Source: Halorubrum sp. GN11_10-6_MGM (lineage in GTDB: Archaea > Halobacteriota > Halobacteria > Halobacteriales > Haloferacaceae). From it: 64,000 nt of DNA. The notes below the pieces were generated by a model that searched no databases, was not told where the DNA came from, and saw only the letters and a program-made list of their open reading frames with translations. How positions within the stretch are numbered: position 1 is the first letter of the stretch; every line of letters begins with the position of its first letter. Both the position numbers and the translations under genes were made by a program. The stretch is from contig NZ_SGUC01000001.1 of NCBI RefSeq assembly GCF_005435165.1, positions 124,001 to 188,000 on the forward strand, in the 5' to 3' direction. This document shows, one piece after another, positions 1 to 64,000 of the stretch.

Positions 1-540
1 GTGCTGCTCGGGATCTTCGCCGCGCTCCCCGTGGTCCTCTACTACGCGTGGCCCGCGCTCCGCGAGCGCGGCTTCGTCGCCGGGCGGATCTATCAGGTGT
101 ACCTGTGGGCGGGCGCGCTCGGCGCCGGCATGATCGGCGGCTTCGCGCTCGGCTACGCCTACATCGCGCCCGGCATCATCGGCTGGCTCGTCACCGACGC
201 GCGCCTCGCCGACATGGTGATCACGTATCAGGTGAGCGACTTCCTCTGGCTCGTCATCTACACGACGATCGGGATCGGCTTCCTCGCCGACATCCCGATC
301 GCGATGGTGCTGTTGAACAACGCGGGCGTCCCCTACCGCGTGTTCCGCGAGCGCTGGCGCGAGGTGACGATCGGGATCATGCTGATCGCCGCCGTGTTCA
401 CGCCCGCCGACGTGATCACGATGTTCCTCGCGACGATCCCGCTGATGCTGGCGTACGGGCTCGGGATCGGCGTCCTCTTCGTCGTCACCCTCGGCGGCCG
501 GCGAGACCTCTCGCCGCCCGCGGAGTTCGTGACGCGCTGA
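1..540 (+). CDS. tatC: Sec-independent (twin-arginine) translocase TatC family protein, C-terminal part
   Basis: Membrane component of the twin-arginine translocase, which exports folded proteins; haloarchaea use this route heavily. The frame is open from base 1, so the N-terminus lies outside the window. The visible 179 residues contain about four hydrophobic segments in the TatC pattern: a helix starting LLGIFAALPVVLYYAWPAL, a second around 38-60, a third around 80-108, and the pair after the conserved FTPADV motif (about residue 134). A short polar tail ends the protein. Haloarchaea carry both a single-unit TatC and a double-length fused TatC. Only the C-terminal unit is visible, so either is possible. 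uvrA follows on the same strand after 97 bp. Confidence 0.87.
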   Translation: MLLGIFAALPVVLYYAWPALRERGFVAGRIYQVYLWAGALGAGMIGGFALGYAYIAPGIIGWLVTDARLADMVITYQVSDFLWLVIYTTIGIGFLADIPIAMVLLNNAGVPYRVFRERWREVTIGIMLIAAVFTPADVITMFLATIPLMLAYGLGIGVLFVVTLGGRRDLSPPAEFVTR

Positions 541-637
541 GCCGCCCGGCGTCGCACGGCCGGTCTCGGTGACGCGCGGCCCCCCACCCCCGCGACCGAC
601 GACTATTCCCGCGCGCGCCCGCAATGGCGGAGTAGAA

Positions 638-3589
638 ATGAGCAAGGACTACATCGAGGTCCGCGGCGCCGAGGAACACAACCTCAAGGACCTCGACGTC
701 CGGATTCCGCGCGAGGAGTTCACCGTCGTCACCGGGCTCTCCGGCTCGGGCAAGTCGTCGCTCGCGTTCGACACCGTCTACGCCGAGGGGCAGCGCCGCT
801 ACATCGAGTCGCTGTCGGCGTACGCCCGCAACTTCCTCGGGCAGATGGACAAACCGCAGGTGGAGTCCGTCGAGGGGCTCTCGCCGGCGATCTCCATCGA
901 CCAGAAGAACGCCGCGAACAACCCCCGATCGACGGTGGGGACCGTCACGGAGCTCCACGACTACCTCCGGCTGCTGTACGCCCGGATCGGCACCCAGTAC
1001 GACCCGGTCACCGGCGAGGAGGTCGGCGAGCAGTCCGCACAGGACATGGTGAAACAGATCCTCGACCTCCCGGAGGACACCCGCGCGAAGATCGCCGCCC
1101 CGGTCGTCCGCGACCAGAAAGGCGCCTTCGAGGAGCTGTTCGAGGAGCTGGTCTCGGACGGGTACAGCCGCGTCGAGGTCGACGGCGAGCCGGTCGATCT
1201 GACCCTCGACGACCCGGACCTCGACGAGAACTACGACCACACGATCGACGTGGTCGTCGACCGCGTCACCGTCTCGCCCGACGCGCGCTCGCGGATCACC
1301 GACTCCGTCGAGACCGCGCTGGAGGAGGCCGGCGGCGTCCTCAAGCTGATCGTCCCCGACCCGCCGGCGGACGTGCCGTTCGCGTCGAACGCGCGCTCGA
1401 CGGGGTCGCTCGCGGCCGACGCCGACGGCGACGACCGCCTCGTCGTCGAGTTCTCCGAGGAGCTCGGCAACCCCAACTCCGCCGTCCAGTTCTCCGCGAT
1501 CGAGACGCGCTCGTTCTCCTTCAACAGCCCCTACGGCGCCTGTCCCGAGTGCGAGGGGATCGGCTCGACGAAGGAGGTCGACGAGGAGCTCGTGGTCGAG
1601 GACCCCTCGAAGCCGCTGAAACACGTGTTCGAGCCGTGGAGCTACGACCGCACCTACTACTCGCGCCAGCTCGACAACGTCGCAGACCACTTCGGCGTCG
1701 ACCTCGACGCGCCGTTCGAGGAGCTCGACGAGGAGATCCGCCGGCAGTTCCTCTACGGCACCGACGAGATGGTCCACTTCGAGTGGACGACGAAGAACGG
1801 CACCCGCGAGAAGACCGAGCGGTTCGAGGGGGTCATCCCGAACCTAGAGCGTCGCCACGTCGAGACCGACTCCGAGCGCGCCCGCGACCACATCGAGGAG
1901 TACATGGCCGTGACGACCTGCCCCGAGTGCGAGGGCACCCGCCTGAAAGAGCAGTCGCGGCACGTCCTCGTCGCGGGCACGTCGATCACGGACGTGAACG
2001 AGCTGTCCATCGCCGAGGCCCGCGCGCACTTCGAGGGAATGGAAGACGAGCTGAACGAGCGCGAGACGACCATCGCCGAGGAGATCTTAAAGGAGATCCG
2101 GGCGCGGCTCGGCTTCATGGAGGAGGTCGGCCTGGAGTACCTCACGCTCGACCGCGAGGCCTCGACGCTGTCGGGCGGCGAGAGCCAGCGCATCCGGCTC
2201 GCGACGCAGGTCGGATCGGGACTGGTGGGCGTGCTGTACGTACTCGACGAGCCCTCGATCGGGCTCCACCAGCGCGACAACGACCGCCTGCTCGACACGC
2301 TGGAGGGGCTCCGCGACCTCGGCAACACCCTCCTCGTCGTCGAGCACGACGAGGAGACGATGCGCCGCGCCGACGAGATCATCGACATGGGGCCCGGCCC
2401 CGGCAAGCGCGGCGGCGAGGTCGTCGCGCAGGGCGACTTCGACGACGTGGTCGAGACCGACGAGTCGGTGACGGCCGACTACCTCGCGGGCCGAAAGTCG
2501 ATTCCGGTGCCCGACGAGCGCCGCGAGGCCGACGGCGAGCTCGTCGTGCGCGGCGCCCGCCAGCACAACCTGAAGGACCTGGACGTGCCGATCCCGCTCG
2601 GCACACTGACGACGGTGACGGGGGTCTCCGGCTCCGGGAAGTCGACGCTCGTCAACGACATCCTCTACAAGGGGCTCGCCCGCGAGATGAACGACAACAC
2701 CTCGGTCGACCCCGGCGCACACGACGCGATCGAGGGGCTCGACGGGATCGAGACGGTCCGGCTCATCGACCAGTCGCCGATCGGGCGGACGCCGCGCTCG
2801 AACCCCGCCACGTACACCGACGTGTTCGACCACGTCCGCGAGCTGTTCGCGGAGACGAAGCTCTCGAAGCGCCGCGGCTACGAGAAGGGGCGCTTCTCGT
2901 TCAACGTGAAGGGCGGCCGCTGCGAGGAGTGCGGCGGGCAGGGCACCGTGAAGATCGAGATGAACTTCCTCTCCGACGTGTACGTCCCCTGCGAGGAGTG
3001 CGGCGGCGCCCGCTACAACGACGAGACGCTCGACGTGGAGTACAAGGGGAAGACGATCGCCGACGTGCTCGACATGAGCGTGGAGGAGGCCCACGAGTTC
3101 TTCGAGAGCCACCGCGGGCTGGAGCGCCGCCTCAAGCTGCTGCGAGACGTCGGCCTCGGCTACATGGAGCTCGGCCAGCCCTCGACCACCCTCTCCGGCG
3201 GCGAGGCCCAGCGCGTGAAGCTCGCCGAGGAACTGGGCAAGCGCGCGACCGGCGACACGCTGTACCTCCTCGACGAGCCGACGACGGGGCTCCACAAGGC
3301 CGACGAGCGCAAGCTGATCGACGTGCTCCACCGGCTCGTCGACGCCGGCAACACGGTCGTCGTCATCGAACACGAGCTCGACCTCGTGAAGAACGCGGAT
3401 CACGTGATCGATCTCGGCCCCGAGGGCGGCGACGGCGGCGGCGAGTTGGTCGCCAGCGGCACCCCCGAGGAGATCGCCCGCGAGGACGCCTCCCACACCG
3501 GGCGCTACCTCCGTGACATGCTCCCGAAGGTCGACCTCGACGGCCCCCGCGACGACCGCCGAAAGCCCGCGATCGCCGACGACGACTGA
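638..3589 (+). CDS. uvrA: Excinuclease ABC subunit UvrA
   Basis: Damage-recognition ATPase of nucleotide excision repair; it acts with UvrB and UvrC, and uvrC is in this window at 48.3 kb. The 983-residue length is normal for UvrA. It has two ABC modules: Walker A GLSGSGKS at residues 33-40 with signature [12 protein letters not shown], and a second Walker [10 protein letters not shown] near residue 665 with signature [14 protein letters not shown]. Zinc-binding pairs are CPECEG (two places) and the C-terminal CEECGGQGT...CEECGG. I chose the ATG at 638 because [19 protein letters not shown] matches the family N-terminus and a weak AT-rich box lies about 30 nt upstream. An in-frame ATG at 569 would add 23 non-conserved residues. 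Single gene with no sign of damage. Confidence 0.97.
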
Positions 3590-3729
3590 GGCGGAAGCGA
3601 AGCGGCCGCCGAGGCGGACCGGCGCGGTCGGCTCCGAGTCGGCCCGCCTCCCGTCGGCCGGCGGAGATTCGGCCGGGTCGACCCCTGCGACCCGCAGCTT
3701 GATACCGCGGCGCGTCGTCGCTCCGAGCG

Positions 3730-4110
3730 ATGCGAGAGATCACGACGGACGACGTGCCGGAGGCCCTCGGTCCGTACTCACAGGGGATCGTCTCCGGCGA
3801 CACGGTCCACGTCTCCGGGAAGACGGGCGTGGACCCCGACACGGGCGAGGCCCCCGAGTCGGTCGCCGAACAGACGACGCAGACGCTCGAAAACGTCGCC
3901 GCGATCCTTGAGGCGGCCGGAACGACGCCGGACGCGATCGTGTCGGCGACCGTCTACCTCACTGATATGGACGACTACGACGCGGTGAACGAGGCGTACC
4001 GGTCGTTTCTCTCGGAGCCGTATCCGGCGCGGACCTGCGTCGAGGTGTCCCGGCTCCCCGCCCCGCTCGACGTGGAAATCACGGTCACCGCGGAGCTCGA
4101 CGGCGACTGA
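3730..4110 (+). CDS. RidA/YjgF/YER057c family protein (reactive intermediate deaminase)
   Basis: Small cytosolic enzyme of the RidA family, which hydrolyses reactive enamine/imine intermediates made by PLP enzymes. The 126-residue length is typical. Visible family marks are the GPYSQGIVSGDTVHVSGKTG segment near the N-terminus, the alternating strand-helix pattern, and the C-terminal PARTCVEVSRLPAPLDVEI segment containing the Arg that binds the substrate carboxylate. A TATA-like CTTGATACC lies about 30 nt before the ATG, so the transcript is probably leaderless. It ends 18 bp from the convergent MutS-like gene. I see no PLP-enzyme partner next to it. Confidence 0.93.
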   Translation: MREITTDDVPEALGPYSQGIVSGDTVHVSGKTGVDPDTGEAPESVAEQTTQTLENVAAILEAAGTTPDAIVSATVYLTDMDDYDAVNEAYRSFLSEPYPARTCVEVSRLPAPLDVEITVTAELDGD

Positions 4111-4128
4111 GGCAGAACGGTTCCGCGC

Positions 4129-6165
4129 TCAGAACTTCTCCAGCAGGTCGCCGTAGAACTCGCCGCCGCGGTCGTCGGCGAGCTTCTCGACGATGAGCTC
4201 CGGCGTCGACCGCGCGAGGTGGCCCTTCTTCGGCGAGCGGTTCACCCGGAGCTCGCCGTCGACGAGCCCCTCGGCCTCGATACCGTCGACCGCGACGTCG
4301 AAGTCGGCGGCGTCGCGGATCTCGCGGGCGAGGTGCGAGACGAAGACGGCGGTGGCGTCCTGGTCGTCGAGCGCCTCCAGGATGCCCGCGATGATCTTCG
4401 CGGAGGCGCCCGGTTCGGTGATCGACTCCAGCTCGTCGACCAAGACGAGCCGGCCGTCCGCGCCGTCGACGAGGTCGCCGAAGTCGCGGAGCGTCGCCTC
4501 GAACGCGCCCGCGTCGAGGGTGCCCTGCGACTTGGCGTAGTAGTGGATCTCCTCGAACCGCTCGACCGTGGCCGACTCGGCGGGGGCGGGCATCCCCATC
4601 TGCGCGAGCACGACGACGAGGGCGACCAGATCGAGCGTGGAGGTCTTCCCGCCGGAGTTGACGCCGGACAGCAGCGTCGCGCCCGAGACGGCGTAGTCGA
4701 CGGGCTCGGCGTCGGCGAAGTCGACGTCGAGCAGCGGGGAGCGGCCGCCCTCGATGCGGAAGCCGGGCGAGCCGCCGTCGCCGGTGTCGGCGGCGGGGTC
4801 GACGACCTCCGGCATGACGCAGTCGAAGTCCCGGGCGAACCGCGCGATCGCCAGCTCGACGTCGAGCTCTAAGGCGTCGCGCACCAGCGCCTCGACCGGC
4901 TCGCGGAGGTCGCCGAGGTCGCTCGCGAGGTCGGCCTTCAGCTTCGCGGCGCGCCGGTCGCGGGCCGCCGAGAGCTCGGTCCGGAGCCGCGAGACGGCGC
5001 TCTCGTCGTGGTCGACGGGGAACGAGGGGTCGCCGCCGAAGACGCGCTCGGCGAGCTCCGCCTCCTCGGGTTTCAGGCGAAGCGCGTCGGCAAGGTGCTC
5101 GCGGGCGGCGTCGACCGCCGCGTCGTACTCGTCGGCGAGCTCGCGGTCCAAGAGGGAGTCGACGCGGGCGCCCTGCTCGACGAGGGAGAGGAAGTCGGTT
5201 CCCTCGATGGTGACGTCGCGCTCGCGGATCGCCTCGCGCAGGCGGTCGTCGGCGACCGACGCCGCCGTCGACACCGCGGCGTCGAGGTCGTCGACGGCGG
5301 CCGTCAGCCGGTCCAGCTCGGCGTCGCCGGCGATGGTCCCGTCGTCGTCGAGCCGCGAGAGCGCGTCGCGCAGGCGGTCGATCTCGACGGGGGGATCGGC
5401 GCCGCCGTCGGCGCCGGAGACGGGGTCGCCGGCCGCCGCGGCCGCCTCGTGGACCGCCGCGGCCGCCTCCAGCCGCTCGCGGTTCTCGGCGAAGAAGGCG
5501 AGCAGGCGCTCGGGCACCGTCTCGGCCGGCGTTTCGAGGGCGTCCGGCCGCACGCTCACGTCGCCCTCCACGTCGAGGCCGGCGAACGACTCGTCCAAGA
5601 CGATCACCGACGCGTACGACCGGCCGAGCTCGGAGACGTCGCGGGCGTCCTCGACCGTTTCGACCGAGAGTTCGGGCACCTCGGCCTCGGCGCGCGCGAG
5701 CGTCTCGGCGTCGGCGGTCGCCAGACACCGGTCCCGGACGCGGACGGTCGGCGGGTCCGACAGGGGCGCGCAGTCGGCGAGCGCCTCGCGGACGGCGGGG
5801 TCGGGGTCGCGCTCCGTCGCCTCGGCGGCGAACGCCTGCGCCTCCGCGATCCGCGAGGCGGACGCGCTCGGGTAGAACGTCTCCAGCCGCTTCGCCGCGT
5901 AGTCGGTGACGGTGCGCTCGCGCAGCAGGTCGATCGCCTCCCGGTACAGTTCGCGGGCGCGGTCGGTGGCCAGCACGCGCCCGTCGTCGTCGTGGCGGCG
6001 CCGGATCGCGCCGCGAGCGATGCGGGCCGCGCGGGCCTCGTTCACGCCCGGTGCGCGGGCGATGGCGGCCACGTCGCCGGACTCGACGGTCGCGGCCGGG
6101 TCGTCGAGCTCGCGCAGGGCCGCGGCCGTCTTGGCGCCGACGCCGGGGATCGCCTCCAGCTCCAT
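4129..6165 (-). CDS. MutS5-like DNA-binding ATPase with N-terminal helix-hairpin-helix
   Basis: Protein of 678 residues related to archaeal MutS5/MutS2 proteins rather than to classical mismatch-repair MutS. The N-terminus has two helix-hairpin-helix motifs (IPGVGAKTAAAL, then APGVNEARAARIARG). A long helical lever/clamp region follows. The MutS ATPase has Walker A GVNSGGKTSTLDL near residue 500 and Walker B LVLVDELESITEPG near residue 575, then a conserved FVSHLARE segment. No mismatch-recognition domain and no Smr nuclease domain are seen; the chain ends in GDLLEKF. A role in recombination or processing branched DNA is inferred from the family. Single gene, transcribed divergently from the LarE-like gene. 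Confidence 0.9.
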   Translation of the reverse strand: MELEAIPGVGAKTAAALRELDDPAATVESGDVAAIARAPGVNEARAARIARGAIRRRHDDDGRVLATDRARELYREAIDLLRERTVTDYAAKRLETFYPSASASRIAEAQAFAAEATERDPDPAVREALADCAPLSDPPTVRVRDRCLATADAETLARAEAEVPELSVETVEDARDVSELGRSYASVIVLDESFAGLDVEGDVSVRPDALETPAETVPERLLAFFAENRERLEAAAAVHEAAAAAGDPVSGADGGADPPVEIDRLRDALSRLDDDGTIAGDAELDRLTAAVDDLDAAVSTAASVADDRLREAIRERDVTIEGTDFLSLVEQGARVDSLLDRELADEYDAAVDAAREHLADALRLKPEEAELAERVFGGDPSFPVDHDESAVSRLRTELSAARDRRAAKLKADLASDLGDLREPVEALVRDALELDVELAIARFARDFDCVMPEVVDPAADTGDGGSPGFRIEGGRSPLLDVDFADAEPVDYAVSGATLLSGVNSGGKTSTLDLVALVVVLAQMGMPAPAESATVERFEEIHYYAKSQGTLDAGAFEATLRDFGDLVDGADGRLVLVDELESITEPGASAKIIAGILEALDDQDATAVFVSHLAREIRDAADFDVAVDGIEAEGLVDGELRVNRSPKKGHLARSTPELIVEKLADDRGGEFYGDLLEKF

Positions 6166-6298
6166 CTACCGGCCGGTATCGCGGCAACGGTCTAAAGCGT
6201 GCGGGTCGCTCCCGCGGCGCGGCGGCGGGCCGAGCGACGGCCGACGCGATCGGTTCCGCGTGCGACGCCCTTTTTCGCGCCCGCCGCTAACGCCGGCC

Positions 6299-7267
6299 AT
6301 GAGCCGGAACGCGCGAACCGTCGGCGACGGGTCGCTCACCCCCGAGACGGCGGCGAAGGCGGCGAAGGCGCGCGACGCGCTCGGCGAGCGCGACGGCGTC
6401 CTCGTCGCGTTCTCGGGCGGCGTCGACTCCGCGGTCGTCGCGGCGCTGGCGCGGGACGCGCTCGGCGACGACGCCGTGGCGTGTACCGCCCGCAGCGAGA
6501 CGCTCCCGGCGGCGGAGCTCGACGACGCGGAACGGGTGGCCGACGAGATCGGGGTCCGCCACGAGACCGTGACCTTCTCCGAACTCGACGACCCGAACTT
6601 CGTCGCCAACGACGGCGACCGGTGTTACCACTGCCGCACGATGCGGCTCGGGAGGATGTACGAGACGGCGAGGGAGCTGGGGATCGACACCGTCTGCGAC
6701 GGGACGAACGCCGACGACCCGGGCGAGGGACACCGCCCGGGGCTCCGCGCGGTCGAGGAGCTCGACGTGTTCTCGCCGCTGCTCGATGCGGGGATCGCGA
6801 AGGAAGAGGTCCGAGCGATCGCCGACGCCTACGACCTCTCCGTGGCCGACAAACCCTCGATGGCGTGTCTCTCCTCCCGGATCCCGACCGGGCTGGAAGT
6901 GACCGAGGAGCGACTGACCCGCGTCGAGAAGGCGGAGCGGGTGCTCCGCGAGTGGGGGTTCGAGGGGTTCCGCGTGCGCGACCACGACGGCCTCGCGCGG
7001 GTCGAGATCGCCCCCGACGAGCTGGAGCGCGCGCTCGATCCGGCCTTCGCCGACGCCGTCCACGAACACCTCACCGACCTCGGCTTCGAGTACGTCACCC
7101 TCGACATGGCCGGGTACCGGACCGGGAGCGTGAGTCCGGGCGGCGAGGGGGAGACCGCGGACGGCGGCGGCCCGAGCGACGCGGACAGGGCGTCCGAGGA
7201 CGGCGAGTCGTCGAACGGTGAGTCATCGGACGGCGGCGTCGACCTCGGACGGCAGTACCCGCGCTGA
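6299..7267 (+). CDS. larE: LarE-like ATP-dependent sacrificial sulfur transferase (PP-loop protein)
   Basis: PP-loop ATP pyrophosphatase of the LarE family. LarE donates sulfur to a nickel-pincer cofactor precursor; in haloarchaea the true substrate is not settled. The PP-loop is FSGGVDSAVV near residue 38, and the conserved Cys segment is RCYHCRTMRL near residue 106. VCDGTNADD and KPSMACLSSRIPTG follow at family-typical places. The C-terminal 45 residues are Gly/Ser/Asp-rich and probably disordered. The ATG at 6299 fits a leaderless transcript (CTTTTTCG about 30 nt upstream). No larB or larC neighbour is present, so it may serve another sulfur-transfer step. Confidence 0.85.
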   Translation: MSRNARTVGDGSLTPETAAKAAKARDALGERDGVLVAFSGGVDSAVVAALARDALGDDAVACTARSETLPAAELDDAERVADEIGVRHETVTFSELDDPNFVANDGDRCYHCRTMRLGRMYETARELGIDTVCDGTNADDPGEGHRPGLRAVEELDVFSPLLDAGIAKEEVRAIADAYDLSVADKPSMACLSSRIPTGLEVTEERLTRVEKAERVLREWGFEGFRVRDHDGLARVEIAPDELERALDPAFADAVHEHLTDLGFEYVTLDMAGYRTGSVSPGGEGETADGGGPSDADRASEDGESSNGESSDGGVDLGRQYPR

Positions 7268-7349
7268 GGGCGCGAGCGGACCGAGTTCGGACCGCCGTCG
7301 GTCGCGGACGCAGTCGGCGTTATCACCCGAGAGAACCCGGCGGGAACGC

Positions 7350-7357
7350 TTATAACC
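7350..7357 (+). promoter_or_regulatory. TATA box of small membrane protein gene
   Basis: TTATAACC starts 29 nt before the ATG at 7379. This is the spacing of leaderless haloarchaeal promoters, and it supports the short gene downstream being real. Confidence 0.6.
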
Positions 7358-7378
7358 CGTGTTACTGAACCGACACCT

Positions 7379-7582
7379 ATGCGGGAGGCACAGGCGCTAG
7401 CGGTGATCGCCGGCGGCGTCGGGGGCTCCGTCGGGGCGTTCGTCGGCGTCGCAGTCGGCGGGTCCGCGCTCTCCGTGACGCTGACCACCCTCGGGGTCGC
7501 GACGCTCGTGGGCGTCGGCGTCATCGCGAGCGCGGTCATCGCCGGCGACGTGGAGTTCCTCGCCGACGCGGACGGCGAGTGA
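7379..7582 (+). CDS. Small two-helix membrane protein, function unknown
   Basis: Protein of 67 residues with two hydrophobic stretches, about 6-30 (VIAGGVGGSVGAFVGVAVGG) and 33-55, and a short acidic tail ending DADGE. It has no recognised domain. A clear TATA box 29 nt upstream and haloarchaeal codon use argue that it is expressed. The next gene starts 85 bp further on and is probably separately transcribed. Glycine-zipper-like spacing in the first helix suggests tight helix packing or oligomerisation, which is inference only. Confidence 0.62.
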   Translation: MREAQALAVIAGGVGGSVGAFVGVAVGGSALSVTLTTLGVATLVGVGVIASAVIAGDVEFLADADGE

Positions 7583-7667
7583 CCGGGACGGGAGAGGGGA
7601 GACAGCGGCACCGAACCACCCGATATCGGAGTAACGTTGAAATACCGGTCCCGCGTAGCTACCGGCG

Positions 7668-7856
7668 ATGGTCGCTGCGGCGGCGTTCTGGGTGGAGTGT
7701 GACCGCTACCACGAGCTGGCGGAGCGGTTCCAGCGCGGCATCGAGATCACCCACCCCGACCGGCTCACCGGGCGGAGCGGCTACTACAGCGAGTGCGGCT
7801 GTTCCTGGTGCGCCGAGGAGGTCACCTACTTCGAGTACCGCGGCGAGCGGCTGTGA
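7668..7856 (+). CDS. Small Cys-containing haloarchaeal protein, function unknown
   Basis: Protein of 62 residues. Its C-terminal half contains a CGCSWC cluster (SECGCSWCAEEVTYFEYRGERL), which could bind a metal but lacks the second Cys pair of an ordinary zinc ribbon. The N-terminal half is charged and helical (CDRYHELAERFQRG). No known domain. It lies between two plus-strand genes with separate upstream AT-rich patches. Codon use matches the neighbours, so I regard it as real. Confidence 0.55.
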   Translation: MVAAAAFWVECDRYHELAERFQRGIEITHPDRLTGRSGYYSECGCSWCAEEVTYFEYRGERL

Positions 7857-7930
7857 ACGGGCGGTCCGCTCGGCGGTAGCGCTCGCCTCCGACCGCGCGC
7901 TTCAAGGCCCCGCCGCGACGAACGAACGCC

Positions 7931-8581
7931 ATGAGCCTCATCGCGTTCGACTTCGACGGGACGCTCTCCGACTCCGAGATGACGGTCCTGCTCGCGGAGC
8001 GGGCGGGCGTCACCGACGAGGTCGCCGAGATCACCGAGCGAGCGATGAACGACGAGATCGGCTACGCCGAGAGCCTCTATCAGCGCGCGGAGCTGCTGGA
8101 AGGCCTCTCCGCGGCGGACGTCGAGGACGCGTTCGACGCGGTCCGGATCCGCCCCGGCGCCGCGCGCCTCATCGAGCGCTTGCGCGACGAGGGCCACCAC
8201 GTCGCCGTGCTCACGGGCGGGTTCGAGCGCGGGGTCGAGGCGGCGCTCGCCCGGGAGGGGGTCTCGGTCGACACGATCGTCGCCAACCGGCTGCCGACCG
8301 GACCGGACGGGGCGCTCACCGGCGAGGCCGAGGGACCGCTGATCGAGGGGACGAAGGACGACGCGCTCGCCGACCTCGCGGCCGAGGTCGACGTGCCGAT
8401 GGCGGAGACGGTGGCGGTCGGCGACGGCGCAAACGACCTGCCGATGCTGGAGGTCGCCGGGCTCGCGGTCGGTTTCGTCCCCAAGTCCGCGGTGCGGCCG
8501 GTCTGCGACGCCGTCGTCGCCTCCATGTACCGGCTCGGAAAGGTGCTGGAGGCGCACGGCGTGCTCGCGGACGGCGAGTGA
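7931..8581 (+). CDS. serB: HAD-superfamily phosphatase, phosphoserine phosphatase (SerB)-like
   Basis: 216-residue HAD hydrolase with motif I DFDGTLSDSE (nucleophile Asp at residue 7), motif II VLTGGFERG, a lysine in EGTKDDAL and motif IV VGDGANDLPML. These match the SerB type, in which phosphoserine is dephosphorylated to serine. serA (55.1 kb) is elsewhere in the window, so a serine pathway is present but not clustered. The helical cap between motifs I and II is short, as in archaeal SerB proteins. CTTCAAGG about 31 nt before the ATG is a weak TATA box. Substrate assignment is by similarity; other small phosphomonoesters are possible. Confidence 0.82.
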   Translation: MSLIAFDFDGTLSDSEMTVLLAERAGVTDEVAEITERAMNDEIGYAESLYQRAELLEGLSAADVEDAFDAVRIRPGAARLIERLRDEGHHVAVLTGGFERGVEAALAREGVSVDTIVANRLPTGPDGALTGEAEGPLIEGTKDDALADLAAEVDVPMAETVAVGDGANDLPMLEVAGLAVGFVPKSAVRPVCDAVVASMYRLGKVLEAHGVLADGE

Positions 8582-8714
8582 GCGCGGGACGGGGCAGCCG
8601 CGGGGAGGCGCGACGCGCTCGCGACGGTTCCCGATACCTGACCATGTTTGGCTCAAACGTTAATCAGCGACGAACCGAACGCCGTCGTATGAGCGTCTTC
8701 GCTGGGGTGGTCCG

Positions 8715-9554
8715 ATGCTGCCGACGCTGACGTATCTCCAGTTTCACCTCGTCTTCAGCCTCCCCATCGTGGCGCTTCTGTGGTACCTCGCCCCCCGATA
8801 CGAGCCGACGCGCCGGCGGCGGGCGACCGCCGGCATCGCGATCCTCGTCGCGATCGCGTACCTCTACACGACGCCGTGGATCAGCTACATGATCCGCCGG
8901 GGGGCGTGGGGGTACGCCGACGGCGCGGTGCTCGTCCGGGCGCTGTCGATCCCCCTCGGCGAGTACCTCTTCTTCACCGTTCAGACCGTCGTCACCGCGT
9001 TCGCGCTCCACCTGATCGGGTTCGACCCGACGTTCCGCGAGGGGGACTTCGACCGCGCGCCGCGGGCCGCGGGGGTCGTCGTCGGCCTCGCGATGGTGCC
9101 GATCGGATTGGGGCTCGCGTCGCTCGACCCGTCGTACCTCTATCTCGGCGGGCTGATCGCGTGGGTCGGCCCCGTCCTCGCACTCCAGTGGGGGGTGGGC
9201 GGCGGATACCTCGTCCGGACGCCGCGGACGTGGCTCGCGGCGACGTTCCTCCCGGCCGCGTACTTCTGGGTCGCGGACCGGATCGCGATCGGGATGGGCA
9301 CCTGGTATCTCTCCCCCGAGCTGACGACCGGGATCGCGGTCCTCGGGCTCCCGGTCGAGGAGATGCTGTTCTTCGCCTCGGCCGGGGTGATGACGGTGAA
9401 CGGGCTCGTGCTGTTCGAGTGGGTGCTCGACTGGAACGACCGCCGCCGGGCGGTCGCGGAGCCGGTCGCCGGTGGCGGGTCGGAGGCGTCGGACCCCGAC
9501 GTGCCCGGACCGGAGCCGCCGACCGACCCGGACCCCGACGTGGTCGATGACTGA
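8715..9554 (+). CDS. crtY: Lycopene beta-cyclase (haloarchaeal CrtY/CarR type)
   Basis: Membrane protein of 279 residues with about seven hydrophobic helices that cyclises lycopene to beta-carotene. The family signatures are the repeated PxE(E/Y)xxFF elements: LGEYLFFTVQT near residue 85 and GLPVEEMLFFASAG near residue 215. The two half-repeats correspond to the CrtYc and CrtYd subunits found as separate genes in some bacteria. The acidic C-terminus is disordered. The stop overlaps the ATG of the Brp/Blh gene, so the two are translationally coupled and together make retinal. The probable TATA box (TTAATC, 8660) would place the transcription start near 8689, giving a short leader. Confidence 0.92.
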   Translation: MLPTLTYLQFHLVFSLPIVALLWYLAPRYEPTRRRRATAGIAILVAIAYLYTTPWISYMIRRGAWGYADGAVLVRALSIPLGEYLFFTVQTVVTAFALHLIGFDPTFREGDFDRAPRAAGVVVGLAMVPIGLGLASLDPSYLYLGGLIAWVGPVLALQWGVGGGYLVRTPRTWLAATFLPAAYFWVADRIAIGMGTWYLSPELTTGIAVLGLPVEEMLFFASAGVMTVNGLVLFEWVLDWNDRRRAVAEPVAGGGSEASDPDVPGPEPPTDPDPDVVDD

Positions 9555-10713
9555 GGCGTCGCCGACGGGGGCGTCGGCCGCTCCCCGTCTCACGGGGGCG
9601 CACGAGCGCGACGCCGGTGAAGGATCGGGAGATACCGGCGGAGACGCGGACGCCGCCGCCGAGCGAGTCGACCGCTGGTTCGCGCGGCGCCCGGCGCTGG
9701 CGCTCGCGGCCCTGCTCCCGGTCGGCGCCGTGACCCCCCTGTTTCCGGTCGAACTCGGCGTCGCGACGTTCGCGCTCGGCACGCTCGTCGTCGGGATGGC
9801 GCACGGCGCGGTCGACCACCTCGTCCCCCTTCGAGCCGCGCCGGGCGTGTCGCTCCGGCGGTCGATCGCGGTCGTCTCGGTCGCCTACGCGATCCTCGGC
9901 GCCGCGGTCGTCGCCGCGTTCTTCCTCGCGCCCGTCGCCGCGTTCGTCGGGTTCATCGCGCTCACGTGGCTCCACTGGGGGCAGGGCGACGTGGCGACGC
10001 TCGCGATCGCCGGCGTCGACCACTTGCCCACGTCGGCGGAGCGCTGGCTGGCGCTCGTCGTCCGCGGGGGCCTTCCGATGGGCGTCCCGCTCCTCGCGCA
10101 TCCGGAGGAGTACCGCCTCGTCGCGGAGTGGATCGTCGGGCTGTTCCTCGTCGATCCGGGAGCGGCCGCGACGGCGGTCGACCCCCTGTTCACGCCGGGG
10201 GTCCGACTCGGCGTCGGCGTCGGGATGGCGGCCGCGACGTTGGCGTCGGTGGGGCTTGGCTATCGGCGAGTCCGCGGCGGCGCTCGCAGCGGGCGCGACG
10301 CGGGAGGGTGGCGCCGCGACGTCGGTGAGCTGGCGGTGCTGTGGGCGTGGTTCCTGCTCGCGGCGCCCGTGTTCGCGATCGGGGTGTACTTCGCGCTGTG
10401 GCACGCGCTCCGGCACGTCGGGCGGCTCGTCCTCGTCGACCCCGCGGCCGCGAGCGCGGCGTCCGCCGGCGACGCGGTCGGGGCGCTGGCGCGGTTCGCC
10501 CGCGACGCCGCGCCGCTCACGCTCGGCGGGTTCCTCGTCGTGGGCGCGGTGGGCGTGGCCGTGCCCGCGGGCGTCGCCGCGCCCGGCGATGTGCTGGCCG
10601 TGTCGCTGGTCGCCATCGCCGCCATGACCCTGCCGCACGTCGCCGTCGTCGCGTGGCTGGACCGGCGGCAGGCGGTGTGGCGGCCGGGCGGCCGACGGCC
10701 GAGCGGCGACTGA
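9547..10713 (+). CDS. brp: Beta-carotene 15,15'-dioxygenase, Brp/Blh family
   Basis: Integral membrane oxygenase that cleaves beta-carotene into two retinals, the chromophore of bacteriorhodopsin-type proteins. It has 388 residues and about eight hydrophobic helices. Conserved His-containing segments that ligate iron are visible: GMAHGAVDHLVPLR near residue 80, LTWLHWGQGD near residue 140, and FALWHALRHVGRL near residue 285, with MTLPHVAVVAWLD at the end. The ATG at 9547 overlaps the end of crtY (TGA 9552-9554). No opsin gene is in this window, so the retinal serves a rhodopsin encoded elsewhere. Confidence 0.93.
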   Translation: MTEASPTGASAAPRLTGAHERDAGEGSGDTGGDADAAAERVDRWFARRPALALAALLPVGAVTPLFPVELGVATFALGTLVVGMAHGAVDHLVPLRAAPGVSLRRSIAVVSVAYAILGAAVVAAFFLAPVAAFVGFIALTWLHWGQGDVATLAIAGVDHLPTSAERWLALVVRGGLPMGVPLLAHPEEYRLVAEWIVGLFLVDPGAAATAVDPLFTPGVRLGVGVGMAAATLASVGLGYRRVRGGARSGRDAGGWRRDVGELAVLWAWFLLAAPVFAIGVYFALWHALRHVGRLVLVDPAAASAASAGDAVGALARFARDAAPLTLGGFLVVGAVGVAVPAGVAAPGDVLAVSLVAIAAMTLPHVAVVAWLDRRQAVWRPGGRRPSGD

Positions 10714-10727
10714 GGGGAGCGAGGCCC

Positions 10728-11618
10728 TCAGTCTCCCCAACCGGGCGTGCCCGGCGCGCCGGCGTCGTCCTCCACGTCGCGGACGAGTCGGTCGCGCGCG
10801 TCGGCGTCGAGGCCGACGAAGTCACCGTCGTCGCCCGCACGGTCCGTCCACTCGCGGACCGCGGTCCCGACCCACGAGTCGGCGTCGCGGGCGGCCGCCC
10901 TCGCGTCGGCCATGCGGTCGCGAGCGACCGACAGCGACCCGGGCCGGGAACCGACGGCGGCGCCGGCGAAGCGCGCGCGGTCGTCCGGAGTCTCCTCGCC
11001 GTCGCGGAGTCGGGCGACGACCCCGTCGAGCTCGTCGGGGTCGGGGTAGGCGAAGACGGTCGCGCCGAGCGCCTGCGGACCGAACGCGGGCGCCGGGAGG
11101 TCCGCCGGGGGCGCGTCGTCGAGGAGGCGCTCGCCGCCGCCGGCCGCCGCGACGCGCTCGCACTCCGTCTCGGCGCCGAGTTCGAGGTTGTGGCCGGGGT
11201 ACGTCGCGCAGGTGCGCGGGTAGCGGTCGGTGTCGTGAATCCGGCACTGGAGCGTCGTCGGGTCGAGGAACGCGCACGCGCCGAGCCAGCGCGGCTCGTC
11301 GGTGCCGATCGGTGCGACGGGCTTGGGGGGCTTCCGGAGGCCGACGACGAAGACGGGCCGGTCGTCGACCGCGGCGAGGTCGACGCCGTCGATCCGGACG
11401 CTGTCGTCGCGCTCCGCCGGCTCGAACAGCCGGGGGACCAGGGCGTCGCCGAGACCGTCGTCGACGAACCGGGCGACCTCGTCGCGGGTGAGCGGCGCGA
11501 GAGCGTAGACATCGTCGAGCGGCGGGCGGGAGCCGGTCCGGTCGGAGCCGGCGGCGTCCGGGTCGAGCGGCCGCCAGTCGACGCAGCAGCCGGCACAGCC
11601 CTCGCAGTCGAGCTCCAT
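10728..11618 (-). CDS. YkgJ family cysteine-cluster protein
   Basis: 296-residue protein with the YkgJ (CxxCxxCC) pattern: CEGCAGCC at residues 5-12, and later CAFLDPTTLQCRIHDTDRYP followed by a CATYPGHNLEL segment. The clustered cysteines probably bind zinc or an Fe-S cluster. The biological role of the family is not known. It is convergent with brp (14 bp between stops). A TTATC box about 32 nt upstream of the ATG fits a leaderless transcript. The C-terminal half is a haloarchaeal extension rich in Arg and Asp with no recognised domain. Confidence 0.85.
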   Translation of the reverse strand: MELDCEGCAGCCVDWRPLDPDAAGSDRTGSRPPLDDVYALAPLTRDEVARFVDDGLGDALVPRLFEPAERDDSVRIDGVDLAAVDDRPVFVVGLRKPPKPVAPIGTDEPRWLGACAFLDPTTLQCRIHDTDRYPRTCATYPGHNLELGAETECERVAAAGGGERLLDDAPPADLPAPAFGPQALGATVFAYPDPDELDGVVARLRDGEETPDDRARFAGAAVGSRPGSLSVARDRMADARAAARDADSWVGTAVREWTDRAGDDGDFVGLDADARDRLVRDVEDDAGAPGTPGWGD

Positions 11619-11698
11619 ACGCCCGTGCTAACGGTTCGCTCGGTGATAAGCGATCGGCGTGAGTGGAGTTCGACGGAGGGCGGGCCGTCGCCCCCGTC

Positions 11699-12295
11699 TC
11701 AGAGCTCGCCCTTCGTGCTCGGCGTGTCGCTCCGCCGCTCATCGAGGCGGGTGGCGCCGTCGAGCGCGCGCGCCAGCGCCTTGAACAGCGCCTCCACCTC
11801 GTGGTGGGCGTTGTCGCCGGTCTCGACCGCTGCGTGGAGCGTCAAGCCGGCGTTGTGGGCTAACGACAATGCGAAGTGGTCGGCCATGACGCTCGTGAAC
11901 TCGCCGACCGACTCCTGCGAGAACTCGCCGGAGAACTCGTAGTAGGGGCGGCCGGCCACGTCGACGACGACGCTCGCGACCGCCTCGTCGAGGGGGACGC
12001 GGCGGTCGGCGTACCGCCGGATGCCGCGCTTGTCGCCGAGCGCCTCGTCGAACGCCTCGCCGAGACAGATCGCCACGTCCTCGACGGTGTGGTGGTCGTC
12101 GATGTCGAGGTCGCCGTCACAGCGGACCGTGAGGTCGAAGAGCCCGTGTTTGGCGAACGACGCCAGCATGTGGTCGTAGAAGCCGACCCCCGTGTCGACC
12201 TCGCTGTCGCCGTCGCCGTCGACCGCGAGGGTGAGTTCGATCGTCGTCTCGCTCGTCTCGCGGGTGACGGCCGCAGTCCGTTCGTGCTCGCTCAT
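11699..12295 (-). CDS. hisB: Imidazoleglycerol-phosphate dehydratase
   Basis: Histidine biosynthesis enzyme that dehydrates imidazole glycerol phosphate to imidazole acetol phosphate. 198 residues, the size of a stand-alone HisB without the phosphatase domain. Metal-binding His motifs are present: the [17 protein letters not shown] block, [14 protein letters not shown], and the C-terminal copy [18 protein letters not shown]. The ATG at 12295 is chosen because CTTACG begins about 28 nt upstream; upstream in-frame codons give a low-quality Arg-rich extension. Single gene. hisA lies 31 kb away on the other strand, in line with the scattered his genes of haloarchaea. Confidence 0.96.
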
Positions 12296-12393
12296 ACCGG
12301 CCCGTCGCGGGGGATTCGTAAGTCGGTTGCGGGTGTGGAGACGATCTCGACCGCTCCGCGGTCGGGCGTCTCGAACGCTCCGGGGGTAGCTAT

Positions 12394-12963
12394 TTATAAA
12401 TCGACGCTCGCGGCGACCTCCCGGTACTCCGGGTCCCACACGTCGAGCGCGTGGACGCGCCACCGGACCGGGTCGAGCTCGGCGTCGACGAGGTCGGCGA
12501 CCCCGCCCGGTTCGGGGTTCCCGCCCCGCGCCAGCGTCACGTGCGGGACGTACTCCTCGCCCTCGATCCCCTCGATCGCGCCGAACGCCGCGCAGAGCCG
12601 CCGGTGGAGGCGAACGAGTCCGTCGCTCTCGACTGCGAGATACACGACCGGCCGCGACCCCGACCGCGGCGCGTCGAAGACGTCGACTCCGGTCACCGCG
12701 ACCTCGAAGGGGTCGGTTCCGGCGAGGGGTCGGCGGAGGCGCTCGCGCAGGCGGTCGAGCGCCGCCTGTCGGGGCGGAACGTCCCGATCGCCTCCCTCGG
12801 TCTCGGTCCTCCCGCGCTCGCCGTCCCGCACGTCCGCGACGCCGAACCGCTTACAGACGAGGGTGTGGCGCTCGCGAACCGTGTCGAACCCCGCCAGTTT
12901 CGGGTGGAGATCGGTCGCGAGCCGACCGACTGCGGGCGGGAGCGGCGCGTTGAGGCTGAACAC
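12394..12963 (-). CDS. 2'-5' RNA ligase superfamily (2H phosphoesterase) protein
   Basis: 189-residue protein of the 2H phosphoesterase fold. The two active-site motifs are RHTL (His 33) and HVTLARG near residue 142, each with the H-x-T-x pattern. Members cleave or form 2'-5' or 2',3'-cyclic phosphodiester bonds in RNA. It differs from the ThpR protein at 50.5 kb and shares little outside the motifs. It ends 13 bp before the start of the preceding small membrane protein gene on the same strand, so the two may form an operon. Confidence 0.83.
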
Positions 12964-12976
12964 GACGACGGCCGGC

Positions 12977-13165
12977 TCAGATCCGATCGGCGAGGTGTAA
13001 GGCGATGACGACGACGAGCGCGATCCCGATCAGCGTCGGGAGCGCGTCGAGGAGCCAGAAGGCGATGTCGAGGACGGTCCCGACGATCTCCAGCAGAAGC
13101 CACGCGATGACGAGCAGTAACACGAGCTTCAGGAGGTCGTCGGTGTCGATCTCGGCGCGGTTCAT
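12977..13165 (-). CDS. Small membrane protein, function unknown
   Basis: 62-residue protein with an N-terminal charged stretch (MNRAEIDTDDLLKL) and then a nearly continuous hydrophobic run that can form two helices (VLLLVIAWLLLEIVGTVLDI and ALPTLIGIALVVVIALHLAD). The ATG at 13165 is chosen because the upstream in-frame extension reads antisense to malate dehydrogenase and is Arg/Ser-rich. It sits 13 bp upstream of the 2H phosphoesterase gene on the same strand. No known domain. Confidence 0.7.
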   Translation of the reverse strand: MNRAEIDTDDLLKLVLLLVIAWLLLEIVGTVLDIAFWLLDALPTLIGIALVVVIALHLADRI

Positions 13166-13274
13166 GCCCCAACGGGCGGGCGGCAGCGGTAAAAAGACGA
13201 TGGTGACGGGCGGAGCCGAGGGGTCGGCGCCGGCCCCTCGACCGGCTTCGGCCGACCGGCCGCAAACGCGTCCG

Positions 13275-14189
13275 TTACGCGATCTTCTCGTACTGCTCGG
13301 AGAGCTTCTCCGCGGCCTCGTCGAGCAGTTCCGACTCGTACTCGTCGAGGTCCCACTCGACGACCTCCTCGACGCCGTTCGAACCCAGCTTCGCGGGCAC
13401 GCCGAGCGCGGTGTCGTCGTAGCCGTACTCGCCGTCGAGCACGACCGAGCAGGGGAGCACCTCGCCGGTGTCGTTGAGGATGGCCTCGACGGTGTGGGCG
13501 ACGCCCGTCGCCGGGCCCCACTGCGTGGCGCCCTTCCGGCTGATGACGTCCATCGCGGACTCCTGGAGGTCCGCGAGGATCTCCTCCTTCTCGTCGGCGT
13601 CGAACGACGGGTCGCGGCCGTCGACGCGCACCTTCGAGAAGACGGGCGCCTGCGCGTCGCCGTGCTCGCCGAGGATCGTCGCCTCGACGTTCTTGACGGG
13701 CGCGTCGAAGCGCTCGGAGAGGACGTAGCGGAAGCGCGCGGAGTCGAGCCGCCCGCCGAAGCCGACCACCTTGTGGCGGTCGCGGTCGCCCGCCTCGTAG
13801 AGGTGGCGGTTGAGCAGGTCGACCGGGTTCGAGGTGGTGACGGTGACGAAGTCGTCGTTGTGCTCGGCGATGGAGGCGCCGATGTCCTCCATGATCGGCG
13901 CGTTGTCGCCGGCCAGATCGATCCGGGTCTGCCCCTCCTTGCGCGGGATGCCGGCCGTGATGACGACGACGTCCGAGCCGGCGGTGTCCTCGTACTCGCC
14001 CTGCCGGACGGTCGTGTTCGAGTCGTAGGCGACGCCGTGGTTCGCGTCGGCCGCCTGCCCGATCGTCGTCTCGCGCTGGTCCGGGATGTCGACGAAGACG
14101 AGCTCGTCGACCACGTCGCGCAGCGCGAGGTTGTAGCCGGCCGCGGCTCCGACGGTCCCCGCCGCACCGATAACGCTGACCTTTGTCAT
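13275..14189 (-). CDS. mdh: Malate dehydrogenase (LDH-like haloarchaeal type)
   Basis: Interconverts malate and oxaloacetate with NAD(H) in the citric acid cycle. 304 residues, the standard length for haloarchaeal tetrameric enzymes. The Rossmann motif is [20 protein letters not shown] near the N-terminus. Substrate arginines and catalytic residues lie in [15 protein letters not shown] and [11 protein letters not shown] (catalytic His). The many Asp/Glu residues fit high salt. A TATA-like TTTACTC starts 33 nt before the ATG at 14189, supporting this start. Single gene. Confidence 0.96.
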
Positions 14190-14215
14190 ACCGTCTTGAT
14201 CCGCGACCGGACGGC

Positions 14216-14222
14216 GAGTAAA
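14216..14222 (-). promoter_or_regulatory. TATA box of malate dehydrogenase gene
   Basis: TTTACTC on the minus strand starts 33 nt before the mdh ATG, a leaderless arrangement. Confidence 0.5.
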
Positions 14223-14296
14223 CGTTTCGGAACCCCCCAACGCCCGCGAGCGCCGTCGCGAAACCCCTAACTCCCGCGGCGTCGAACCGACGTCTC

Positions 14297-14890
14297 GTGC
14301 CGACGTTCCGCTACCCGTGTCCCGGCTGTCGGACGACGAACAGCCTTCACGACGCCGACTGCGAGTTCGAGGGCGTGAGCTGGCCGACCGTCGAGAAGGC
14401 GTACACGGACCTCCTCGCGGTGCTGTCCGCGGAGCCCGACGGCCTCTCGGAGGCGGCGCTGCGGGACGCGGTCCCCGCCGACTGGGGCGGGCTCCACAAG
14501 GCCGCGCTCGGCGCGCTCCGCCGCGACCAGCGCGTCGTCGAGGACGGCGACCGCCTCCGCCTGCTCACCGCCGCGGAGTTCAAAGAGCGCGTCTCCGAGC
14601 CCACCCGCGAGCCGATGCGCACCGTCTACGAGCACGGCTCGGTCCCCGGCTGCCACGACAACGCCGTCTTCGCGATGGTGGCGTGGTACGAGATGGTCGG
14701 GCTCTCGTGGCCCGAGACCCGCGAGAACGTCGCCGAGTGGCTCCGGAACTCGGGCGCGTGGGACCGCGGCGGCTTCGAGGAGTCGACGCCCGAGGAGCTC
14801 GTCGACGCCAAGCGCCACGTGTACGACGAGGGGTACGGCTGGAAGGAGAAGGGGCAGGCCGCGAAACGCGTCATCGAACGGCACATCTGA
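14297..14890 (+). CDS. Haloarchaeal protein with N-terminal Cys motif and helical C-terminus, function unknown
   Basis: 197 residues from a GTG start. The N-terminus has [17 protein letters not shown], a CxxC-H-C arrangement likely to hold zinc. Residues about 25-95 look like a winged-helix module ([20 protein letters not shown]...[16 protein letters not shown]). The C-terminal half has conserved Trp/Tyr positions ([39 protein letters not shown]). The pattern suggests a DNA- or RNA-binding protein, but I cannot name a family. TAACTCC about 31 nt upstream suits a leaderless start. It stands alone between mdh and the MFS gene. Confidence 0.75.
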
Positions 14891-14963
14891 GCCCGCCTCA
14901 CGGTCGCCCGCTCGACTCGCGACGACGCCGCTCGCTTAAGTCCCCGCGCGACCTCTCGCCACC

Positions 14964-16385
14964 GTGACACACCCGGAAGCCGGCGCGGCGCCGAGCGGGG
15001 GCGACCTCGACGACGTCGCCGATGCCGCCGATCCAGACGCTGTCGACGACGAAAACGGCTCCGACCGCCCTCCGGCCGTCGCGAACCCCCGGCGCGCGCT
15101 CGCGGTCGTGATCGGCGTCGTGTTCATCGACCTCGTCGGCTTCGGGATCGTGATCCCGATACTCCCCTTCTACGTGCGCTCGTTCGGCGTCAGCGACGCC
15201 TTCATCGGGCTGCTCGCGGCGTCGTACTCGCTCGCGCAGTTCCTCGCCGCCCCGACCCTCGGCCGGCTCTCCGACCGGATCGGGCGCCGTCCCGTCCTGC
15301 TCGCGTCCCTCGCGGCCGCCGGCATCGCGTGGGTGACCTTCGGCTACGCCGGGACGGCGGGGGCGCGGTTCGGTCCCGTCGCCGCGCTCGTCGTGCTGTT
15401 CGCGTCCCGGGCGCTCGCGGGAGCCATGGGCGGGAACATCGCCGCCGCGCAGGCGTACGTCGCCGACATCACGCCCCGGGACCGGCGCGCGGGGGCGCTC
15501 GGACTCGTCGGCGCGTCGTTCGCGCTCGGGTTCGTCTTCGGACCGGCGATCGGCGGGCTCCTCGCCGCCGATCCCGTGGTCGCCCGCGCCGACGCGCTCC
15601 TCCCGTCGTTCGTCCCGGCGACGGCGTACTCGCTGCCGAGCTTCGCGGCCGCGGGGATGAGCTTCCTCGCCGTCGCCGTCGGCTTCCTCCTCTTGGAGGA
15701 GCCGAACCGGACGCGACCGGCGGCGGAGACCGAGGGGGGTCCGCCCCGACGGACGACCCTCGTCGGCCAGTTCCGCGACGCGCTCGCCTCCGCGACGCTC
15801 CGGCCCCTCACGGTCGCGTACTTCGTCGTGGCGGTCGCGTTCGCGGGCGTTCAGGTGATGTTCATCCCGTACGTGGCGGACGCGTTCGGCTACGACGCGA
15901 CCGCCGCGGCGCTGCTTCTCACCTACGTCGGGGTCCTCGGCGCGGTGAACCAAGGCGTCGTGGTCGGGCGGCTCTCCCGGCTCGTCCCCTCGCGGACGCT
16001 CGTCGCCGCCGGATCGGTCGTCCTCGCGGCCGCCCTCGTCGCGCTCCCCGCCACCGGGGTGGTCGACCGGAGGGTCGGCGACGTCGCCCTCGGGGGACCG
16101 GAGTGGCTCACGCTCCCGCTGGTCGCGCTGCTCGCCGCGCTCGCGGCGCTGTCGCTCGGCAACGCCCTCGTCAACGTCTCGCTGGCGACGCTCGTCTCCG
16201 CCTCGGCGGACGACGCGGCGCAGGGGGCCGCCTTCGGCGTGACGCAGGGGGCGTCGAGCCTCGGGCGGACCGTCGGCCCGCCGCTGATGGCGGTGCTGTA
16301 CACCGTCGCGGTCGCGTCGCCGTTCCTCGCGGGCGCGCTGCTGCTCGCGCCCGTGGCGGTCGCGTTCGGTCGCCGAGCCCGGTGA
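14964..16385 (+). CDS. Major facilitator superfamily (DHA1/TetA-like) efflux transporter
   Basis: 473-residue membrane transporter with about 12 helices after a roughly 45-residue acidic cytosolic N-terminus. The drug/H+ antiporter signature GRLSDRIGRRPVLL lies in the loop after helix 2, and a TetA-like helix 1 (DLVGFGIVIPILPFY) and GASFALGFVFGPAIGG in helix 5 are visible. The substrate cannot be read from sequence; an antibiotic role should not be assumed in an archaeon. GTG start at 14964, supported by CTTAAG about 29 nt upstream. Single gene. Confidence 0.88.
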   Translation: MTHPEAGAAPSGGDLDDVADAADPDAVDDENGSDRPPAVANPRRALAVVIGVVFIDLVGFGIVIPILPFYVRSFGVSDAFIGLLAASYSLAQFLAAPTLGRLSDRIGRRPVLLASLAAAGIAWVTFGYAGTAGARFGPVAALVVLFASRALAGAMGGNIAAAQAYVADITPRDRRAGALGLVGASFALGFVFGPAIGGLLAADPVVARADALLPSFVPATAYSLPSFAAAGMSFLAVAVGFLLLEEPNRTRPAAETEGGPPRRTTLVGQFRDALASATLRPLTVAYFVVAVAFAGVQVMFIPYVADAFGYDATAAALLLTYVGVLGAVNQGVVVGRLSRLVPSRTLVAAGSVVLAAALVALPATGVVDRRVGDVALGGPEWLTLPLVALLAALAALSLGNALVNVSLATLVSASADDAAQGAAFGVTQGASSLGRTVGPPLMAVLYTVAVASPFLAGALLLAPVAVAFGRRAR

Positions 16386-16484
16386 GAGGGGCCGAGCCCC
16401 GTAAGGGAGTCCGAGATCGGGCGCCGAAGGCGATCCGCCGCCGCACGACAGTTTTACGCCGCCAGTCGCCGTCGTACCCCACGC

Positions 16485-18368
16485 ATGGCCCTCGACCCCG
16501 TCCCGGCGTGGCCCGCCGTCGGTTCGCTCGCCGGCGGGGCGGGGGCGCTCGCGCTCGCGTGGGCGATCCGCGAACACCGCGGTCGCCCCGGCGTCGACTG
16601 GTTCCTCGGGGTGTTCGCCGCGCAGGCGACGTGGTGCCTCTCCTACGGGACCGGGCTGCTCGTCTCGGACCCGGCCGTCCGCGCCGCGCTGGAGGCGACG
16701 GCGTGGCTCGGCGTGATCTGGACGGGGATCGCCTTCCTCGGCTTCGCCCTGGAGTACACCGGCCGGAGCGACGTCGTCCGGAGCCGCCTGTTCGGGACGA
16801 TCGTCGCGTTCGGGCTGCTCTCGTCGGCGCTCGTCGCCACGAACCCCCTCCACGGCGCGTTCTGGACCGACCTCGTCCGCGACCCCGTCTTCGGCGTCGA
16901 GACCGTCTCGTACGCGTTCGGACCCTGGGCGTACCTGACCGTCGCCGCCGAGACCGTCCTCGTCGCCAGCGCCGTCTTCCTGCTCGTCGACACCCTGCTC
17001 AGCTACGGCCCCCTCTACCGCCGCGAGAGCGCCGCGGTCGCGCTCAGCTCGCTGCCGCCGGGGTTCGCCCTCGTCGCGTGGGCCCTCCAGATCGGCCCGG
17101 TCCCGCAGCTCCAGCTCGCGCCGATCATGTTCGTTCCGCACGTCCTGCTCGACGCGTACGCGTTCGACCGCGCGGAGATGTTCGACCGCAACCCGACGAC
17201 CAGCCGCGCCGCCGAGCGCACGGCGATCGACGACCTCCGGGACCCGATCGTCGCGCTCGCGCTCGACCGCCGCGTCGTCAGGCTCAACCCCGCGGCCGAG
17301 ACGATCCTCGGCGTCGACGCCGAGACCGCCCGCGACCGCCCGCTCGCCGAGTTCCTGGACCTCCCGGTCCGGGTCGGCGACGAGCCCGAAGAGGAACCGG
17401 ACGGCGGCGAATCCGACCGAACCGAGGGAATTGAGCCGGACGAGCCCGAGCCGGACGGAACCGAGCCCGACGGGATCGGCCCCGACGGCTCCCGCGAGAC
17501 GGTCGAGATCGACGCGGCCGCTGGCGCCGGTCGCCGCACGTACGCGGTGTCGATCTCTCGGTTGACCGACCCGAACGGCACCCACGTCGGGTACACCGTC
17601 GTCCTCTCGGACGTGACCGAGCGCGAGCGCCGGCGCCAGCAGCTGGAGGTGCTCAACCGCATCCTCCGCCACAACCTCCGCAACGACGCCGGCGTCGTCC
17701 ACGGGTACGGGGAGCTCCTCGCCGAGCAGCTGGACGACCCCGAGCAGGTCCGGATGGCGGACGCCATCGAACGCCGAGCGGGCGCGCTGGCCGCGCTCGG
17801 CGAGAAGGCGGGCACGGTCGAGCGGCTCCTCGAAGCGAGCGACCCCGCGCCGACGGACATTCGGGAGCTTCTGAACGCGGTCGTCGCCGACGCCCGCGAG
17901 CGCGACCCGGACGCTGTCGTCGAAACCGCCGTCGAGGGGGCGGGCGCCGACTGGACCACGCTCGTCAGGTCGGACGCGCTCCGCGCGGTCGTCGAGAACA
18001 CCGTCGAGAACGCCGTCGACCACCACGACGGCGAGGGGGTCAAGCGCGAGGACGGCGGGACGTGGATTCAGGCGTCGCTCCGCCGGGAGGAGGGGGCAGA
18101 CGAGGGGCGCGGCGCGGACAGCGAGACGGGCGACGACGCCGACGCCCGATACGTTCTCACCGTCGAGGACGACGGCCCCGGCATCCCGGACCACGAGGTC
18201 GACGCGGTCGAGTCGGGCCGGGAGACCGCCCTCGAACACGGCTCGGGGCTGGGGCTGTGGGTCGTCGCGTGGGGCGCCGCCGCGGTCGGCGCGGACGTGG
18301 CCTACGGGGACCGCGAGCCGCGGGGGACGCGGGTGACGGTGTCGATCCCGGTCGTGGACGATTTATAA
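16485..18368 (+). CDS. Membrane histidine kinase with 7TM N-terminal sensor and PAS domain
   Basis: 627-residue sensor kinase. Residues about 1-220 form seven hydrophobic helices (7TM histidine-kinase sensor type). A PAS domain (about 235-375) is interrupted by an acidic insert of E/P/D repeats near 305-335. The phosphoacceptor box is ILRHNLRNDAGVVHGYGELL. The ATPase has N-box ENTVENAVDHHD, G1 VEDDGPGIPD and G2 GSGLGLWVV. No receptor domain or adjacent response regulator is seen. Its stop TAA (18366-18368) abuts the stop of the convergent homing endonuclease gene. Confidence 0.9.
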   Translation: MALDPVPAWPAVGSLAGGAGALALAWAIREHRGRPGVDWFLGVFAAQATWCLSYGTGLLVSDPAVRAALEATAWLGVIWTGIAFLGFALEYTGRSDVVRSRLFGTIVAFGLLSSALVATNPLHGAFWTDLVRDPVFGVETVSYAFGPWAYLTVAAETVLVASAVFLLVDTLLSYGPLYRRESAAVALSSLPPGFALVAWALQIGPVPQLQLAPIMFVPHVLLDAYAFDRAEMFDRNPTTSRAAERTAIDDLRDPIVALALDRRVVRLNPAAETILGVDAETARDRPLAEFLDLPVRVGDEPEEEPDGGESDRTEGIEPDEPEPDGTEPDGIGPDGSRETVEIDAAAGAGRRTYAVSISRLTDPNGTHVGYTVVLSDVTERERRRQQLEVLNRILRHNLRNDAGVVHGYGELLAEQLDDPEQVRMADAIERRAGALAALGEKAGTVERLLEASDPAPTDIRELLNAVVADARERDPDAVVETAVEGAGADWTTLVRSDALRAVVENTVENAVDHHDGEGVKREDGGTWIQASLRREEGADEGRGADSETGDDADARYVLTVEDDGPGIPDHEVDAVESGRETALEHGSGLGLWVVAWGAAAVGADVAYGDREPRGTRVTVSIPVVDDL

Positions 18369-19109
18369 GGCGCGCGCTTCGCCGTACGCCTGTGCCTTCA
18401 GGCGATCGTAGCGCTCTCGCGAATCGAGTACCCACTTGTACTCGAAGCCGGGCGGTGGGCTACCCATCCAGTCGAGGAACGACCGGGTCTCTTCGACCCC
18501 GAAACGGATCGTTTCGCGGCCGTACGACGGAGAGAGGCCAACCTCCTCAAATAGGTTTAAAAGGAAATCCTGACGATCGTCTCGGTTTCGTATCCGTATC
18601 GATGCCCTGGGCTCGCCGTATTCTTGAACATCGAGAAATCCGTCACAGACGTACCACATCTTCGCGATCCGGGGTGTCAGCGAGAGAGTCTCTGGGAACC
18701 GTTTTTCGCCAGATCGGTACCATCGACGAAGCGACCGCATGAACGGGTGGGATCGCGATATGACGGTGTACATATCGTGGTAATTCTCAGCCCTCGCGTT
18801 CGGACTGAACCCCGATTCACGGTTGTTACGGGCCAGTTCCGCTGCCGTCTTTTTTAGAGTGACACCAGTACTCAGTATCCCCATCTCGTGGTCGAACCAC
18901 TCCAAGAATTGCTTGTTAACCATCGGAAGCCGGAACAGGCCGTGGGATCCGTCGTTCGTCTTCGGGACGGATCCGTCACCCATGAGACAGCCGATGAGGA
19001 TTTCGCGAAGGTACGTGGGTATTTCGGGATAGTAACAGCTTCCGCGTGCCCAGTGACTACCGACCCGCTTGAACGATTTTCCGCATCCTGGGCACGTTTC
19101 TCTAGGCAA
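18363..19109 (-). CDS. LAGLIDADG-type homing endonuclease (free-standing) with N-terminal zinc motif
   Basis: 248-residue protein. The N-terminus carries Cys6, Cys9, His19 and Cys25, a likely zinc finger. LIGCLMGDGSV (38-48) is a LAGLIDADG helix with Asp45, and RIAKMWYVCDGFL (147-159) is a second, weaker one with Asp156, as in two-motif site-specific DNA endonucleases. It starts at a TTG one base after the pcn stop codon, so it is likely co-transcribed with pcn and translated by coupling. Base composition is clearly lower in GC and codon use differs from both flanking genes (TTTAAA, AAAT and GAAT stretches), indicating transfer. The stop overlaps the end of the convergent histidine kinase gene. 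No intein splicing motifs are visible, so I read it as a free-standing gene. Confidence 0.85.
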   Translation of the reverse strand: MPRETCPGCGKSFKRVGSHWARGSCYYPEIPTYLREILIGCLMGDGSVPKTNDGSHGLFRLPMVNKQFLEWFDHEMGILSTGVTLKKTAAELARNNRESGFSPNARAENYHDMYTVISRSHPFMRSLRRWYRSGEKRFPETLSLTPRIAKMWYVCDGFLDVQEYGEPRASIRIRNRDDRQDFLLNLFEEVGLSPSYGRETIRFGVEETRSFLDWMGSPPPGFEYKWVLDSRERYDRLKAQAYGEARAL

Positions 19110-19110
19110 T

Positions 19111-19854
19111 TTACTCGCTCTGAATACGGGGGGCTAGCATATACGTTGCGTTCCCAAGCCCCTCGGCGAAGCCGTAGTGAAGCTTGACGGGGAACTCCTC
19201 GCCGAGTTCGACGGTGACCTCGGCGTCGGAGGGGATCGCCTTGTTCATGTCCTTCAGGTAGTCGAGGCTGAACAGCGAGTCGGCGGGGCCAGCGGTGAGC
19301 GCGATGAGGTCCTCGCGGGTGAGTTCGAGGTCCACGTCGTCGGTGTCGCCCTCGGCCTCGATGAAGAACGCCTCGTCGGCCTCGTCGACGCGGAGGCGGA
19401 TGTGGTCGGAGACCATGTCGGCGGCCTTGATACCGCGGTCGAGCTGGGCGCCCTCGACGACGATCTCGGAGGCGAGATCGAGGTCCGGGATGTCGGGCTC
19501 CTGGCGGATCGAGTCGGGGTCGATGAGCGCGAGGGTGTAGCTCAGGCCGTCGATCTCGATGTGGAGCTTGCGGGTCTCCTCGTCGAGTTCGAGGTGGATC
19601 AGGTCGCCGGAGTTGGCCATCCCGGCGATGTCTTCGAGGCGGGCGAGGTTGACGCCGATGACGCCGCCGTCGGCCTCGTAGGACTCGAACGCGGCGGCCT
19701 CCAGCGTGAGGTCGACCATGCCGACGTTGGCGGGGTCGACGGCGCGGATGGAGAGCTCCTCCTCGTTCAGGCGGATCTTACACTCGTCGACCAACACGCT
19801 CACCGAATCGAGCGCGTCCTGAAACGTCGACGCGCCCACGATGGCCTTGAACAT
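19111..19854 (-). CDS. pcn: DNA polymerase sliding clamp PCNA
   Basis: 247-residue sliding clamp that tethers DNA polymerases, FEN1 and ligase to DNA. The family N-terminus ([20 protein letters not shown]), the interdomain region and the C-terminal [11 protein letters not shown] are intact, so the neighbouring endonuclease gene does not disrupt it. The acidic surface is typical of haloarchaea. The TATA-like TTTTTAGG starts 32 nt upstream of the ATG. The stop TAA is followed after one base by the endonuclease start. Confidence 0.97.
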
Positions 19855-19878
19855 ATACGTTCGGCTAGGGCGGTATCA

Positions 19879-19886
19879 CCTAAAAA
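19879..19886 (-). promoter_or_regulatory. TATA box of pcn
   Basis: TTTTTAGG on the minus strand starts 32 nt before the pcn ATG. It is also the most likely promoter for the downstream homing endonuclease. Confidence 0.6.
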
Positions 19887-19995
19887 GGCACCCGATCGGA
19901 CCGGCACGGAAACGCTCAAACCGAGCGGATGAGGCGGCCGACGCCGACGGCGAGTGCGGCGCCGCAGACCCCGCTCGGCCGCCGACGTTCCGACC

Positions 19996-21417
19996 TCAGA
20001 CCAGCGGTTCGACGAGGTCGCGGCCCTCGGCGAGTAAGTCGTCGACCGCGTCCTCGGAGTCGGCCTCGGCGTACACCCGGAGCTTCGGCTCGGTGCCGGA
20101 GGGGCGGACGAGCAGCCACGACCCGCTCTCCAAGAGGAGTTTGAACCCGTCGAGGGTGACGACCTTCGCGACGGGCGAGCCGCAGACGGACTCCGGGATG
20201 TGGTCCTCCAGTTCGTCGAGGACGCCTTCCTTCCGGTCGTCGGGGCAGTCGAGCGACACCTTGCCGGCCGCGATCTGTCCGTGTTCGTCGAGCAGGCGGT
20301 CGACGCGCTCGTCGAACGGCTCGGCGGCGTGGGTCGCGGCCGCGAGCAGCGCCATCAGGACGCCGTCCTTCTCGCGGACGTGTCCGCGGAGGGTGAAGCC
20401 GCCCGACTCCTCGCCGCCGAACAGCGCGTCGTGCTCGCCCATCGCCTCGGCGACCCACTTGAAGCCGACCGGCGTCTCGTACACCTCCTCGCCGTGCGCC
20501 TCCGCGATGCGGTCGACGAGGAACGTCGTCGAGACGGTGCGCACCGCCGGCCCCGAGTCGGCTTCGAGGAGGCGGTCGTAGCAGGCGGCGTAGAAGAGGT
20601 TGGCGTCGAGCACGCCGCGCTCGGGCGTGACGACCGCGATCCGGTCGGCGTCGCCGTCGTTGGCGACCCCGAGGTCGACGTCGCTGTCGGGGTCGGTGAC
20701 GCGCTCGGCGAGCGCTTCGAGGTGCTCGGCCGACGGCTCGGGGGAGTCGCCGCCGAAGGTCACGTCGCGCTCGCAGCGCAGGCGGACGACCTCCGCGCCG
20801 GCGGATTCGAGGAGCGCGTCGGTGACGCCGCGGCCGCTCCCGTGCATCGCGTCGTACGCGACCGTCAGTCCGGAGAGGTCGACCGCGTCGCTCTCTCCGT
20901 CGTCCCCCGCGCCGCCGCCGACGCGCCCGACTATCTCGCGGGCCTTGTCGGCGTGGTCGCTCACGAGGTCGACGCGCTCGATTTCGCCCCGCTCGGCCTC
21001 GGGTAGGAGGTCCGGCTCCGCGAGGCGGTCGACGACGTCCTCGGTCACGTCCGGGAGCGCGGGGGCGCCGTCGTGCGGGATGAACTTCACGCCGTTGTAC
21101 TCGGGCGGGTTGTGCGAGGCGGTGACCATACACGCCCCCGCCAGCCCGCGAGAGACGATGGCGTGGGCGATCACCGGCGTCGGGGCGTCGCGCTCGGGGA
21201 GTATCACGTCGAAGCCGTTGCCCGCGAGGACTTCGGCGAGGCTCTCGGCGAAGCCCTCCGAGGTCTCGCGGGCGTCGTATCCCACCGCGACCGGTTCGTC
21301 GTGACCGGCCGCGTCGAGGTGGTCGGCCACCGCCTGCCCGACGATCCGCACGCGCTCGTCGGTGAAGACGTCGAGCGTCGCGCGCCACCCGTCCGTGCCG
21401 AAGGCAATCTGGTCCAT
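19996..21417 (-). CDS. Phosphoglucomutase/phosphomannomutase family phosphohexomutase
   Basis: 473-residue alpha-D-phosphohexomutase. The four family landmarks are present: phosphoserine loop TASHNPPEYNGVKFIP near residue 97, metal loop NDGDADRIAV near residue 255, sugar-binding ESGGFTLRGH near residue 338, and phosphate-binding RPSGTEPKLRVYAE near the C-terminus. The family converts glucose-1-P/6-P, mannose-1-P/6-P or glucosamine phosphates, and substrate cannot be decided here. ATG at 21417 is chosen because an AT-rich ATTATTG starts about 30 nt upstream; an in-frame GTG lies 9 nt earlier. Single gene. Confidence 0.92.
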   Translation of the reverse strand: MDQIAFGTDGWRATLDVFTDERVRIVGQAVADHLDAAGHDEPVAVGYDARETSEGFAESLAEVLAGNGFDVILPERDAPTPVIAHAIVSRGLAGACMVTASHNPPEYNGVKFIPHDGAPALPDVTEDVVDRLAEPDLLPEAERGEIERVDLVSDHADKAREIVGRVGGGAGDDGESDAVDLSGLTVAYDAMHGSGRGVTDALLESAGAEVVRLRCERDVTFGGDSPEPSAEHLEALAERVTDPDSDVDLGVANDGDADRIAVVTPERGVLDANLFYAACYDRLLEADSGPAVRTVSTTFLVDRIAEAHGEEVYETPVGFKWVAEAMGEHDALFGGEESGGFTLRGHVREKDGVLMALLAAATHAAEPFDERVDRLLDEHGQIAAGKVSLDCPDDRKEGVLDELEDHIPESVCGSPVAKVVTLDGFKLLLESGSWLLVRPSGTEPKLRVYAEADSEDAVDDLLAEGRDLVEPLV

Positions 21418-21440
21418 ATCGGCCACGTCGGCGGCCGGGA

Positions 21441-21447
21441 CAATAAT
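21441..21447 (-). promoter_or_regulatory. TATA-like box of phosphohexomutase gene
   Basis: ATTATTG on the minus strand starts 30 nt before the ATG at 21417 and favours that start over the upstream GTG. Confidence 0.45.
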
Positions 21448-21588
21448 GCCCGGTGTCGGTCGCGAGCCTTGCGCGGTCGGATCGCGGACGGTTGTTTATA
21501 ACTAATCGCGGCGGCGCGTTCCCGTGAGCGGTCGCTCCGGACGAACTCGATCGGCCGCGCTTTTGTCGCCCCGTCCCGAACCCGGGTT

Positions 21589-22155
21589 ATGACCCGAATC
21601 GTCGCCCTCTCCGGCAGCCGGAGCGCGGACAGCACCACGCGCGCCGCGCTCCGCGTCGCGCTCGGTGCCGCGGCCGACGCCGGCGCGGAGACCGACCTGA
21701 TCGATCTGGCCGCCGTCGACCTCCCGCTGTACCACCCGGACGAGGGCACACAGGGGGACAGCGAAGCACTGAAGCGCCGCGTCCGCGAGGCCGACGGCGT
21801 CATCGCGGGCACGCCCGTCTACCGGGGCTCCTACTCGTCGACGTTCAAGAACTTCCACGACTTCTGCGGCTCCGACGAGTACGCGAACACCGCCGTCGGG
21901 CTGCTCGCGACAGCGGGCGGGGGGTCCTACGGCGGCACGCTCGAACACCTCCGGTCGACGTTCCGGAACGTCCACGCGTGGACGGTCCCCCACGAGGTCG
22001 GGATTCAGGGCGCCTCCTCGAAGGTCGAGACCGGCGCGGCCGCCCGGGGCGCCGGCGAGACCGACGGCCGACCGCGGATCACCGACGACGACATCCGGCG
22101 GCGCACGGAGCGACTCGGCTGGGTCGTCCTCGAACACGCCGAGCGAATGCGGTAA
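21589..22155 (+). CDS. NAD(P)H-dependent FMN reductase family flavoprotein
   Basis: 188-residue flavodoxin-like fold enzyme that reduces FMN or quinone-type substrates. The FMN phosphate loop is LSGSRSADSTTRAAL at the N-terminus. The conserved GTPVYRGSYSSTFKNFHDF segment near residue 75 and the glycine-rich TAGGGSYGGT near residue 105 bind the isoalloxazine ring. CTTTTGTC about 29 nt upstream suits a leaderless transcript. The rhodanese gene follows 82 bp downstream on the same strand. Confidence 0.9.
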   Translation: MTRIVALSGSRSADSTTRAALRVALGAAADAGAETDLIDLAAVDLPLYHPDEGTQGDSEALKRRVREADGVIAGTPVYRGSYSSTFKNFHDFCGSDEYANTAVGLLATAGGGSYGGTLEHLRSTFRNVHAWTVPHEVGIQGASSKVETGAAARGAGETDGRPRITDDDIRRRTERLGWVVLEHAERMR

Positions 22156-22237
22156 CGCCCGGTCAGCGACGCGTAACGAGCGACCTCGACGCGAGGCGGT
22201 CGGCAGGGATTTCCGCCGCGGGATCGACCTCCAGCCA

Positions 22238-22609
22238 ATGAGCCGCATCCGCCCGGACGAACTGGACGAGCGCCTCGGCACCGACGACGAGCCGTTCCTG
22301 CTGGACATCCGCCCCGAGTCGGACTACGAGCGCGACGCGATCGGCGCGAGCCGGAACCTGCCGGTGTACGACGACCTCCGGAGCGGCGACGACGACGCGC
22401 TCCGCCGTCGGCTCGACGAGGTCCCGGACGACCGGGAGGTCGTCACCGTCTGTAAGCTGGGGATCGTCGCCAAGCGCGCGACGCGGGTGCTCGACGAGGC
22501 GGGCTACGAGGCGTCGACGCTCGCCGGCGGAATGAGCGGCTGGAACGGATACGAGCGGAACTCGCTCGGTTACAGGGTCCGGTCGCTGTGGTGGCGGCTC
22601 CGCGGGTGA
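22238..22609 (+). CDS. Rhodanese-like domain protein
   Basis: 123-residue single rhodanese domain. The active-site Cys is in VVTVCKLGIVAKRA, and LLDIRPESDYERDAIGASRNLPV and LAGGMSGWNGY are the usual flanking landmarks. It may transfer or carry sulfane sulfur. The last 20 residues (YRVRSLWWRLRG) are basic and aromatic and could touch the membrane or RNA. No sulfur-pathway neighbours are present. Confidence 0.9.
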   Translation: MSRIRPDELDERLGTDDEPFLLDIRPESDYERDAIGASRNLPVYDDLRSGDDDALRRRLDEVPDDREVVTVCKLGIVAKRATRVLDEAGYEASTLAGGMSGWNGYERNSLGYRVRSLWWRLRG

Positions 22610-22710
22610 CGGGCGACGGAACGGGTTCGCCGAGGCGAGGCCGCCGACCCGCTGGGCTTTTGGCCGGCTCCCCGCTACGACGCGTATGACCGAACCGGGT
22701 GACGACGACC

Positions 22711-23253
22711 GTGTCCGCTAACCGGAAGGGGGACCGCCGCGAGCGGGAGCTGGTGAACGCCCTCGACGAGGCCGGGTTCGCCGTGATGCGCGCGCCGGCC
22801 AGCGGCTCCGCGACCGAGCGGGAGCTCCCCGACGTGCTCGCGGGCGACGGCGAGACGTTCTACGCCATCGAGGCGAAGTCGAGCGCGGGCGACCCGATCT
22901 ACCTCACCGGCGAGGAGGTGGAGGCGCTTTTGTTCTTCGCGCGCAACTTCGGCGCGAAGGCGCGCATCGCGGTGCGGTTCGACCGCGAGGACTGGTTCTT
23001 CTTCCACCCGGGCGACCTGTACACCACCGACGCCGGCTCCTATCGGGTGAAAAAGGAGAAAGCGCTCGCGGACGGCACCGACTTCCCCGAGTTCGTCGGC
23101 GAGACAGAGAAGGTGACGCTCGCGGAGGTGAGCGCGGACGGCCGCGACGCCGACGGCGACGCGGTCGACCCGGAGACGGAGGAGCGCCGGACGATCCTAG
23201 AGGCCGTCCGCGACGGCCACATGCCGGTCGAGGACGCGCTCGACGTGCTGTAG
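22711..23253 (+). CDS. hjc: Holliday junction resolvase Hjc
   Basis: Archaeal structure-specific nuclease that resolves four-way junctions in recombination. 180 residues from the chosen GTG. The core has the family start [19 protein letters not shown], the catalytic ELPDVLAGD and EAKSS (Glu-x-Lys) motifs, and a nuclease fold ending near residue 120. A haloarchaeal C-terminal extension of about 55 acidic residues follows. I prefer the GTG at 22711 because MSANRKG is the usual N-terminus. An in-frame GTG at 22699 would add four residues, and the ATG at 22686 is out of frame. Confidence 0.94.
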
Positions 23254-23345
23254 CCGACGGGGCATCGTTCCCGTTTCGGTCGCGCGACCGGCTCGGCGTC
23301 GCCGACCCCCTCGCTTATCCCTCGCGGCGCCGAACCCTGCCACGA

Positions 23346-24386
23346 ATGAGCGAGGACTTCGGCCTGCTCGAACCGGCGGACCAGCCCGGCGACGAGTGGG
23401 AGCAGCTCGACGTCTCCGACACCGAGGCCGACCGGATCGCCCGCCGGCAGGACCGCGAGTTCGACGAGTTCCGCAAGCGGATCAAAGACACCGAGCAGTT
23501 CAAGCTCCAGGAGTCGGTGTTCGACGACGCCACGCTCGCGGCGGTGTACAAGCTGGTCCAGGACGGCTACGTCGACGCCTTCGGCGGGCCGGTGTCGACC
23601 GGGAAGGAGGCGAGCGTCTTCGAGGCGCTCGGCGGGCGGGCGGGCGAGCGGCCGGAGCCGGGCTCCGAGGCGGCGGGCGGCGGCCCCGAGGGCGTCACGC
23701 CGGAGCGCGAGGTCGCGGTGAAGGTGTACCGGATCAACTCCTCGAACTTCCGGCAGATGCGCGACTACCTGGAGGGCGACCCGCGCTTCGAGGGGATCGC
23801 GAACGACAAGAAGGCGGTCGTGCTGGCGTGGACGCGCAAGGAGTTCGCCAACCTCGAACGCGCGCGGAAGGCCGGCGTCCGGGTGCCCGAGCCGCTCGCG
23901 GTCCAGCGGAACGTCCTCGTGATGGAGCTCGTGGGGCACGCCGAAGACCGCGCCCGGCGACTGAGCGAGGTCGACGTGGAGAACCCCGAGACCGCCTACG
24001 AGGTCGTCCGCGAGTACATGCGCCGGCTCTACCGCGCCGGCCTGATCCACGGCGACCTCTCGGAGTACAACATGATCATCCACGAGGGGGAGCTGGTGAT
24101 CATCGATCTGGGGCAGGCCGTGACCGTTCACCACCCTAACGCCGGGGAGTTCTTAGCGCGCGACTGCGAGAACGTGGCGGCCTTCTTCACGCGACAGGGG
24201 ATCGACGTCGACCCCGACGACCTCCGCGCGTACGTGACGGAGCCGGAGCCGGACCCGACTGGAGAGCCGGACGAGGGACCGAACGACTCGGAGCGGGGGT
24301 CGGACGATCCGGAGCGGGAGTCGAGCGACTCGGAGCGGGGGTCGGACGATTCGGAGCGAGAGTCGGACGGGGCGTCCGAGGAGTAG
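23346..24386 (+). CDS. rio1: RIO1-type serine/threonine protein kinase
   Basis: Atypical kinase needed for final maturation of the small ribosomal subunit. Key elements are the nucleotide loop STGKEASVFEAL near residue 85, the catalytic LIHGDLSEYNMI near residue 235 and the metal-binding IIDLGQAV near residue 250. An insert rich in Gly/Glu/Pro sits in the N-lobe (about 100-120). The C-terminal 45 residues are an acidic Ser/Glu/Asp tail built from a tandem DNA duplication (24285-24368). Neighbours: the KH protein of the Dim2 type follows on the same strand, a conserved archaeal ribosome-biogenesis pairing. Confidence 0.94.
   Translation: MSEDFGLLEPADQPGDEWEQLDVSDTEADRIARRQDREFDEFRKRIKDTEQFKLQESVFDDATLAAVYKLVQDGYVDAFGGPVSTGKEASVFEALGGRAGERPEPGSEAAGGGPEGVTPEREVAVKVYRINSSNFRQMRDYLEGDPRFEGIANDKKAVVLAWTRKEFANLERARKAGVRVPEPLAVQRNVLVMELVGHAEDRARRLSEVDVENPETAYEVVREYMRRLYRAGLIHGDLSEYNMIIHEGELVIIDLGQAVTVHHPNAGEFLARDCENVAAFFTRQGIDVDPDDLRAYVTEPEPDPTGEPDEGPNDSERGSDDPERESSDSERGSDDSERESDGASEE
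24285..24368 (+). repeat. 42-bp tandem duplication in the acidic tail of the RIO kinase gene
   Basis: Two adjacent 42-bp units (24285-24326 and 24327-24368) differ at only a few bases. Each encodes 14 residues beginning DSERGSDD. The unit preserves frame, so it lengthens the disordered tail. Confidence 0.9.
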
Positions 24387-24459
24387 ATCGGGGGCGCCTC
24401 GACCGGAAGCGGCCGGAGACCACCGTCATGCGGCCACACACCGCCCGCGGCGGAACACT

Positions 24460-24467
24460 CTTAAAAG
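24460..24467 (+). promoter_or_regulatory. TATA box of the KH-domain gene
   Basis: CTTAAAAG starts 30 nt before the ATG at 24490, so this gene can be transcribed independently of the kinase gene. Confidence 0.5.
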
Positions 24468-24489
24468 GCTTCGCCGGGTATCTCGTCGT

Positions 24490-25032
24490 ATGCAACACGT
24501 GACGGTTCCGCAGGACCGGATCGGCGTCGTCATCGGCGCCGGCGGCGAGACGATGCGGGAGATCGAAGAGCAGGCGAACGTGCGGCTCGACATCGACTCG
24601 GAGTCGGGGAGCGTCGCCATCGAGGAGCGCGACGACCCCGTGGCGGCCATGGTGGCTCCGGACGTGATCAAGGCGATCGGCCGCGGCTTCAAGCCGGAGA
24701 CGGCGCTGTCGATCCTCGACCACGACCTCCGGACGCTCGACCTGATCGACCTCTCGGAGCACACTCGCAACGACAACGACCTCCAGCGCAAGAAGGGTCG
24801 GATCATCGGTGAGAACGGTCGCACGCGCGAACTGATCGAGGAGCTGTCGGGCGCGAACGTCGTCGTCTACGGGTCGACCGTGGGCGCGGTGGGCCAGCCC
24901 GAGGAGCTGGAAGTCGTTCGCCGGGCGGTCGGGATGCTGCTCGACGGCGCGCCACACGGCGCGGTGTACTCCTACTTAGAGCGCATGTCGAACGAGCTCG
25001 ACGACGACGTGAGCTTCAACGCTCCGCAGTAA
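24490..25032 (+). CDS. KH-domain RNA-binding protein, archaeal Dim2/Krr1 type
   Basis: 180 residues with two KH modules. The first carries the GxxG loop GAGG (VIGAGGETMREIEEQ) near residue 17. The second carries GENG (RIIGENGRTRELIEEL) near residue 107. Archaeal Dim2 binds the 3' region of 16S rRNA precursor together with Rio1 during small-subunit maturation. The Rio1-Dim2 neighbourhood supports that role here. It ends about 40 bp before the first copy of the structured intergenic repeat. Confidence 0.93.
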   Translation: MQHVTVPQDRIGVVIGAGGETMREIEEQANVRLDIDSESGSVAIEERDDPVAAMVAPDVIKAIGRGFKPETALSILDHDLRTLDLIDLSEHTRNDNDLQRKKGRIIGENGRTRELIEELSGANVVVYGSTVGAVGQPEELEVVRRAVGMLLDGAPHGAVYSYLERMSNELDDDVSFNAPQ

Positions 25033-25069
25033 CCGGCGCTCGATCCGGGTATCGCGGTCGGCGCCGTCG

Positions 25070-25260
25070 GATTCTGTTTACAACCACCTGCTGGCAGTCG
25101 GTGCGCAGCGACCGCCCTCGAAGCCCCAGTCGAGTCCCCACTCGACCGCCCCTACACAGCACCCCACACCCCAGCCTCATCGGTCGCTTCGGGCTCCTTC
25201 CGGTCGGCCGGCCGCTCGCAGGCACGCGCCCCGCACCGCGGTCTGTTTATATACAGCCAC
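25070..25260 (+). repeat. Structured intergenic repeat, copy A (short form)
   Basis: Degenerate copy of the element seen at 38.2 and 50.1 kb. Shared parts: CGAAGCCCCAGTCG (25119-25132), an ACACAGCACC / CCCCAGCCTC region, and a 23-bp block (25208-25230) identical to 38477-38499. The long hairpin of the other copies is reduced to a 7-bp stem GTCGAGT/ACTCGAC with a CCCC loop (25129-25146). The right end holds CTGTTTATATACAG, a TATA-like box inside a small palindrome. Confidence 0.75.
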
Positions 25261-25367
25261 CGCCGACTGCCCGAGCTGTCGTTCTATATAAACACCCGTG
25301 ATAACGAGCCACATGACCTTCTGTTACCGCCCCCCGTGTTGCGGTTTCGCACGAAGTGAGCGAAGAG

Positions 25368-25375
25368 TTTATATA
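25368..25375 (+). promoter_or_regulatory. TATA box of thermosome gene (probable heat-responsive promoter)
   Basis: TTTATATA preceded by CGAAGAG, like the known heat-responsive cct promoters of Haloferax. It starts 33 nt before the ATG at 25401 and only 24 nt before the ATG at 25392, which favours the second ATG. An inverted TTCGC/GCGAA pair lies just upstream. Confidence 0.75.
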
Positions 25376-25400
25376 GAATCACAATCAATCAATGGCTGTA

Positions 25401-27083
<1,683 letters not shown>

Positions 27084-27222
27084 GCGAGGTTCTGAAAGAA
27101 CCTCGATACCGAGCGGGGAGCGAGCGAGGTCGACCGCAGGAAGACCTCGAAGCGAACGGGGCGCGTCGCCCCGTGAGCGCACGCGACCCGCGAGGTGTGA
27201 AGTTCGGGTAACGACTTCACCA
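27084..27222 (+). repeat. Array of four hairpins directly after the thermosome stop codon
   Basis: Stem 1: CGAGGTTCT/AGAACCTCG (27085-27105, 3-nt loop). Stem 2: CGAGGTC/GACCTCG (27125-27149). Stem 3: ACGGGGCG/CGCCCCGT (27156-27174, 3-nt loop). Stem 4: GTGAAGT/ACTTCAC (27197-27220). GCGAGGT recurs before stems 1, 2 and 4. They could stabilise the 3' end of a highly expressed mRNA, help termination, or be a structured RNA; sequence alone does not decide. Confidence 0.7.
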
Positions 27223-27505
27223 CGCCGACCGCAGCCGTTCGACCGAACCGCCTTCCGACTGACCGTCGCGCGCCCCACCGGGCCTCGACGATCTGCGATT
27301 TTTATCGACGACGCGATCCGCGTAGCGTCCCGCTCGCCGTTCGACCGCATCCGCGGTCACCTCGACCGCGCCGCGCGCTACCGTCCCGCATATTCGGCTC
27401 GCAGAACACGAGGGTAACACCCGCGTAACCACCGGACGGCGGCGTCCGCGAGCGGTTAAGTGACTCCCGACCCTCCGATCTACCGACGAGGTTCTCACGT
27501 TCACC
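27084..27505. other. Non-coding interval behind the thermosome gene
   Basis: 422 bp. The first 140 bp hold four consecutive hairpins (separate entry). The remainder is GC-rich with no believable gene. TTTTTATC at 27297-27304 is T-rich, and the leader of the LUD gene occupies the last part. Confidence 0.7.
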
Positions 27506-28162
27506 ATGCCACAGCAGAAAGCCGATTACGCCGACGAGACGGAGATCGACGAGGAACTGGACGCGCTTCCCGACAACGAGACCGTCGAGGAGACGGTCGC
27601 GAACCTCGAAGAGCGCGGGTTCGACGTGATCGTCGTCGACGACGCCGACGAGGCGCTGGAGACGGTGACCGCCCAGATCCCCGCGGGCGTCTCGGTGATG
27701 AACGGGCACTCGACGACGCTCGAAGAGATCGGGTTCGACGAGTTCCTGAGCGAGGGCGACCACGAGTGGGAGAGCCTGCCGGACCAGATCTGGGGCATCG
27801 ACGACGACGCCGAGCGACAGACCGCGCGCCGCGAGTCGCAGACGGCGGACTACTTCCTCGGCGGCATCAACGCGGTCGCACAGACGGGCGAGCTCGTCGC
27901 CGCCGACCTCTCCGGCAGCCGGATCGGGGCGTACCCGTTCGCCGCGGGCAACGTCGTCATCGTCTCCGGGATCAACAAGATCGTCCCGTCGCTCTCGGAC
28001 GCCTTCGACCGGCTGGAGTCGGTCGCGTACCCGCTGGAGAACGAGCGCGCACAGGAGGCGTACGGCGTCGAGTCCGCCATCGCGAAGCAGCTCGTCTACC
28101 GCCGCGAGACCGAGGAGGGCCGGACGACGCTCGTCCTCGTGCGCGAGCAGCTCGGCTACTGA
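27506..28162 (+). CDS. LUD-domain (lactate utilization) protein
   Basis: 218-residue stand-alone LUD domain. Members are related to LutC/LldG and the C-terminal part of LutB, proteins of lactate oxidation, but solitary archaeal members are uncharacterised. Visible marks are NGHSTTLEEIGF near residue 70, the RESQTADYFLGGINAVAQTGELV block near residue 113 and GSRIGAYPFAAGNVVIVSG near residue 138. An acidic N-terminus precedes. No lactate permease or LutAB neighbours, so its partner is unknown. Confidence 0.88.
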   Translation: MPQQKADYADETEIDEELDALPDNETVEETVANLEERGFDVIVVDDADEALETVTAQIPAGVSVMNGHSTTLEEIGFDEFLSEGDHEWESLPDQIWGIDDDAERQTARRESQTADYFLGGINAVAQTGELVAADLSGSRIGAYPFAAGNVVIVSGINKIVPSLSDAFDRLESVAYPLENERAQEAYGVESAIAKQLVYRRETEEGRTTLVLVREQLGY

Positions 28163-28296
28163 GCGGGCCGCCTCACGCTTCCGTTCCCCTCTCTTCCCCC
28201 GGTTTCGACGACCGCGAGCGCCGCGTCTCCGCTGCTGAGCGCCCGACACCGAAATCCGTTTTCCGCTCCTCCGAGAACCGCCGCGTAGGTCCCACC

Positions 28297-29118
28297 ATGA
28301 CGCCCGACCCAGCGGAGCTCTCGACGGACGCGTGTACCCTCCCCGACGGCCGCACCCTGTCGTACGCGACCGGCGGCGACCCGGACGGCTTCGCGGCCGT
28401 CGTTCACCACGGAACGCCCGGCTCGCGGCTGTTCGGGGCGCTGCTCTCGGAGCCGGCAGCCGATGTCGGCGTTCGGCTCCTCGTTCCCGACCGCCCGGGA
28501 TACGGCCGCTCGTCGTCGCCCCCGGACGACTGGTCGTGGCGCGACTGGCCGGACGACGTCGGCGGTCTCCTCGACGCGGAGTCGGTCGACCGGGCCGGGG
28601 CGCTCGGCTTCTCCGGGGGCGGCCCGTTCGCGCTCGCGGCCGCCGGCGACGACCGAGTCGCTCGGGTCGGACTGGTGAGCACCGTCGTCCCGCCGGCCGA
28701 GAACCCCCTCGCGACGCTCGCGTCGGTCCCGTTCGCGCTGCGTGCCCTGTTCCGGTTCTCGAAGGCGTTCGCGTCGCTCTCCGGACCGGGCGCAGTCGTC
28801 TCGCAGTACACCGACCGGTCCGTCTCCGACGCGGTCGCCGAGGCGGTGGCGGCCGACTTCCACGAGGCGCTCGCTCGGGGCGCGAGGGCGGTCGAACGCG
28901 AGAACCGGGCGTTCGCGAGCGCGTCGTTCGACCCGAAGCCGTCGGGAGTCCCCGTCCGCGCGTGGCACGGGACGAGCGACGAGAACACCCCGGTGTCGCC
29001 CGCGCGGTCGCTCGTCCGGGAACTCGACGGGACGGTCGAGACCGCCGAGACCGACCACCTCGGCACGCTCCTCGACCGGCGGCGAGCGGCGCTGGAGTGG
29101 GTCAGCGAGGCGGAGTGA
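28297..29118 (+). CDS. Alpha/beta hydrolase
   Basis: 273-residue serine hydrolase of the alpha/beta fold. The oxyanion-hole HHGTPGSRL is near residue 41, the nucleophile elbow GFSGGGP near residue 110, the acid in GTSDENTP near residue 230 and the catalytic His in TDHLGT near residue 255. The short cap is helical (FALRALFRFSKAFASL). Substrate unknown. It ends next to tRNA-Lys and its duplicated end. Confidence 0.87.
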   Translation: MTPDPAELSTDACTLPDGRTLSYATGGDPDGFAAVVHHGTPGSRLFGALLSEPAADVGVRLLVPDRPGYGRSSSPPDDWSWRDWPDDVGGLLDAESVDRAGALGFSGGGPFALAAAGDDRVARVGLVSTVVPPAENPLATLASVPFALRALFRFSKAFASLSGPGAVVSQYTDRSVSDAVAEAVAADFHEALARGARAVERENRAFASASFDPKPSGVPVRAWHGTSDENTPVSPARSLVRELDGTVETAETDHLGTLLDRRRAALEWVSEAE

Positions 29119-29178
29119 GGGTCGAACTCCTCCTGCCGGTTCCCTCGCCGCCTCGCTGTCGCTCGGCGGTTCGGTGTA

Positions 29179-29260
29179 CGGGCCGGGAGGGATTCGAACC
29201 CCACTCGCACGGTCGCCTCGCTTCGCTCGGCGCTGCGTGCTCCCTAGTTCGAACCCTCCC
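29179..29260. repeat. Copy of the tRNA-Lys 3' end folded into an imperfect hairpin
   Basis: 29179-29202 is identical over 24 bp to 29305-29328, the 3' acceptor and T-arm of the tRNA-Lys gene including the discriminator base. Its T-arm sequence (29185-29199) pairs with an inverted copy GTTCGAACCCTCCC (29247-29260) with one bulge. A GCACG/CGTGC and CGCC/GGCG pairing inside extends the hairpin. Confidence 0.8.
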
Positions 29261-29304
29261 TCAGCACGGCACCGCCGCTCGCGACTTGCTCGCGGCGGTG
29301 ACAG

Positions 29305-29378
29305 CGGGCCGGGAGGGATTCGAACCCCCGACCGTCCGGTTAAAAGCCGGACGCTCTCCCTAACTGAGCTACCGGCCC
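29305..29378 (-). tRNA. tRNA-Lys (anticodon TTT)
   Basis: Complete 74-nt cloverleaf read on the minus strand: acceptor GGGCCGG/CCGGCCC with discriminator G, D-arm GCTC...GAGC, anticodon stem TCCGG/CCGGA with loop CTTTTAA (anticodon TTT, lysine), variable CGGTC, T-arm GGGGG TTCGAAT CCCTC. No intron and no encoded CCA. A TTTATCC about 37 nt upstream could be its TATA box. A partial copy of its 3' end lies 126 bp further along. Confidence 0.96.
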
Positions 29379-29483
29379 AGACGAACAGTCGTAGGATTAG
29401 GCGACGGATAAACGTTTAGAAGCGCGGTAGCCGTCGCCGCAGTCACCCGAAACGGTTTCCCGGCCCCCGCCGTCGGCGCGAGC

Positions 29484-30836
29484 ATGGAGTTCGACATGCG
29501 CGCGTTCGCCGCCGACCTCTGCCGGCACCGCTCGATCGCCGGCGAGGAGGCGACCGCGGCCGCGTTCGTCGCGGAGCGACTCGCCGACCTCGGCTTCGAG
29601 ACGTACGCCTGGGACGCCGACGCCGCCGCCCTCGCCGCCCACCCCTCCTTCCCTGACGACCTCGACGCGGCGGCCGTCGAGGGACGGCGCAGCGTCGCGG
29701 GCGTCCTCGAACTCGGCGGTGCGGGCGACGGCGACAGCGCGGCCGAGGGCGAAAGCGACGGCGACCCGGTCCCCACGCTCGCGTTGAACGGTCACCTCGA
29801 CGTCGTGCCCGCGGAGCCCGCGGAGTGGTCGAGCGACCCCTTCGAGCCGGTCTGGCGCGACGACCCGGACCGGAGCGCCGACGCGGACGCCGGCGGGGAC
29901 GGGGTCGGAGAGACCCTCACCGCCCGCGGCGCGGCGGACATGAAGTCCGGGCTCGCGGCCTGCGTCGGCGCCGCCGTCGACGTCCGCGAGGGGGTCGCGA
30001 ACGGGTCGATCACGCTCCCGCCCGCCGGCCTCAGGCTCGTCGTCGAGGCCGTCGCCGGCGAGGAGGACGGCGGTTACGGCGCGGCGACCGCCGCGCTCGC
30101 GAGTCCGTACCCCTTCGAGCGCGACGCGGCGATCGTCGCGGAGCCGACCGAGCTGCGCCCCGTCGTCGCCTGCGAGGGGTCGCTCATGGCGCGGCTGGAG
30201 ATCGACGGGCGGAGCGCGCACGCGGCCACCCGCTGGCGCGGCGAGGACGTCCTGCCTCGGTTCGAGGCCGTGCGGGAGGCGTTCGCGGAGCTGGAGGCGG
30301 AGCGCGGCGAGTCGGTCTCGCACCCGCTGTACGAGGGCTTCCCGGTGCCGTGGCCGGTCGTCTGCGGCCGCGTCGAGGCCGGCTCGTGGGCCTCGACGGT
30401 GCCGGCGACGCTGGAAGCGGAGTTCCGGATCGGCGTCGCGCCCGGCGAGACCGTCACCGAGGTGGAGGCGGCGTTCCGCGAGCGGCTGGAGCGGGTCGCG
30501 GCAGCGGACCCCTGGCTGCGCGACCACCCGCCCCGGTTCGAGCGGTTCTCCGTCCAGTTCGAGCCGGCCGAGATCGCCGTCGACGAGCCGGTCGTCGAGG
30601 CGGTCCGCGCCGGCCTCGCCGCCACCGGCCTCCCGGACGTCGAGGCGCGGGGCGCGACGTACGGCGCGGACTCGCGACACCTCGTCGCGGCCGGGGTCCC
30701 GGCGGTGTTGTTCGGCCCCGGCACCATCGACGAGGCGCACTACCCGGACGAGACGATCGCGTGGGCGGAGGTCGTCGCGGCACGGGACGCCGTGGCCGCC
30801 GCCGCCGAGCGCTTCGCGAACGACTACACCGCGTAG
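29484..30836 (+). CDS. M20 family metallopeptidase (ArgE/DapE/CPG2-like)
   Basis: 450-residue zinc hydrolase. Metal ligands and catalytic residues: LNGHLDVVP (about residue 96), ARGAADMKSG (about 150), VAGEEDGGYG (about 193), EPTELRPV (about 217), and DEAHYPDE near the C-terminus. The dimerisation (lid) domain lies between about 230 and 345. Possible substrates are N-acyl amino acids or small peptides; no arginine or lysine biosynthesis genes adjoin it, so ArgE or DapE activity should not be assumed. It ends 32 bp from the convergent HTH protein gene. Confidence 0.9.
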   Translation: MEFDMRAFAADLCRHRSIAGEEATAAAFVAERLADLGFETYAWDADAAALAAHPSFPDDLDAAAVEGRRSVAGVLELGGAGDGDSAAEGESDGDPVPTLALNGHLDVVPAEPAEWSSDPFEPVWRDDPDRSADADAGGDGVGETLTARGAADMKSGLAACVGAAVDVREGVANGSITLPPAGLRLVVEAVAGEEDGGYGAATAALASPYPFERDAAIVAEPTELRPVVACEGSLMARLEIDGRSAHAATRWRGEDVLPRFEAVREAFAELEAERGESVSHPLYEGFPVPWPVVCGRVEAGSWASTVPATLEAEFRIGVAPGETVTEVEAAFRERLERVAAADPWLRDHPPRFERFSVQFEPAEIAVDEPVVEAVRAGLAATGLPDVEARGATYGADSRHLVAAGVPAVLFGPGTIDEAHYPDETIAWAEVVAARDAVAAAAERFANDYTA

Positions 30837-30868
30837 CCGGCGGAGCGCGGACCCCTCGGCCCTGCTGT

Positions 30869-31531
30869 CTACCGATCGTCGTCGAGGTGTTCGTCGACCG
30901 CGTCGGCGACGATGGCACTCGGCTCGACGTTCTCCATCGAGGCGCGGCGGCGCAGTTCGACGTACGTCTCGGCCGGGAGTTGGACCTGAAGTCGGCCGAG
31001 TTCGACGCCCGCCTCCCGGACGGCGGCCTCGATCTCGGCGCCGTCGTTGACCGCGGACGCGATCGCGCGCACCTCCCGCACCGTGAGGTCGCCGTCTATC
31101 GCCGCCCACGCGAGCAGGTACCGGTCTCGTCCGCCGAGGCGCGCGACGTGTTTCGCGGCGCTCGGCGCGATCCGCCCGTTAGCGACCTGCCGCCGGATCG
31201 CCTGCGGGAGGTCGTGTACCCGCGCCCACTTGCGGATAAACGCGACTGAGACGCCCTCTCCCGCCCGTTCTGCCGCCTCCTTGTACGACCCGACGCCGCG
31301 GACGAGCGCCGCGCAGGCGGCGGCGCCGCGCAGCATGAGCACGTTGTCGCCGTCGCCGACGTCGCCGGCCGCGAAGCGGCCCACCGTCTCCGCGGCCTCG
31401 GCGACGCTGTCGGGGTCGTTCGGGTCGAACCCCACCGCGTCCGCGGCCCGATCGCCTGTCACCGCCGGGTCGGACCGGACCACCGGCTCGCCGACGGGGG
31501 ACCGCCGGTCAGCGCGTGAGTCCTCGGTCAT
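30869..31531 (-). CDS. Haloarchaeal DNA-binding-like protein with ParB-type HTH and C-terminal RHH-like segment
   Basis: 220 residues. Residues about 75-150 resemble the helix-turn-helix domain of ParB/KorB proteins (SVAFIRKWARVHDLPQAIRR, then NGRIAPSAAKHVARLGG and LTVREVRAIASAVNDG). The last 40 residues (VQLPAETYVELRRRASMENV...VADAVDEHL) have the strand-helix-helix pattern of ribbon-helix-helix proteins. No ParB catalytic (CTPase) motif is seen. A regulatory or partition-related role is inference. ATG at 31531 is supported by TTTATATCC starting 29 nt upstream; earlier in-frame codons overlap that box. Confidence 0.8.
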   Translation of the reverse strand: MTEDSRADRRSPVGEPVVRSDPAVTGDRAADAVGFDPNDPDSVAEAAETVGRFAAGDVGDGDNVLMLRGAAACAALVRGVGSYKEAAERAGEGVSVAFIRKWARVHDLPQAIRRQVANGRIAPSAAKHVARLGGRDRYLLAWAAIDGDLTVREVRAIASAVNDGAEIEAAVREAGVELGRLQVQLPAETYVELRRRASMENVEPSAIVADAVDEHLDDDR

Positions 31532-31551
31532 ACCACACCCTTCGGGGCCGC

Positions 31552-31560
31552 GGATATAAA
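31552..31560 (-). promoter_or_regulatory. TATA box of the ParB/RHH-like gene
   Basis: TTTATATCC on the minus strand starts 29 nt before the ATG at 31531. Confidence 0.65.
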
Positions 31561-31624
31561 CGCCGGGCACCGGGGCGGAACTCGCCGGAACGCCGGACGG
31601 TCCGGACCGGCCGTCGAAGCGCTC

Positions 31625-32362
31625 CTACCTCTCGGCCCGGATCGCCGCGTCGCCGTCGGTTCCCTCGCTGCCGTCCCCGCCGCCTTCCGCGGTCGTCGTC
31701 CGCCGGTACACCACGTACGAGTACGCGACGGTGACCGCGGCGGTCGCGAGGGCCGGGCCGACGAGGAAGTACACCGCGTACTCGCCGAAGAGGAGGCCGA
31801 TCGCGGCGATCACGGCCGAGAGCTTGAACAGCCGGGCGCCGAGCGCGTGGGTCCGCTCCCAGACGGCGTCGTCGCTGAGCGTCCACGGCGTGCGGATTCC
31901 GACGAACCAGTTTGGCTCGACGTGGGGCAACAGCGCTCCGAGGTAGTAGAACAGCGCGGCGCCGCCCGCCACTGCGATCGTCGTCACGTCGACCGCGTAG
32001 CCGAGGTTGACGGCGAGTACGGCGAGGTGGAGTCCGACGAGGAACGCGGTGAACACGACCACGAACCGGTCGTAGTGGACCCGGAACGCCGCGATGTTCT
32101 CCCCGAGGGGGTCGATCCGCGGCAACAGGGCGAACAGGCCGACCAGTCCGGCCGCGAGCCCAGGAACGAGCCACAGCCCGAGCGTTCGCGGGAGCGTTCC
32201 CGTCGGCTCGCCGGGGCCGTTCCACCGCGTCACCATTCGCTCGGGGAGCTCCGGCGCGACCGCGAGGCTGGCGGCGGCGCCGACGGCGACGAGGAGCGCC
32301 GCGACGCCGAACCGGAGCCGCGTGGAGAGCCGGGGGGTGGAAGGTCGGGATTCGGAGGGCAT
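31625..32362 (-). CDS. DUF1648/SdpI-like membrane protein
   Basis: 245-residue membrane protein with about six helices. The first extracellular segment MVTRWNGPGEPTGTLPRTLG is the DUF1648 signature. NWFVGIRTPWTLSDDAVWERTHALGARLF is the SdpI signature; SdpI is the immunity protein against the SdpC toxin in Bacillus. Archaeal members have no known toxin partner, and none is seen here. The C-terminus is a Gly/Asp-rich tail. ATG at 32362 avoids an upstream extension into the neighbouring divergent promoter. Confidence 0.85.
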   Translation of the reverse strand: MPSESRPSTPRLSTRLRFGVAALLVAVGAAASLAVAPELPERMVTRWNGPGEPTGTLPRTLGLWLVPGLAAGLVGLFALLPRIDPLGENIAAFRVHYDRFVVVFTAFLVGLHLAVLAVNLGYAVDVTTIAVAGGAALFYYLGALLPHVEPNWFVGIRTPWTLSDDAVWERTHALGARLFKLSAVIAAIGLLFGEYAVYFLVGPALATAAVTVAYSYVVYRRTTTAEGGGDGSEGTDGDAAIRAER

Positions 32363-32471
32363 GCGCGGCGAGACGCGTCCCGTCGTGGTAAAAGTGGCCT
32401 CCCGTGAGAAGCTCACCCGCGGGACCCGGTGCGACGCAACCCTTACGCGTCGTGACCGCCAATCACGGCGT

Positions 32472-33404
32472 ATGACAGACGAGCGCGACGACGACGGCCA
32501 CGAGTTCTCCTCGGGGCAGGGCGTCGACGCCGACTACGACGCGTTCACGCTGGACCCGCCCGAGCTGGGCGAGGACCCGAGCCGCGTCGATCCCGTCGAC
32601 TCGCGGGTGCTGACGGAGGAGCTGGACCGCCGGAACATCGGCAGCGAGGACGTCGACGTCGAGCAGCTGATCGACGTCGGCCTCTCGTATATGGGTATCA
32701 ACCGCTTCGAGGAGGCGACGGAGACGTTCGAGCGCGCCGCCAACTTCGCCGAGGAGGACTCGCTCGAAGCCCAGGAGGCGTGGGTGAACAAGGGGGCCGC
32801 CCACGCGCAGTTAGAGGAGTTCGACCAGGCGATCGGCGCGTATCAGGAGGCGCTGCGCATCGACGAGGAGTCCGAACACGCGGCGACCGCGGAGACGAAC
32901 CTCGCGTACGCGCTCTGGGAGTCGGGGCGGGGCGAACAGGCGCTCGAACACGCGGAGCGCGCCGTCGAGACCGACCCGCGCTTCGCCGAGGCGTGGTACA
33001 ACCGCGGGTTCCTGCTGGTCGAGCGCGGGCTCGCCGAGGACGCCGTCAAATGCTTCGACAACGCGATCCGCCTCGGCTATCGCGACGCGGGCGTCCTCGA
33101 AGAAAAGGCGCGGGCCCTCGAAGAGGCAGGCGACCACGAGCAGGCCGAGGAGGTGGCCGACCGCGCCGAGGAGCTCCGCCGCGAGACGGAAGAGCAGTTG
33201 ATCGAAGAGCAGACCGGGCAGGCGCCCGGACCGGGCGGGCAGGGTCGGCAGGGCGGCCGCGGCGGACAGGGTCGGCAGGGCGGCCGCGGCGGGCAGCCCG
33301 GCGCCGGCGGCCGCGGCGCTCAGGGGGACGGCCGGGGCGGGCAGGGCGGCGGACCCGAGGGCCCGGAGCGGGAGCTCCAAGGCGAGGGGCCCGAGGGCTT
33401 TTAA
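32472..33404 (+). CDS. TPR-repeat protein with Gly/Gln/Arg-rich tail
   Basis: 310 residues. An acidic N-terminus (1-75) is followed by about four tetratricopeptide repeats (75-225), for example LIDVGLSYMGINRFEEATET, NKGAAHAQLEEFDQAIGAYQ, TNLAYALWESGRGEQALEHA and YNRGFLLVERGLAEDAVKCF. The C-terminal 75 residues are low-complexity (GRQGGRGGQ repeats), resembling RGG-type RNA-binding tails. Its stop is immediately followed by the DUF424 start, so the two are one operon. A protein-protein scaffold role is inferred. Confidence 0.88.
   Translation: MTDERDDDGHEFSSGQGVDADYDAFTLDPPELGEDPSRVDPVDSRVLTEELDRRNIGSEDVDVEQLIDVGLSYMGINRFEEATETFERAANFAEEDSLEAQEAWVNKGAAHAQLEEFDQAIGAYQEALRIDEESEHAATAETNLAYALWESGRGEQALEHAERAVETDPRFAEAWYNRGFLLVERGLAEDAVKCFDNAIRLGYRDAGVLEEKARALEEAGDHEQAEEVADRAEELRRETEEQLIEEQTGQAPGPGGQGRQGGRGGQGRQGGRGGQPGAGGRGAQGDGRGGQGGGPEGPERELQGEGPEGF
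33240..33293 (+). repeat. 27-bp tandem repeat encoding GRQGGRGGQ units
   Basis: Two adjacent 27-bp units (33240-33266, 33267-33293) differing only at the last base. They lie in the low-complexity tail of the TPR gene and keep the reading frame. Confidence 0.9.
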
Positions 33405-33704
33405 ATGCTCCTCCGCGAGCGCGAGACCGCAGAGGGGCGGCTCGTCTCCGTCTGCGACCCGGACTGCCTCGGCGAGACGTACGAGGACGGACCGGTGACG
33501 CTCACCGTGAACGAGGAGTTCTACGGCGGCGAGGACGCCGTCGAGGCGACCGCCGAGGAGGTCGTCGCGGGGCTTCAGCGCGCGCAGGTCGCGAACATCG
33601 TCGGCACCGAGTCGGTCGGCGTCGCCGTCGAGGCCGGCCTCGTCGACGAGGAGACCGTCTTGGAGTTCGAGGAGACGCGACACGCGCAGCTGCTCTGGCT
33701 GTAG
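33405..33704 (+). CDS. DUF424 domain protein
   Basis: 99-residue archaeal conserved protein of the DUF424 family (RETAEGRLVSVCDPDCLGET, VTLTVNEEFYGGE, ANIVGTESVGVAVEAGLVDE). The family is widespread in archaea and has no established function. The ATG directly follows the stop of the TPR gene with no spacer, so expression must be coupled to it. Confidence 0.88.
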   Translation: MLLRERETAEGRLVSVCDPDCLGETYEDGPVTLTVNEEFYGGEDAVEATAEEVVAGLQRAQVANIVGTESVGVAVEAGLVDEETVLEFEETRHAQLLWL

Positions 33705-33788
33705 CGGCCCTCGTTAACTCGCCGCCCGCGGCCGGGCGTCCGAGCGCGATCCGAACCGGCTAAGGGCGCGCGCGATGAGTCGAATCCG

Positions 33789-34085
33789 ATGAGACGACTC
33801 ACGCGGAGCGAACTGGCGTCGCGGGTGGGGCCGCGAGCGCCGTCGGACGCCTTCTGGCGTCGCGCGATCGACCGGGGAGAGGCCGCGCTCGGCGTCGGCG
33901 CGGACGCCGTCGACGCGGCCGCCGGGGAGGAGGGAAGCGACGGCGACGACCCGACCGAACCGCTCGACGCGGGCGACATCGTCGACGTCGGCGACCACGC
34001 GTTCGTCGTCGTGGGGAACGATCGGACGGCGGCGGGAGGGCAGATCTACCGTATCGAACTCGTCGCCGACCGCGACGAGGGCTGA
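33789..34085 (+). CDS. Small haloarchaeal protein, function unknown
   Basis: 98 residues: a basic N-terminal helix region (RRLTRSELASRVGPRAPSDAFWRRAIDRGE), a low-complexity acidic middle, and a strand-rich end (DAGDIVDVGDHAFVVVGNDR). I do not recognise a family. Codon use is normal. It ends 23 bp from the convergent aminotransferase gene. Confidence 0.65.
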   Translation: MRRLTRSELASRVGPRAPSDAFWRRAIDRGEAALGVGADAVDAAAGEEGSDGDDPTEPLDAGDIVDVGDHAFVVVGNDRTAAGGQIYRIELVADRDEG

Positions 34086-34108
34086 CACCGGGACGACCGG
34101 ACGCCCGA

Positions 34109-35227
34109 TCAGAGGCCGGCGACGTCCTCGATGGCGTCGGTGAGTTCTTTCACGCTCTCGACGGTGTGCTCGCCCATGTGGCCGATCCGGAACGTCTCCT
34201 CGCCGAGGTCGCCGTAGCCGTTCGAGAAGGCCATGTCGTACTCCTCGCTCACTTCCTCGATGGTCCCGGCCACGTCGATCCCCTGCGTGTTCTCGATGCA
34301 GGCGACCGTCTGGGACTCGTACCCCTCCTCGGGGAACATCGCGAAGTGTTCGCCGGCCCAGTCGTGGACGTACTCCATCATGTCGCGGTGACGCTCGTCG
34401 CGGGCGCGGTGCCCCTCCGCCAGCATGCGCTTCATCTGCTTGCGATACGCTAACATGATCGGAATCGCGGGCGTCGAGTGGGTCTGGCCCTTGCGGTCGT
34501 AGTAGTCGATGGTTCGGCGGAAGCCGCCGTACCACGAGGAGTCGCCCTTCTCGACCTCGCGGTCGTAGGCGTCGTCGCTCACGACGCAGACCGCGAGCCC
34601 GGGGGGCATCGCGAACGCCTTCTGGGTCGACGCGAAGATAACGTCGATCCCGTGCTCGTCGATGTCGACGTAGTCGCCGCCGAGCGAGGAGACGGCGTCG
34701 ACGGCGAAGTAGGTGTCCGGGTACGCCTTGAGGACGTCGCCGATCTCCTCGATCGGGTTCCGGACGCCCGTGGAGGACTCGTTCATCACGCCGGCGACCA
34801 TGTCGTACTTCCCGTCGGCGGACTCGACGGCGTCGCGGACATCCTCGGGCTTGACCGCCTCGCCCCACTCGTACTCCAGCCGGTCGACGTCTTTCCCGAG
34901 GCGCTCGGCGACGTTGGCGTAGCGCTCGCTGAAGGCGCCGCAGGTCGGGACGAGGACGCGCTCGTCGACGAGGTTGAGCGTCGTCGCCTCCCAGAACTCG
35001 GTGCCGGAGCCGGTGAGGATGACGACCTCGTTGTCGGTGCCGAGGAACTCCTTCGTGTCCTCGACGATGGTGGTGTACAGGTCCGTCATCCGGTCCATCC
35101 GGTGGCCGAACATCGGCTCGGCCATCGCCTCGATCACGTCCTCGCGGACCTCGGTCGGCCCGGGGATGTACAGCGTCTTCTCGTCGTAGTCGTCGCGGTA
35201 TTCGCGTTTCTTCGTCACGGAATCCAC
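34109..35227 (-). CDS. Class V aminotransferase (alanine-glyoxylate/serine-pyruvate aminotransferase family)
   Basis: 372-residue PLP enzyme of fold type I. The PLP lysine is in FASTQKAFAMPPG near residue 190. LYIPGPTEVREDVIEAM at the N-terminus, TGSGTEFWEATTLNL near residue 72 and the Asp of AVDAVSSLGGDYVD near residue 167 are family marks. It probably moves an amino group between alanine or serine and glyoxylate or pyruvate; the exact pair is not readable. GTG start at 35227; a second GTG lies three codons downstream. Divergent from the permease-UspA gene. Confidence 0.88.
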   Translation of the reverse strand: MDSVTKKREYRDDYDEKTLYIPGPTEVREDVIEAMAEPMFGHRMDRMTDLYTTIVEDTKEFLGTDNEVVILTGSGTEFWEATTLNLVDERVLVPTCGAFSERYANVAERLGKDVDRLEYEWGEAVKPEDVRDAVESADGKYDMVAGVMNESSTGVRNPIEEIGDVLKAYPDTYFAVDAVSSLGGDYVDIDEHGIDVIFASTQKAFAMPPGLAVCVVSDDAYDREVEKGDSSWYGGFRRTIDYYDRKGQTHSTPAIPIMLAYRKQMKRMLAEGHRARDERHRDMMEYVHDWAGEHFAMFPEEGYESQTVACIENTQGIDVAGTIEEVSEEYDMAFSNGYGDLGEETFRIGHMGEHTVESVKELTDAIEDVAGL

Positions 35228-35372
35228 CTGTTGGATCGTACCGGGACGCGTGAGGGTATGGACCTTGTGATACGTTCAAAAGGCGCGGTGCGGAGCGGAT
35301 ACGGGGGCGCTCTCCGACCATCGAACCCAGCGCTCACTTCCGGAGACGGCGCCCTCGGCCGGATCAGCCGGG

Positions 35373-35379
35373 TTTATAC
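35373..35379 (+). promoter_or_regulatory. TATA box of permease-UspA gene
   Basis: TTTATAC. The transcript would begin near 35400, leaving a leader of about 45 nt before the GTG at 35446, which has GAGGTG (35432-35437) as a Shine-Dalgarno-like element. Confidence 0.55.
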
Positions 35380-35445
35380 GAACAGAGGCGCGAAAGGATG
35401 TATGATACACGCCCGAAGAGTCACAACCGCCCGAGGTGGGCCGCC

Positions 35446-37842
35446 GTGAGCGGCGACGAGGAGCTCGCGAAGGACCTCGGCCCGCTCGCGGCGCTCACCA
35501 TCGGGATCGGGACGATGATCGGCGCCGGAATCTTCGTCCTCCCCGGCACCGCGGTCGCGCGCGCCGGGCCGCTCGCGGCGTTCACCTTCGTCCTCGGCGG
35601 CGTGATCGCCTTGTTCACCGCACTGTCGGCCTCCGAACTGGGGACGGCGATGCCGAAGTCCGGCGGGGCGTACTTCTACGTCAACCGCGCGCTCGGGCCG
35701 CTGTTCGGCTCCGTCGCGGGGTGGGCGAACTGGCTCGGGCTCGCGTTCGCCTCCGCGTTCTACATGTACGGCTTCGGCGAGTACGTCAACGCGCTCGTCG
35801 GGCTCGACCCGGTCGGACTCGGGTTCGTGACGCTGGAGGCGGCGCAGGTGATCGGCCTGGCCGGCGCGCTGCTTTTCATCGCGGTCAACTACTTCGGCGC
35901 GAAGGAGACGGGCGGGCTCCAGATCGTCATCGTGATGTCGCTTCTGGGCATCCTCGCCGTCTTCACCGTCGTCGGCCTGCTCAACGCCGACATGGAGTCG
36001 CTGCGGCCGCTCGCCCCGCCGGGCACGACCAGTCAGGTGCTGCCGGTGACGGGGATCATCTTCGTCTCGTACCTCGGCTTCGTCCAGATCACCTCGGTCG
36101 CCGAGGAGATCAAAGACCCCGGGCGCAACCTCCCGCTCGCGGTGCTCGGGTCGGTCGTGATCGTCACGGTCGTCTACGCGCTGTTCCTCCTCGTGCTGCT
36201 CGCGGCGGTGCCGAACGAGCTCGTCGCGAACAACGAGACCGCGGTCGTCGACGCCGCGCGGCTCCTGTTCGGTCAGTACGAGGTGTTCGGCTTCTCGCTG
36301 GGCGCCGTCGGCGCCGGCATGCTCCTGATCGGGGGACTGCTCGCGACCGCCTCGTCGGCGAACGCGTCGATCCTCTCGTCGTCGCGGATCAACTTCGCGA
36401 TGGGGCGCGAGAAGATCGTCACGCCGTCGCTCAACGAGATCCACGACCGGTTCGGCACGCCGTATAAATCGATCGCGCTCACCGGCGCGCTCATCCTCCT
36501 CTTCCTCGTCGCCGGGAGCGTCGAGTCGCTGTCGACGATGGGGTCGGTGCTCCATCTCGTCGTGTACGGCCTGCTGAACCTCGCGCTCATCGTGATGCGC
36601 GAGTCGGGGGTCGAGGGGTACGACCCGGACTTCGAGGTCCCCTTCTACCCGGTCGTCCCGATCATCGGAGCGGTGTCGTCGTTCGCGCTGATAATCTACA
36701 TCGAGCCGCGGATCATCCTGTTGTCCGCGGGCCTCGTCGCCTTCGCGGTCCTCTGGTACCTGCTGTACGCCCGCGGGAAGGTGGAGTCGCGCGGCGTCCT
36801 CGGGACGTGGATTCTGGACCGCTCCGAGGACCTTCCCGAGCAGGCCGTCTCGGCGGCGACCGCCGTCCAGCCGAGCGGTGACGACTACCGGGTGATGGTG
36901 CCGCTCGCGAACCCCAAGACCGAGGAACACCTGATCACGCTCGCCTCCGCCATCGCCAAGCAGCGGAACGGGACGGTCGTCGCGGTCAACATCGCGAACG
37001 TCCCCGACCAGACCTCGCTGGAGGCGGCCCGCGACCGCGGCGCCCACGAGGCGGCGCACGGGCTGCTGGATCAGGCCCGCGAAGACGCCGAGACGTTCGG
37101 CGTCGACGTGGAGACGCACGTCGTGCTCTCGCACCGCGTGTTCGAGGAGGTGTTCGACGCCGCGCGCACCTACGGCGCCGACATGACCGTGATGGGCTGG
37201 GGCGAGGACTCCCACGGCGCCCCCGGACGCGCCGAGTCCGCGATCGACGAGCTGGGGTACTCGCTCCCCTCGGACTTCCTCGTGTTCCGCGACCGCGGGT
37301 TCGACCCCTCGCGCATCCTCGTGCCGACCGCCGGCGGTCCGGCCTCGGACCTCTCCGGCGCGGTCGCGAAGATGCTCCAGACGGAGTTCGACGGCGAGGT
37401 CACGCTGCTTCACGTCGCCGAGCCGGGCGAGGAGGCGGAGGGGCGCGCGTTCCTCTCCGAGTGGGCCGACGCCCACGACCTCTCGGGCGCGACGCTGCGG
37501 ATCGAGACCGGCGACGTGGAGGACAGCATCGAGCGCACCGCTCGCGACGCAACGATGCTCATCGTCGGCGCGACCGAGAAGGGCCTGCTCTCGCGGCTGG
37601 TCAGCGGCTCGCTCGTGTTGGACGTGCTCAACGAGGTGGAGTGTTCCGTCCTGCTCGCCGAGAAGCGCAGCGACCGCGGCTTCTTCGGTCGCCTGTTCGG
37701 CGGCGGCGCGAGAGAGAACGAGGTCACCGACGCGGCGGAGACCCCCGCGGACACCGGCGTCGAACCGGAACCCTCGACGCCCGAGATCGACGGAGAATCG
37801 GACGCCGGCGAGAGCGCGAACGAGGAGTCGAAGGCGGACTGA
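35446..37842 (+). CDS. APC-family amino acid permease fused to two universal stress protein (UspA) domains
   Basis: 798 residues. Residues 1-435 are an APC permease with 12 hydrophobic helices; helix 1 carries [15 protein letters not shown], the substrate-binding loop. Two UspA modules follow, at about 470-610 ([20 protein letters not shown]) and 620-745 ([20 protein letters not shown]...[18 protein letters not shown], with the ATP-binding glycine pattern). The UspA part may sense ATP or AMP and control uptake, as proposed for such fusions. The tail is acidic. I prefer GTG 35446 (with SD-like GAGGTG) to the ATG at 35398, which adds 16 atypical residues. Confidence 0.92.
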
Positions 37843-37893
37843 CGCCGCGAGATTCGGTTTTCGATCGGTCGGGAACGCTCGCGAGGGACCGGG

Positions 37894-38151
37894 TCAGCGC
37901 CAGTGCCAGAAGTGGTTGCCGTCCTCCTCGACCGGGTCGGTCCGCTCGCGGAGGTCGGCGACGTCCTCGGCGGTCGGTTCGTGATCGTCGGGCAGCCGCT
38001 CCATACAGTCGAAACAGAGGAAGAACTCCGAGCCGTCGGTGAGTTCGAGCGTCAGCCCCTGCGTGGACTCGAACGCGAAGTTCCACAGGTCGCCGATCCC
38101 GCCGGCGATCCGCACGGACCGCTCGCAGACGTCGCACGACTCGGAGGCCAT
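37894..38151 (-). CDS. Small zinc-finger-like protein, function unknown
   Basis: 85 residues with two CxxC pairs: CDVC (residues 6-9) and CFDC (about 46-49), separated by a strand-rich stretch. The C-terminal segment is acidic and ends HFWHWR. The pattern is a zinc ribbon/beta-ribbon. CTTACC about 29 nt upstream suits a leaderless transcript. One of several such micro-zinc proteins in the window. Confidence 0.72.
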   Translation of the reverse strand: MASESCDVCERSVRIAGGIGDLWNFAFESTQGLTLELTDGSEFFLCFDCMERLPDDHEPTAEDVADLRERTDPVEEDGNHFWHWR

Positions 38152-38531
38152 ACGTGCTGTTGGGTCTCGCCGGGGTAAGGGGTGTCGGCTGCCGTGACGG
38201 TGCTGTCGCTAGTTATAGATAGCCGATCGACATGACCACGCCCGAAGCCCCAGTCGTGAGGCGGGCGTACACTCGCTGCGGTCCTCGCTCGGTCGTCTCA
38301 CTCCCTCGCTGTGGTTCTTGCGTCGTCTACGCCCGCCTCACGACTGCCCCTTCGAGTCCCGCCCCGCACAGCACCGCAGCCTCACGCCTCCCCAGCCTCG
38401 TCGGGCGCGTTCTGCGGGCTCCCTTCGGTCGCCCTTGCCGCGCCCGACTCCCTCGCGCGTGCTGCCTCGCGGCCTACCGGCCGCTCGCAGGCACGCGCCA
38501 CCGCACTTCATCTATAAACAGACTCCGTCGC
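38152..38531. other. Non-coding interval between a zinc protein gene and an ABC ATPase gene
   Basis: 380 bp, almost entirely occupied by structured repeat copy B (38213-38517). Open frames across it (for example one containing CPFESRPAQH) recur in copy C only because the DNA itself is conserved in all frames. Confidence 0.8.
38213..38517 (+). repeat. Structured intergenic repeat, copy B (full form)
   Basis: About 305 bp bounded by an inverted 8-bp pair TTATAGAT (38213-38220) and ATCTATAA (38510-38517). Inside, an 18-bp perfect stem AGTCGTGAGGCGGGCGTA (38252-38269) pairs with 38328-38345 around a 58-nt loop, flanked by CGAAG (38243) and CTTCG (38350). A second stem GTCGGGCGCG/CGCGCCCGAC spans 38400-38448. 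A third GCGCGTGC/GCACGCGC spans 38455-38498. Linkers such as CGCCTCCCCAGCCTCGTCG are shared with copy C. Confidence 0.88.
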
Positions 38532-39680
38532 TCACCGCGTTTCGACGTCGATCACGTGCGCGTCGCTCGGGTCGAACCCGACCGCGACCGCGCCGTCGAT
38601 CGGGTCGGTAACACGAACCACGAGGTCGCGGTCGCCCCAGTCGAGCGTGACGCGCGTCGTCTCGCCGAGGAACTCTGCGCTGGCGACCGTCGCGCGCAGC
38701 GCGTTCCCGGTCACGGCCGCCGTTCCGTCCGCGACCCGGAGGTGTTCCGGTCGGACGCAGAACGTCACGCGGTCGCCGACCGACGGCGCGGCGGCGTCGC
38801 CCCCGCGGTCGGTCCGCACCCGGAGCGTCTCGTCGCCGCCGTCGACGTCGACCGCGAGTTCGCCCTCGGCGGTCGCGTCGGCCACGCGCCCCGCGAACAC
38901 GTTGTTGTCGCCGACGAACGCCGCGACGAACTGACTCGCGGGCTCGCGGTAGACGGTCCGCGGGGGAGCCACCTGCTCGGGGGCGCCGTCGTTCATCACC
39001 GCGACGCGGTCCGAGATCGCCAGCGCCTCCTCCTGGTCGTGGGTGACGTATATCGTGGTGATGCCGAGTTCGGACTGGATGCGCTTGACCTGGGCGCGGA
39101 GCCGCTCGCGGAGCCGCGCGTCGAGCGCGCTCATCGGCTCGTCGAGGAGGAGCACGTCGGGGCCGGGCGCGAGCGCCCGCGCCATCGCGATCCGCTGCTG
39201 TTGCCCGCCAGAGAGGCTCTCGGGGTCGCGGTCGGCGGCGTCGGGCAGGTCGACGAGTTCGAGGAGTTCCGCCACGCGCTCGTCGCGCGTGACGCCCTCC
39301 GGCGGCTCGGCGAAGTTGAGGCCGTACGCGACGTTCTCGCCGACGGTCATGTGCGGGAACAGCGCGTAGCTCTGGAACACGACGCCGACGTCGCGGTCCT
39401 CGGGGGGAACGCCCGCGACCGACTCGCCGCCGAATCTGACCGTCCCCTCGGTCGGCTCCTCGAACCCCGCGATCAGGCGGAGCGTGGTCGTCTTCCCGCA
39501 GCCCGAGGGGCCGACGAGCGTGAAGAACTCTCCTTCGCGGACCCGGATGCTCACGTCGTCGACGGCGGCCGTGTCGCCGTAGCGCTTCGTCACGCCGTCG
39601 AGTTCGACGGCGACCGGGGCGTCGGGGTCGTCCTCCGCATCCGTCCCGGCGTCCCCGCGCTCAGATCCCACGGTGTTCAC
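38532..39680 (-). CDS. ABC transporter ATP-binding protein (thiamine/iron/polyamine importer type)
   Basis: 382-residue ATPase. Walker A GPSGCGKTTT, Q-loop VVFQSYALFPHMTVGEN, signature LSGGQQQRIAMARAL, Walker B VLLLDEPMSALD and switch His in YVTHDQEEAL are all intact. The C-terminal TOBE regulatory domain (about 265-380) is of the PotA/FbpC type. It overlaps the permease gene by 20 bp (GTG at 39680; another GTG at 39671), and with the permease and binding protein it forms one minus-strand operon. Confidence 0.93.
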   Translation of the reverse strand: MNTVGSERGDAGTDAEDDPDAPVAVELDGVTKRYGDTAAVDDVSIRVREGEFFTLVGPSGCGKTTTLRLIAGFEEPTEGTVRFGGESVAGVPPEDRDVGVVFQSYALFPHMTVGENVAYGLNFAEPPEGVTRDERVAELLELVDLPDAADRDPESLSGGQQQRIAMARALAPGPDVLLLDEPMSALDARLRERLRAQVKRIQSELGITTIYVTHDQEEALAISDRVAVMNDGAPEQVAPPRTVYREPASQFVAAFVGDNNVFAGRVADATAEGELAVDVDGGDETLRVRTDRGGDAAAPSVGDRVTFCVRPEHLRVADGTAAVTGNALRATVASAEFLGETTRVTLDWGDRDLVVRVTDPIDGAVAVGFDPSDAHVIDVETR

Positions 39681-41538
39681 CCCCGAGGCGCTCGATGACG
39701 ACGAAGCTGAGCCCGGTGACGACGAGGAGGACGACGCCCATGGCGGTCGCCGGTCCGAGCCGCCGCCCGATGAACCGTTCGATCGCGACGGGCATCGTGT
39801 ACGCGTCGGCGCCGGTCGCGAGCACCACGGTCGAGGTGAACTCGCCGATCGAGATCGCGAACGCGAACGCCGCGCCCGCGACGACCGCGGGCCAGACGAG
39901 GGGGAGCTCCACGTCCCGGATCACCCGCGCGCGCGACGCGCCGAGCGCCCGCGCCGACTCGACGAGCGACCGGTCCAACCCCGAGAGCCCGGGCGAGACG
40001 GTGCGCACGACGAACGGGTAGCCCGCGACCGCGTGCGCGACGACGATCGCGACCGCGCCGCTCGCGGCGATCCGCCACCCCGCGATCTCGACCCCGAACA
40101 CGAGCCCGCGGAGCAGCCCGAGGCCGACGATTATCCCGGACACCGCCAGCGGCGCCATCGCGGCGGCGTCGACCAGCGTCCGCCCGCGGTACCGCCGCGT
40201 CGTCAACACCGCGACGACGACCCCCATCGGGAGCGCGAGCAGGGTCGCGGCCGCCGCGAAGAGGAGCGAGTTCCGGATCGCGGGCCACGGCCGCACCTGA
40301 AACGCCGCCCCCGTCTGCTGACGCTCGACGAGGAACCGGTAGTGGTCCAGCGTGAGCGCGCCGTCGCCGCCCGTAACGCTCGCGAGGATCATCGACGCGA
40401 TCGGCGCGAGGAAGACGACGCCGGCGACGACCGCGTAGGCGGCCAGCCCGGCCCGCGGGAGGAGCTCTCGGAGCGAGGGCGTCGGCGGCACCAGCGGGCG
40501 CCGCGGGAGCGGGCGCGCCCCCCGCGTGCTGGTCGAGCTGCGGGCCTCGTACCGGAGGTACGCCAGCAGGACGCCGAGCGAGACCGCGAGCTCGACGATC
40601 GCCAGCGCCGCCGCCTCGGCGTAGCTCAGATCGCGCACCAGCCGGTAGACGAACACCTCGACGGTCGCGAGCTCGAACCCCCCGAGCGCCAACACGATCG
40701 GAAAGGTGCCGAAGGTGAACACGAACGTCAGCGCGGCCCCCGTCAGCACGGCGGGGTACACCTGGGGCGCGACCACGTCGACGAACGCGCGAACCGGGCC
40801 GGCGCCGAGGCTCCGGGCGGTCTCGACCGCGCTCGCGTCGACCGACTCCCACGCCGCGGTCGTCACGCGCGCGACGAGCGGCGCGTTGTAGAACGCGTGG
40901 GCGATCACCACCGCTTCGAGGGTGAACATGAGATCGACCGGGGGGAGCCCGACCGCCGCCAGCGCGGCGTTCAGCGTTCCGTTCTCGCCGAACGTGGCGA
41001 CGAATCCGACGGCGACCATGATCGACGGGAGGACGAACGGAACGATGGTGAGCGAGCGCAGCGTCCGCCGGCCGGGGAACTCGAAGCGCGCGAGCAGGTA
41101 GGCCGCCGGGAGGCCTAAGGCGACGCTCGCGACCGTCGAGAGGGCCGCCTGATACGCGGTGAAGCCGACGATCCCGAGCCGGCGGTCGGGCGAGGCGAGC
41201 GACCGCGTGACCGCGACCGGCGACTCGCCGGACAGCAGCCGGGCCAGCTCGCCGAAGTAGAACGGGTCGGTCAGCACGTCGGCGAAGACGCCGAGGGTGA
41301 CCGCCCCGTCGACGACGACCGCCTCGATCAGGACCGTCGCGGTCGGGTAGTAGAAGGCGGCGACGAGCGCGACGCTGGTGAGGACCGCGAGCGCGGTCAG
41401 CGCGCGCGACTCGACTCTCTCCCGGAGGCGGGCCAGCCAGCCCTCCCGGAGGCGAGACAGCCGCCCCGCGCGACCGCGGCGCCCCCTCGTCCGGTCGTCT
41501 TCGGCTCCCGTCACGCGGTCGTCTTCGGCTCCCGTCAC
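39661..41538 (-). CDS. ABC transporter permease, fused double unit (ThiP/FbpB type)
   Basis: 625-residue permease made of two six-helix units in tandem. Each unit has the EAA loop contacting the ATPase: VETARSLGAGPVRAFVDVVAP near residue 250 and VESARALGASRARVIRDVELP near residue 545. Fused double permeases are the rule in thiamine (ThiP) and ferric iron (FbpB) importers. The N-terminal 50 residues are a charged extension that begins with a tandemly repeated eight-residue unit, MTGAEDDR/VTGAEDDR. Middle gene of the operon. Confidence 0.92.
   Translation of the reverse strand: MTGAEDDRVTGAEDDRTRGRRGRAGRLSRLREGWLARLRERVESRALTALAVLTSVALVAAFYYPTATVLIEAVVVDGAVTLGVFADVLTDPFYFGELARLLSGESPVAVTRSLASPDRRLGIVGFTAYQAALSTVASVALGLPAAYLLARFEFPGRRTLRSLTIVPFVLPSIMVAVGFVATFGENGTLNAALAAVGLPPVDLMFTLEAVVIAHAFYNAPLVARVTTAAWESVDASAVETARSLGAGPVRAFVDVVAPQVYPAVLTGAALTFVFTFGTFPIVLALGGFELATVEVFVYRLVRDLSYAEAAALAIVELAVSLGVLLAYLRYEARSSTSTRGARPLPRRPLVPPTPSLRELLPRAGLAAYAVVAGVVFLAPIASMILASVTGGDGALTLDHYRFLVERQQTGAAFQVRPWPAIRNSLLFAAAATLLALPMGVVVAVLTTRRYRGRTLVDAAAMAPLAVSGIIVGLGLLRGLVFGVEIAGWRIAASGAVAIVVAHAVAGYPFVVRTVSPGLSGLDRSLVESARALGASRARVIRDVELPLVWPAVVAGAAFAFAISIGEFTSTVVLATGADAYTMPVAIERFIGRRLGPATAMGVVLLVVTGLSFVVIERLGGEHRGI
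41489..41538 (-). repeat. 24-bp tandem duplication at the start of the ABC permease gene
   Basis: The first 16 codons are two nearly identical 24-bp units encoding (M/V)TGAEDDR. Both begin with GTG, so there are two equivalent possible starts eight codons apart. Confidence 0.8.
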
Positions 41539-41565
41539 GCGCTCGCCCTCTCGTCGACCACGCGC

Positions 41566-42813
41566 TTAGTTCCCGGCGAACTGCCGCTCCCAGGCCTCGA
41601 CCCACGCGTCGACGTTCCCCCGGAGCTGGTCGTACGAGAACGTCACGGGGTCGGCCGGCGCCTGTGCCAGCTCGGCGTAGTCGCTCGGCAGTTCGGCGTC
41701 GTCGGTCGCCGGGAACGCGACGTTGCGCTGGGCGATCTCGCCTTGAACCTCGGGCTCCAACATGAACGACATGAACTCCCGGGCGAGCTCCGGCTCGTCG
41801 GCGTCGGCGAACACCGCCATCCCCTCGGGGTTCGCGTACGCCTGATCGTTCAGGAAGCGGATCTGGTGTTCTTCGAGGTCCGCGCCCTCCATGTCGGCGA
41901 ACACCTGGTCCGTGGAGTAGGAGACCACGATCGGCGCCTCGCCGTTGCTCCAGGCGGTGTAGGCGTCGTCCCACGTCCCCAGCACGCGCACGTCGTTGGC
42001 CTGGAGGTCGGCCCAGTAGTCGAGGTAGTCGTAGTCCGGGTCGCCGTCCGCGCCCTCGACCGCTTCCCCGTCGCCGTCGCTCGCGACGCCCCCGTCGCCG
42101 AACCGGTCGATCGTGTGGAGGAGGAACGCGCGACCGGTCGAGGAGCCGCCGGGGTTCTGCGCGATGAGCGCGCCCGCGTGCTCGTCGTCGAGCAGCCCCT
42201 CGAACGTCTCGGGCGCCTCGGTCGCGGTGCCGTCGTACACGAGGCTGACGTAGCCGGTGTCGTAGGGGACCGCGCGCTCGAACGGGTCGAACCGGAGGCC
42301 GGACCGGACCCGGTCGCGGCCCTCGAACTCGCCCGCCTCGGCGAAGAGGTCGCCGTCCAACTCGTCGTCGACGCGCACGAGGTCCTCGGTGGTGAGACCG
42401 ACGTAGAGGTCGGCGTCGATCCCGGCCCCCGAAGCGGCGCGCTCGATGTAGTAGTTCACCTCGTTGTCCGGCGTCGCCCACTCCAGCGTGGCGTCGTACC
42501 GGCTCTCGAACTCCTCTTTGAGCCACTCGCCGGGGCTGACGGACGGCGCGTCGATGAAGTTCGTGTACGTGGCGACCGTCAGCGTCGGCGTCTCGTCGTC
42601 GCCGCCGTCGCCCCCGTCGCCGTCTCCCCCGTTGGTGTCCCCGCCGTCCGTCTCGTTTCCGCCGTCGGTCCCGTCGCCGCCCCCGTCGTCGACGCGCTCG
42701 GCGCTACAGCCGGCGAGCGCGACGGCTCCCGCCGCGCCGGTCGCGGTCAAGAAGCGTCGTCGGGTGTGTGACCGGGCGGGTCGCCGCCGCGTCTCGCTGT
42801 CGTCGGTGGTCAT
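41566..42813 (-). CDS. Thiamine-type ABC transporter substrate-binding lipoprotein
   Basis: 415 residues. The twin-arginine signal is RRRFLTATGAAGAVALAGC, with lipobox Cys near residue 36, followed by a long Asp/Gly-rich linker (to about 75) and a periplasmic-binding-protein fold. ThiB-like traits are LTVATYTNFI, the VPYDTGYVSLVYDG segment and APIVVSYSTDQVF. Thiamine or a related compound is the likely ligand; iron or other ligands cannot be excluded. First gene of the importer operon. TTATGT starts about 31 nt before the ATG. I see no TPP riboswitch in the leader. Confidence 0.87.
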   Translation of the reverse strand: MTTDDSETRRRPARSHTRRRFLTATGAAGAVALAGCSAERVDDGGGDGTDGGNETDGGDTNGGDGDGGDGGDDETPTLTVATYTNFIDAPSVSPGEWLKEEFESRYDATLEWATPDNEVNYYIERAASGAGIDADLYVGLTTEDLVRVDDELDGDLFAEAGEFEGRDRVRSGLRFDPFERAVPYDTGYVSLVYDGTATEAPETFEGLLDDEHAGALIAQNPGGSSTGRAFLLHTIDRFGDGGVASDGDGEAVEGADGDPDYDYLDYWADLQANDVRVLGTWDDAYTAWSNGEAPIVVSYSTDQVFADMEGADLEEHQIRFLNDQAYANPEGMAVFADADEPELAREFMSFMLEPEVQGEIAQRNVAFPATDDAELPSDYAELAQAPADPVTFSYDQLRGNVDAWVEAWERQFAGN

Positions 42814-42897
42814 CACCCGGTTGTTGTACTCGGTGGTTACATAAGCGATCCGTGTCGGCGGCGACACCGATTTCCCCGTCGCGACCCTCGAATTTGT

Positions 42898-43743
42898 ATG
42901 GAAGCGGGACCGACGAACGGCTCCGCGGAGGTTTCGGACCGGTCCGAGGCGACCACCCGGCGGCGGCTGCTCGCCGGGGGCGCGGCCGCGGCGGCCGGAG
43001 TCACCGCCCTCGCCGGCTGCCTCGGGGGGCGCGACGGGCCGGTACCGGCGCCGGAGGTGACGAGCGATCGGATCGCGGACTGGCGGGCAACCGATTCCGC
43101 CGAGGGCGTGGTCTTCGAGCGGTCGTACGGCGTCACCACCGTCCGGGCGCTCGAACACACGCGAACCTACGAGTACGCCCCCGTCGCGGACGCGCTCGCC
43201 GAGACGGTCGACCCCTCCGGCTCGCCCCTGCGCTTCGTCGCGACGCGGCTCGACCTCCGGCCGGCGGTCGATCGGCTCCCGGGCGAGGTCGGTCGAGACC
43301 GAATCGTGAGCGAGGTGGCGGCGGCCGCGACCGAGGTGTTCCGCGCGCAGCTCCGCGACGCCGGGATCGCGGGCGTCGCGGTCGCCGACGAGGGGATCTC
43401 CACCGTCACCTCCGGCCACACCGCGACCGTGTGGCGGCTGACCGGCGAGTTCGCGCTCGACGGCGACCTCCCGCTCCCGAGCGGTTCGACGGCCGACGTG
43501 GACGGGCTCCTCGACGTCGGAGCCCGCCTCGGCGTCTGGCACGACGGGACCGACGTGCTCGTCGCCGGCGGCGCGTATCCGGCCGAGCCGGTCCTCGCCC
43601 GCCTCGACCGGTCGCTTCCCGACGGGGTCGACGCCGAGCGCGCCGTGACGCGGGTCGCCGGCGAGGACGCCGCCGCGGCGCTCGCGACCGACCCCGCCGA
43701 CTTCGACGTGGACGTCTCGCAGCTGCTCATCTCGGTCGAGTGA
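42898..43743 (+). CDS. Tat-exported lipoprotein, haloarchaeal (DUF6517-like), function unknown
   Basis: 281 residues. The N-terminus has a twin-arginine signal TTRRRLLAGGAAAAAG and lipobox TALAGC with Cys near residue 41. The mature part is a mixed alpha/beta domain (about 55-280) with no catalytic motif. I believe it belongs to a haloarchaeal lipoprotein family (DUF6517), but that name is from memory. It is divergent from the thiamine-type binding protein gene, 84 bp apart, so the two share a promoter region. Confidence 0.8.
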   Translation: MEAGPTNGSAEVSDRSEATTRRRLLAGGAAAAAGVTALAGCLGGRDGPVPAPEVTSDRIADWRATDSAEGVVFERSYGVTTVRALEHTRTYEYAPVADALAETVDPSGSPLRFVATRLDLRPAVDRLPGEVGRDRIVSEVAAAATEVFRAQLRDAGIAGVAVADEGISTVTSGHTATVWRLTGEFALDGDLPLPSGSTADVDGLLDVGARLGVWHDGTDVLVAGGAYPAEPVLARLDRSLPDGVDAERAVTRVAGEDAAAALATDPADFDVDVSQLLISVE

Positions 43744-43820
43744 GCGGGCGACGGCCCTCGGGGCTCCCGCTCCGTTGAACGCCGGTCGTTGGTACCCGTC
43801 TCGCCGCCCGAACCGACCGG

Positions 43821-43827
43821 TTTAATC
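43821..43827 (+). promoter_or_regulatory. TATA box of hisA
   Basis: TTTAATC starts 30 nt before the hisA ATG, preceded by the BRE-like ACCGACCGG. Confidence 0.6.
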
Positions 43828-43850
43828 GCCGTCGCCGGCTCCCGTCTCGT

Positions 43851-44591
43851 ATGAGCGACTTCCCCGAGTTCGAGGTGATCCCCGCCGTCGACGTTCAGGA
43901 CGGCGAGGTCGTCCAGCTGGTCGGCGGCGAGCGCGGGACGGGCAAACGCTACGGCGACCCGGTCGCCGCGGCCGAGCGGTGGATCGAGGCGGGCGCGCGC
44001 ACGCTCCACCTCGTCGACCTCGACGGCGCGTTCGAGGGCAAGCGCGTCAACGCGGACGCGATCGAGTCGGTCGTCGAGAGCGTCCCCGACGACACCGGCC
44101 TCCAGCTGGGCGGCGGCATCCGCACCGCCGAAGGGGCGCGCGAGCTCCTCGACATGGGCCTCGACCGCGTCATCCTCGGGACCGCGGCGGTCGAGTCGCC
44201 GGAGATCGTCGCCGAGATCGACGAGACGCATCCGGGGAGCGTCGTCGTCAGCCTCGACGCGAAGGACGGCGAGGTCGTCGTCTCGGGCTGGACCGAGGGG
44301 ACCGGACTCGACCCGGCGGCGGCCGCGGCGCGCTACGAGGAGCTGGGGGTGGGCGCGATCCTCTTCACGAACGTCGACGTCGAGGGGCAGCTGGAGGGGA
44401 TCGACCGCGAGGCGGTCGCGAGCGTGGTCGAGGCCGTGGACGTCCCCGTGATCGCGTCCGGCGGCGTCGCGAGCGTCGACGACGTGGTCGCGCTGAAGGC
44501 GGCCGGCGCGGCCGCGGTCGTCGTCGGCACCGCGCTGTACGAGGGCGAGTTCACGCTGCGGGAGGCGCAGAACGCGGCCGACGAGAGGTGA
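43851..44591 (+). CDS. hisA: Phosphoribosylformimino-5-aminoimidazole carboxamide ribotide isomerase
   Basis: (Beta/alpha)8-barrel isomerase of histidine biosynthesis. 246 residues, standard length. The catalytic Asp is in VIPAVDVQDGEVVQL near residue 11. The phosphate-binding loops are LQLGGGIRTAE near residue 86 and VIASGGVASVDD near residue 203. Well preserved, single gene; the other visible his gene is hisB at 11.7 kb. Confidence 0.96.
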   Translation: MSDFPEFEVIPAVDVQDGEVVQLVGGERGTGKRYGDPVAAAERWIEAGARTLHLVDLDGAFEGKRVNADAIESVVESVPDDTGLQLGGGIRTAEGARELLDMGLDRVILGTAAVESPEIVAEIDETHPGSVVVSLDAKDGEVVVSGWTEGTGLDPAAAAARYEELGVGAILFTNVDVEGQLEGIDREAVASVVEAVDVPVIASGGVASVDDVVALKAAGAAAVVVGTALYEGEFTLREAQNAADER

Positions 44592-44630
44592 CGCGGGCGG
44601 CGAACAGCGCCAACCCCCGAGCGATCCCGG

Positions 44631-44897
44631 TCACGCGTCGTCGCTCTCGCTCGACCCGTCGACCGCGTGGTGCGGCCCGACCGGCCCGTGCGTCGGGCAG
44701 ACGCCGGCGATGGGGGTCGCGTTGAGACAGCAGGCGCGCTGCCGGCTCGCGACGAGACCCCGAGAGAGCGGCTCGCCGCAGCGGGCGCAGTACGCGTCCG
44801 GGGCGTCGTCGTCGCTCGCGTCGGCGACGTTCGTCCCGTCGACGCGCTCCCCGTCGACGCTAACTCCGTCGACGCCCTCCCCGCCGGCGTCCGCCAT
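44631..44897 (-). CDS. Small zinc-finger protein next to the P450 gene, function unknown
   Basis: 88 residues. An Asp/Gly-rich N-terminus is followed by CARCGEPLSRG and CCLNATPIAGVCPTHG, a Cys-rich module likely to bind zinc. It starts 3 bp after the P450 stop codon, so the two genes are co-transcribed. No known family; a link to the P450 (for example stability or electron transfer) would be speculation. Confidence 0.72.
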   Translation of the reverse strand: MADAGGEGVDGVSVDGERVDGTNVADASDDDAPDAYCARCGEPLSRGLVASRQRACCLNATPIAGVCPTHGPVGPHHAVDGSSESDDA

Positions 44898-44900
44898 CGC

Positions 44901-46292
44901 TCAGCGCTCGCGGATCCGCACCGGCACCGGATGGTCCGGGTGCATCGTCAGCGATCCGCGCAGGGAGAGGTCCGGACCCTCGTAGTCGAGGTCGAACCGA
45001 GAGCAGACGGTCGCGAGGATGATCTTCGCCTCCATGAGCGAGAACGCCTTCCCGATACAGTGGCGCGGCCCGCCGCCGAACGGGAAGAAGGCGAACCGCG
45101 GGCGCTCGCTCCGGCGCTCGGGGGTCCAGCGGTCCGGATCGAACGCCTCGGGGTCGTCGTACCAGCGCTCGGACCGGTGGATCGCCCACTGCGATACCAT
45201 CAGCGCGGAGCCCTCCGGAATCCGGTACCCCCCCAGTTTCACGTCGAGCTTCGGCTCGCGGAACAGCGTGTAGACCGGCGGGTAGAGCCGCATCGATTCG
45301 TTGAGGACGCGCTCCGTGTACTCCATCTCGCGGACGTCGTCCGCCGTGGGTGTGCCGTCGCTCGTCGCCTCCGCGGCCTCGGCCGCCACGCGGTCGCGGG
45401 CCCGCGGGTGGTTCGAGAGGAGGTAGAAGGCGTAGGTGAGCGCGAGCGCGGTCGTGTCGTGCCCGGCGAGCAGCATCGTCACCAGCTCGTCGCGGAGGTT
45501 CTCGTCGGTCTGCTCGCCGCGGTCGCGGGCGCGGAGCAGGACGGAGAGGAGGTCCATCGGGAGGTCGGCGTCGGGGTCGCCGGGCGGCCCGCGGACCCCG
45601 GTGCCGTCCGGACCGGCGGGGTCGGCGCTCGGGTCGCGCTCCGTGCCGCGGCGGCGGGCGACGATGTCGTCGATCACCGACTCCAGCGTGTCGATGGCGG
45701 CGTCGAACTCGCGGTTCTCACGGGTGGGCATCCAGTCCGGGATCAGGTAGCGGCGCGGGTCGGGCTCGAACCGGGCGCCGAGCGGTTCGAGGTTCTCCTG
45801 AACCGTCTTCACCTCCTCGTCGCCGATGTCGGCGCCGAACATCGCCGTGACGATGATCTTCACCGTGAGCCGCGCCAGCTCCAGCTGGAGGTCGACGACG
45901 TCGCCGGCCTCCCAGTCGGCGACGTGCGACGCGGTGTGGTCGGCCATCACGCCCGCGAGCGCGCCGATCCGCCGGTTGTGGAACGCGGGGTTCGCCAGCT
46001 TCCGTTGGCGCTGCCACGTCTCGCCCTCGCTCATCAGGAGGCCGTCGCCGAGCAGCGCGTCCATCGCGTCGTCGAACTGCGGCTTGCGGTAGCGCGCCGC
46101 GTCGGCGACGAGCACGCGCTCGACGTCGGCGGGGTTCGTGAGCATGTACGTCTCCCGCGGACCGAGGTCGAGCCGCACCACGTCGCCGTAGCTGTCGGCG
46201 CAGGCGCGCAGGAAGCCGAAGGGGTCGTCGGCGAACTGGCGACCGTTCCCGAACAGGGGGTCACCCATCGGTCCGGGCGGCGTAGCGGACAT
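44901..46292 (-). CDS. Cytochrome P450
   Basis: 463-residue haem monooxygenase. The haem loop FPFGGGPRHCIGKAF contains the axial Cys near residue 407. The I-helix oxygen-binding motif is LLAGHDTTALALTYA near residue 258, and the K-helix ExxR is NESMRLYPP near residue 325. No N-terminal membrane anchor, so it is soluble as in other haloarchaeal P450s. Substrate unknown; no adjacent ferredoxin or reductase gene. A TTTAACC box starts 29 nt upstream of the ATG, just downstream (relative to transcription) of a triple 25-bp repeat. Confidence 0.95.
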   Translation of the reverse strand: MSATPPGPMGDPLFGNGRQFADDPFGFLRACADSYGDVVRLDLGPRETYMLTNPADVERVLVADAARYRKPQFDDAMDALLGDGLLMSEGETWQRQRKLANPAFHNRRIGALAGVMADHTASHVADWEAGDVVDLQLELARLTVKIIVTAMFGADIGDEEVKTVQENLEPLGARFEPDPRRYLIPDWMPTRENREFDAAIDTLESVIDDIVARRRGTERDPSADPAGPDGTGVRGPPGDPDADLPMDLLSVLLRARDRGEQTDENLRDELVTMLLAGHDTTALALTYAFYLLSNHPRARDRVAAEAAEATSDGTPTADDVREMEYTERVLNESMRLYPPVYTLFREPKLDVKLGGYRIPEGSALMVSQWAIHRSERWYDDPEAFDPDRWTPERRSERPRFAFFPFGGGPRHCIGKAFSLMEAKIILATVCSRFDLDYEGPDLSLRGSLTMHPDHPVPVRIRER

Positions 46293-46314
46293 ACGATTTC
46301 TGGGGGCTGAGCGG

Positions 46315-46321
46315 GGTTAAA
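46315..46321 (-). promoter_or_regulatory. TATA box of the P450 gene
   Basis: TTTAACC on the minus strand starts 29 nt before the P450 ATG. Confidence 0.55.
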
Positions 46322-46343
46322 CGTTCGGCGGAGCGAGAAGAGC

Positions 46344-46419
46344 GAGCCGAAAACACGGGAAAAGGCACGAGCCGAAGACACGCGAAAAGGTACGGGCCGA
46401 AGACAGCGAAAAACGGCAC
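46344..46419. repeat. Triple 25-bp tandem repeat upstream of the P450 promoter
   Basis: Copies at 46344-46368, 46369-46393 and 46394-46419 share GCCGAA(A/G)ACA and a GAAAA-G tract. They fill most of the gap between the P450 TATA box and the end of the chemoreceptor gene. Confidence 0.85.
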
Positions 46420-46455
46420 GAGCGAACTTCGACGGGACTCGGTGTCGGGGAGACG

Positions 46456-48081
46456 CTACCGCGCGTCCAGCCGCTCGACGCGGGCGATCAGCTCGTCGAC
46501 GGCCGCCTCCTGGTCGTCGGTGGCGTCGACGATGCGCTCGGTCGCCTCCTCTGTGCGGTCGGAGCGCTCGCGGACCGCCTCCAGCGACGAGGTGAGCTCC
46601 TCGACGGTCGCGGCCTGGTCGTCCGTGGTGCGCGCGACCTCCGCGACGCCCGCGGCCGCCTCGTCGACGGCGTCGGCGATCTCCTCTAACGAATCGAGGA
46701 CCGTCTCGATCTCGGTGCCCGCGTCCTCGATGCGCTCGTGGGAGCGCTCGACGGCGGTCGTCGTCTCCGCGGACTGCGCCTGAAGCTTGTCGAGGCTCTC
46801 CGTGATCTCCTCGGTGTAGCCGCGGGTCTCGTCGGCGAGCTTCTTCACCTCCTCGGCGACGACCGCGAAGCCGTCGCCGCCCTCGCCGGCGCGGGCGGCC
46901 TCGATGTTGGCGTTCAGCGCGAGCAGGTTCGTCTGCTCGGCCACGTCGGAGATGACCTCGATCACTTCTTCGATGTCGTCCATGCGCTCGGAGAGCGCGC
47001 CGACGCTCTCGACGAGCTCGTCACCGATCTCGACGACGTCCTCGGTCGCCTCGCGGGCGTCCTCGCTGGCGTCGAGCCCCTCGTCGGCGGCGTCGGCGGC
47101 GGCGACCGCGGCGGAGTCGACCTCGTCGGCGGTCGCGGCGACCTCCTCCATCCCGGCGGAGAAGGACTGCATCTCGGAGACGCTCTCTTCGAGGAGCTCG
47201 TTCTGCTCGTCGACGTTCTCGGCGATGTCGGCGGCCGCGGCGCTCGCCTCCTCGACCGTCTCGTCGAGGTCGCGCGCCTTCTCGTGGACGCCCGAGGAGA
47301 GCTGGTCGAGGTTCTCGGCCATCTCGTTGACGACGTCGACGACGCGGACCAGATCGCTGTCGAGGTGGGCGAACGAGTCGCGGCGGGTGGCGCGCGCGTC
47401 GAGGTCGCCCCCGCCGATCGCCTCCGCGGTCTCGCGGACCTCGGCGACAAGCTCGCTGGTCGCGTCGCGCTCGTTCACCGTCTCCGTCCGGTCGACGACG
47501 ACCTCGGTCACGCCGACGAGCTCCCCGGTCTCTTCGTCGTACAGCGTGGTCGCCGTGAACTCGATGTGGCGCTCTTGGCCGTGGCGGTCGACCATCGTAC
47601 TGGAGTCGCGGTAGCGGTTGCGGCCGGGGTCGGGCCGCTCGACGCCGTGGACCTCGTCGGCGGTGTCCGGCACGTCGAGCACCTTGTCGGCGAGCGTGTC
47701 GGCCCGACGGCCGTCGGGGTAGAACAGCTCCGAGACGTGGTCGTGGCCGACCGCCTCCTCGCGCTCGACGCCGGTGAGCGACGCGATCGCCTCGTTCCAC
47801 TCCGCGACGTTCCCCTCGCAGTCGAGGATGAACGTCGGGACGCTGGTGGCGTTGAACACCTGCTGGAAGCCGGCGCCCGCGAGCGTCGCCGCGCGGTTCA
47901 CGCCGTCGACGTCGGTGAACGTGTGGCCACCGTCGGTCTCGTCGGCTGTGTCGGTCGGCGTCCCGTCGATCGATCCGTCGGAGTCGGGGCCGTCCTCGAC
48001 GACGACGCCCCCGTCGGGGACTGACCGGGAATCGCTCCCCCGCCCGAATATCTGCCGCAGACGCTCGCGAAGTCCCGTCAT
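46456..48081 (-). CDS. Soluble methyl-accepting chemotaxis-type transducer with PAS domain
   Basis: 541-residue transducer without membrane helices. An acidic N-terminus is followed by a PAS domain (about 65-190: [20 protein letters not shown]...[11 protein letters not shown]), a HAMP-like segment and a long coiled-coil signalling domain whose hairpin tip [20 protein letters not shown] contacts CheA/CheW. Alternating Glu/Gln-containing heptads flank it as methylation sites. It probably senses a cytosolic signal such as redox state or a small ligand. ATG at 48081 is supported by the TATA box 36 nt upstream; the in-frame GTG at 48102 would leave only 15 nt. Confidence 0.92.
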
Positions 48082-48109
48082 GTCTACGTCACCGTCTCCC
48101 AACCGGCAT

Positions 48110-48117
48110 TATAAACC
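48110..48117 (-). promoter_or_regulatory. TATA box of the transducer gene
   Basis: TTTATAAT on the minus strand starts 36 nt before the ATG at 48081. Confidence 0.65.
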
Positions 48118-48184
48118 GTACGTCCCGATGTTCGAGTTTGATAATTTGCGGACGCGACGGTGTGTGACGCCGGCGGACGGCGCC

Positions 48185-48276
48185 GGTGGGAGACGACGGC
48201 GAGGAGGCGGCGTGGGGCGCGGGTGGGCGACGATGGCGCGAGGAGGCGGCGCGGGGCGACGGTGGACGACGGCGGG
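48185..48276. repeat. Imperfect ~39-bp tandem repeat upstream of uvrC
   Basis: About 2.4 copies of a purine-rich unit containing GCGAGGAGGCGGCG(T/C)GGGGCG and GGTGG(G/A)CGACG. It lies between the divergent promoters of the transducer and uvrC and reads open in several frames, but it is unlikely to be translated. Confidence 0.75.
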
Positions 48277-48336
48277 CCGAGAGCGCCCGGCCCGCAGCGT
48301 TCAAACGCGTTCGGCGGCTACGGCGATCCGAGACCG

Positions 48337-50121
48337 ATGGATGCCGACGCGGTGCGCGAGCGTGCGGCCGACCTCCCGACGGAGCCGGGCGTCTACCAGT
48401 TCTACGAGGGCGAGACGACGCTGTACGTGGGGAAGGCGCTCGACCTCCGCGACCGGGTGCGGTCGTACGCGGACCCGCGCTCGGGCCGGATACGCGGGAT
48501 GGTCGAGCGCGCCGACCGGATCGAGTTCGCGGTCACCGACACCGAGACGCAGGCGCTCCTCTTGGAGGCGAACCTCATCAAGCGGCTCCGGCCGCGGTAC
48601 AACGTCCGACTGAAAGACGACAAGTCGTACCCGCTCGTCGCGTTCTCTGACCACGATATCCCGCGGATCGAGGTGACCCGCGACCCCGAGGCGGGCGCGG
48701 TCGCGTACGGGCCCTTCACCGACGTCGGCCGCGTCGAGACCGTGGTGAAGGCGGTCCGCGACGAGTACCGGCTGCGCGGCTGCTCGGACCACAAGTACGA
48801 GGGCCGAGACCGGCCCTGCCTCGACTACGAGATGGGGATCTGCTCGGCGCCGTGTACCGGGGAGATCGGCGCCGAGGGGTACGCCGAGGACGTGGCCGCC
48901 GCGCGGCGCTTCTTCGAGGGCGAGACGGGCGCGCTCGCCGACCCCCTCCGACGGCGGATGGCGGCCGCGGCCGAGGCGAACGAGTTCGAGCGCGCCGCGA
49001 ACCTCCGCGACCGCCTCGAAGCGGTCGAGGCGTTCCACGGCGAGGGCGGCGAGGCCGTCAGCGACCGGAGCGACGACCGCACCGTCGACGTGCTGGCGGC
49101 CGCGGTCGAGGGCGACACGGCCCGCGTGGCGCGGCTCCACAGCGAGCGCGGCCAGCTGGTCGATCGGAGCCGGCACCGGCTCGACGCGGCGGAGGTCGAG
49201 GAGGCGCCCGGCGGCGGGGAGACGGAGTCGGCGGCCGACACGACGGACGCCAACACTCCCGCGGCCGTCCTCGCGGCGTTCCTCGCGCAGTACTACGCCG
49301 AGCGGGAGTTCCCGGACGCGGTCCTCTTAGCGGAGCGCCCGTCCGACCCGGACGTGGTCGACTGGCTGGAAGGGGAAGGCGTCGCGGTCCGGGTTCCGGG
49401 CGCCGGCCGCGAGGGGAAGCTCGTCGAGCTCGCGCTGAAGAACGCCCGGAGGCGCGGCGGGCGCGACGACCCCGTGGGCGCGCTCGGCGACCGGCTCGGG
49501 CTCTCCCGCCCGGCCCGGATCGAGGGGTTCGACGTGAGCCACGCGCAGGGGACCGCCGTCGTCGGCTCCGACGTGTGTTTCGTCGACGGGAGCGCGGAGA
49601 CGGCCGACTACCGGCGGAAGAAGCTCACCGACCGCAACGACGACTACGCCAACACCCGCGAGCTGGTCCGGTGGCGCGCCGAGCGTGCGCTCGACGGCTC
49701 GGACGACCGCCCCGACCCCGACCTCCTCCTGATCGACGGCGGCGAGGGGCAGCTGGGCGCCGCGCGCGACGCGCTCGCGGAGACGGGCTGGGACGTGCCC
49801 GTCGTCGCGCTCGCGAAGGCGGAGGAGCTGGTCGTCACGCCGACCGGAACCCGGCGCTGGGACGACGACGCCCCCGAGCTCCACCTCCTCCAGCGCGTGC
49901 GCGACGAGGCGCACCGCTTCGCCGTCTCCTACCACCAGACCGTCCGCGACGAGGTGGCGACCGTCCTCGACGACGTGCCCGGCGTCGGTCCGCAGACGCG
50001 CCGTCGCCTCCTGCGTCGGTTCGGCTCGGTCGAGAACGTTCGCGACGCGTCCCGCGAGGACCTCACCGACGTCGACGGCGTCGGCGACGCGACCGCCGAC
50101 ACGCTCCGGGAGCGGTTATAA
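48337..50121 (+). CDS. uvrC: Excinuclease ABC subunit UvrC
   Basis: Dual-incision nuclease of nucleotide excision repair. 594 residues. It has the N-terminal GIY-YIG nuclease ([20 protein letters not shown], about 19-38), a Cys-rich block ([15 protein letters not shown], about 160), the UVR helix pair ([18 protein letters not shown], about 215), the RNase H-like endonuclease domain with [10 protein letters not shown] and [13 protein letters not shown], and the C-terminal double HhH ([18 protein letters not shown]). ATG at 48337 is chosen because upstream codons read through the GC-rich repeat. Its stop codon lies inside the TATA-like end of structured repeat copy C. Confidence 0.97.
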
Positions 50122-50380
50122 ATCCATCCGCGGTGGCGCGCGCCTCCGAGGCCGCGCCGCGGCCGAGGAGCGCCGCGCGAGGGAGTCGCTGGCGGTCGGA
50201 GCGAAGCGAAGACCGCCAGCGACGAGGCTGGGGAGGCGCGAGGTGCGGTTGCTGTGCGGGGCTGGACTCGAAGGGGCAGCCGGGAGGCGGGCAGAGGCGA
50301 TGTAAGCACCGCAACGAGTGAGCGGAGCGAACGAGTGAGGAGCGCAGCTAGCGTCTGCCCGCCTCCCGGCTGGGGCTTCG
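50114..50380 (-). repeat. Structured intergenic repeat, copy C (full form, inverted)
   Basis: Reads on the minus strand. The 18-bp stem AGCCGGGAGGCGGGCAGA pairs perfectly with its partner (plus-strand 50354-50371 and 50278-50295). Outer CGAAG/CTTCG lie at 50376-50380 and 50269-50273. A second perfect 13-bp stem GTCGCTGGCGGTC/GACCGCCAGCGAC lies at 50185-50197 and 50211-50223. The right end GGATTTATAAC falls at the uvrC stop codon. Linkers around CCCCGCACAGC and CGCCTCCCCAGCCTCGTCG match copy B. Confidence 0.88.
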
Positions 50381-50508
50381 GTGGTGACCGTGTCGATCTG
50401 CGAGGTATGAATGGAGACATCATCGCAGGGCCGAGCAGCCGAGGCTTCGGCGGCGTTCTCCGCCCGGTCACTGATTTATTAGGCATCTCTCACAACTCCC
50501 AGTTCGTA
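50122..50508. other. Non-coding interval between uvrC and ThpR genes
   Basis: 387 bp: structured repeat copy C to about 50380, then about 95 bp without recognisable features, then the ThpR promoter. No believable gene. Confidence 0.8.
50475..50480 (+). promoter_or_regulatory. TATA box of the ThpR gene
   Basis: TTTATT starts 34 nt before the ATG at 50509. Confidence 0.55.
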
Positions 50509-51093
50509 ATGCGCGCGTTCTTCGCCGTCGACCTCCCCGACCGTCTCGCGCCGGCCGTCACGGACGCACAGGCCCCGTTCGCGGACGCCTCCGGCGTCAA
50601 CCCCGTCGACCCCGAGCAGGCGCACGTGACGATGAAATTTCTCGGCGATGTCGCCGAGGAAAGCGAGGACGACACCCCAAACGGCCCCACAGTCGACGAC
50701 GTGATCGCGGCCGGCGAGCGCGCGGTCGACCGCGCCGGGGTCGCCCCATTTACCTGCTCCGTCGCGGGCCTCGGCGTCTTCCCGAACCGCGAGTACGTCT
50801 CGGTCGTCTGGGCCGGGGTCGAGCGCGGCGGCGACGACCTCGCGGCGCTCCACGAGGCCCTCGAAGCGGAGGCGACCGCGCTCGGCGTCGACCCGGCCGA
50901 CCACGAGTTCACGCCGCACGTCACGCTGGCCCGGGTGGAGAACGCGACCGGCGCCGACGCGGTCCGCGACGCGCTCGACGCCGATACCCCCGAGATCGGA
51001 GCGTTCTCGGTCGACGAGATCCAGCTCGTCGAGTCGACGCTCACTCCGTCCGGGCCGGAGTACGACGTCGTCCGGGCGTTCGAACTCGGGTGA
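50509..51093 (+). CDS. thpR: RNA 2',3'-cyclic phosphodiesterase ThpR (LigT)
   Basis: 194-residue 2H phosphoesterase of the ThpR/LigT family, which opens 2',3'-cyclic phosphates and can join 2'-5' RNA ends in vitro. It starts MRAFFAVDLPD, the usual family N-terminus. The catalytic motifs are HVTMKFLG (His 39) and HVTLARV near residue 143. An acidic insert (EESEDDTPNG) lies after the first motif. Single gene with its own TATA box. Confidence 0.93.
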   Translation: MRAFFAVDLPDRLAPAVTDAQAPFADASGVNPVDPEQAHVTMKFLGDVAEESEDDTPNGPTVDDVIAAGERAVDRAGVAPFTCSVAGLGVFPNREYVSVVWAGVERGGDDLAALHEALEAEATALGVDPADHEFTPHVTLARVENATGADAVRDALDADTPEIGAFSVDEIQLVESTLTPSGPEYDVVRAFELG

Positions 51094-51184
51094 GGGGGGC
51101 CGGCCGGCGTCGCCCGCGTCGGATTCTCACCGGTGATAGCCGCGGGCGTACGTTTAACCTACCGGATCGGCGAGGGGTTCATAG

Positions 51185-52591
51185 ATGGACGACGCGCCGC
51201 GAACGGAGCGGTCTGCCGGGTCGGCGGAGAGCGGCGACGCCGGACGGGGCGGGCGGTCCTCCGACGGCGATCCGCCGGCGCTGACGCGGCTCGACCGACG
51301 GTTCGACGCCTCGACGCGTCGCGAGGCCGCCGAGGCGCTCGGCAACCCCTCCGCCTCGATGAGCGCGGAGAAGGCCCGGATCGTCGAGGCGCTGTTCGCG
51401 ACCGCCCTCGACGACCCCGACGACGCGGTCCGCGCGGCCGCGATCGAGTCGCTGTACTTCCACGGCGACGGTCACGTCGACCGGCTGGCGAGGCGGATCG
51501 CGGAGCGCCGGGCCGGGGGCGACCCGGGCGGCGAGGGACGCGGAACGAGGGCCGACGCGGTCGGCACCTTCTCCCGATGGCTGACGCGCGACCGGGCCGC
51601 CTACCGGATGGTCGGCGCGACCGGACTGGCCGCCGCGGGGGGCGAGGACGCCGCGAGCCGGCTCCGCGAGGCGTTCGACGACGACGACTCGCGGGTCCGC
51701 GCCCGGGCCGTCAGGGGGTACGCCCGGGTCGGCGGCGAGGCGGTCGAGCCGGTTCGCCCGCTCGTGACCGCACCGAACGGGCTCGTGCGCGGCGCCGCGG
51801 TCAACGCCCTCGTCGCGATCGACACCGACGACGCGGTCGAGCTGCTGGCGCGCGCCGCGCGCCACGGTAACGAGCGGCTCCGGGTCACCGTCGTCGACAA
51901 GCTGGGGAGCCTCGACCGACGGGACGCCGCCGGCGTGCTGCTCGGGTCGCTCCGAGACCCCTCGGAGCGGGTGTGCCGGACGGCCGCGGCGTCGATCGCC
52001 GAGGTGATCGCCGCGGCCGGCGCGGTTCCCGCGGGCGACGTTCGCGATCGGCTCCTGACCGAACGGCCCTTCGAAGCCGACGGCCTGCTCGCGACGTTCC
52101 GAGCGGTCGCCGCGGAGCGGACCGCGGCCGACCGCTCGGGAGGGAGCGGACGGGCGGACCGCGAATCGGCGGACCGCGTCGGGGCCGACGCGCGCCGGTA
52201 CGCCGCGTGGCTGTACTGCGAACTCCTCGAAGCCGCGGACCCGACCGCGACCGACCGGTCGGCCGCGGTCGAGTGGCTGATCGACGCGCTCGACCACCGC
52301 GACCGGCTGGTGGCGGACCTCGCGGCCGCGTACCTGCCGCGGATCGCCACGGAGACCGCGGTCGACGCCGACCGCCCGGACGGACCGACCGGTTCCCCGC
52401 TCGGGGTCGACGTGGAGCGTGAGCTGCGGGCGCTCGCGAGCGACGGAAGCGCCTCCGAGGCGGTCCGCGAACGCGCCCGCGCCGTGCTGCGTCGGTTCAA
52501 GCGAACGGTCGTCGAGGCGGCCGCCGACCGCCACGTCGAGTACGTGTACGTCCGCTGGCCCGCGGACTACACCGAGAGCTACGAGGAATAG
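51185..52591 (+). CDS. HEAT-repeat protein, haloarchaeal
   Basis: 468 residues. After an acidic/basic low-complexity N-terminus (1-30), the chain consists of helical pairs with the HEAT pattern: DDPDDAVRAAAIESLYFHG, AYRMVGATGLAAAGGEDAAS, DDDSRVRARAVRGYARVGGE, NGLVRGAAVNALVAIDTDD, NERLRVTVVDKLGSLDRRD and RDPSERVCRTAAASIAEVIA. A C-terminal non-repeat segment ends RHVEYVYVRWPADYTESYEE. No phycocyanobilin-lyase signature is present. Probably a protein-interaction scaffold; the partner is unknown. Confidence 0.8.
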   Translation: MDDAPRTERSAGSAESGDAGRGGRSSDGDPPALTRLDRRFDASTRREAAEALGNPSASMSAEKARIVEALFATALDDPDDAVRAAAIESLYFHGDGHVDRLARRIAERRAGGDPGGEGRGTRADAVGTFSRWLTRDRAAYRMVGATGLAAAGGEDAASRLREAFDDDDSRVRARAVRGYARVGGEAVEPVRPLVTAPNGLVRGAAVNALVAIDTDDAVELLARAARHGNERLRVTVVDKLGSLDRRDAAGVLLGSLRDPSERVCRTAAASIAEVIAAAGAVPAGDVRDRLLTERPFEADGLLATFRAVAAERTAADRSGGSGRADRESADRVGADARRYAAWLYCELLEAADPTATDRSAAVEWLIDALDHRDRLVADLAAAYLPRIATETAVDADRPDGPTGSPLGVDVERELRALASDGSASEAVRERARAVLRRFKRTVVEAAADRHVEYVYVRWPADYTESYEE

Positions 52592-52696
52592 GGAGGCGGA
52601 CAGAGAGGCGCGGCGGACAGAGGGTCGCGACAGACGAAGGGACGCGACGGACGGAGAGGCTCGGTAACGGTCGTCGACAGCGGTTACGGACGGCGG

Positions 52697-53527
52697 TTAC
52701 GGACGGCGGACGAAGCGACCGTCGTCGACCGCGACGGTCAGGTCGATCGTCTCGTCGAGGAAGTTCAGGACCGTGGCGACGTTGCGGTCGGCGTCGGCGT
52801 CGACGTACAGCTGTAACACCCCGCCGGCGTCCGCGAGACGCGCGGCGAGCATCCGGACGAACTCGACCGCGCGCTCGACGTCGAAGGCGGCGACGATCTG
52901 ATGGAAAACGCTCACCTCCAGCGACACCCGCTCGCCGGGCTCGTGGTTGGCGTCGAGGATGCGCGAGACGGTCTCGCCGACCTCGTCCGGAGAGAGACGC
53001 GGGTCGAGTTCGACGATCTCGACGTCGATCTCCTCGAAGTCGACGTCGGGCGTGGCCTCGAAGTCGTACTCGCCGGTCGAGACGATCACCGTTCGCCGGG
53101 GCCACGCGTCGAGCCGCGCGTCGAGCGCGCGGACCAGCCGCTCCGGCGTGGGCGTCACGGCCACCGCGAGGCCGGCGGCGTCGTGGAAGTGCGCCCGGAG
53201 CGCGTCGGCCTCGTCGTCGGCCGCCGCCGCGTCGATCCGAACGACCCCGTCCCAGCCCACCTGGTCCGCCACGTGGACCCCGTCGGTCACGCGGTCGGTC
53301 ACGTGGTCGTGGAGGTGCGACTTGAACTCGGCGACGGCCCCGTCCGTGTCGTAGGCGGTCTTGGCAGTGGCGCAGTACGGACAGTCCCAGGTCACGCGGA
53401 AGTCGGACTTCGAGAGCGCGTCCGAGTGATGCGCGAGCAGGTGCGGTCCCGTCACCTCGGCCATCTCCGTCCGGTCCCGCGTCCACGCGACGAACCCGCA
53501 CCGGCCACACGCCCAGCGGCTCACCAT
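52697..53527 (-). CDS. Zinc-ribbon protein with a P-loop-like/KaiC-related C-terminal domain (haloarchaeal), function unknown
   Basis: 276 residues. The N-terminus has two CxxC pairs (CGRCG at 7-11 and CPYC near 50) and a HLHDHVTDRVTDG segment. Residues about 95-275 look like an inactive RecA/KaiC-type fold found in haloarchaeal DUF7504-like proteins (RTVIVSTGEYDFEA, then a strand-helix pattern ending LTVAVDDGRFVRRP). No Walker A is present. ATG at 53527 is chosen because upstream codons are Arg/Ser-rich. It is the second of two minus-strand genes after the CNNM protein. Confidence 0.7.
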   Translation of the reverse strand: MVSRWACGRCGFVAWTRDRTEMAEVTGPHLLAHHSDALSKSDFRVTWDCPYCATAKTAYDTDGAVAEFKSHLHDHVTDRVTDGVHVADQVGWDGVVRIDAAAADDEADALRAHFHDAAGLAVAVTPTPERLVRALDARLDAWPRRTVIVSTGEYDFEATPDVDFEEIDVEIVELDPRLSPDEVGETVSRILDANHEPGERVSLEVSVFHQIVAAFDVERAVEFVRMLAARLADAGGVLQLYVDADADRNVATVLNFLDETIDLTVAVDDGRFVRRP

Positions 53528-53621
53528 GATCGAGAACGTACCTCCCGAGAGCCGTCGGGGGCAGATGTATGTTGTGTTACGTGTGTGGGGTCGCCAGTTG
53601 CGCCCCCCGCGTCGGTGACGG

Positions 53622-54920
53622 TCACGTCGTATCGACCGTCCCGGGGTCGTTCGGTCCGGGCGCGAACCCGTTCTCGTCTGCGTGTTCCACGCGGACTCGG
53701 GTGACGCGCGTCGCGGTCGCCCCGGTGACGGCGAGCGCGACGTCACCGAGCGCGACCCGGTCACCTTCCTGCGGTAGTCTGCCGAGCTGTCGGGTGACGA
53801 GCCCCGCGACGGTCTCGGCGCCCGCGTCCGCGGGCAGCGAGAGCCCGAGCGTCTCGTTGAGGTGCGAGACGGTCGTCCAGCCGCGGACGACCGCGGCGTC
53901 GGGGGCGACGACGTCGACCGCGTCCGTCTCCCACCGACCGACAAGCTCGCCGACCACCTCCTCGAAGAGGTCCTCCAGCGTCGCGACCCCGACGACCGCG
54001 CCGTGTTCGTCGACGACGACGACCATCCGGGTCTCGCTCGCGCGCATCTCCGCGAACAGCTCGTCGAGCGGCTTCGTCTCGGGGACGAACGTCGGCTCGC
54101 TGAGCGCGCTCTCGAGGGCCGCGCCGGTCTCGTCGGCGCGGATCGCGTCGCGCACGTCGACGATCCCGACCACGTCGTCGCGGTTCTCGCCGTAGACGGG
54201 CATCCGGGTGACGCCCTCGCTCGCGGCCCGCGAGAGGGCGTCCGCCGGGGTCGCCGTCGCGGGGAGCGCGACCACGTCGGTCCGAGGGACCAGCACCGCG
54301 GCGACGGTCATGGTCTCTAAGTCGAGGACGCCGCGGATCATCGCGCCCTCGTCGGGGTCGAGCGCGCCCGCCGCCTCGCCCGACCGCACGAGGGTCGCGA
54401 TCTCCTCGCGGGTGAGGTACGACTCGATGGCCGACTCGCCGCCGGTCACGCGGTTGACGAGCCCCGAGAGCGCCTCGAACACGTACAGGACGGGGCGGAG
54501 CACCCGCTGGATCGCGACGACGATCCGGGAGACGCGGAGGGCGTGCCGCTCCGCGTTCGCGACCGCGTACGACTTCGGCGCGATCTCGCCGAAGACGATA
54601 ACGAACACCGAGGTGACGAGCGTCGACCCCGTGGCCGCCTCGCCGCCGGAGAACCCGAACCGGACGAACACCGCGGTCGCGACCGACGCGGCGGCGATGT
54701 TGGCGACGTTGTTGCTCACCAGCGCCGTGACGAGGAAGCGGTGCGAGTCGTCGCGCAGCGCCGACAGCGCCCGCGCTCCCGAGACGTCGGTCGCGACGAG
54801 CGAGTCGATCCGATGGGCGGGGACGGAGAACACCGCGAGCTCCGAACTGGAGAAGAAGGCGCTCACCGCGGTCAGCGCGAGGATTGCGCCGACGCCGACG
54901 AACGCGATCGTGAAGTCCAT
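53622..54920 (-). CDS. CNNM/CorC (hemolysin C-like) transporter with CBS pair
   Basis: 432 residues. The N-terminal CNNM (DUF21) domain has about four membrane helices (1-175; FFSSSELAVFSVPAHRIDS, FGEIAPKSYAVANAERHALR). Two CBS domains follow (about 200-325; VPRTDVVALPATATPADAL, GVTRMPVYGENRDDVVGIVDVRD, VVVDEHGAVVGVATLEDLFEEVVG). A CorC/HlyC domain is at the end (345-432). The family is linked to magnesium or sodium transport. The ATG at 54920 is supported by TTTTATA starting 26 nt upstream. Confidence 0.92.
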   Translation of the reverse strand: MDFTIAFVGVGAILALTAVSAFFSSSELAVFSVPAHRIDSLVATDVSGARALSALRDDSHRFLVTALVSNNVANIAAASVATAVFVRFGFSGGEAATGSTLVTSVFVIVFGEIAPKSYAVANAERHALRVSRIVVAIQRVLRPVLYVFEALSGLVNRVTGGESAIESYLTREEIATLVRSGEAAGALDPDEGAMIRGVLDLETMTVAAVLVPRTDVVALPATATPADALSRAASEGVTRMPVYGENRDDVVGIVDVRDAIRADETGAALESALSEPTFVPETKPLDELFAEMRASETRMVVVVDEHGAVVGVATLEDLFEEVVGELVGRWETDAVDVVAPDAAVVRGWTTVSHLNETLGLSLPADAGAETVAGLVTRQLGRLPQEGDRVALGDVALAVTGATATRVTRVRVEHADENGFAPGPNDPGTVDTT

Positions 54921-54938
54921 ACCGCCATTTGCGGCCGG

Positions 54939-54946
54939 GTATAAAA
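54939..54946 (-). promoter_or_regulatory. TATA box of the CNNM gene
   Basis: TTTTATAC on the minus strand starts 26 nt before the ATG. Confidence 0.65.
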
Positions 54947-54966
54947 GGGAGTACCGACGACGACGG

Positions 54967-55027
54967 TATCCACGAACACGGATGTTCCACTGGAAACAGA
55001 GGGGTCGATATCCACGAGAACGGATCT
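54967..55027. repeat. Pair of 19-bp direct repeats in the CNNM-serA divergent promoter region
   Basis: 54967-54985 and 55009-55027 share TATCCACGA followed by ACGGAT with three mismatches. Their starts are 42 bp apart, four helical turns. Candidate operator for one or both divergent genes. Confidence 0.6.
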
Positions 55028-55090
55028 GTGCGGGCGGCAAAACGGCGCGATTCGGAAAGCGTTAACCTCCCGCCGTGGGTCCGTTCCGGC

Positions 55091-56695
55091 ATGAAGGTAC
55101 TCGTCACCGACCCCATCGCGGACGCGGGGTTGGACCGACTCCGAGACGCCGGCCACGAGGTCGTCACCGACTACGAGAGCGAGGGGGAGGCGCTGCTCGA
55201 CGCGGTCGGCGACGCCAACGCGCTGATCGTGCGGTCCGGGACCGACGTGAACGAGGCCGTCTTCGAGGCCGCGAGCGACCTCGTCATCGTCGGCCGCGCC
55301 GGCATCGGCGTCGACAACATCGACATCGAGGCCGCCACCGACCACGGCGTCGTCGTCGCGAACGCGCCCGAGGGCAACGTCCGCGCCGCCGCCGAACACA
55401 CGGTCGCGATGACGTTCGCGGTCGCGCGCTCGATCCCGCAGGCGCACGGGCGCCTCGTCGACGGGGAGTGGGCGAAAGGCGAGTTCCTCGGCACCGAGGT
55501 GAACAACAAGACGCTCACCATCGTCGGCCTCGGCCGCGTCGGCCAAGAGGTCGCCAAGCGCCTCGACTCGCTCGGCATGGATCTGGTCGTCTACGACCCG
55601 TACATCTCCGAGGAGCGCGCCGACCGGATGGGCGCCGAACTCGTCGAGGACCTCCACGACGCGCTCGCGGTCGGCGACTTCGCGACGATCCACACGCCGC
55701 TGCTCCCCGAGACCGAGGGGATGATCGGGGAAGACGAGCTGGCCCAGCTGGAGGGCGGCTACCTGATCAACTGCGCCCGCGGCGGCATCGTCGACGAGGA
55801 CGCGCTCGCCGAGGCGGTCGACGACGGCGTCCTCGCGGGCGCCGCGCTCGACTCCTTCGCCGAGGAGCCGCTTCCGGACGACTCGCCGCTGCTCGACGTC
55901 GAGGAGATCGTCTTGACCCCACACCTCGGCGCCTCGACGGAGGCGGCCCAGGAGAACGTCGCGGTCGACACCGCGGAGGCGGTGCTCGCGGCGTTCGACG
56001 ACGAGCCCGTCCTGACCGCGCTCAACGCGCCCTCCGTCGACGAGAGCGCGTTCCCGCGGATCGAGCCGTACATCGACGTGGCCGAGACCGCCGGGAAGGT
56101 CGCGGCCCAGCTGCTCGACGGCCGGATCACGGAGGTCGAGGCGACCTACGAGGGCGACATCGCCGCCGAGGACGTCGACCTCGTCACGGCGTCGGCGCTG
56201 AAGGGCGTCTTCGAGCCGCTGGAGTGGCAGGTGAACGCGGTGAACGCGCCGCGGCTCGCCGAGGAGCGCGGCATCGAAGTGACCGAGTCGAAGACCCGCC
56301 AGACCGACGACTTCCAGAGCCTCGTCCGCGTCACCGTCCGCAACGGCGACGACGAGATCGCGGTCGAGGGGACGCTGTTCGCGGGCGAGGACGCCCGCAT
56401 CGTCCGGATCGACGGGTTCCGCGTCGACGCCGTCCCGTACGGTCACATGCTCGTCGCGCGCAACACCGACGAGCCGGGCGTCATCGGGCTCATCGGGACC
56501 GTCCTCGGCGACCACGACGTCAACATCGCCGGGATGTTCAACGGCCGCGAGACACAGGGGGGCGAGGCGCTCACCGTCTACAACCTCGACTCGGCCGTCC
56601 CCGACGCCGCGATCGAGGAGCTGCTCGCGGACGACCGGATCGTCGAGATCACCGAGATCACGCTGGACGGCGCCGCCGAGCGCGGCGACGAGTAG
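55091..56695 (+). CDS. serA: D-3-phosphoglycerate dehydrogenase
   Basis: First enzyme of serine synthesis. 534 residues, long form. The N-terminal substrate domain (1-100) leads into the NAD domain with GLGRVGQEVAKRL near residue 148, and catalytic Arg in CARGGIVDEDAL near 235, Glu, and His in TPHLGASTEAAQ near 278. The intervening allosteric domain (about 315-455) is followed by a C-terminal ACT domain (HMLVARNTDEPGVIGLIGTV), which usually binds serine for feedback inhibition. Divergent from CNNM; promoter region contains paired direct repeats. Confidence 0.96.
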   Translation: MKVLVTDPIADAGLDRLRDAGHEVVTDYESEGEALLDAVGDANALIVRSGTDVNEAVFEAASDLVIVGRAGIGVDNIDIEAATDHGVVVANAPEGNVRAAAEHTVAMTFAVARSIPQAHGRLVDGEWAKGEFLGTEVNNKTLTIVGLGRVGQEVAKRLDSLGMDLVVYDPYISEERADRMGAELVEDLHDALAVGDFATIHTPLLPETEGMIGEDELAQLEGGYLINCARGGIVDEDALAEAVDDGVLAGAALDSFAEEPLPDDSPLLDVEEIVLTPHLGASTEAAQENVAVDTAEAVLAAFDDEPVLTALNAPSVDESAFPRIEPYIDVAETAGKVAAQLLDGRITEVEATYEGDIAAEDVDLVTASALKGVFEPLEWQVNAVNAPRLAEERGIEVTESKTRQTDDFQSLVRVTVRNGDDEIAVEGTLFAGEDARIVRIDGFRVDAVPYGHMLVARNTDEPGVIGLIGTVLGDHDVNIAGMFNGRETQGGEALTVYNLDSAVPDAAIEELLADDRIVEITEITLDGAAERGDE

Positions 56696-56806
56696 CCGCG
56701 GTCCCCCCTCTTTCTCTCGCGTCGCGGGCGTGGTGCCCCCAGCCAACGCCGTGAGCGAGGCCTCCGTCCACGTTCCGGGGAGACATGCGTCCGTTCCGGA
56801 GATATG

Positions 56807-56812
56807 TTTATG
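56807..56812 (+). promoter_or_regulatory. TATA box of the MBL-ADH operon
   Basis: TTTATG in an unusually AT-rich patch (56802-56830), starting 32 nt before the ATG at 56839. A second box ATAAATAT (56823-56830) is too close to the start to serve a leaderless transcript. Confidence 0.6.
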
Positions 56813-56838
56813 AACTATTATGATAAATATCGGACGCT

Positions 56839-57645
56839 ATGGTGGAAGCTGAGGTCCACGTCATCGACCGCGGCGGGCTGTACTGCGACATGAACTACAT
56901 GATGGAGGCGAACACCATCGGGAGCCACGACGATCCCAACCCCGACACCGAATACGGAGAGATCCCGGTGTGGAACCTCGTCATCGACCACCCGGAGGCG
57001 ACGATCCTCTGGGACACCGGATCGCACCACGACGCCGCCGACGGCCACTGGCCGGAGGGGCTCGTTCAGGCCTTTTACCCCCACGACGCGAGCGAACACC
57101 GACTCGACGACGATCTCGCGGCCGCGGGCTACTCGCTCGACGACATCGACGCGGTGTTCCAGAGCCACCTCCACCTCGACCACGCCGGCGGCTTAGAGTT
57201 CTTCGCGGGCACCGACACCCCCGTCTACGTCCACGAGGAGGAGCTGAAGTTCGCCTACTACAGCGCGAAGACCGACGAGGGGAGCGCCGCGTACGTCCTC
57301 GACGACTTCGACCACGACCTGAACTGGGAGGTCCTCCACCGCGACCGCGAGGAGCACTTCACCGATCTGGAGTTCGTCCAGTTCCCCGGGCACACCCCCG
57401 GGCTCACTGGGAGCGTGATCCACCTCGACTCCGAGGGCACGGTCGTGTTCACCGGCGATCAGGTGTACATGGACGAGAACTACGAGGCGGGGACGCCGCT
57501 CGGCGGGCCCCTCGTGTGGGGGAAGACGGAGTGGGCCGAGAGCGTGAACCGGATCCGCGAGCTGGAGCGCCGCCACGACGCCGAGGTCGTGTTCGGCCAC
57601 GACCCCGACCAGTTCGAGGCGATCCAGCCGGGGTGGGGAGTGTGA
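56839..57645 (+). CDS. MBL-fold hydrolase, N-acyl homoserine lactonase (AiiA)-like
   Basis: 268-residue metallo-beta-lactamase-fold enzyme. The dinuclear zinc motif is SHLHLDHAGG near residue 114. Further metal ligands are in FPGHTPGLTGS near 182, FTGDQVYMDENYE near 203 and FGHDPDQF near 255. AiiA-like lactonases open lactone rings of acyl homoserine lactones or gamma-lactones. The four-base overlap with the downstream iron alcohol dehydrogenase suggests a shared pathway. Acyl homoserine lactone quenching is not shown by the sequence; a metabolic lactone is at least as likely. Confidence 0.88.
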   Translation: MVEAEVHVIDRGGLYCDMNYMMEANTIGSHDDPNPDTEYGEIPVWNLVIDHPEATILWDTGSHHDAADGHWPEGLVQAFYPHDASEHRLDDDLAAAGYSLDDIDAVFQSHLHLDHAGGLEFFAGTDTPVYVHEEELKFAYYSAKTDEGSAAYVLDDFDHDLNWEVLHRDREEHFTDLEFVQFPGHTPGLTGSVIHLDSEGTVVFTGDQVYMDENYEAGTPLGGPLVWGKTEWAESVNRIRELERRHDAEVVFGHDPDQFEAIQPGWGV

Positions 57646-58955
57646 GCTACGAGCGCTCCGTCTCCGCCGAGCCGCACGAGCTCTCACCCGAGACCGTCTG
57701 GGAGGTCCGGATGCCGGCGGTCCGCGTCGGCGCGGGCGCCGCGGACGAACTCGGCTACCAGCTCGGTCAGCTCGGGCTCTCCGGCGACGAGCGCGGGCTG
57801 ATCGTCACCGATTCGGACCTCGTCTCGCTCGGCCACGTCGACCGCGTCGCGGACGAACTGGCGGCGGACGGCCTCGACGTCGACGTGTACGACGGCGTCG
57901 AGCGCGAGCCGAGCGTCGAGGCCGTCGGCGAGTGCATCGCGTTCGTCCGCGAGGAGATGGGCGACGACGGGTACGACTTCTACCTGGGACTGGGCGGCGG
58001 CAGCTGCATGGACACCGCGAAGGCGACCCGGGCCGTCATCGCGAACGGCGGCGACGTGCTCGATTACGTGGCCGCGCCGACGGGCGCGGGCGAGGATCTC
58101 ACCGAATCCGGCGCGCCGCTGATCCTGCTCCCGACGACCGCGGGCACGGGGTCGGAGATCTCGCCGGTGGCGATCCTCTCGGTGCCGGAGAAGAACATCA
58201 AGGAGGGGATCTCCAGCCCGCACGTCCGCGCCGACGCCGCGGTGCTCGACCCGACGCTCACCACGACGCTGCCGCCGGACCTCACGGCGAAGACCGCGAT
58301 GGACGCGCTCGGCCACGCCATCGAGGGGTACACCACCCACCGCTACGACGACCTGCTCCGCCCCGAGGACCCCGCTGACCGCCCCGTGTACGCCGGCCGC
58401 ACCGGCTTCACGGAGATGTTCAGCGAGAAGGCGATCGACCTGCTCTCCTCGAACGTGCGCCGCGTCGTCAACAACGGCGACGACATCGAGGCGCGCGGCG
58501 CGATGCTGAAGGGGGCGCTGTTCGGCGCAATCGCCGGGCTCACTGCCGGCGCGAGCCTCGCGCACGCGATGGCGTACCCCGTCGGCAACAACTATCACAC
58601 GTATCACGGGGAGACGATCGCCGCGCTCACGCCCGCGAGCACCCTCGGCTACAACGTCGCCAGCGACCCGCCGCGGTTCGCGAAGGTGGCGGAGATGCTC
58701 GGCGCCGACACCTCGGGAATGAGTACGCGGGAGGCCGCCGACGAGGCCCGCGAGGAGTTCGTGCGGCTCCAGCGCGACCTCAACGTGCTCCCGAGCGGAC
58801 TCAACGAACTGGCCGGGATCGGCGTCGACGACACCGGCGCGCTCGCCGAGAGCACCGTCGAGAGCCAGCAGCGACTCCTCCGGTGTAACCCGCGGCCCGT
58901 GAGGAAGGAGGACGTCGAGGAGGTGTTCCAAGACGCGCTGTACAACTGGGAGTAG
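57642..58955 (+). CDS. Iron-containing alcohol dehydrogenase, hydroxyacid-oxoacid transhydrogenase (ADHFE1)-like
   Basis: 437-residue group III (iron) alcohol dehydrogenase. The nucleotide loop is LGLGGGSCMDTAK near residue 113. Metal ligands are Asp in DPTLTTTLP and His in MDALGHAIEGY, SLAHAMAYPVG and NYHTYHGETIA. The AHAMAYPVGNNYHTYHG block closely matches hydroxyacid-oxoacid transhydrogenase, which oxidises 4-hydroxybutyrate using 2-oxoglutarate. GTG start at 57642 overlaps the MBL stop (GTGA), so translation is coupled. A C-terminal region (about 380-437) completes the helical domain. Confidence 0.9.
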   Translation: MSYERSVSAEPHELSPETVWEVRMPAVRVGAGAADELGYQLGQLGLSGDERGLIVTDSDLVSLGHVDRVADELAADGLDVDVYDGVEREPSVEAVGECIAFVREEMGDDGYDFYLGLGGGSCMDTAKATRAVIANGGDVLDYVAAPTGAGEDLTESGAPLILLPTTAGTGSEISPVAILSVPEKNIKEGISSPHVRADAAVLDPTLTTTLPPDLTAKTAMDALGHAIEGYTTHRYDDLLRPEDPADRPVYAGRTGFTEMFSEKAIDLLSSNVRRVVNNGDDIEARGAMLKGALFGAIAGLTAGASLAHAMAYPVGNNYHTYHGETIAALTPASTLGYNVASDPPRFAKVAEMLGADTSGMSTREAADEAREEFVRLQRDLNVLPSGLNELAGIGVDDTGALAESTVESQQRLLRCNPRPVRKEDVEEVFQDALYNWE

Positions 58956-58980
58956 CGGGGTCGTTTCCCCCCCAGCGGCG

Positions 58981-59382
58981 TCAGTAGCTCGCGACCGGGA
59001 CGAACGGCTCGAAGTCGTCGACGTTGCGGGTGACGACGGTCATCCCTTCGGCGTCGGCGACGCCGGCGATGAGCAGGTCCGCGGCGGCGGCGTCGACGGC
59101 TCGCCTCGTGTGGTCGTCGGAGCGGTACAGCTCCGCCTCGAACGCGCTCGCCGCGAGCGCGTGTTCCCGCCCGATCGGGACCACGTCGAGCCACGCGAAC
59201 GCCGCCGCGAGCCGCTCCGGATCGAACGAGTCGTCGAGCCGTCGGCCGACCGCGACCTCCTTGTAGTTCATCGCCGTCGTCGCGAACTCGGCTTCCTCGT
59301 GGCCTTCGAGGAACCGTCGAACGTCGTCGGTGCCGCCCAAGTAATCGATCAGAAACGTGGTGTCGAGCAGATACCGAGTCAC
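58981..59382 (-). CDS. vapC: PIN-domain toxin, VapC family
   Basis: 133-residue PIN ribonuclease. Acidic active-site residues are visible: LLDTTFLIDYL at the N-terminus, Glu in NYKEVAVG near residue 41, Asp in DAAAADLLIAG near residue 100 and the C-terminal TRNVDDFEPF. VapC toxins cut tRNA or rRNA. GTG start overlaps the end of the antitoxin gene by 4 bp. The pair forms a type II toxin-antitoxin module. Confidence 0.9.
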   Translation of the reverse strand: MTRYLLDTTFLIDYLGGTDDVRRFLEGHEEAEFATTAMNYKEVAVGRRLDDSFDPERLAAAFAWLDVVPIGREHALAASAFEAELYRSDDHTRRAVDAAAADLLIAGVADAEGMTVVTRNVDDFEPFVPVASY

Positions 59383-59717
59383 GCCGACCCTCCGGCGTCG
59401 TCGCTCGCATCATCGGCGTCGGCGGCGTCAGAGCCGTCATCTGGCCGCTCCTCGTCGCCGGAGGCGCCCGCCAGCCGGTCGATCGCCGCGGCCTGTCGGT
59501 CGCGCGCGGACTCGTCGAACCCCCCTCGCGACGCGGCCGCGGCCTCGCGGAGCGACTCGGCCGCCTCGCTCGACAGCGACCCGAAGCCGTCGCGCCAGTC
59601 GCCCTCGCTCTCGTCGATCAGCCGGTCGATGAGGTCGGTGAAGCTCTCGTCGTCGCGCTTCCGAGCGCGGAGCCGCTCGTACACCTCCTCGCGGACGCCG
59701 ATCGTCTTGGTGGGCAT
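59379..59717 (-). CDS. vapB: VapB-type antitoxin
   Basis: 112 residues. The N-terminal 35 residues (PTKTIGVREEVYERLRARKR, then DDESFTDLIDRLI) form a ribbon-helix-helix-like DNA-binding and dimerisation unit. The rest is helical and acidic, ending in an Asp/Ala-rich tail expected to wrap the toxin. First gene of the operon. The promoter has a TATA box 33 nt upstream and a perfect 12-bp tandem repeat between box and start, a likely autoregulatory operator. Confidence 0.87.
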   Translation of the reverse strand: MPTKTIGVREEVYERLRARKRDDESFTDLIDRLIDESEGDWRDGFGSLSSEAAESLREAAAASRGGFDESARDRQAAAIDRLAGASGDEERPDDGSDAADADDASDDAGGSA

Positions 59718-59720
59718 CTC

Positions 59721-59744
59721 GTGTTTGTGTATGTGTTTGTGTAT
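59721..59744. promoter_or_regulatory. 12-bp perfect tandem repeat, candidate vapB operator
   Basis: GTGTTTGTGTAT occurs twice in direct succession, between the TATA box (59743-59750, minus strand) and the antitoxin ATG. Ribbon-helix-helix antitoxins typically bind short direct or inverted repeats here. Confidence 0.7.
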
Positions 59745-59750
59745 ATAAAA
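59743..59750 (-). promoter_or_regulatory. TATA box of the vapBC operon
   Basis: TTTTATAT on the minus strand starts 33 nt before the vapB ATG. Confidence 0.7.
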
Positions 59751-59812
59751 CGTGACGGCGACGAGCGGACGAAGGGAAGCGCGAGCGGAGGAACGCGTGC
59801 CGCGACGGGCGA

Positions 59813-61096
59813 TCAGTCCCGCAGATGCTCGACCACGGCGTCAACGTCGTTCGGGACCGGCTCGGGGTCGCCGCCCGCCTCGTAGGCGGCGTCGGGGTCT
59901 TTTAACAGGTGTCCGGTGGTCAGGCAGACGACCCGCTCGTCGTCGTCGACGACACCCGAGCGCCGGAGCTTCTTCAGGCCCGCGAGGCTCGCGGCGGAGG
60001 CGGGCTCGACGCCGACCCCCTCGGCGGCGAGGTGGCGCTGCGCGGCGGTGATCTCCGAGTCGCTCACGGCGACCGCGGTGCCGTCGGTGTTCCGAATGCC
60101 GGGGATCGCCTTCGGCGCGTTGACGGGGTTGCCGATGCGGATCGCGGTCGCGCGCGTCTCGACCTCCTCCCAGCGCCGGACCTCGTCGTTCCCCTCCTCG
60201 ATCGCCTCGACCATCGGGGCGGCGCCCTCGGCCTGAACGCCGGTGAGCTTGGGCACCTCGTCGACGTCGAGCGCGCCCGACTGGACGAGCTCGCGGAACC
60301 CCTTGTACAGCGCCGAGGTGTTGCCCGCGTTGCCGACGGGGAGGACGATCCGGTCGGGGAAGGCGCCGTAGTCGGCGTGGAACTCCTCTAGGATCTCGAA
60401 GCCGATCGTCTTCTGTCCCTCCAGACGGAACGGGTTCAGCGAGTTGAGCAGGTACGCCTCGCCGCGGGCGGCCAGCTCCTGAACGATGTCGAGACAGGCG
60501 TCGAAGTTGCCGTCGACTTCGAGGATGCGGGCGCCGTGGAGGCTCGCCTGCGCGACCTTCCCGGCGGCGACCTTCCCGGCCGGAAGGAGGACGAGCGTCT
60601 GCATGTCGCCGCGGCCGCCGTACGCGGCGAGCGCGGCCGAGGTGTTGCCCGTCGAGGCGCACGCGAGCGCGTCGACGCCCAGCTCCTTCGCGACGCGCAC
60701 GCCGACGGTCATCCCGCGGTCCTTGAACGAGCCGGTGGGGTTCATCCCCTCGTGTTTGATCCGGAGCGCGTCGACGCCGACCGACTCCTCGATGCGCGGG
60801 ACGCGGTGGAGCGGGGTGTCGCCCTCGGGGAGCGTCACGCCGAGGTCGAACGGGAGCGCCTCGCGGTAGCGCCAGACGCCGCGCTCGGGCCCGTCGGAGG
60901 GCGCGCCCGCGCCGAACTCGTCGAACGTCGGCGGGTCGGCGTACCGGACTTCGAGCAGGCCGTCGCACTCGTCGCAGGTGTACCGGACGTCCTCGAAGGG
61001 GGCGAACGTCTCGTCGCACGCGATACACGCGAGCCACGTCCCGTCGGCGGCGCAGTCGGGCGCCGTCGGGGCCGGGGCGTCGATGGCGAGATCCAT
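59813..61096 (-). CDS. thrC: Threonine synthase
   Basis: 427-residue PLP enzyme that converts O-phosphohomoserine to threonine. An N-terminal zinc-like motif (CIACDETF, YTCDECDG) is followed by the PLP lysine in NPTGSFKDRGMT near residue 118, the STGNTSAALAAYGG loop near residue 144 and the phosphate loop PVGNAGNTSALYKG near residue 252. The C-terminus has VGVEPASAASLAGLKKL. CTTAAG lies about 31 nt before the ATG. Single gene; no thrA or thrB adjoin it. Confidence 0.95.
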   Translation of the reverse strand: MDLAIDAPAPTAPDCAADGTWLACIACDETFAPFEDVRYTCDECDGLLEVRYADPPTFDEFGAGAPSDGPERGVWRYREALPFDLGVTLPEGDTPLHRVPRIEESVGVDALRIKHEGMNPTGSFKDRGMTVGVRVAKELGVDALACASTGNTSAALAAYGGRGDMQTLVLLPAGKVAAGKVAQASLHGARILEVDGNFDACLDIVQELAARGEAYLLNSLNPFRLEGQKTIGFEILEEFHADYGAFPDRIVLPVGNAGNTSALYKGFRELVQSGALDVDEVPKLTGVQAEGAAPMVEAIEEGNDEVRRWEEVETRATAIRIGNPVNAPKAIPGIRNTDGTAVAVSDSEITAAQRHLAAEGVGVEPASAASLAGLKKLRRSGVVDDDERVVCLTTGHLLKDPDAAYEAGGDPEPVPNDVDAVVEHLRD

Positions 61097-61175
61097 TACG
61101 TCGGCGTCGGTGCCGGCGGGGCTTAAGACGGCCGGTCGGAACGGACGTTGCCGGCCGAACCGAACCCGTTCGGCC

Positions 61176-61391
61176 TCAGTCGACGATGATCTCGGAGGTG
61201 TCGTCGCCCTCGTCCCCGCCGGAGCCGAGGCGGTCCTGGTAGCGCTGGATCCAGTCGGCGAAGCAGTCGGGACAGAGCCGCTGGGTGTCGATGTTCGCCC
61301 GATCGACGCTCAGCCGGACGGTGCGCGCGAGCGCGTCCGTCGTGGGGTCGCCGCAGACGTCGCAGGGCTCGGTCGTCGGCGCGTCGCTCAT
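61176..61391 (-). CDS. Small zinc-ribbon protein, function unknown
   Basis: 71 residues with two CxxC pairs, CDVC (10-13) and CPDC (40-43), joined by strands (ARTVRLSVDRANIDTQRL) and followed by a helix (FADWIQRYQDRLG) and an acidic tail. Typical haloarchaeal micro-zinc protein; some members of this size class act in biofilm or stress control in Haloferax, but this one is unassigned. A TTTTAAG lies about 30 nt upstream. Confidence 0.75.
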   Translation of the reverse strand: MSDAPTTEPCDVCGDPTTDALARTVRLSVDRANIDTQRLCPDCFADWIQRYQDRLGSGGDEGDDTSEIIVD

Positions 61392-61516
61392 GTCGTACCG
61401 GTCGCGGCGACGGTTCTTAAAAGTACGTCGGGGGCTGCGGGCGATTCTCTGCCGGACGCCGGGGGTGATTCCGCGCCGGACGCCGGGGGCAGTTCGACGC
61501 CGGACGCCGAGGCGGT

Positions 61517-62194
61517 TCAGACCGTGCGGAACGCGCGGTCGCCGGCGTCGCCGAGGCCGGGGACGATGAACCCGTCGTCGTCGAGGCGGTCGTCGATGGC
61601 GACCGTCAGCAGGTCCGCCTCCGGGACCGCCTCGCTCACGCGGACGAGACCGGCGGGCGCGGAGACCGCAGAGAGGACGAACAGGTCCTCGAAATCGTCG
61701 GCCTCGTCGAGGACGTGGTCGAGGACGGCGACCATCGTCGAGCCCGTCGCGAGCATCGGGTCCGCGACGATGACGGTGTCGTCGGGGCGGATTTCGGGCA
61801 GCTTCACGTAGTCGATGGTGATCGGGAACTCGCCGTCCGCGGTCATTCCGGCCGCCTCGTCGCGGCCGGCGGAGATGACGCCCTGCTTCGCGCGGGGGAA
61901 GGCTTTGAGGAGTCCCTCGACGAACGGGGTGGCGGCGCGGAGGACGTTGATTATCACGACGTCGTCGAGGCCCTTCACGCGCTCGCCGGTGGTCTCCGCG
62001 AGAGGGGTCTCGACGGGGACGTACTCGGTGTCCATCGCGCCGTCGATGATCTCGTAGCCGCAGATGCGGCCGAGCTTCACCAGCCCCTTCCGGAACGCGA
62101 CCTGCTCCGTCTCGACGTCGCGCAGCCGCGAGAGGGTGTCCGTCGCCAGCGCGTGGGTGATGAGGTACGCGTCGTCCCGGTCTTCGATCGTCAT
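61517..62194 (-). CDS. upp: Uracil phosphoribosyltransferase
   Basis: Pyrimidine salvage enzyme making UMP from uracil and PRPP. 225 residues. The PRPP loop is [14 protein letters not shown] near residue 140, and the uracil-binding C-terminus is [17 protein letters not shown]. Conserved [15 protein letters not shown] occurs near residue 85. The start ATG is supported by TTTTAAGG starting 32 nt upstream. Confidence 0.96.
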
Positions 62195-62218
62195 TGGCCG
62201 AAATTCCGCTCGGAACGG

Positions 62219-62226
62219 CCTTAAAA
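62219..62226 (-). promoter_or_regulatory. TATA box of upp
   Basis: TTTTAAGG on the minus strand starts 32 nt before the upp ATG. Confidence 0.6.
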
Positions 62227-62298
62227 CGTGGCGGATCGGCCGGTCACGGCCCGGCGCTCGAAGGCGGAGGAGAAGGCGACCCGGGCCCGACGCGAACG

Positions 62299-62553
62299 CT
62301 ACCGGAGGACAACGGCGTACGTCACCGCGAAGACGATCAGCGTCAGCGTCACGACGTTGCGCAGCGTGTACGCGGCCGCGCCGAGGAGGTCGAGTCCCCA
62401 GACGACGGTCGAGGCGAGGAGCGCCGAGAGGACCGCGTTCATCGCGAGCAGCACCCGCGGGTCGCCGGACGATCCCTCGATCCCGTCGCCGACGCCTTCC
62501 GTTCCGTCGCCGACTTCCCCGGTTCCGTCGCCGACGCCCTCGTCCTCGCTCAT
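62299..62553 (-). CDS. Small membrane protein with repeated N-terminus, function unknown
   Basis: 84 residues. The N-terminal 30 residues are built from repeated VGDG(T/I)EG-like units ([20 protein letters not shown]). Two hydrophobic helices follow ([19 protein letters not shown] and [18 protein letters not shown]). The ATG at 62553 is preferred; the longer upstream frame enters the next gene's promoter. No known family. Confidence 0.65.
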
Positions 62554-62671
62554 ACCTCCACGCGCGGGAGTCCGCCACTTAGCTCTTGTCCGTGGGGCGC
62601 GACCGCCGCGGCCGTGCGAATTAGTCGCACGACACCGGGAGACTAACACGATCGGCGGCGACACCATTGGT

Positions 62672-62911
62672 ATGGGAATCATCGACACGGTGACCGACGC
62701 GCTGACGGGGTCGACGCAGAGTGCCCCCGGGACCGCGGGCGACGACGGCTCCGAGGGAGCCTACTGGTGTGACGACTGCGGGGTCCGCGTCCGCGACGTC
62801 GACGTGGACGCCGAGGGGCTCGACCGCGACGGCGAGGGCGTCCCGAAATGTCCGGACTGCGGGGATCCGATGCGGTTCGAACGCGCGACCGGGAGCGGCT
62901 GCGCCTGCTGA
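62672..62911 (+). CDS. Small zinc-ribbon protein, function unknown
   Basis: 79 residues. The central part has CDDCGVRVRDVDVDAEGLDR and CPDCGDPMRFER, a classic two-CxxC zinc ribbon. The C-terminus ends GSGCAC, adding two Cys. The N-terminal 30 residues are Gly/Ser/Thr-rich. It is convergent with the CobW-family GTPase gene, 22 bp apart; CobW-type proteins can deliver zinc, so the location is suggestive but not evidence of a link. Confidence 0.75.
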   Translation: MGIIDTVTDALTGSTQSAPGTAGDDGSEGAYWCDDCGVRVRDVDVDAEGLDRDGEGVPKCPDCGDPMRFERATGSGCAC

Positions 62912-62933
62912 GCGCGAGAGCCGCCGGAGAGGC

Positions 62934-64000
62934 TCAGGGCTCGCGGAGCGCGACCTCGTCGCCCTGTTCGGTGGGGAACGGGTCGGGGTCCGCGTCGGCC
63001 GGGTCGTCACCGACGCCCGGACTCCCGAGCGCGGCGAGCTCGTCGTCGGTGAGGAGCGCGTCGTCGAGCCGCGAGACGAGCGCGTCCTCGTCGACGCCGG
63101 TCCCGATGACGACGTACTCGGTCAGGCGGTCGCCGCGCTCGTCGTCCCAGTCGAGGTCGGGGCGGTTCGAGCGGAGCATGTCGCGCTCGACCGGCGGGAG
63201 GCTCGCGATCCACGGTCCGAGCGCGGTGACGCGGACCGACCGCGCCGCCTGTCCGACCTGCTGGCGCTGGTCGGTCCCGGCCACCCACAGCGTCCCCTTC
63301 GAGCGGACCACGTCGGCCGGGAGATCCCGGAGGAGCGCGGCGATCCGGTCCGGGTGGAACGGTCGCCGGCGGCGGTAGGTGAACGAGGTGACGCCGTACA
63401 CCTCGTCGGGGTGGCGGTGGGCGCCCTCTGTTTCCCCGTGTTGGTCGTCTGCGAGCGCCCGCTTCCAGCCGGGGAGGTCGCCCAGTTCCCGCTCGTCGAA
63501 CGTCCCGACGTCGAGGATCCGGTCCGGGTCGACCGCGGAGAACTCCGCGACGACCGTCTCCGCGTCGGGCTGGAGCGCCCCTACGAGCTCGACCGCCTCG
63601 TCGGTCTCCGCGTCGGTACAGAGGTCCGCCTTGTTACACACCACGAGGTTCGACACCTCGACCTGCTCGACGAGGAGGTCCGAGAGCGGGCGGTCGGCGT
63701 CGCCGTCGCTCTCGGAACCGGCGCTCTCGGCGCCCGCGTCCGGATCGACGCGGCGCTCCGGCGTCTCGTCGCCCGCGAAGGCGTCGAGGAACTGCCGCGT
63801 GTCGATCACGGTCACCAGCGCGTCGACGCGGTAGCGGGCCGCCGCGCGCGACTCGGTCGTGAACAGGCGGGCGACGGGGGCGGGCTCGGAGATCCCCGAG
63901 GACTCGACGACGAGGTTGTCGAACGAGCGCTCGTTCGCGAGCCGCACCACCGCCGACTCCAAGTCGTCCTGAAGCTCACAGCAGATACAGCCGTTCGACA
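62934..64000 (-). CDS. CobW/COG0523-family (G3E) GTPase, C-terminal part
   Basis: The gene runs off the right edge of the window; about 355 residues are visible. The metal-binding motif GCICC is read just inside the edge (near 63985). Then come ESSGISEPAPVARLF, the guanine-specificity NKADL (VCNKADLCTD) and the CobW C-terminal domain (YGVTSFTYRRRRPFHPDRI, KGTLWVAGTDQ). The Walker A loop lies outside the window. Family members are metal chaperones for zinc, cobalt or nitrile hydratase. An acidic insert (DPDAGAESAGSESDGDADR) interrupts the GTPase domain. Confidence 0.88.
   Translation of the reverse strand, partial: SNGCICCELQDDLESAVVRLANERSFDNLVVESSGISEPAPVARLFTTESRAAARYRVDALVTVIDTRQFLDAFAGDETPERRVDPDAGAESAGSESDGDADRPLSDLLVEQVEVSNLVVCNKADLCTDAETDEAVELVGALQPDAETVVAEFSAVDPDRILDVGTFDERELGDLPGWKRALADDQHGETEGAHRHPDEVYGVTSFTYRRRRPFHPDRIAALLRDLPADVVRSKGTLWVAGTDQRQQVGQAARSVRVTALGPWIASLPPVERDMLRSNRPDLDWDDERGDRLTEYVVIGTGVDEDALVSRLDDALLTDDELAALGSPGVGDDPADADPDPFPTEQGDEVALREP

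Follow-up and report, generated by a model that had tools for sequence, protein, structure and literature searches.

The window analysed here, a 64,000-nucleotide stretch of a Halorubrum sp. GN11_10-6_MGM contig, carries at 38213-38520 an intergenic sequence whose hairpin arms differ from those of an inverted copy in the same window while remaining paired, which raises the question of what kind of element this is and whether its fold serves in RNA or in DNA. The preliminary description placed copies B and C at positions that are correct on direct reading of the sequence and also counted a third copy, which exists, but as a partial one only (copy A). The copies and their parts are as follows:

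38213-38520, plus strand: copy B, whole element (read from the sequence and by BLAST; nhmmer 236 bits), in the order AT box, leader, hairpin 1, C-rich linker, hairpin 2, linker, hairpin 3, AT box
38213-38219, plus strand: copy B 5' AT box TTATAGA (genus consensus TTATAAA, at -30 or -38 from CRAAG)
38243-38354, plus strand: copy B core module CGAAG-CCC-hairpin 1-CCC-CTTCG, a module type that is class-wide
38243-38247 with 38350-38354, plus strand: copy B outer helix, 5 bp
38251-38269 with 38328-38346, plus strand: copy B hairpin 1 stem, 19 bp
38355-38399, plus strand: copy B conserved single-stranded linker AGTCCCGCCC...CACGCCTCCCCAGCCTC
38400-38448, plus strand: copy B hairpin 2, a perfect 10-bp stem, hypervariable among copies
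38455-38498, plus strand: copy B hairpin 3, GCGCGTGC...GCACGCGC, with inner GCGGCC/GGCCGC
38510-38519, plus strand: copy B 3' AT box ATCTATAAAC (consensus TTTATAA about 12 nt past hairpin 3)
50114-50410, minus strand: copy C, whole element, inverted
50263-50380, minus strand: copy C core module (hairpin 1 and outer helix; 112 bits)
50185-50223, minus strand: copy C hairpin 2, a perfect 13-bp stem GTCGCTGGCGGTC/GACCGCCAGCGAC
50135-50180, minus strand: copy C hairpin 3
50411-50457, minus strand: copy C solo 5' module (CCGCCGAAGCCTCGGCTGCTCGG...), a degenerate form of the tandem leader unit
25130-25250, plus strand: copy A, partial, the element's second half
21493-21530, plus strand: remnant of an element end (TTTATAACTAATCGCGGCGGCGCG), whose counterpart in the complete relative G022 is a full copy at 336021-336300

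Copy B adjoins an ABC transporter gene (38532-39680), and the end of copy C abuts the stop codon of a uvrC-like gene (48160-50121). Four positions distinguish the first stems of the two copies, and at each of them the partner base has changed as well, as the preliminary description had noted; both stems are perfect, at 19 bp with the closing C-G pair and not the 18 bp originally given. The second stems, too, differ between B and C in the way quoted there and are perfect in both. Each of the two copies has a lower folding energy than all 100 dinucleotide shuffles (z of -4.0 for B and -5.4 for C).

The Halorubrum element is about 300 bp long with three hairpins, too short for a transposase gene. 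Its 5' part comprises the AT box TTATAAA, the leader GATCGACACGAACACC, the outer helix CRAAG/CTTYG and a CCC/CCC internal loop; hairpin 1, of about 90 nt, has a 19-bp stem and the conserved loop CTCGCTGCGCTCCTCG...GCGGTGCTT; and the 3' part consists of the C-rich linker, hairpin 2, TCCCTCGCG, hairpin 3, CACCGC and TTTATAA. Within the genus, linker conservation is 96-100%, and a C-tract lying beyond the search pattern is fixed although the base preceding it varies. On the opposite strand, the C-tracts flanking hairpin 1 read as G-tracts (GGG-N-GGG, GGGG, hairpin, GGGG), an arrangement conserved across genera, with a variable base between two of the tracts. About 55-63% of Halorubrum copies have an AT box at one end or at both, with a TATA-like box at the promoter-like -30 position in 25/126; no AT boxes were seen among the copies read from other genera. 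Upstream of the elements there are often one or more tandem 57-69-bp copies of the leader plus the first part of the core; at G022 358788-359480 (L118), about six tandem leader units of 57-63 bp lie beside a repeat as a potential VNTR. A tRNA-like B-box reading of TTCGAGTCCC was dropped because its CTTCG forms one side of the covarying outer helix. On the minus strand of the core module in copies outside Halorubrum, GTGGGACTGAAAG bears what we take to be a resemblance to the 3' handle of haloarchaeal CRISPR repeats; being absent from the Halorubrum version, it is a lead only.

BLAST with copy B gave 45 matches in the organism's own genome, from which 42 good copies were extracted with their flanks. 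The exact 14-base linker CCTCCCCARCCTCG occurs there 118 times, while its reversed control occurs twice; it is found in 52/52 genomes of the genus, at most 193 times. G022 has about 34 matches in its first 400 kb, or roughly one copy per 12 kb, and we estimate that the repeats take up 2-3% of a Halorubrum chromosome. The scan of other haloarchaeal genomes that the preliminary description had proposed brought up further copies in Halorubrum and well beyond it: R1, a covariance model of the hairpin 1 module whose matches were strictly filtered, was found in 106/146 haloarchaeal genomes of the order, representing 41/56 genera, and in 0/69 sampled non-haloarchaeal genomes of the same phylum. Many genomes outside Halorubrum have only one to a few R1 matches under these filters, and abundance therefore varies widely. 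A pattern scan for the core motif matched named genomes of Haloarcula, Haladaptatus, Natrinema, Natronococcus, Halorussus, Halostagnicola and others, and also of Halopiger, Halosimplex, Halobaculum and Haloparvum, with a long matching stem in 80/98 of the modules that carry both motifs. The repeats are a class-wide, non-coding family of haloarchaea in which one to three hairpins are flanked by constant unpaired linkers. The family is chromosomal: none of the 61 exact matches of genome G017 lies on its second replicon (0.53 Mb), and an origin from phages or plasmids was rejected on finding no match in phages, two weak partial matches in a plasmid collection and two matches in viral contigs. Neither Rfam 15, at gathering and at permissive thresholds, nor a literature search yielded a match or a published description, so that the element appears, as originally supposed, to be undescribed so far.

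Pairing was assessed in 35 copies from several genera at ten named pairs in two defined helices. Standard pairs occupy 98.6% of cells, compared with 79% in shuffles; cells changed on both sides number 61, compared with 19 in shuffles; and displacing the partner by one to three columns lowers pairing to 27-51%. Across genera, the linkers are nearly invariant and the stems almost wholly different yet paired. Within Halorubrum, the outer helix of 129 copies is CAAAG/CTTTG in 68, CGAAG/CTTCG in 52 and the mixed CAAAG/CTTCG in 2, while hairpin 1 of 114 copies is 97.5% Watson-Crick with 68 distinct arms. The repeats thus keep their fold, and the proposal of a dispersed structured intergenic element, in which conserved linkers separate covarying arms, is borne out by these copies as well as by those of the window's own genome. 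Stems that change without compensation, which the preliminary description had set against its own claim, are rare but do exist (e.g., L150, where 9/19 hairpin 1 positions pair in register, owing to a one-base offset in one arm).

How the stems come to differ is seen at orthologous sites. The element, whole or partial, is present in the same orientation at the B site of about 28/30 genomes of the genus, and it or its remnants are found at the C site, beside uvrC, in about half of them. Among the B orthologues, an average of 6.2 of the 19 positions in the hairpin 1 arm are changed, yet at least 17 of the 19 pairs form in 15/20, and hairpin 2 takes some 17 forms in 20 parsed genomes, many of which recur elsewhere in the genus. 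Between orthologues, stems are replaced as whole cassettes and not base by base. L173 and L174 have hairpins 1 and 2 in common and differ in hairpin 3, in what looks like a cassette swap. The original claim of compensatory changes accordingly stands in part: all four partners match, but these are not simply independent point changes, the stems being mostly exchanged as whole cassettes that are met again at other places in the genome, so that counts of compensatory changes overstate the number of events. With one genome per species compared, copies are mostly shared between species or decayed, and many sites show decay and loss; the empty sites are too diverged for target duplications to be defined. 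The segment 12350-44600 of the window is inverted relative to G022 327000-360700. In G022, both breakpoints of this inversion coincide with repeat copies, one oriented opposite to the other, whereas neither site retains a full repeat in the window. A decayed element end persists at 21493-21530.

The repeats also receive insertions of their own. Double-hairpin inserts of about 50 bp (e.g., AGCGAGGGACCGAAGGTCCCTCTGGCAGCCGGCGCGTAGCGCCGGCGAC) occur in L172, L179, L181, L192, L164 and L161, from the B and C orthologous loci, and in L092; they lie mostly in the same linker of the repeat and themselves combine constant linkers with variable perfect stems. Another type of insert, TCGTTCGAAAGGCGC...GAACCACG, lies within the hairpin 1 loop of L188, L161 and L169, and at the B locus of G039 (L187) the repeat is interrupted by an IS630-like transposase gene.

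With gene calls from a simple gene finder, 31/31 good copies in G022 are intergenic (overlap of at most 6 bp), as against 6% of random placements. Copies are over-represented in convergent gaps (12/31 copies versus 38/246 gaps, p 0.005) and under-represented in divergent ones (2/31 copies versus 62/246 gaps, p 0.02); in the window's own genome, 12/26 copies are convergent and 1 is divergent. Between tandem genes, the two orientations number 17 and 13 over two genomes, which amounts to no preference, and a UTR or terminator role was rejected on this ground.

The preliminary description invoked selection on a fold, in RNA or in extruded DNA. In anchored counts, hairpins 1 and 2 together contain 3090 Watson-Crick cells, 12 G.T and 30 A.C, the last being G.U on the other strand, which puts wobble at 0.4% and 1.0% on the two strands; tRNAs in the same DNA have 35 G.U in 502 pairs (7.0%), and a single RNase P, a small control, has 2 in 68. 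Wobble is thus well below the tRNA rate on either strand, though cassettes exchanged only recently would be perfect too. Such near-absence of wobble, together with the random orientation to genes, makes a fold in DNA more likely than one in RNA; of the two options originally offered, the DNA one fits better, with Watson-Crick pairing on both strands and no fixed orientation. A structured RNA, encoded by many paralogous small-RNA genes or forming a 3'-UTR or intergenic mRNA element selected for its fold, would account for the strong covariation around constant loops, a classic mark of such RNAs, and the TTATAAA of type I copies, at -30, would place a transcription start close to CGAAG. Moreover, 16 of the 30 A.C cells fall in one hairpin-1 column, in which T.G never occurs, a hint of minus-strand RNA. 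We nonetheless judge this origin of the fold unlikely, if credible, given the rarity of G.U (which the lone RNase P shares), the indifference to gene orientation, the restriction of AT boxes to Halorubrum among the copies read, and the lack of an Rfam match. The repeats might instead be functionless relics of old mobile elements, their arms matched by gene conversion and by hairpin-templated repair that copies one arm to the other. Cassette swapping between orthologues, perfectly Watson-Crick arms and the many decayed or lost sites are all in keeping with this, and placement downstream of genes (the convergent and divergent counts given above) is also expected from purifying selection on insertions. 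However, arm-to-arm copying leaves unexplained linkers that are so conserved within the genus and recognisable class-wide, and the C-tract outside the search pattern is fixed next to a variable base; we thus consider a lack of function rather doubtful as an explanation.

Ongoing transposition has to be weighed against what is known of similar repeats. The palindrome-associated transposable elements (PATEs) of Haloquadratum walsbyi are non-coding, occur in high copy and are themselves hit by SMR-A inserts; their palindromes match the ends of IS605-type transposons, and their insertions are strain-specific (PMC3119063). PATEs have neither terminal inverted repeats nor target duplications. The present repeats are likewise haloarchaeal, non-coding, high in copy, palindromic and heterogeneous, with small hairpin inserts at set points, and the likenesses that we tested, a length too short for a transposase and prominent palindromes, hold. 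They differ in having stems without fixed sequence and copies orthologous across species, and in showing no link to TnpB: 29 TnpB loci contain 5 R1 matches in 92 kb, about the genomic density, and at least 24 modules occur in G193, where TnpB gave no match. IS605 ends were therefore rejected and the repeats are not filed as PATEs. Active movement in the manner of PATEs or REPINs, with single-stranded DNA hairpins as the substrate of an IS200/IS605-type enzyme or another HUH enzyme, would suit their palindromes and absence of coding capacity; 12 tail-to-tail inverted module pairs among the loci examined, including some of Haloarcula and Halovenus, recall REPINs, and the small inserts at fixed points recall the SMR-A elements that target PATEs (PMC3119063). 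Yet the background density at TnpB loci, the case of G193, the stability of copies at orthologous sites and a 0.53-Mb replicon free of copies, odd for an active transposon, make such activity very improbable.

The Halorubrum copies are single units; in L235, L241, L245, L249, L259, L318 and L330, core modules stand tail to tail 25-45 bp apart, the unit in L235 having matching outer ends AACAGCCAGAAAGCCCC...GGGGGCTTTCTGGCTGTT. Bacterial REPs are 20-40 bp long, with a conserved tag and a palindrome, and are associated with RAYT transposases. Like REP, BIME and REPIN sequences, the haloarchaeal repeats provide each genome with about 100 or more hairpins between genes, some of them in inverted pairs, but their units are 120-300 bp long with free stem sequence, and we know of no RAYT partner for them. 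Bacterial structured interspersed repeats such as BOX and ERIC are modular, with tandem subunits of variable number and compensatory changes. The present family shares with them its modularity, its variable number of tandem subunits (here leader units of 63-69 bp), its structure and its compensatory changes, but is unrelated in sequence, belongs to an archaeal host class and has a far wider taxonomic spread. As in MITEs, the units are short and without a transposase, and Halorubrum copies may carry an AT box at both ends (TTATAAA...TTTATAA), but neither a transposon with matching ends nor a target duplication was found here, and other genera lack the boxes in the copies read. Among described repeats, PATEs are the nearest haloarchaeal kind, and REPINs and BOX the nearest bacterial kinds, resembling the family in kind.

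The explanation that we tentatively prefer, at somewhat less than an even chance, is a foldback repeat that acts at the level of DNA and is maintained through recombination between copies together with selection on its shape and linkers. It is favoured by the copy number and taxonomic range, the pairing across genera, the replacement of cassettes and the near-absence of wobble, as well as by intergenic placement without orientation, the inversion breakpoints and the confinement to chromosomes; against it stand the copies beside TnpB genes, which are no commoner than background, the 16 C.A cells in one hairpin-1 column and the TATA-like -30 box in 25/126 copies. We posit that the unit would act as folded DNA, as a hairpin or cruciform when the strand is single during replication or repair or under supercoiling, and that a putative protein may read its shape together with the constant linkers. 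Recombination among copies would swap hairpin cassettes and could invert chromosome segments. The family probably spread in trans long ago, in a PATE- or REPIN-like manner, and would now persist mostly by descent, conversion and decay. An improbable further idea, suggested by the G-tracts, is that the G-rich strand could form a quadruplex-duplex hybrid and so provide a class-wide, shape-read chromosomal landmark whose stems are free of sequence. The haloarchaeal cytoplasm holds multimolar K+, in which such a hybrid would be stable.

These repeats make up a good part of the intergenic DNA of Halorubrum and cover most of the sampled haloarchaeal families. Whatever function they may have, the roughly 100 natural variants in each genome, whose linkers are constant while their stems are free, offer a ready test of shape-only selection in DNA, and through inversion breakpoints and cassette exchange the repeats bear on the recombination of haloarchaeal genomes.
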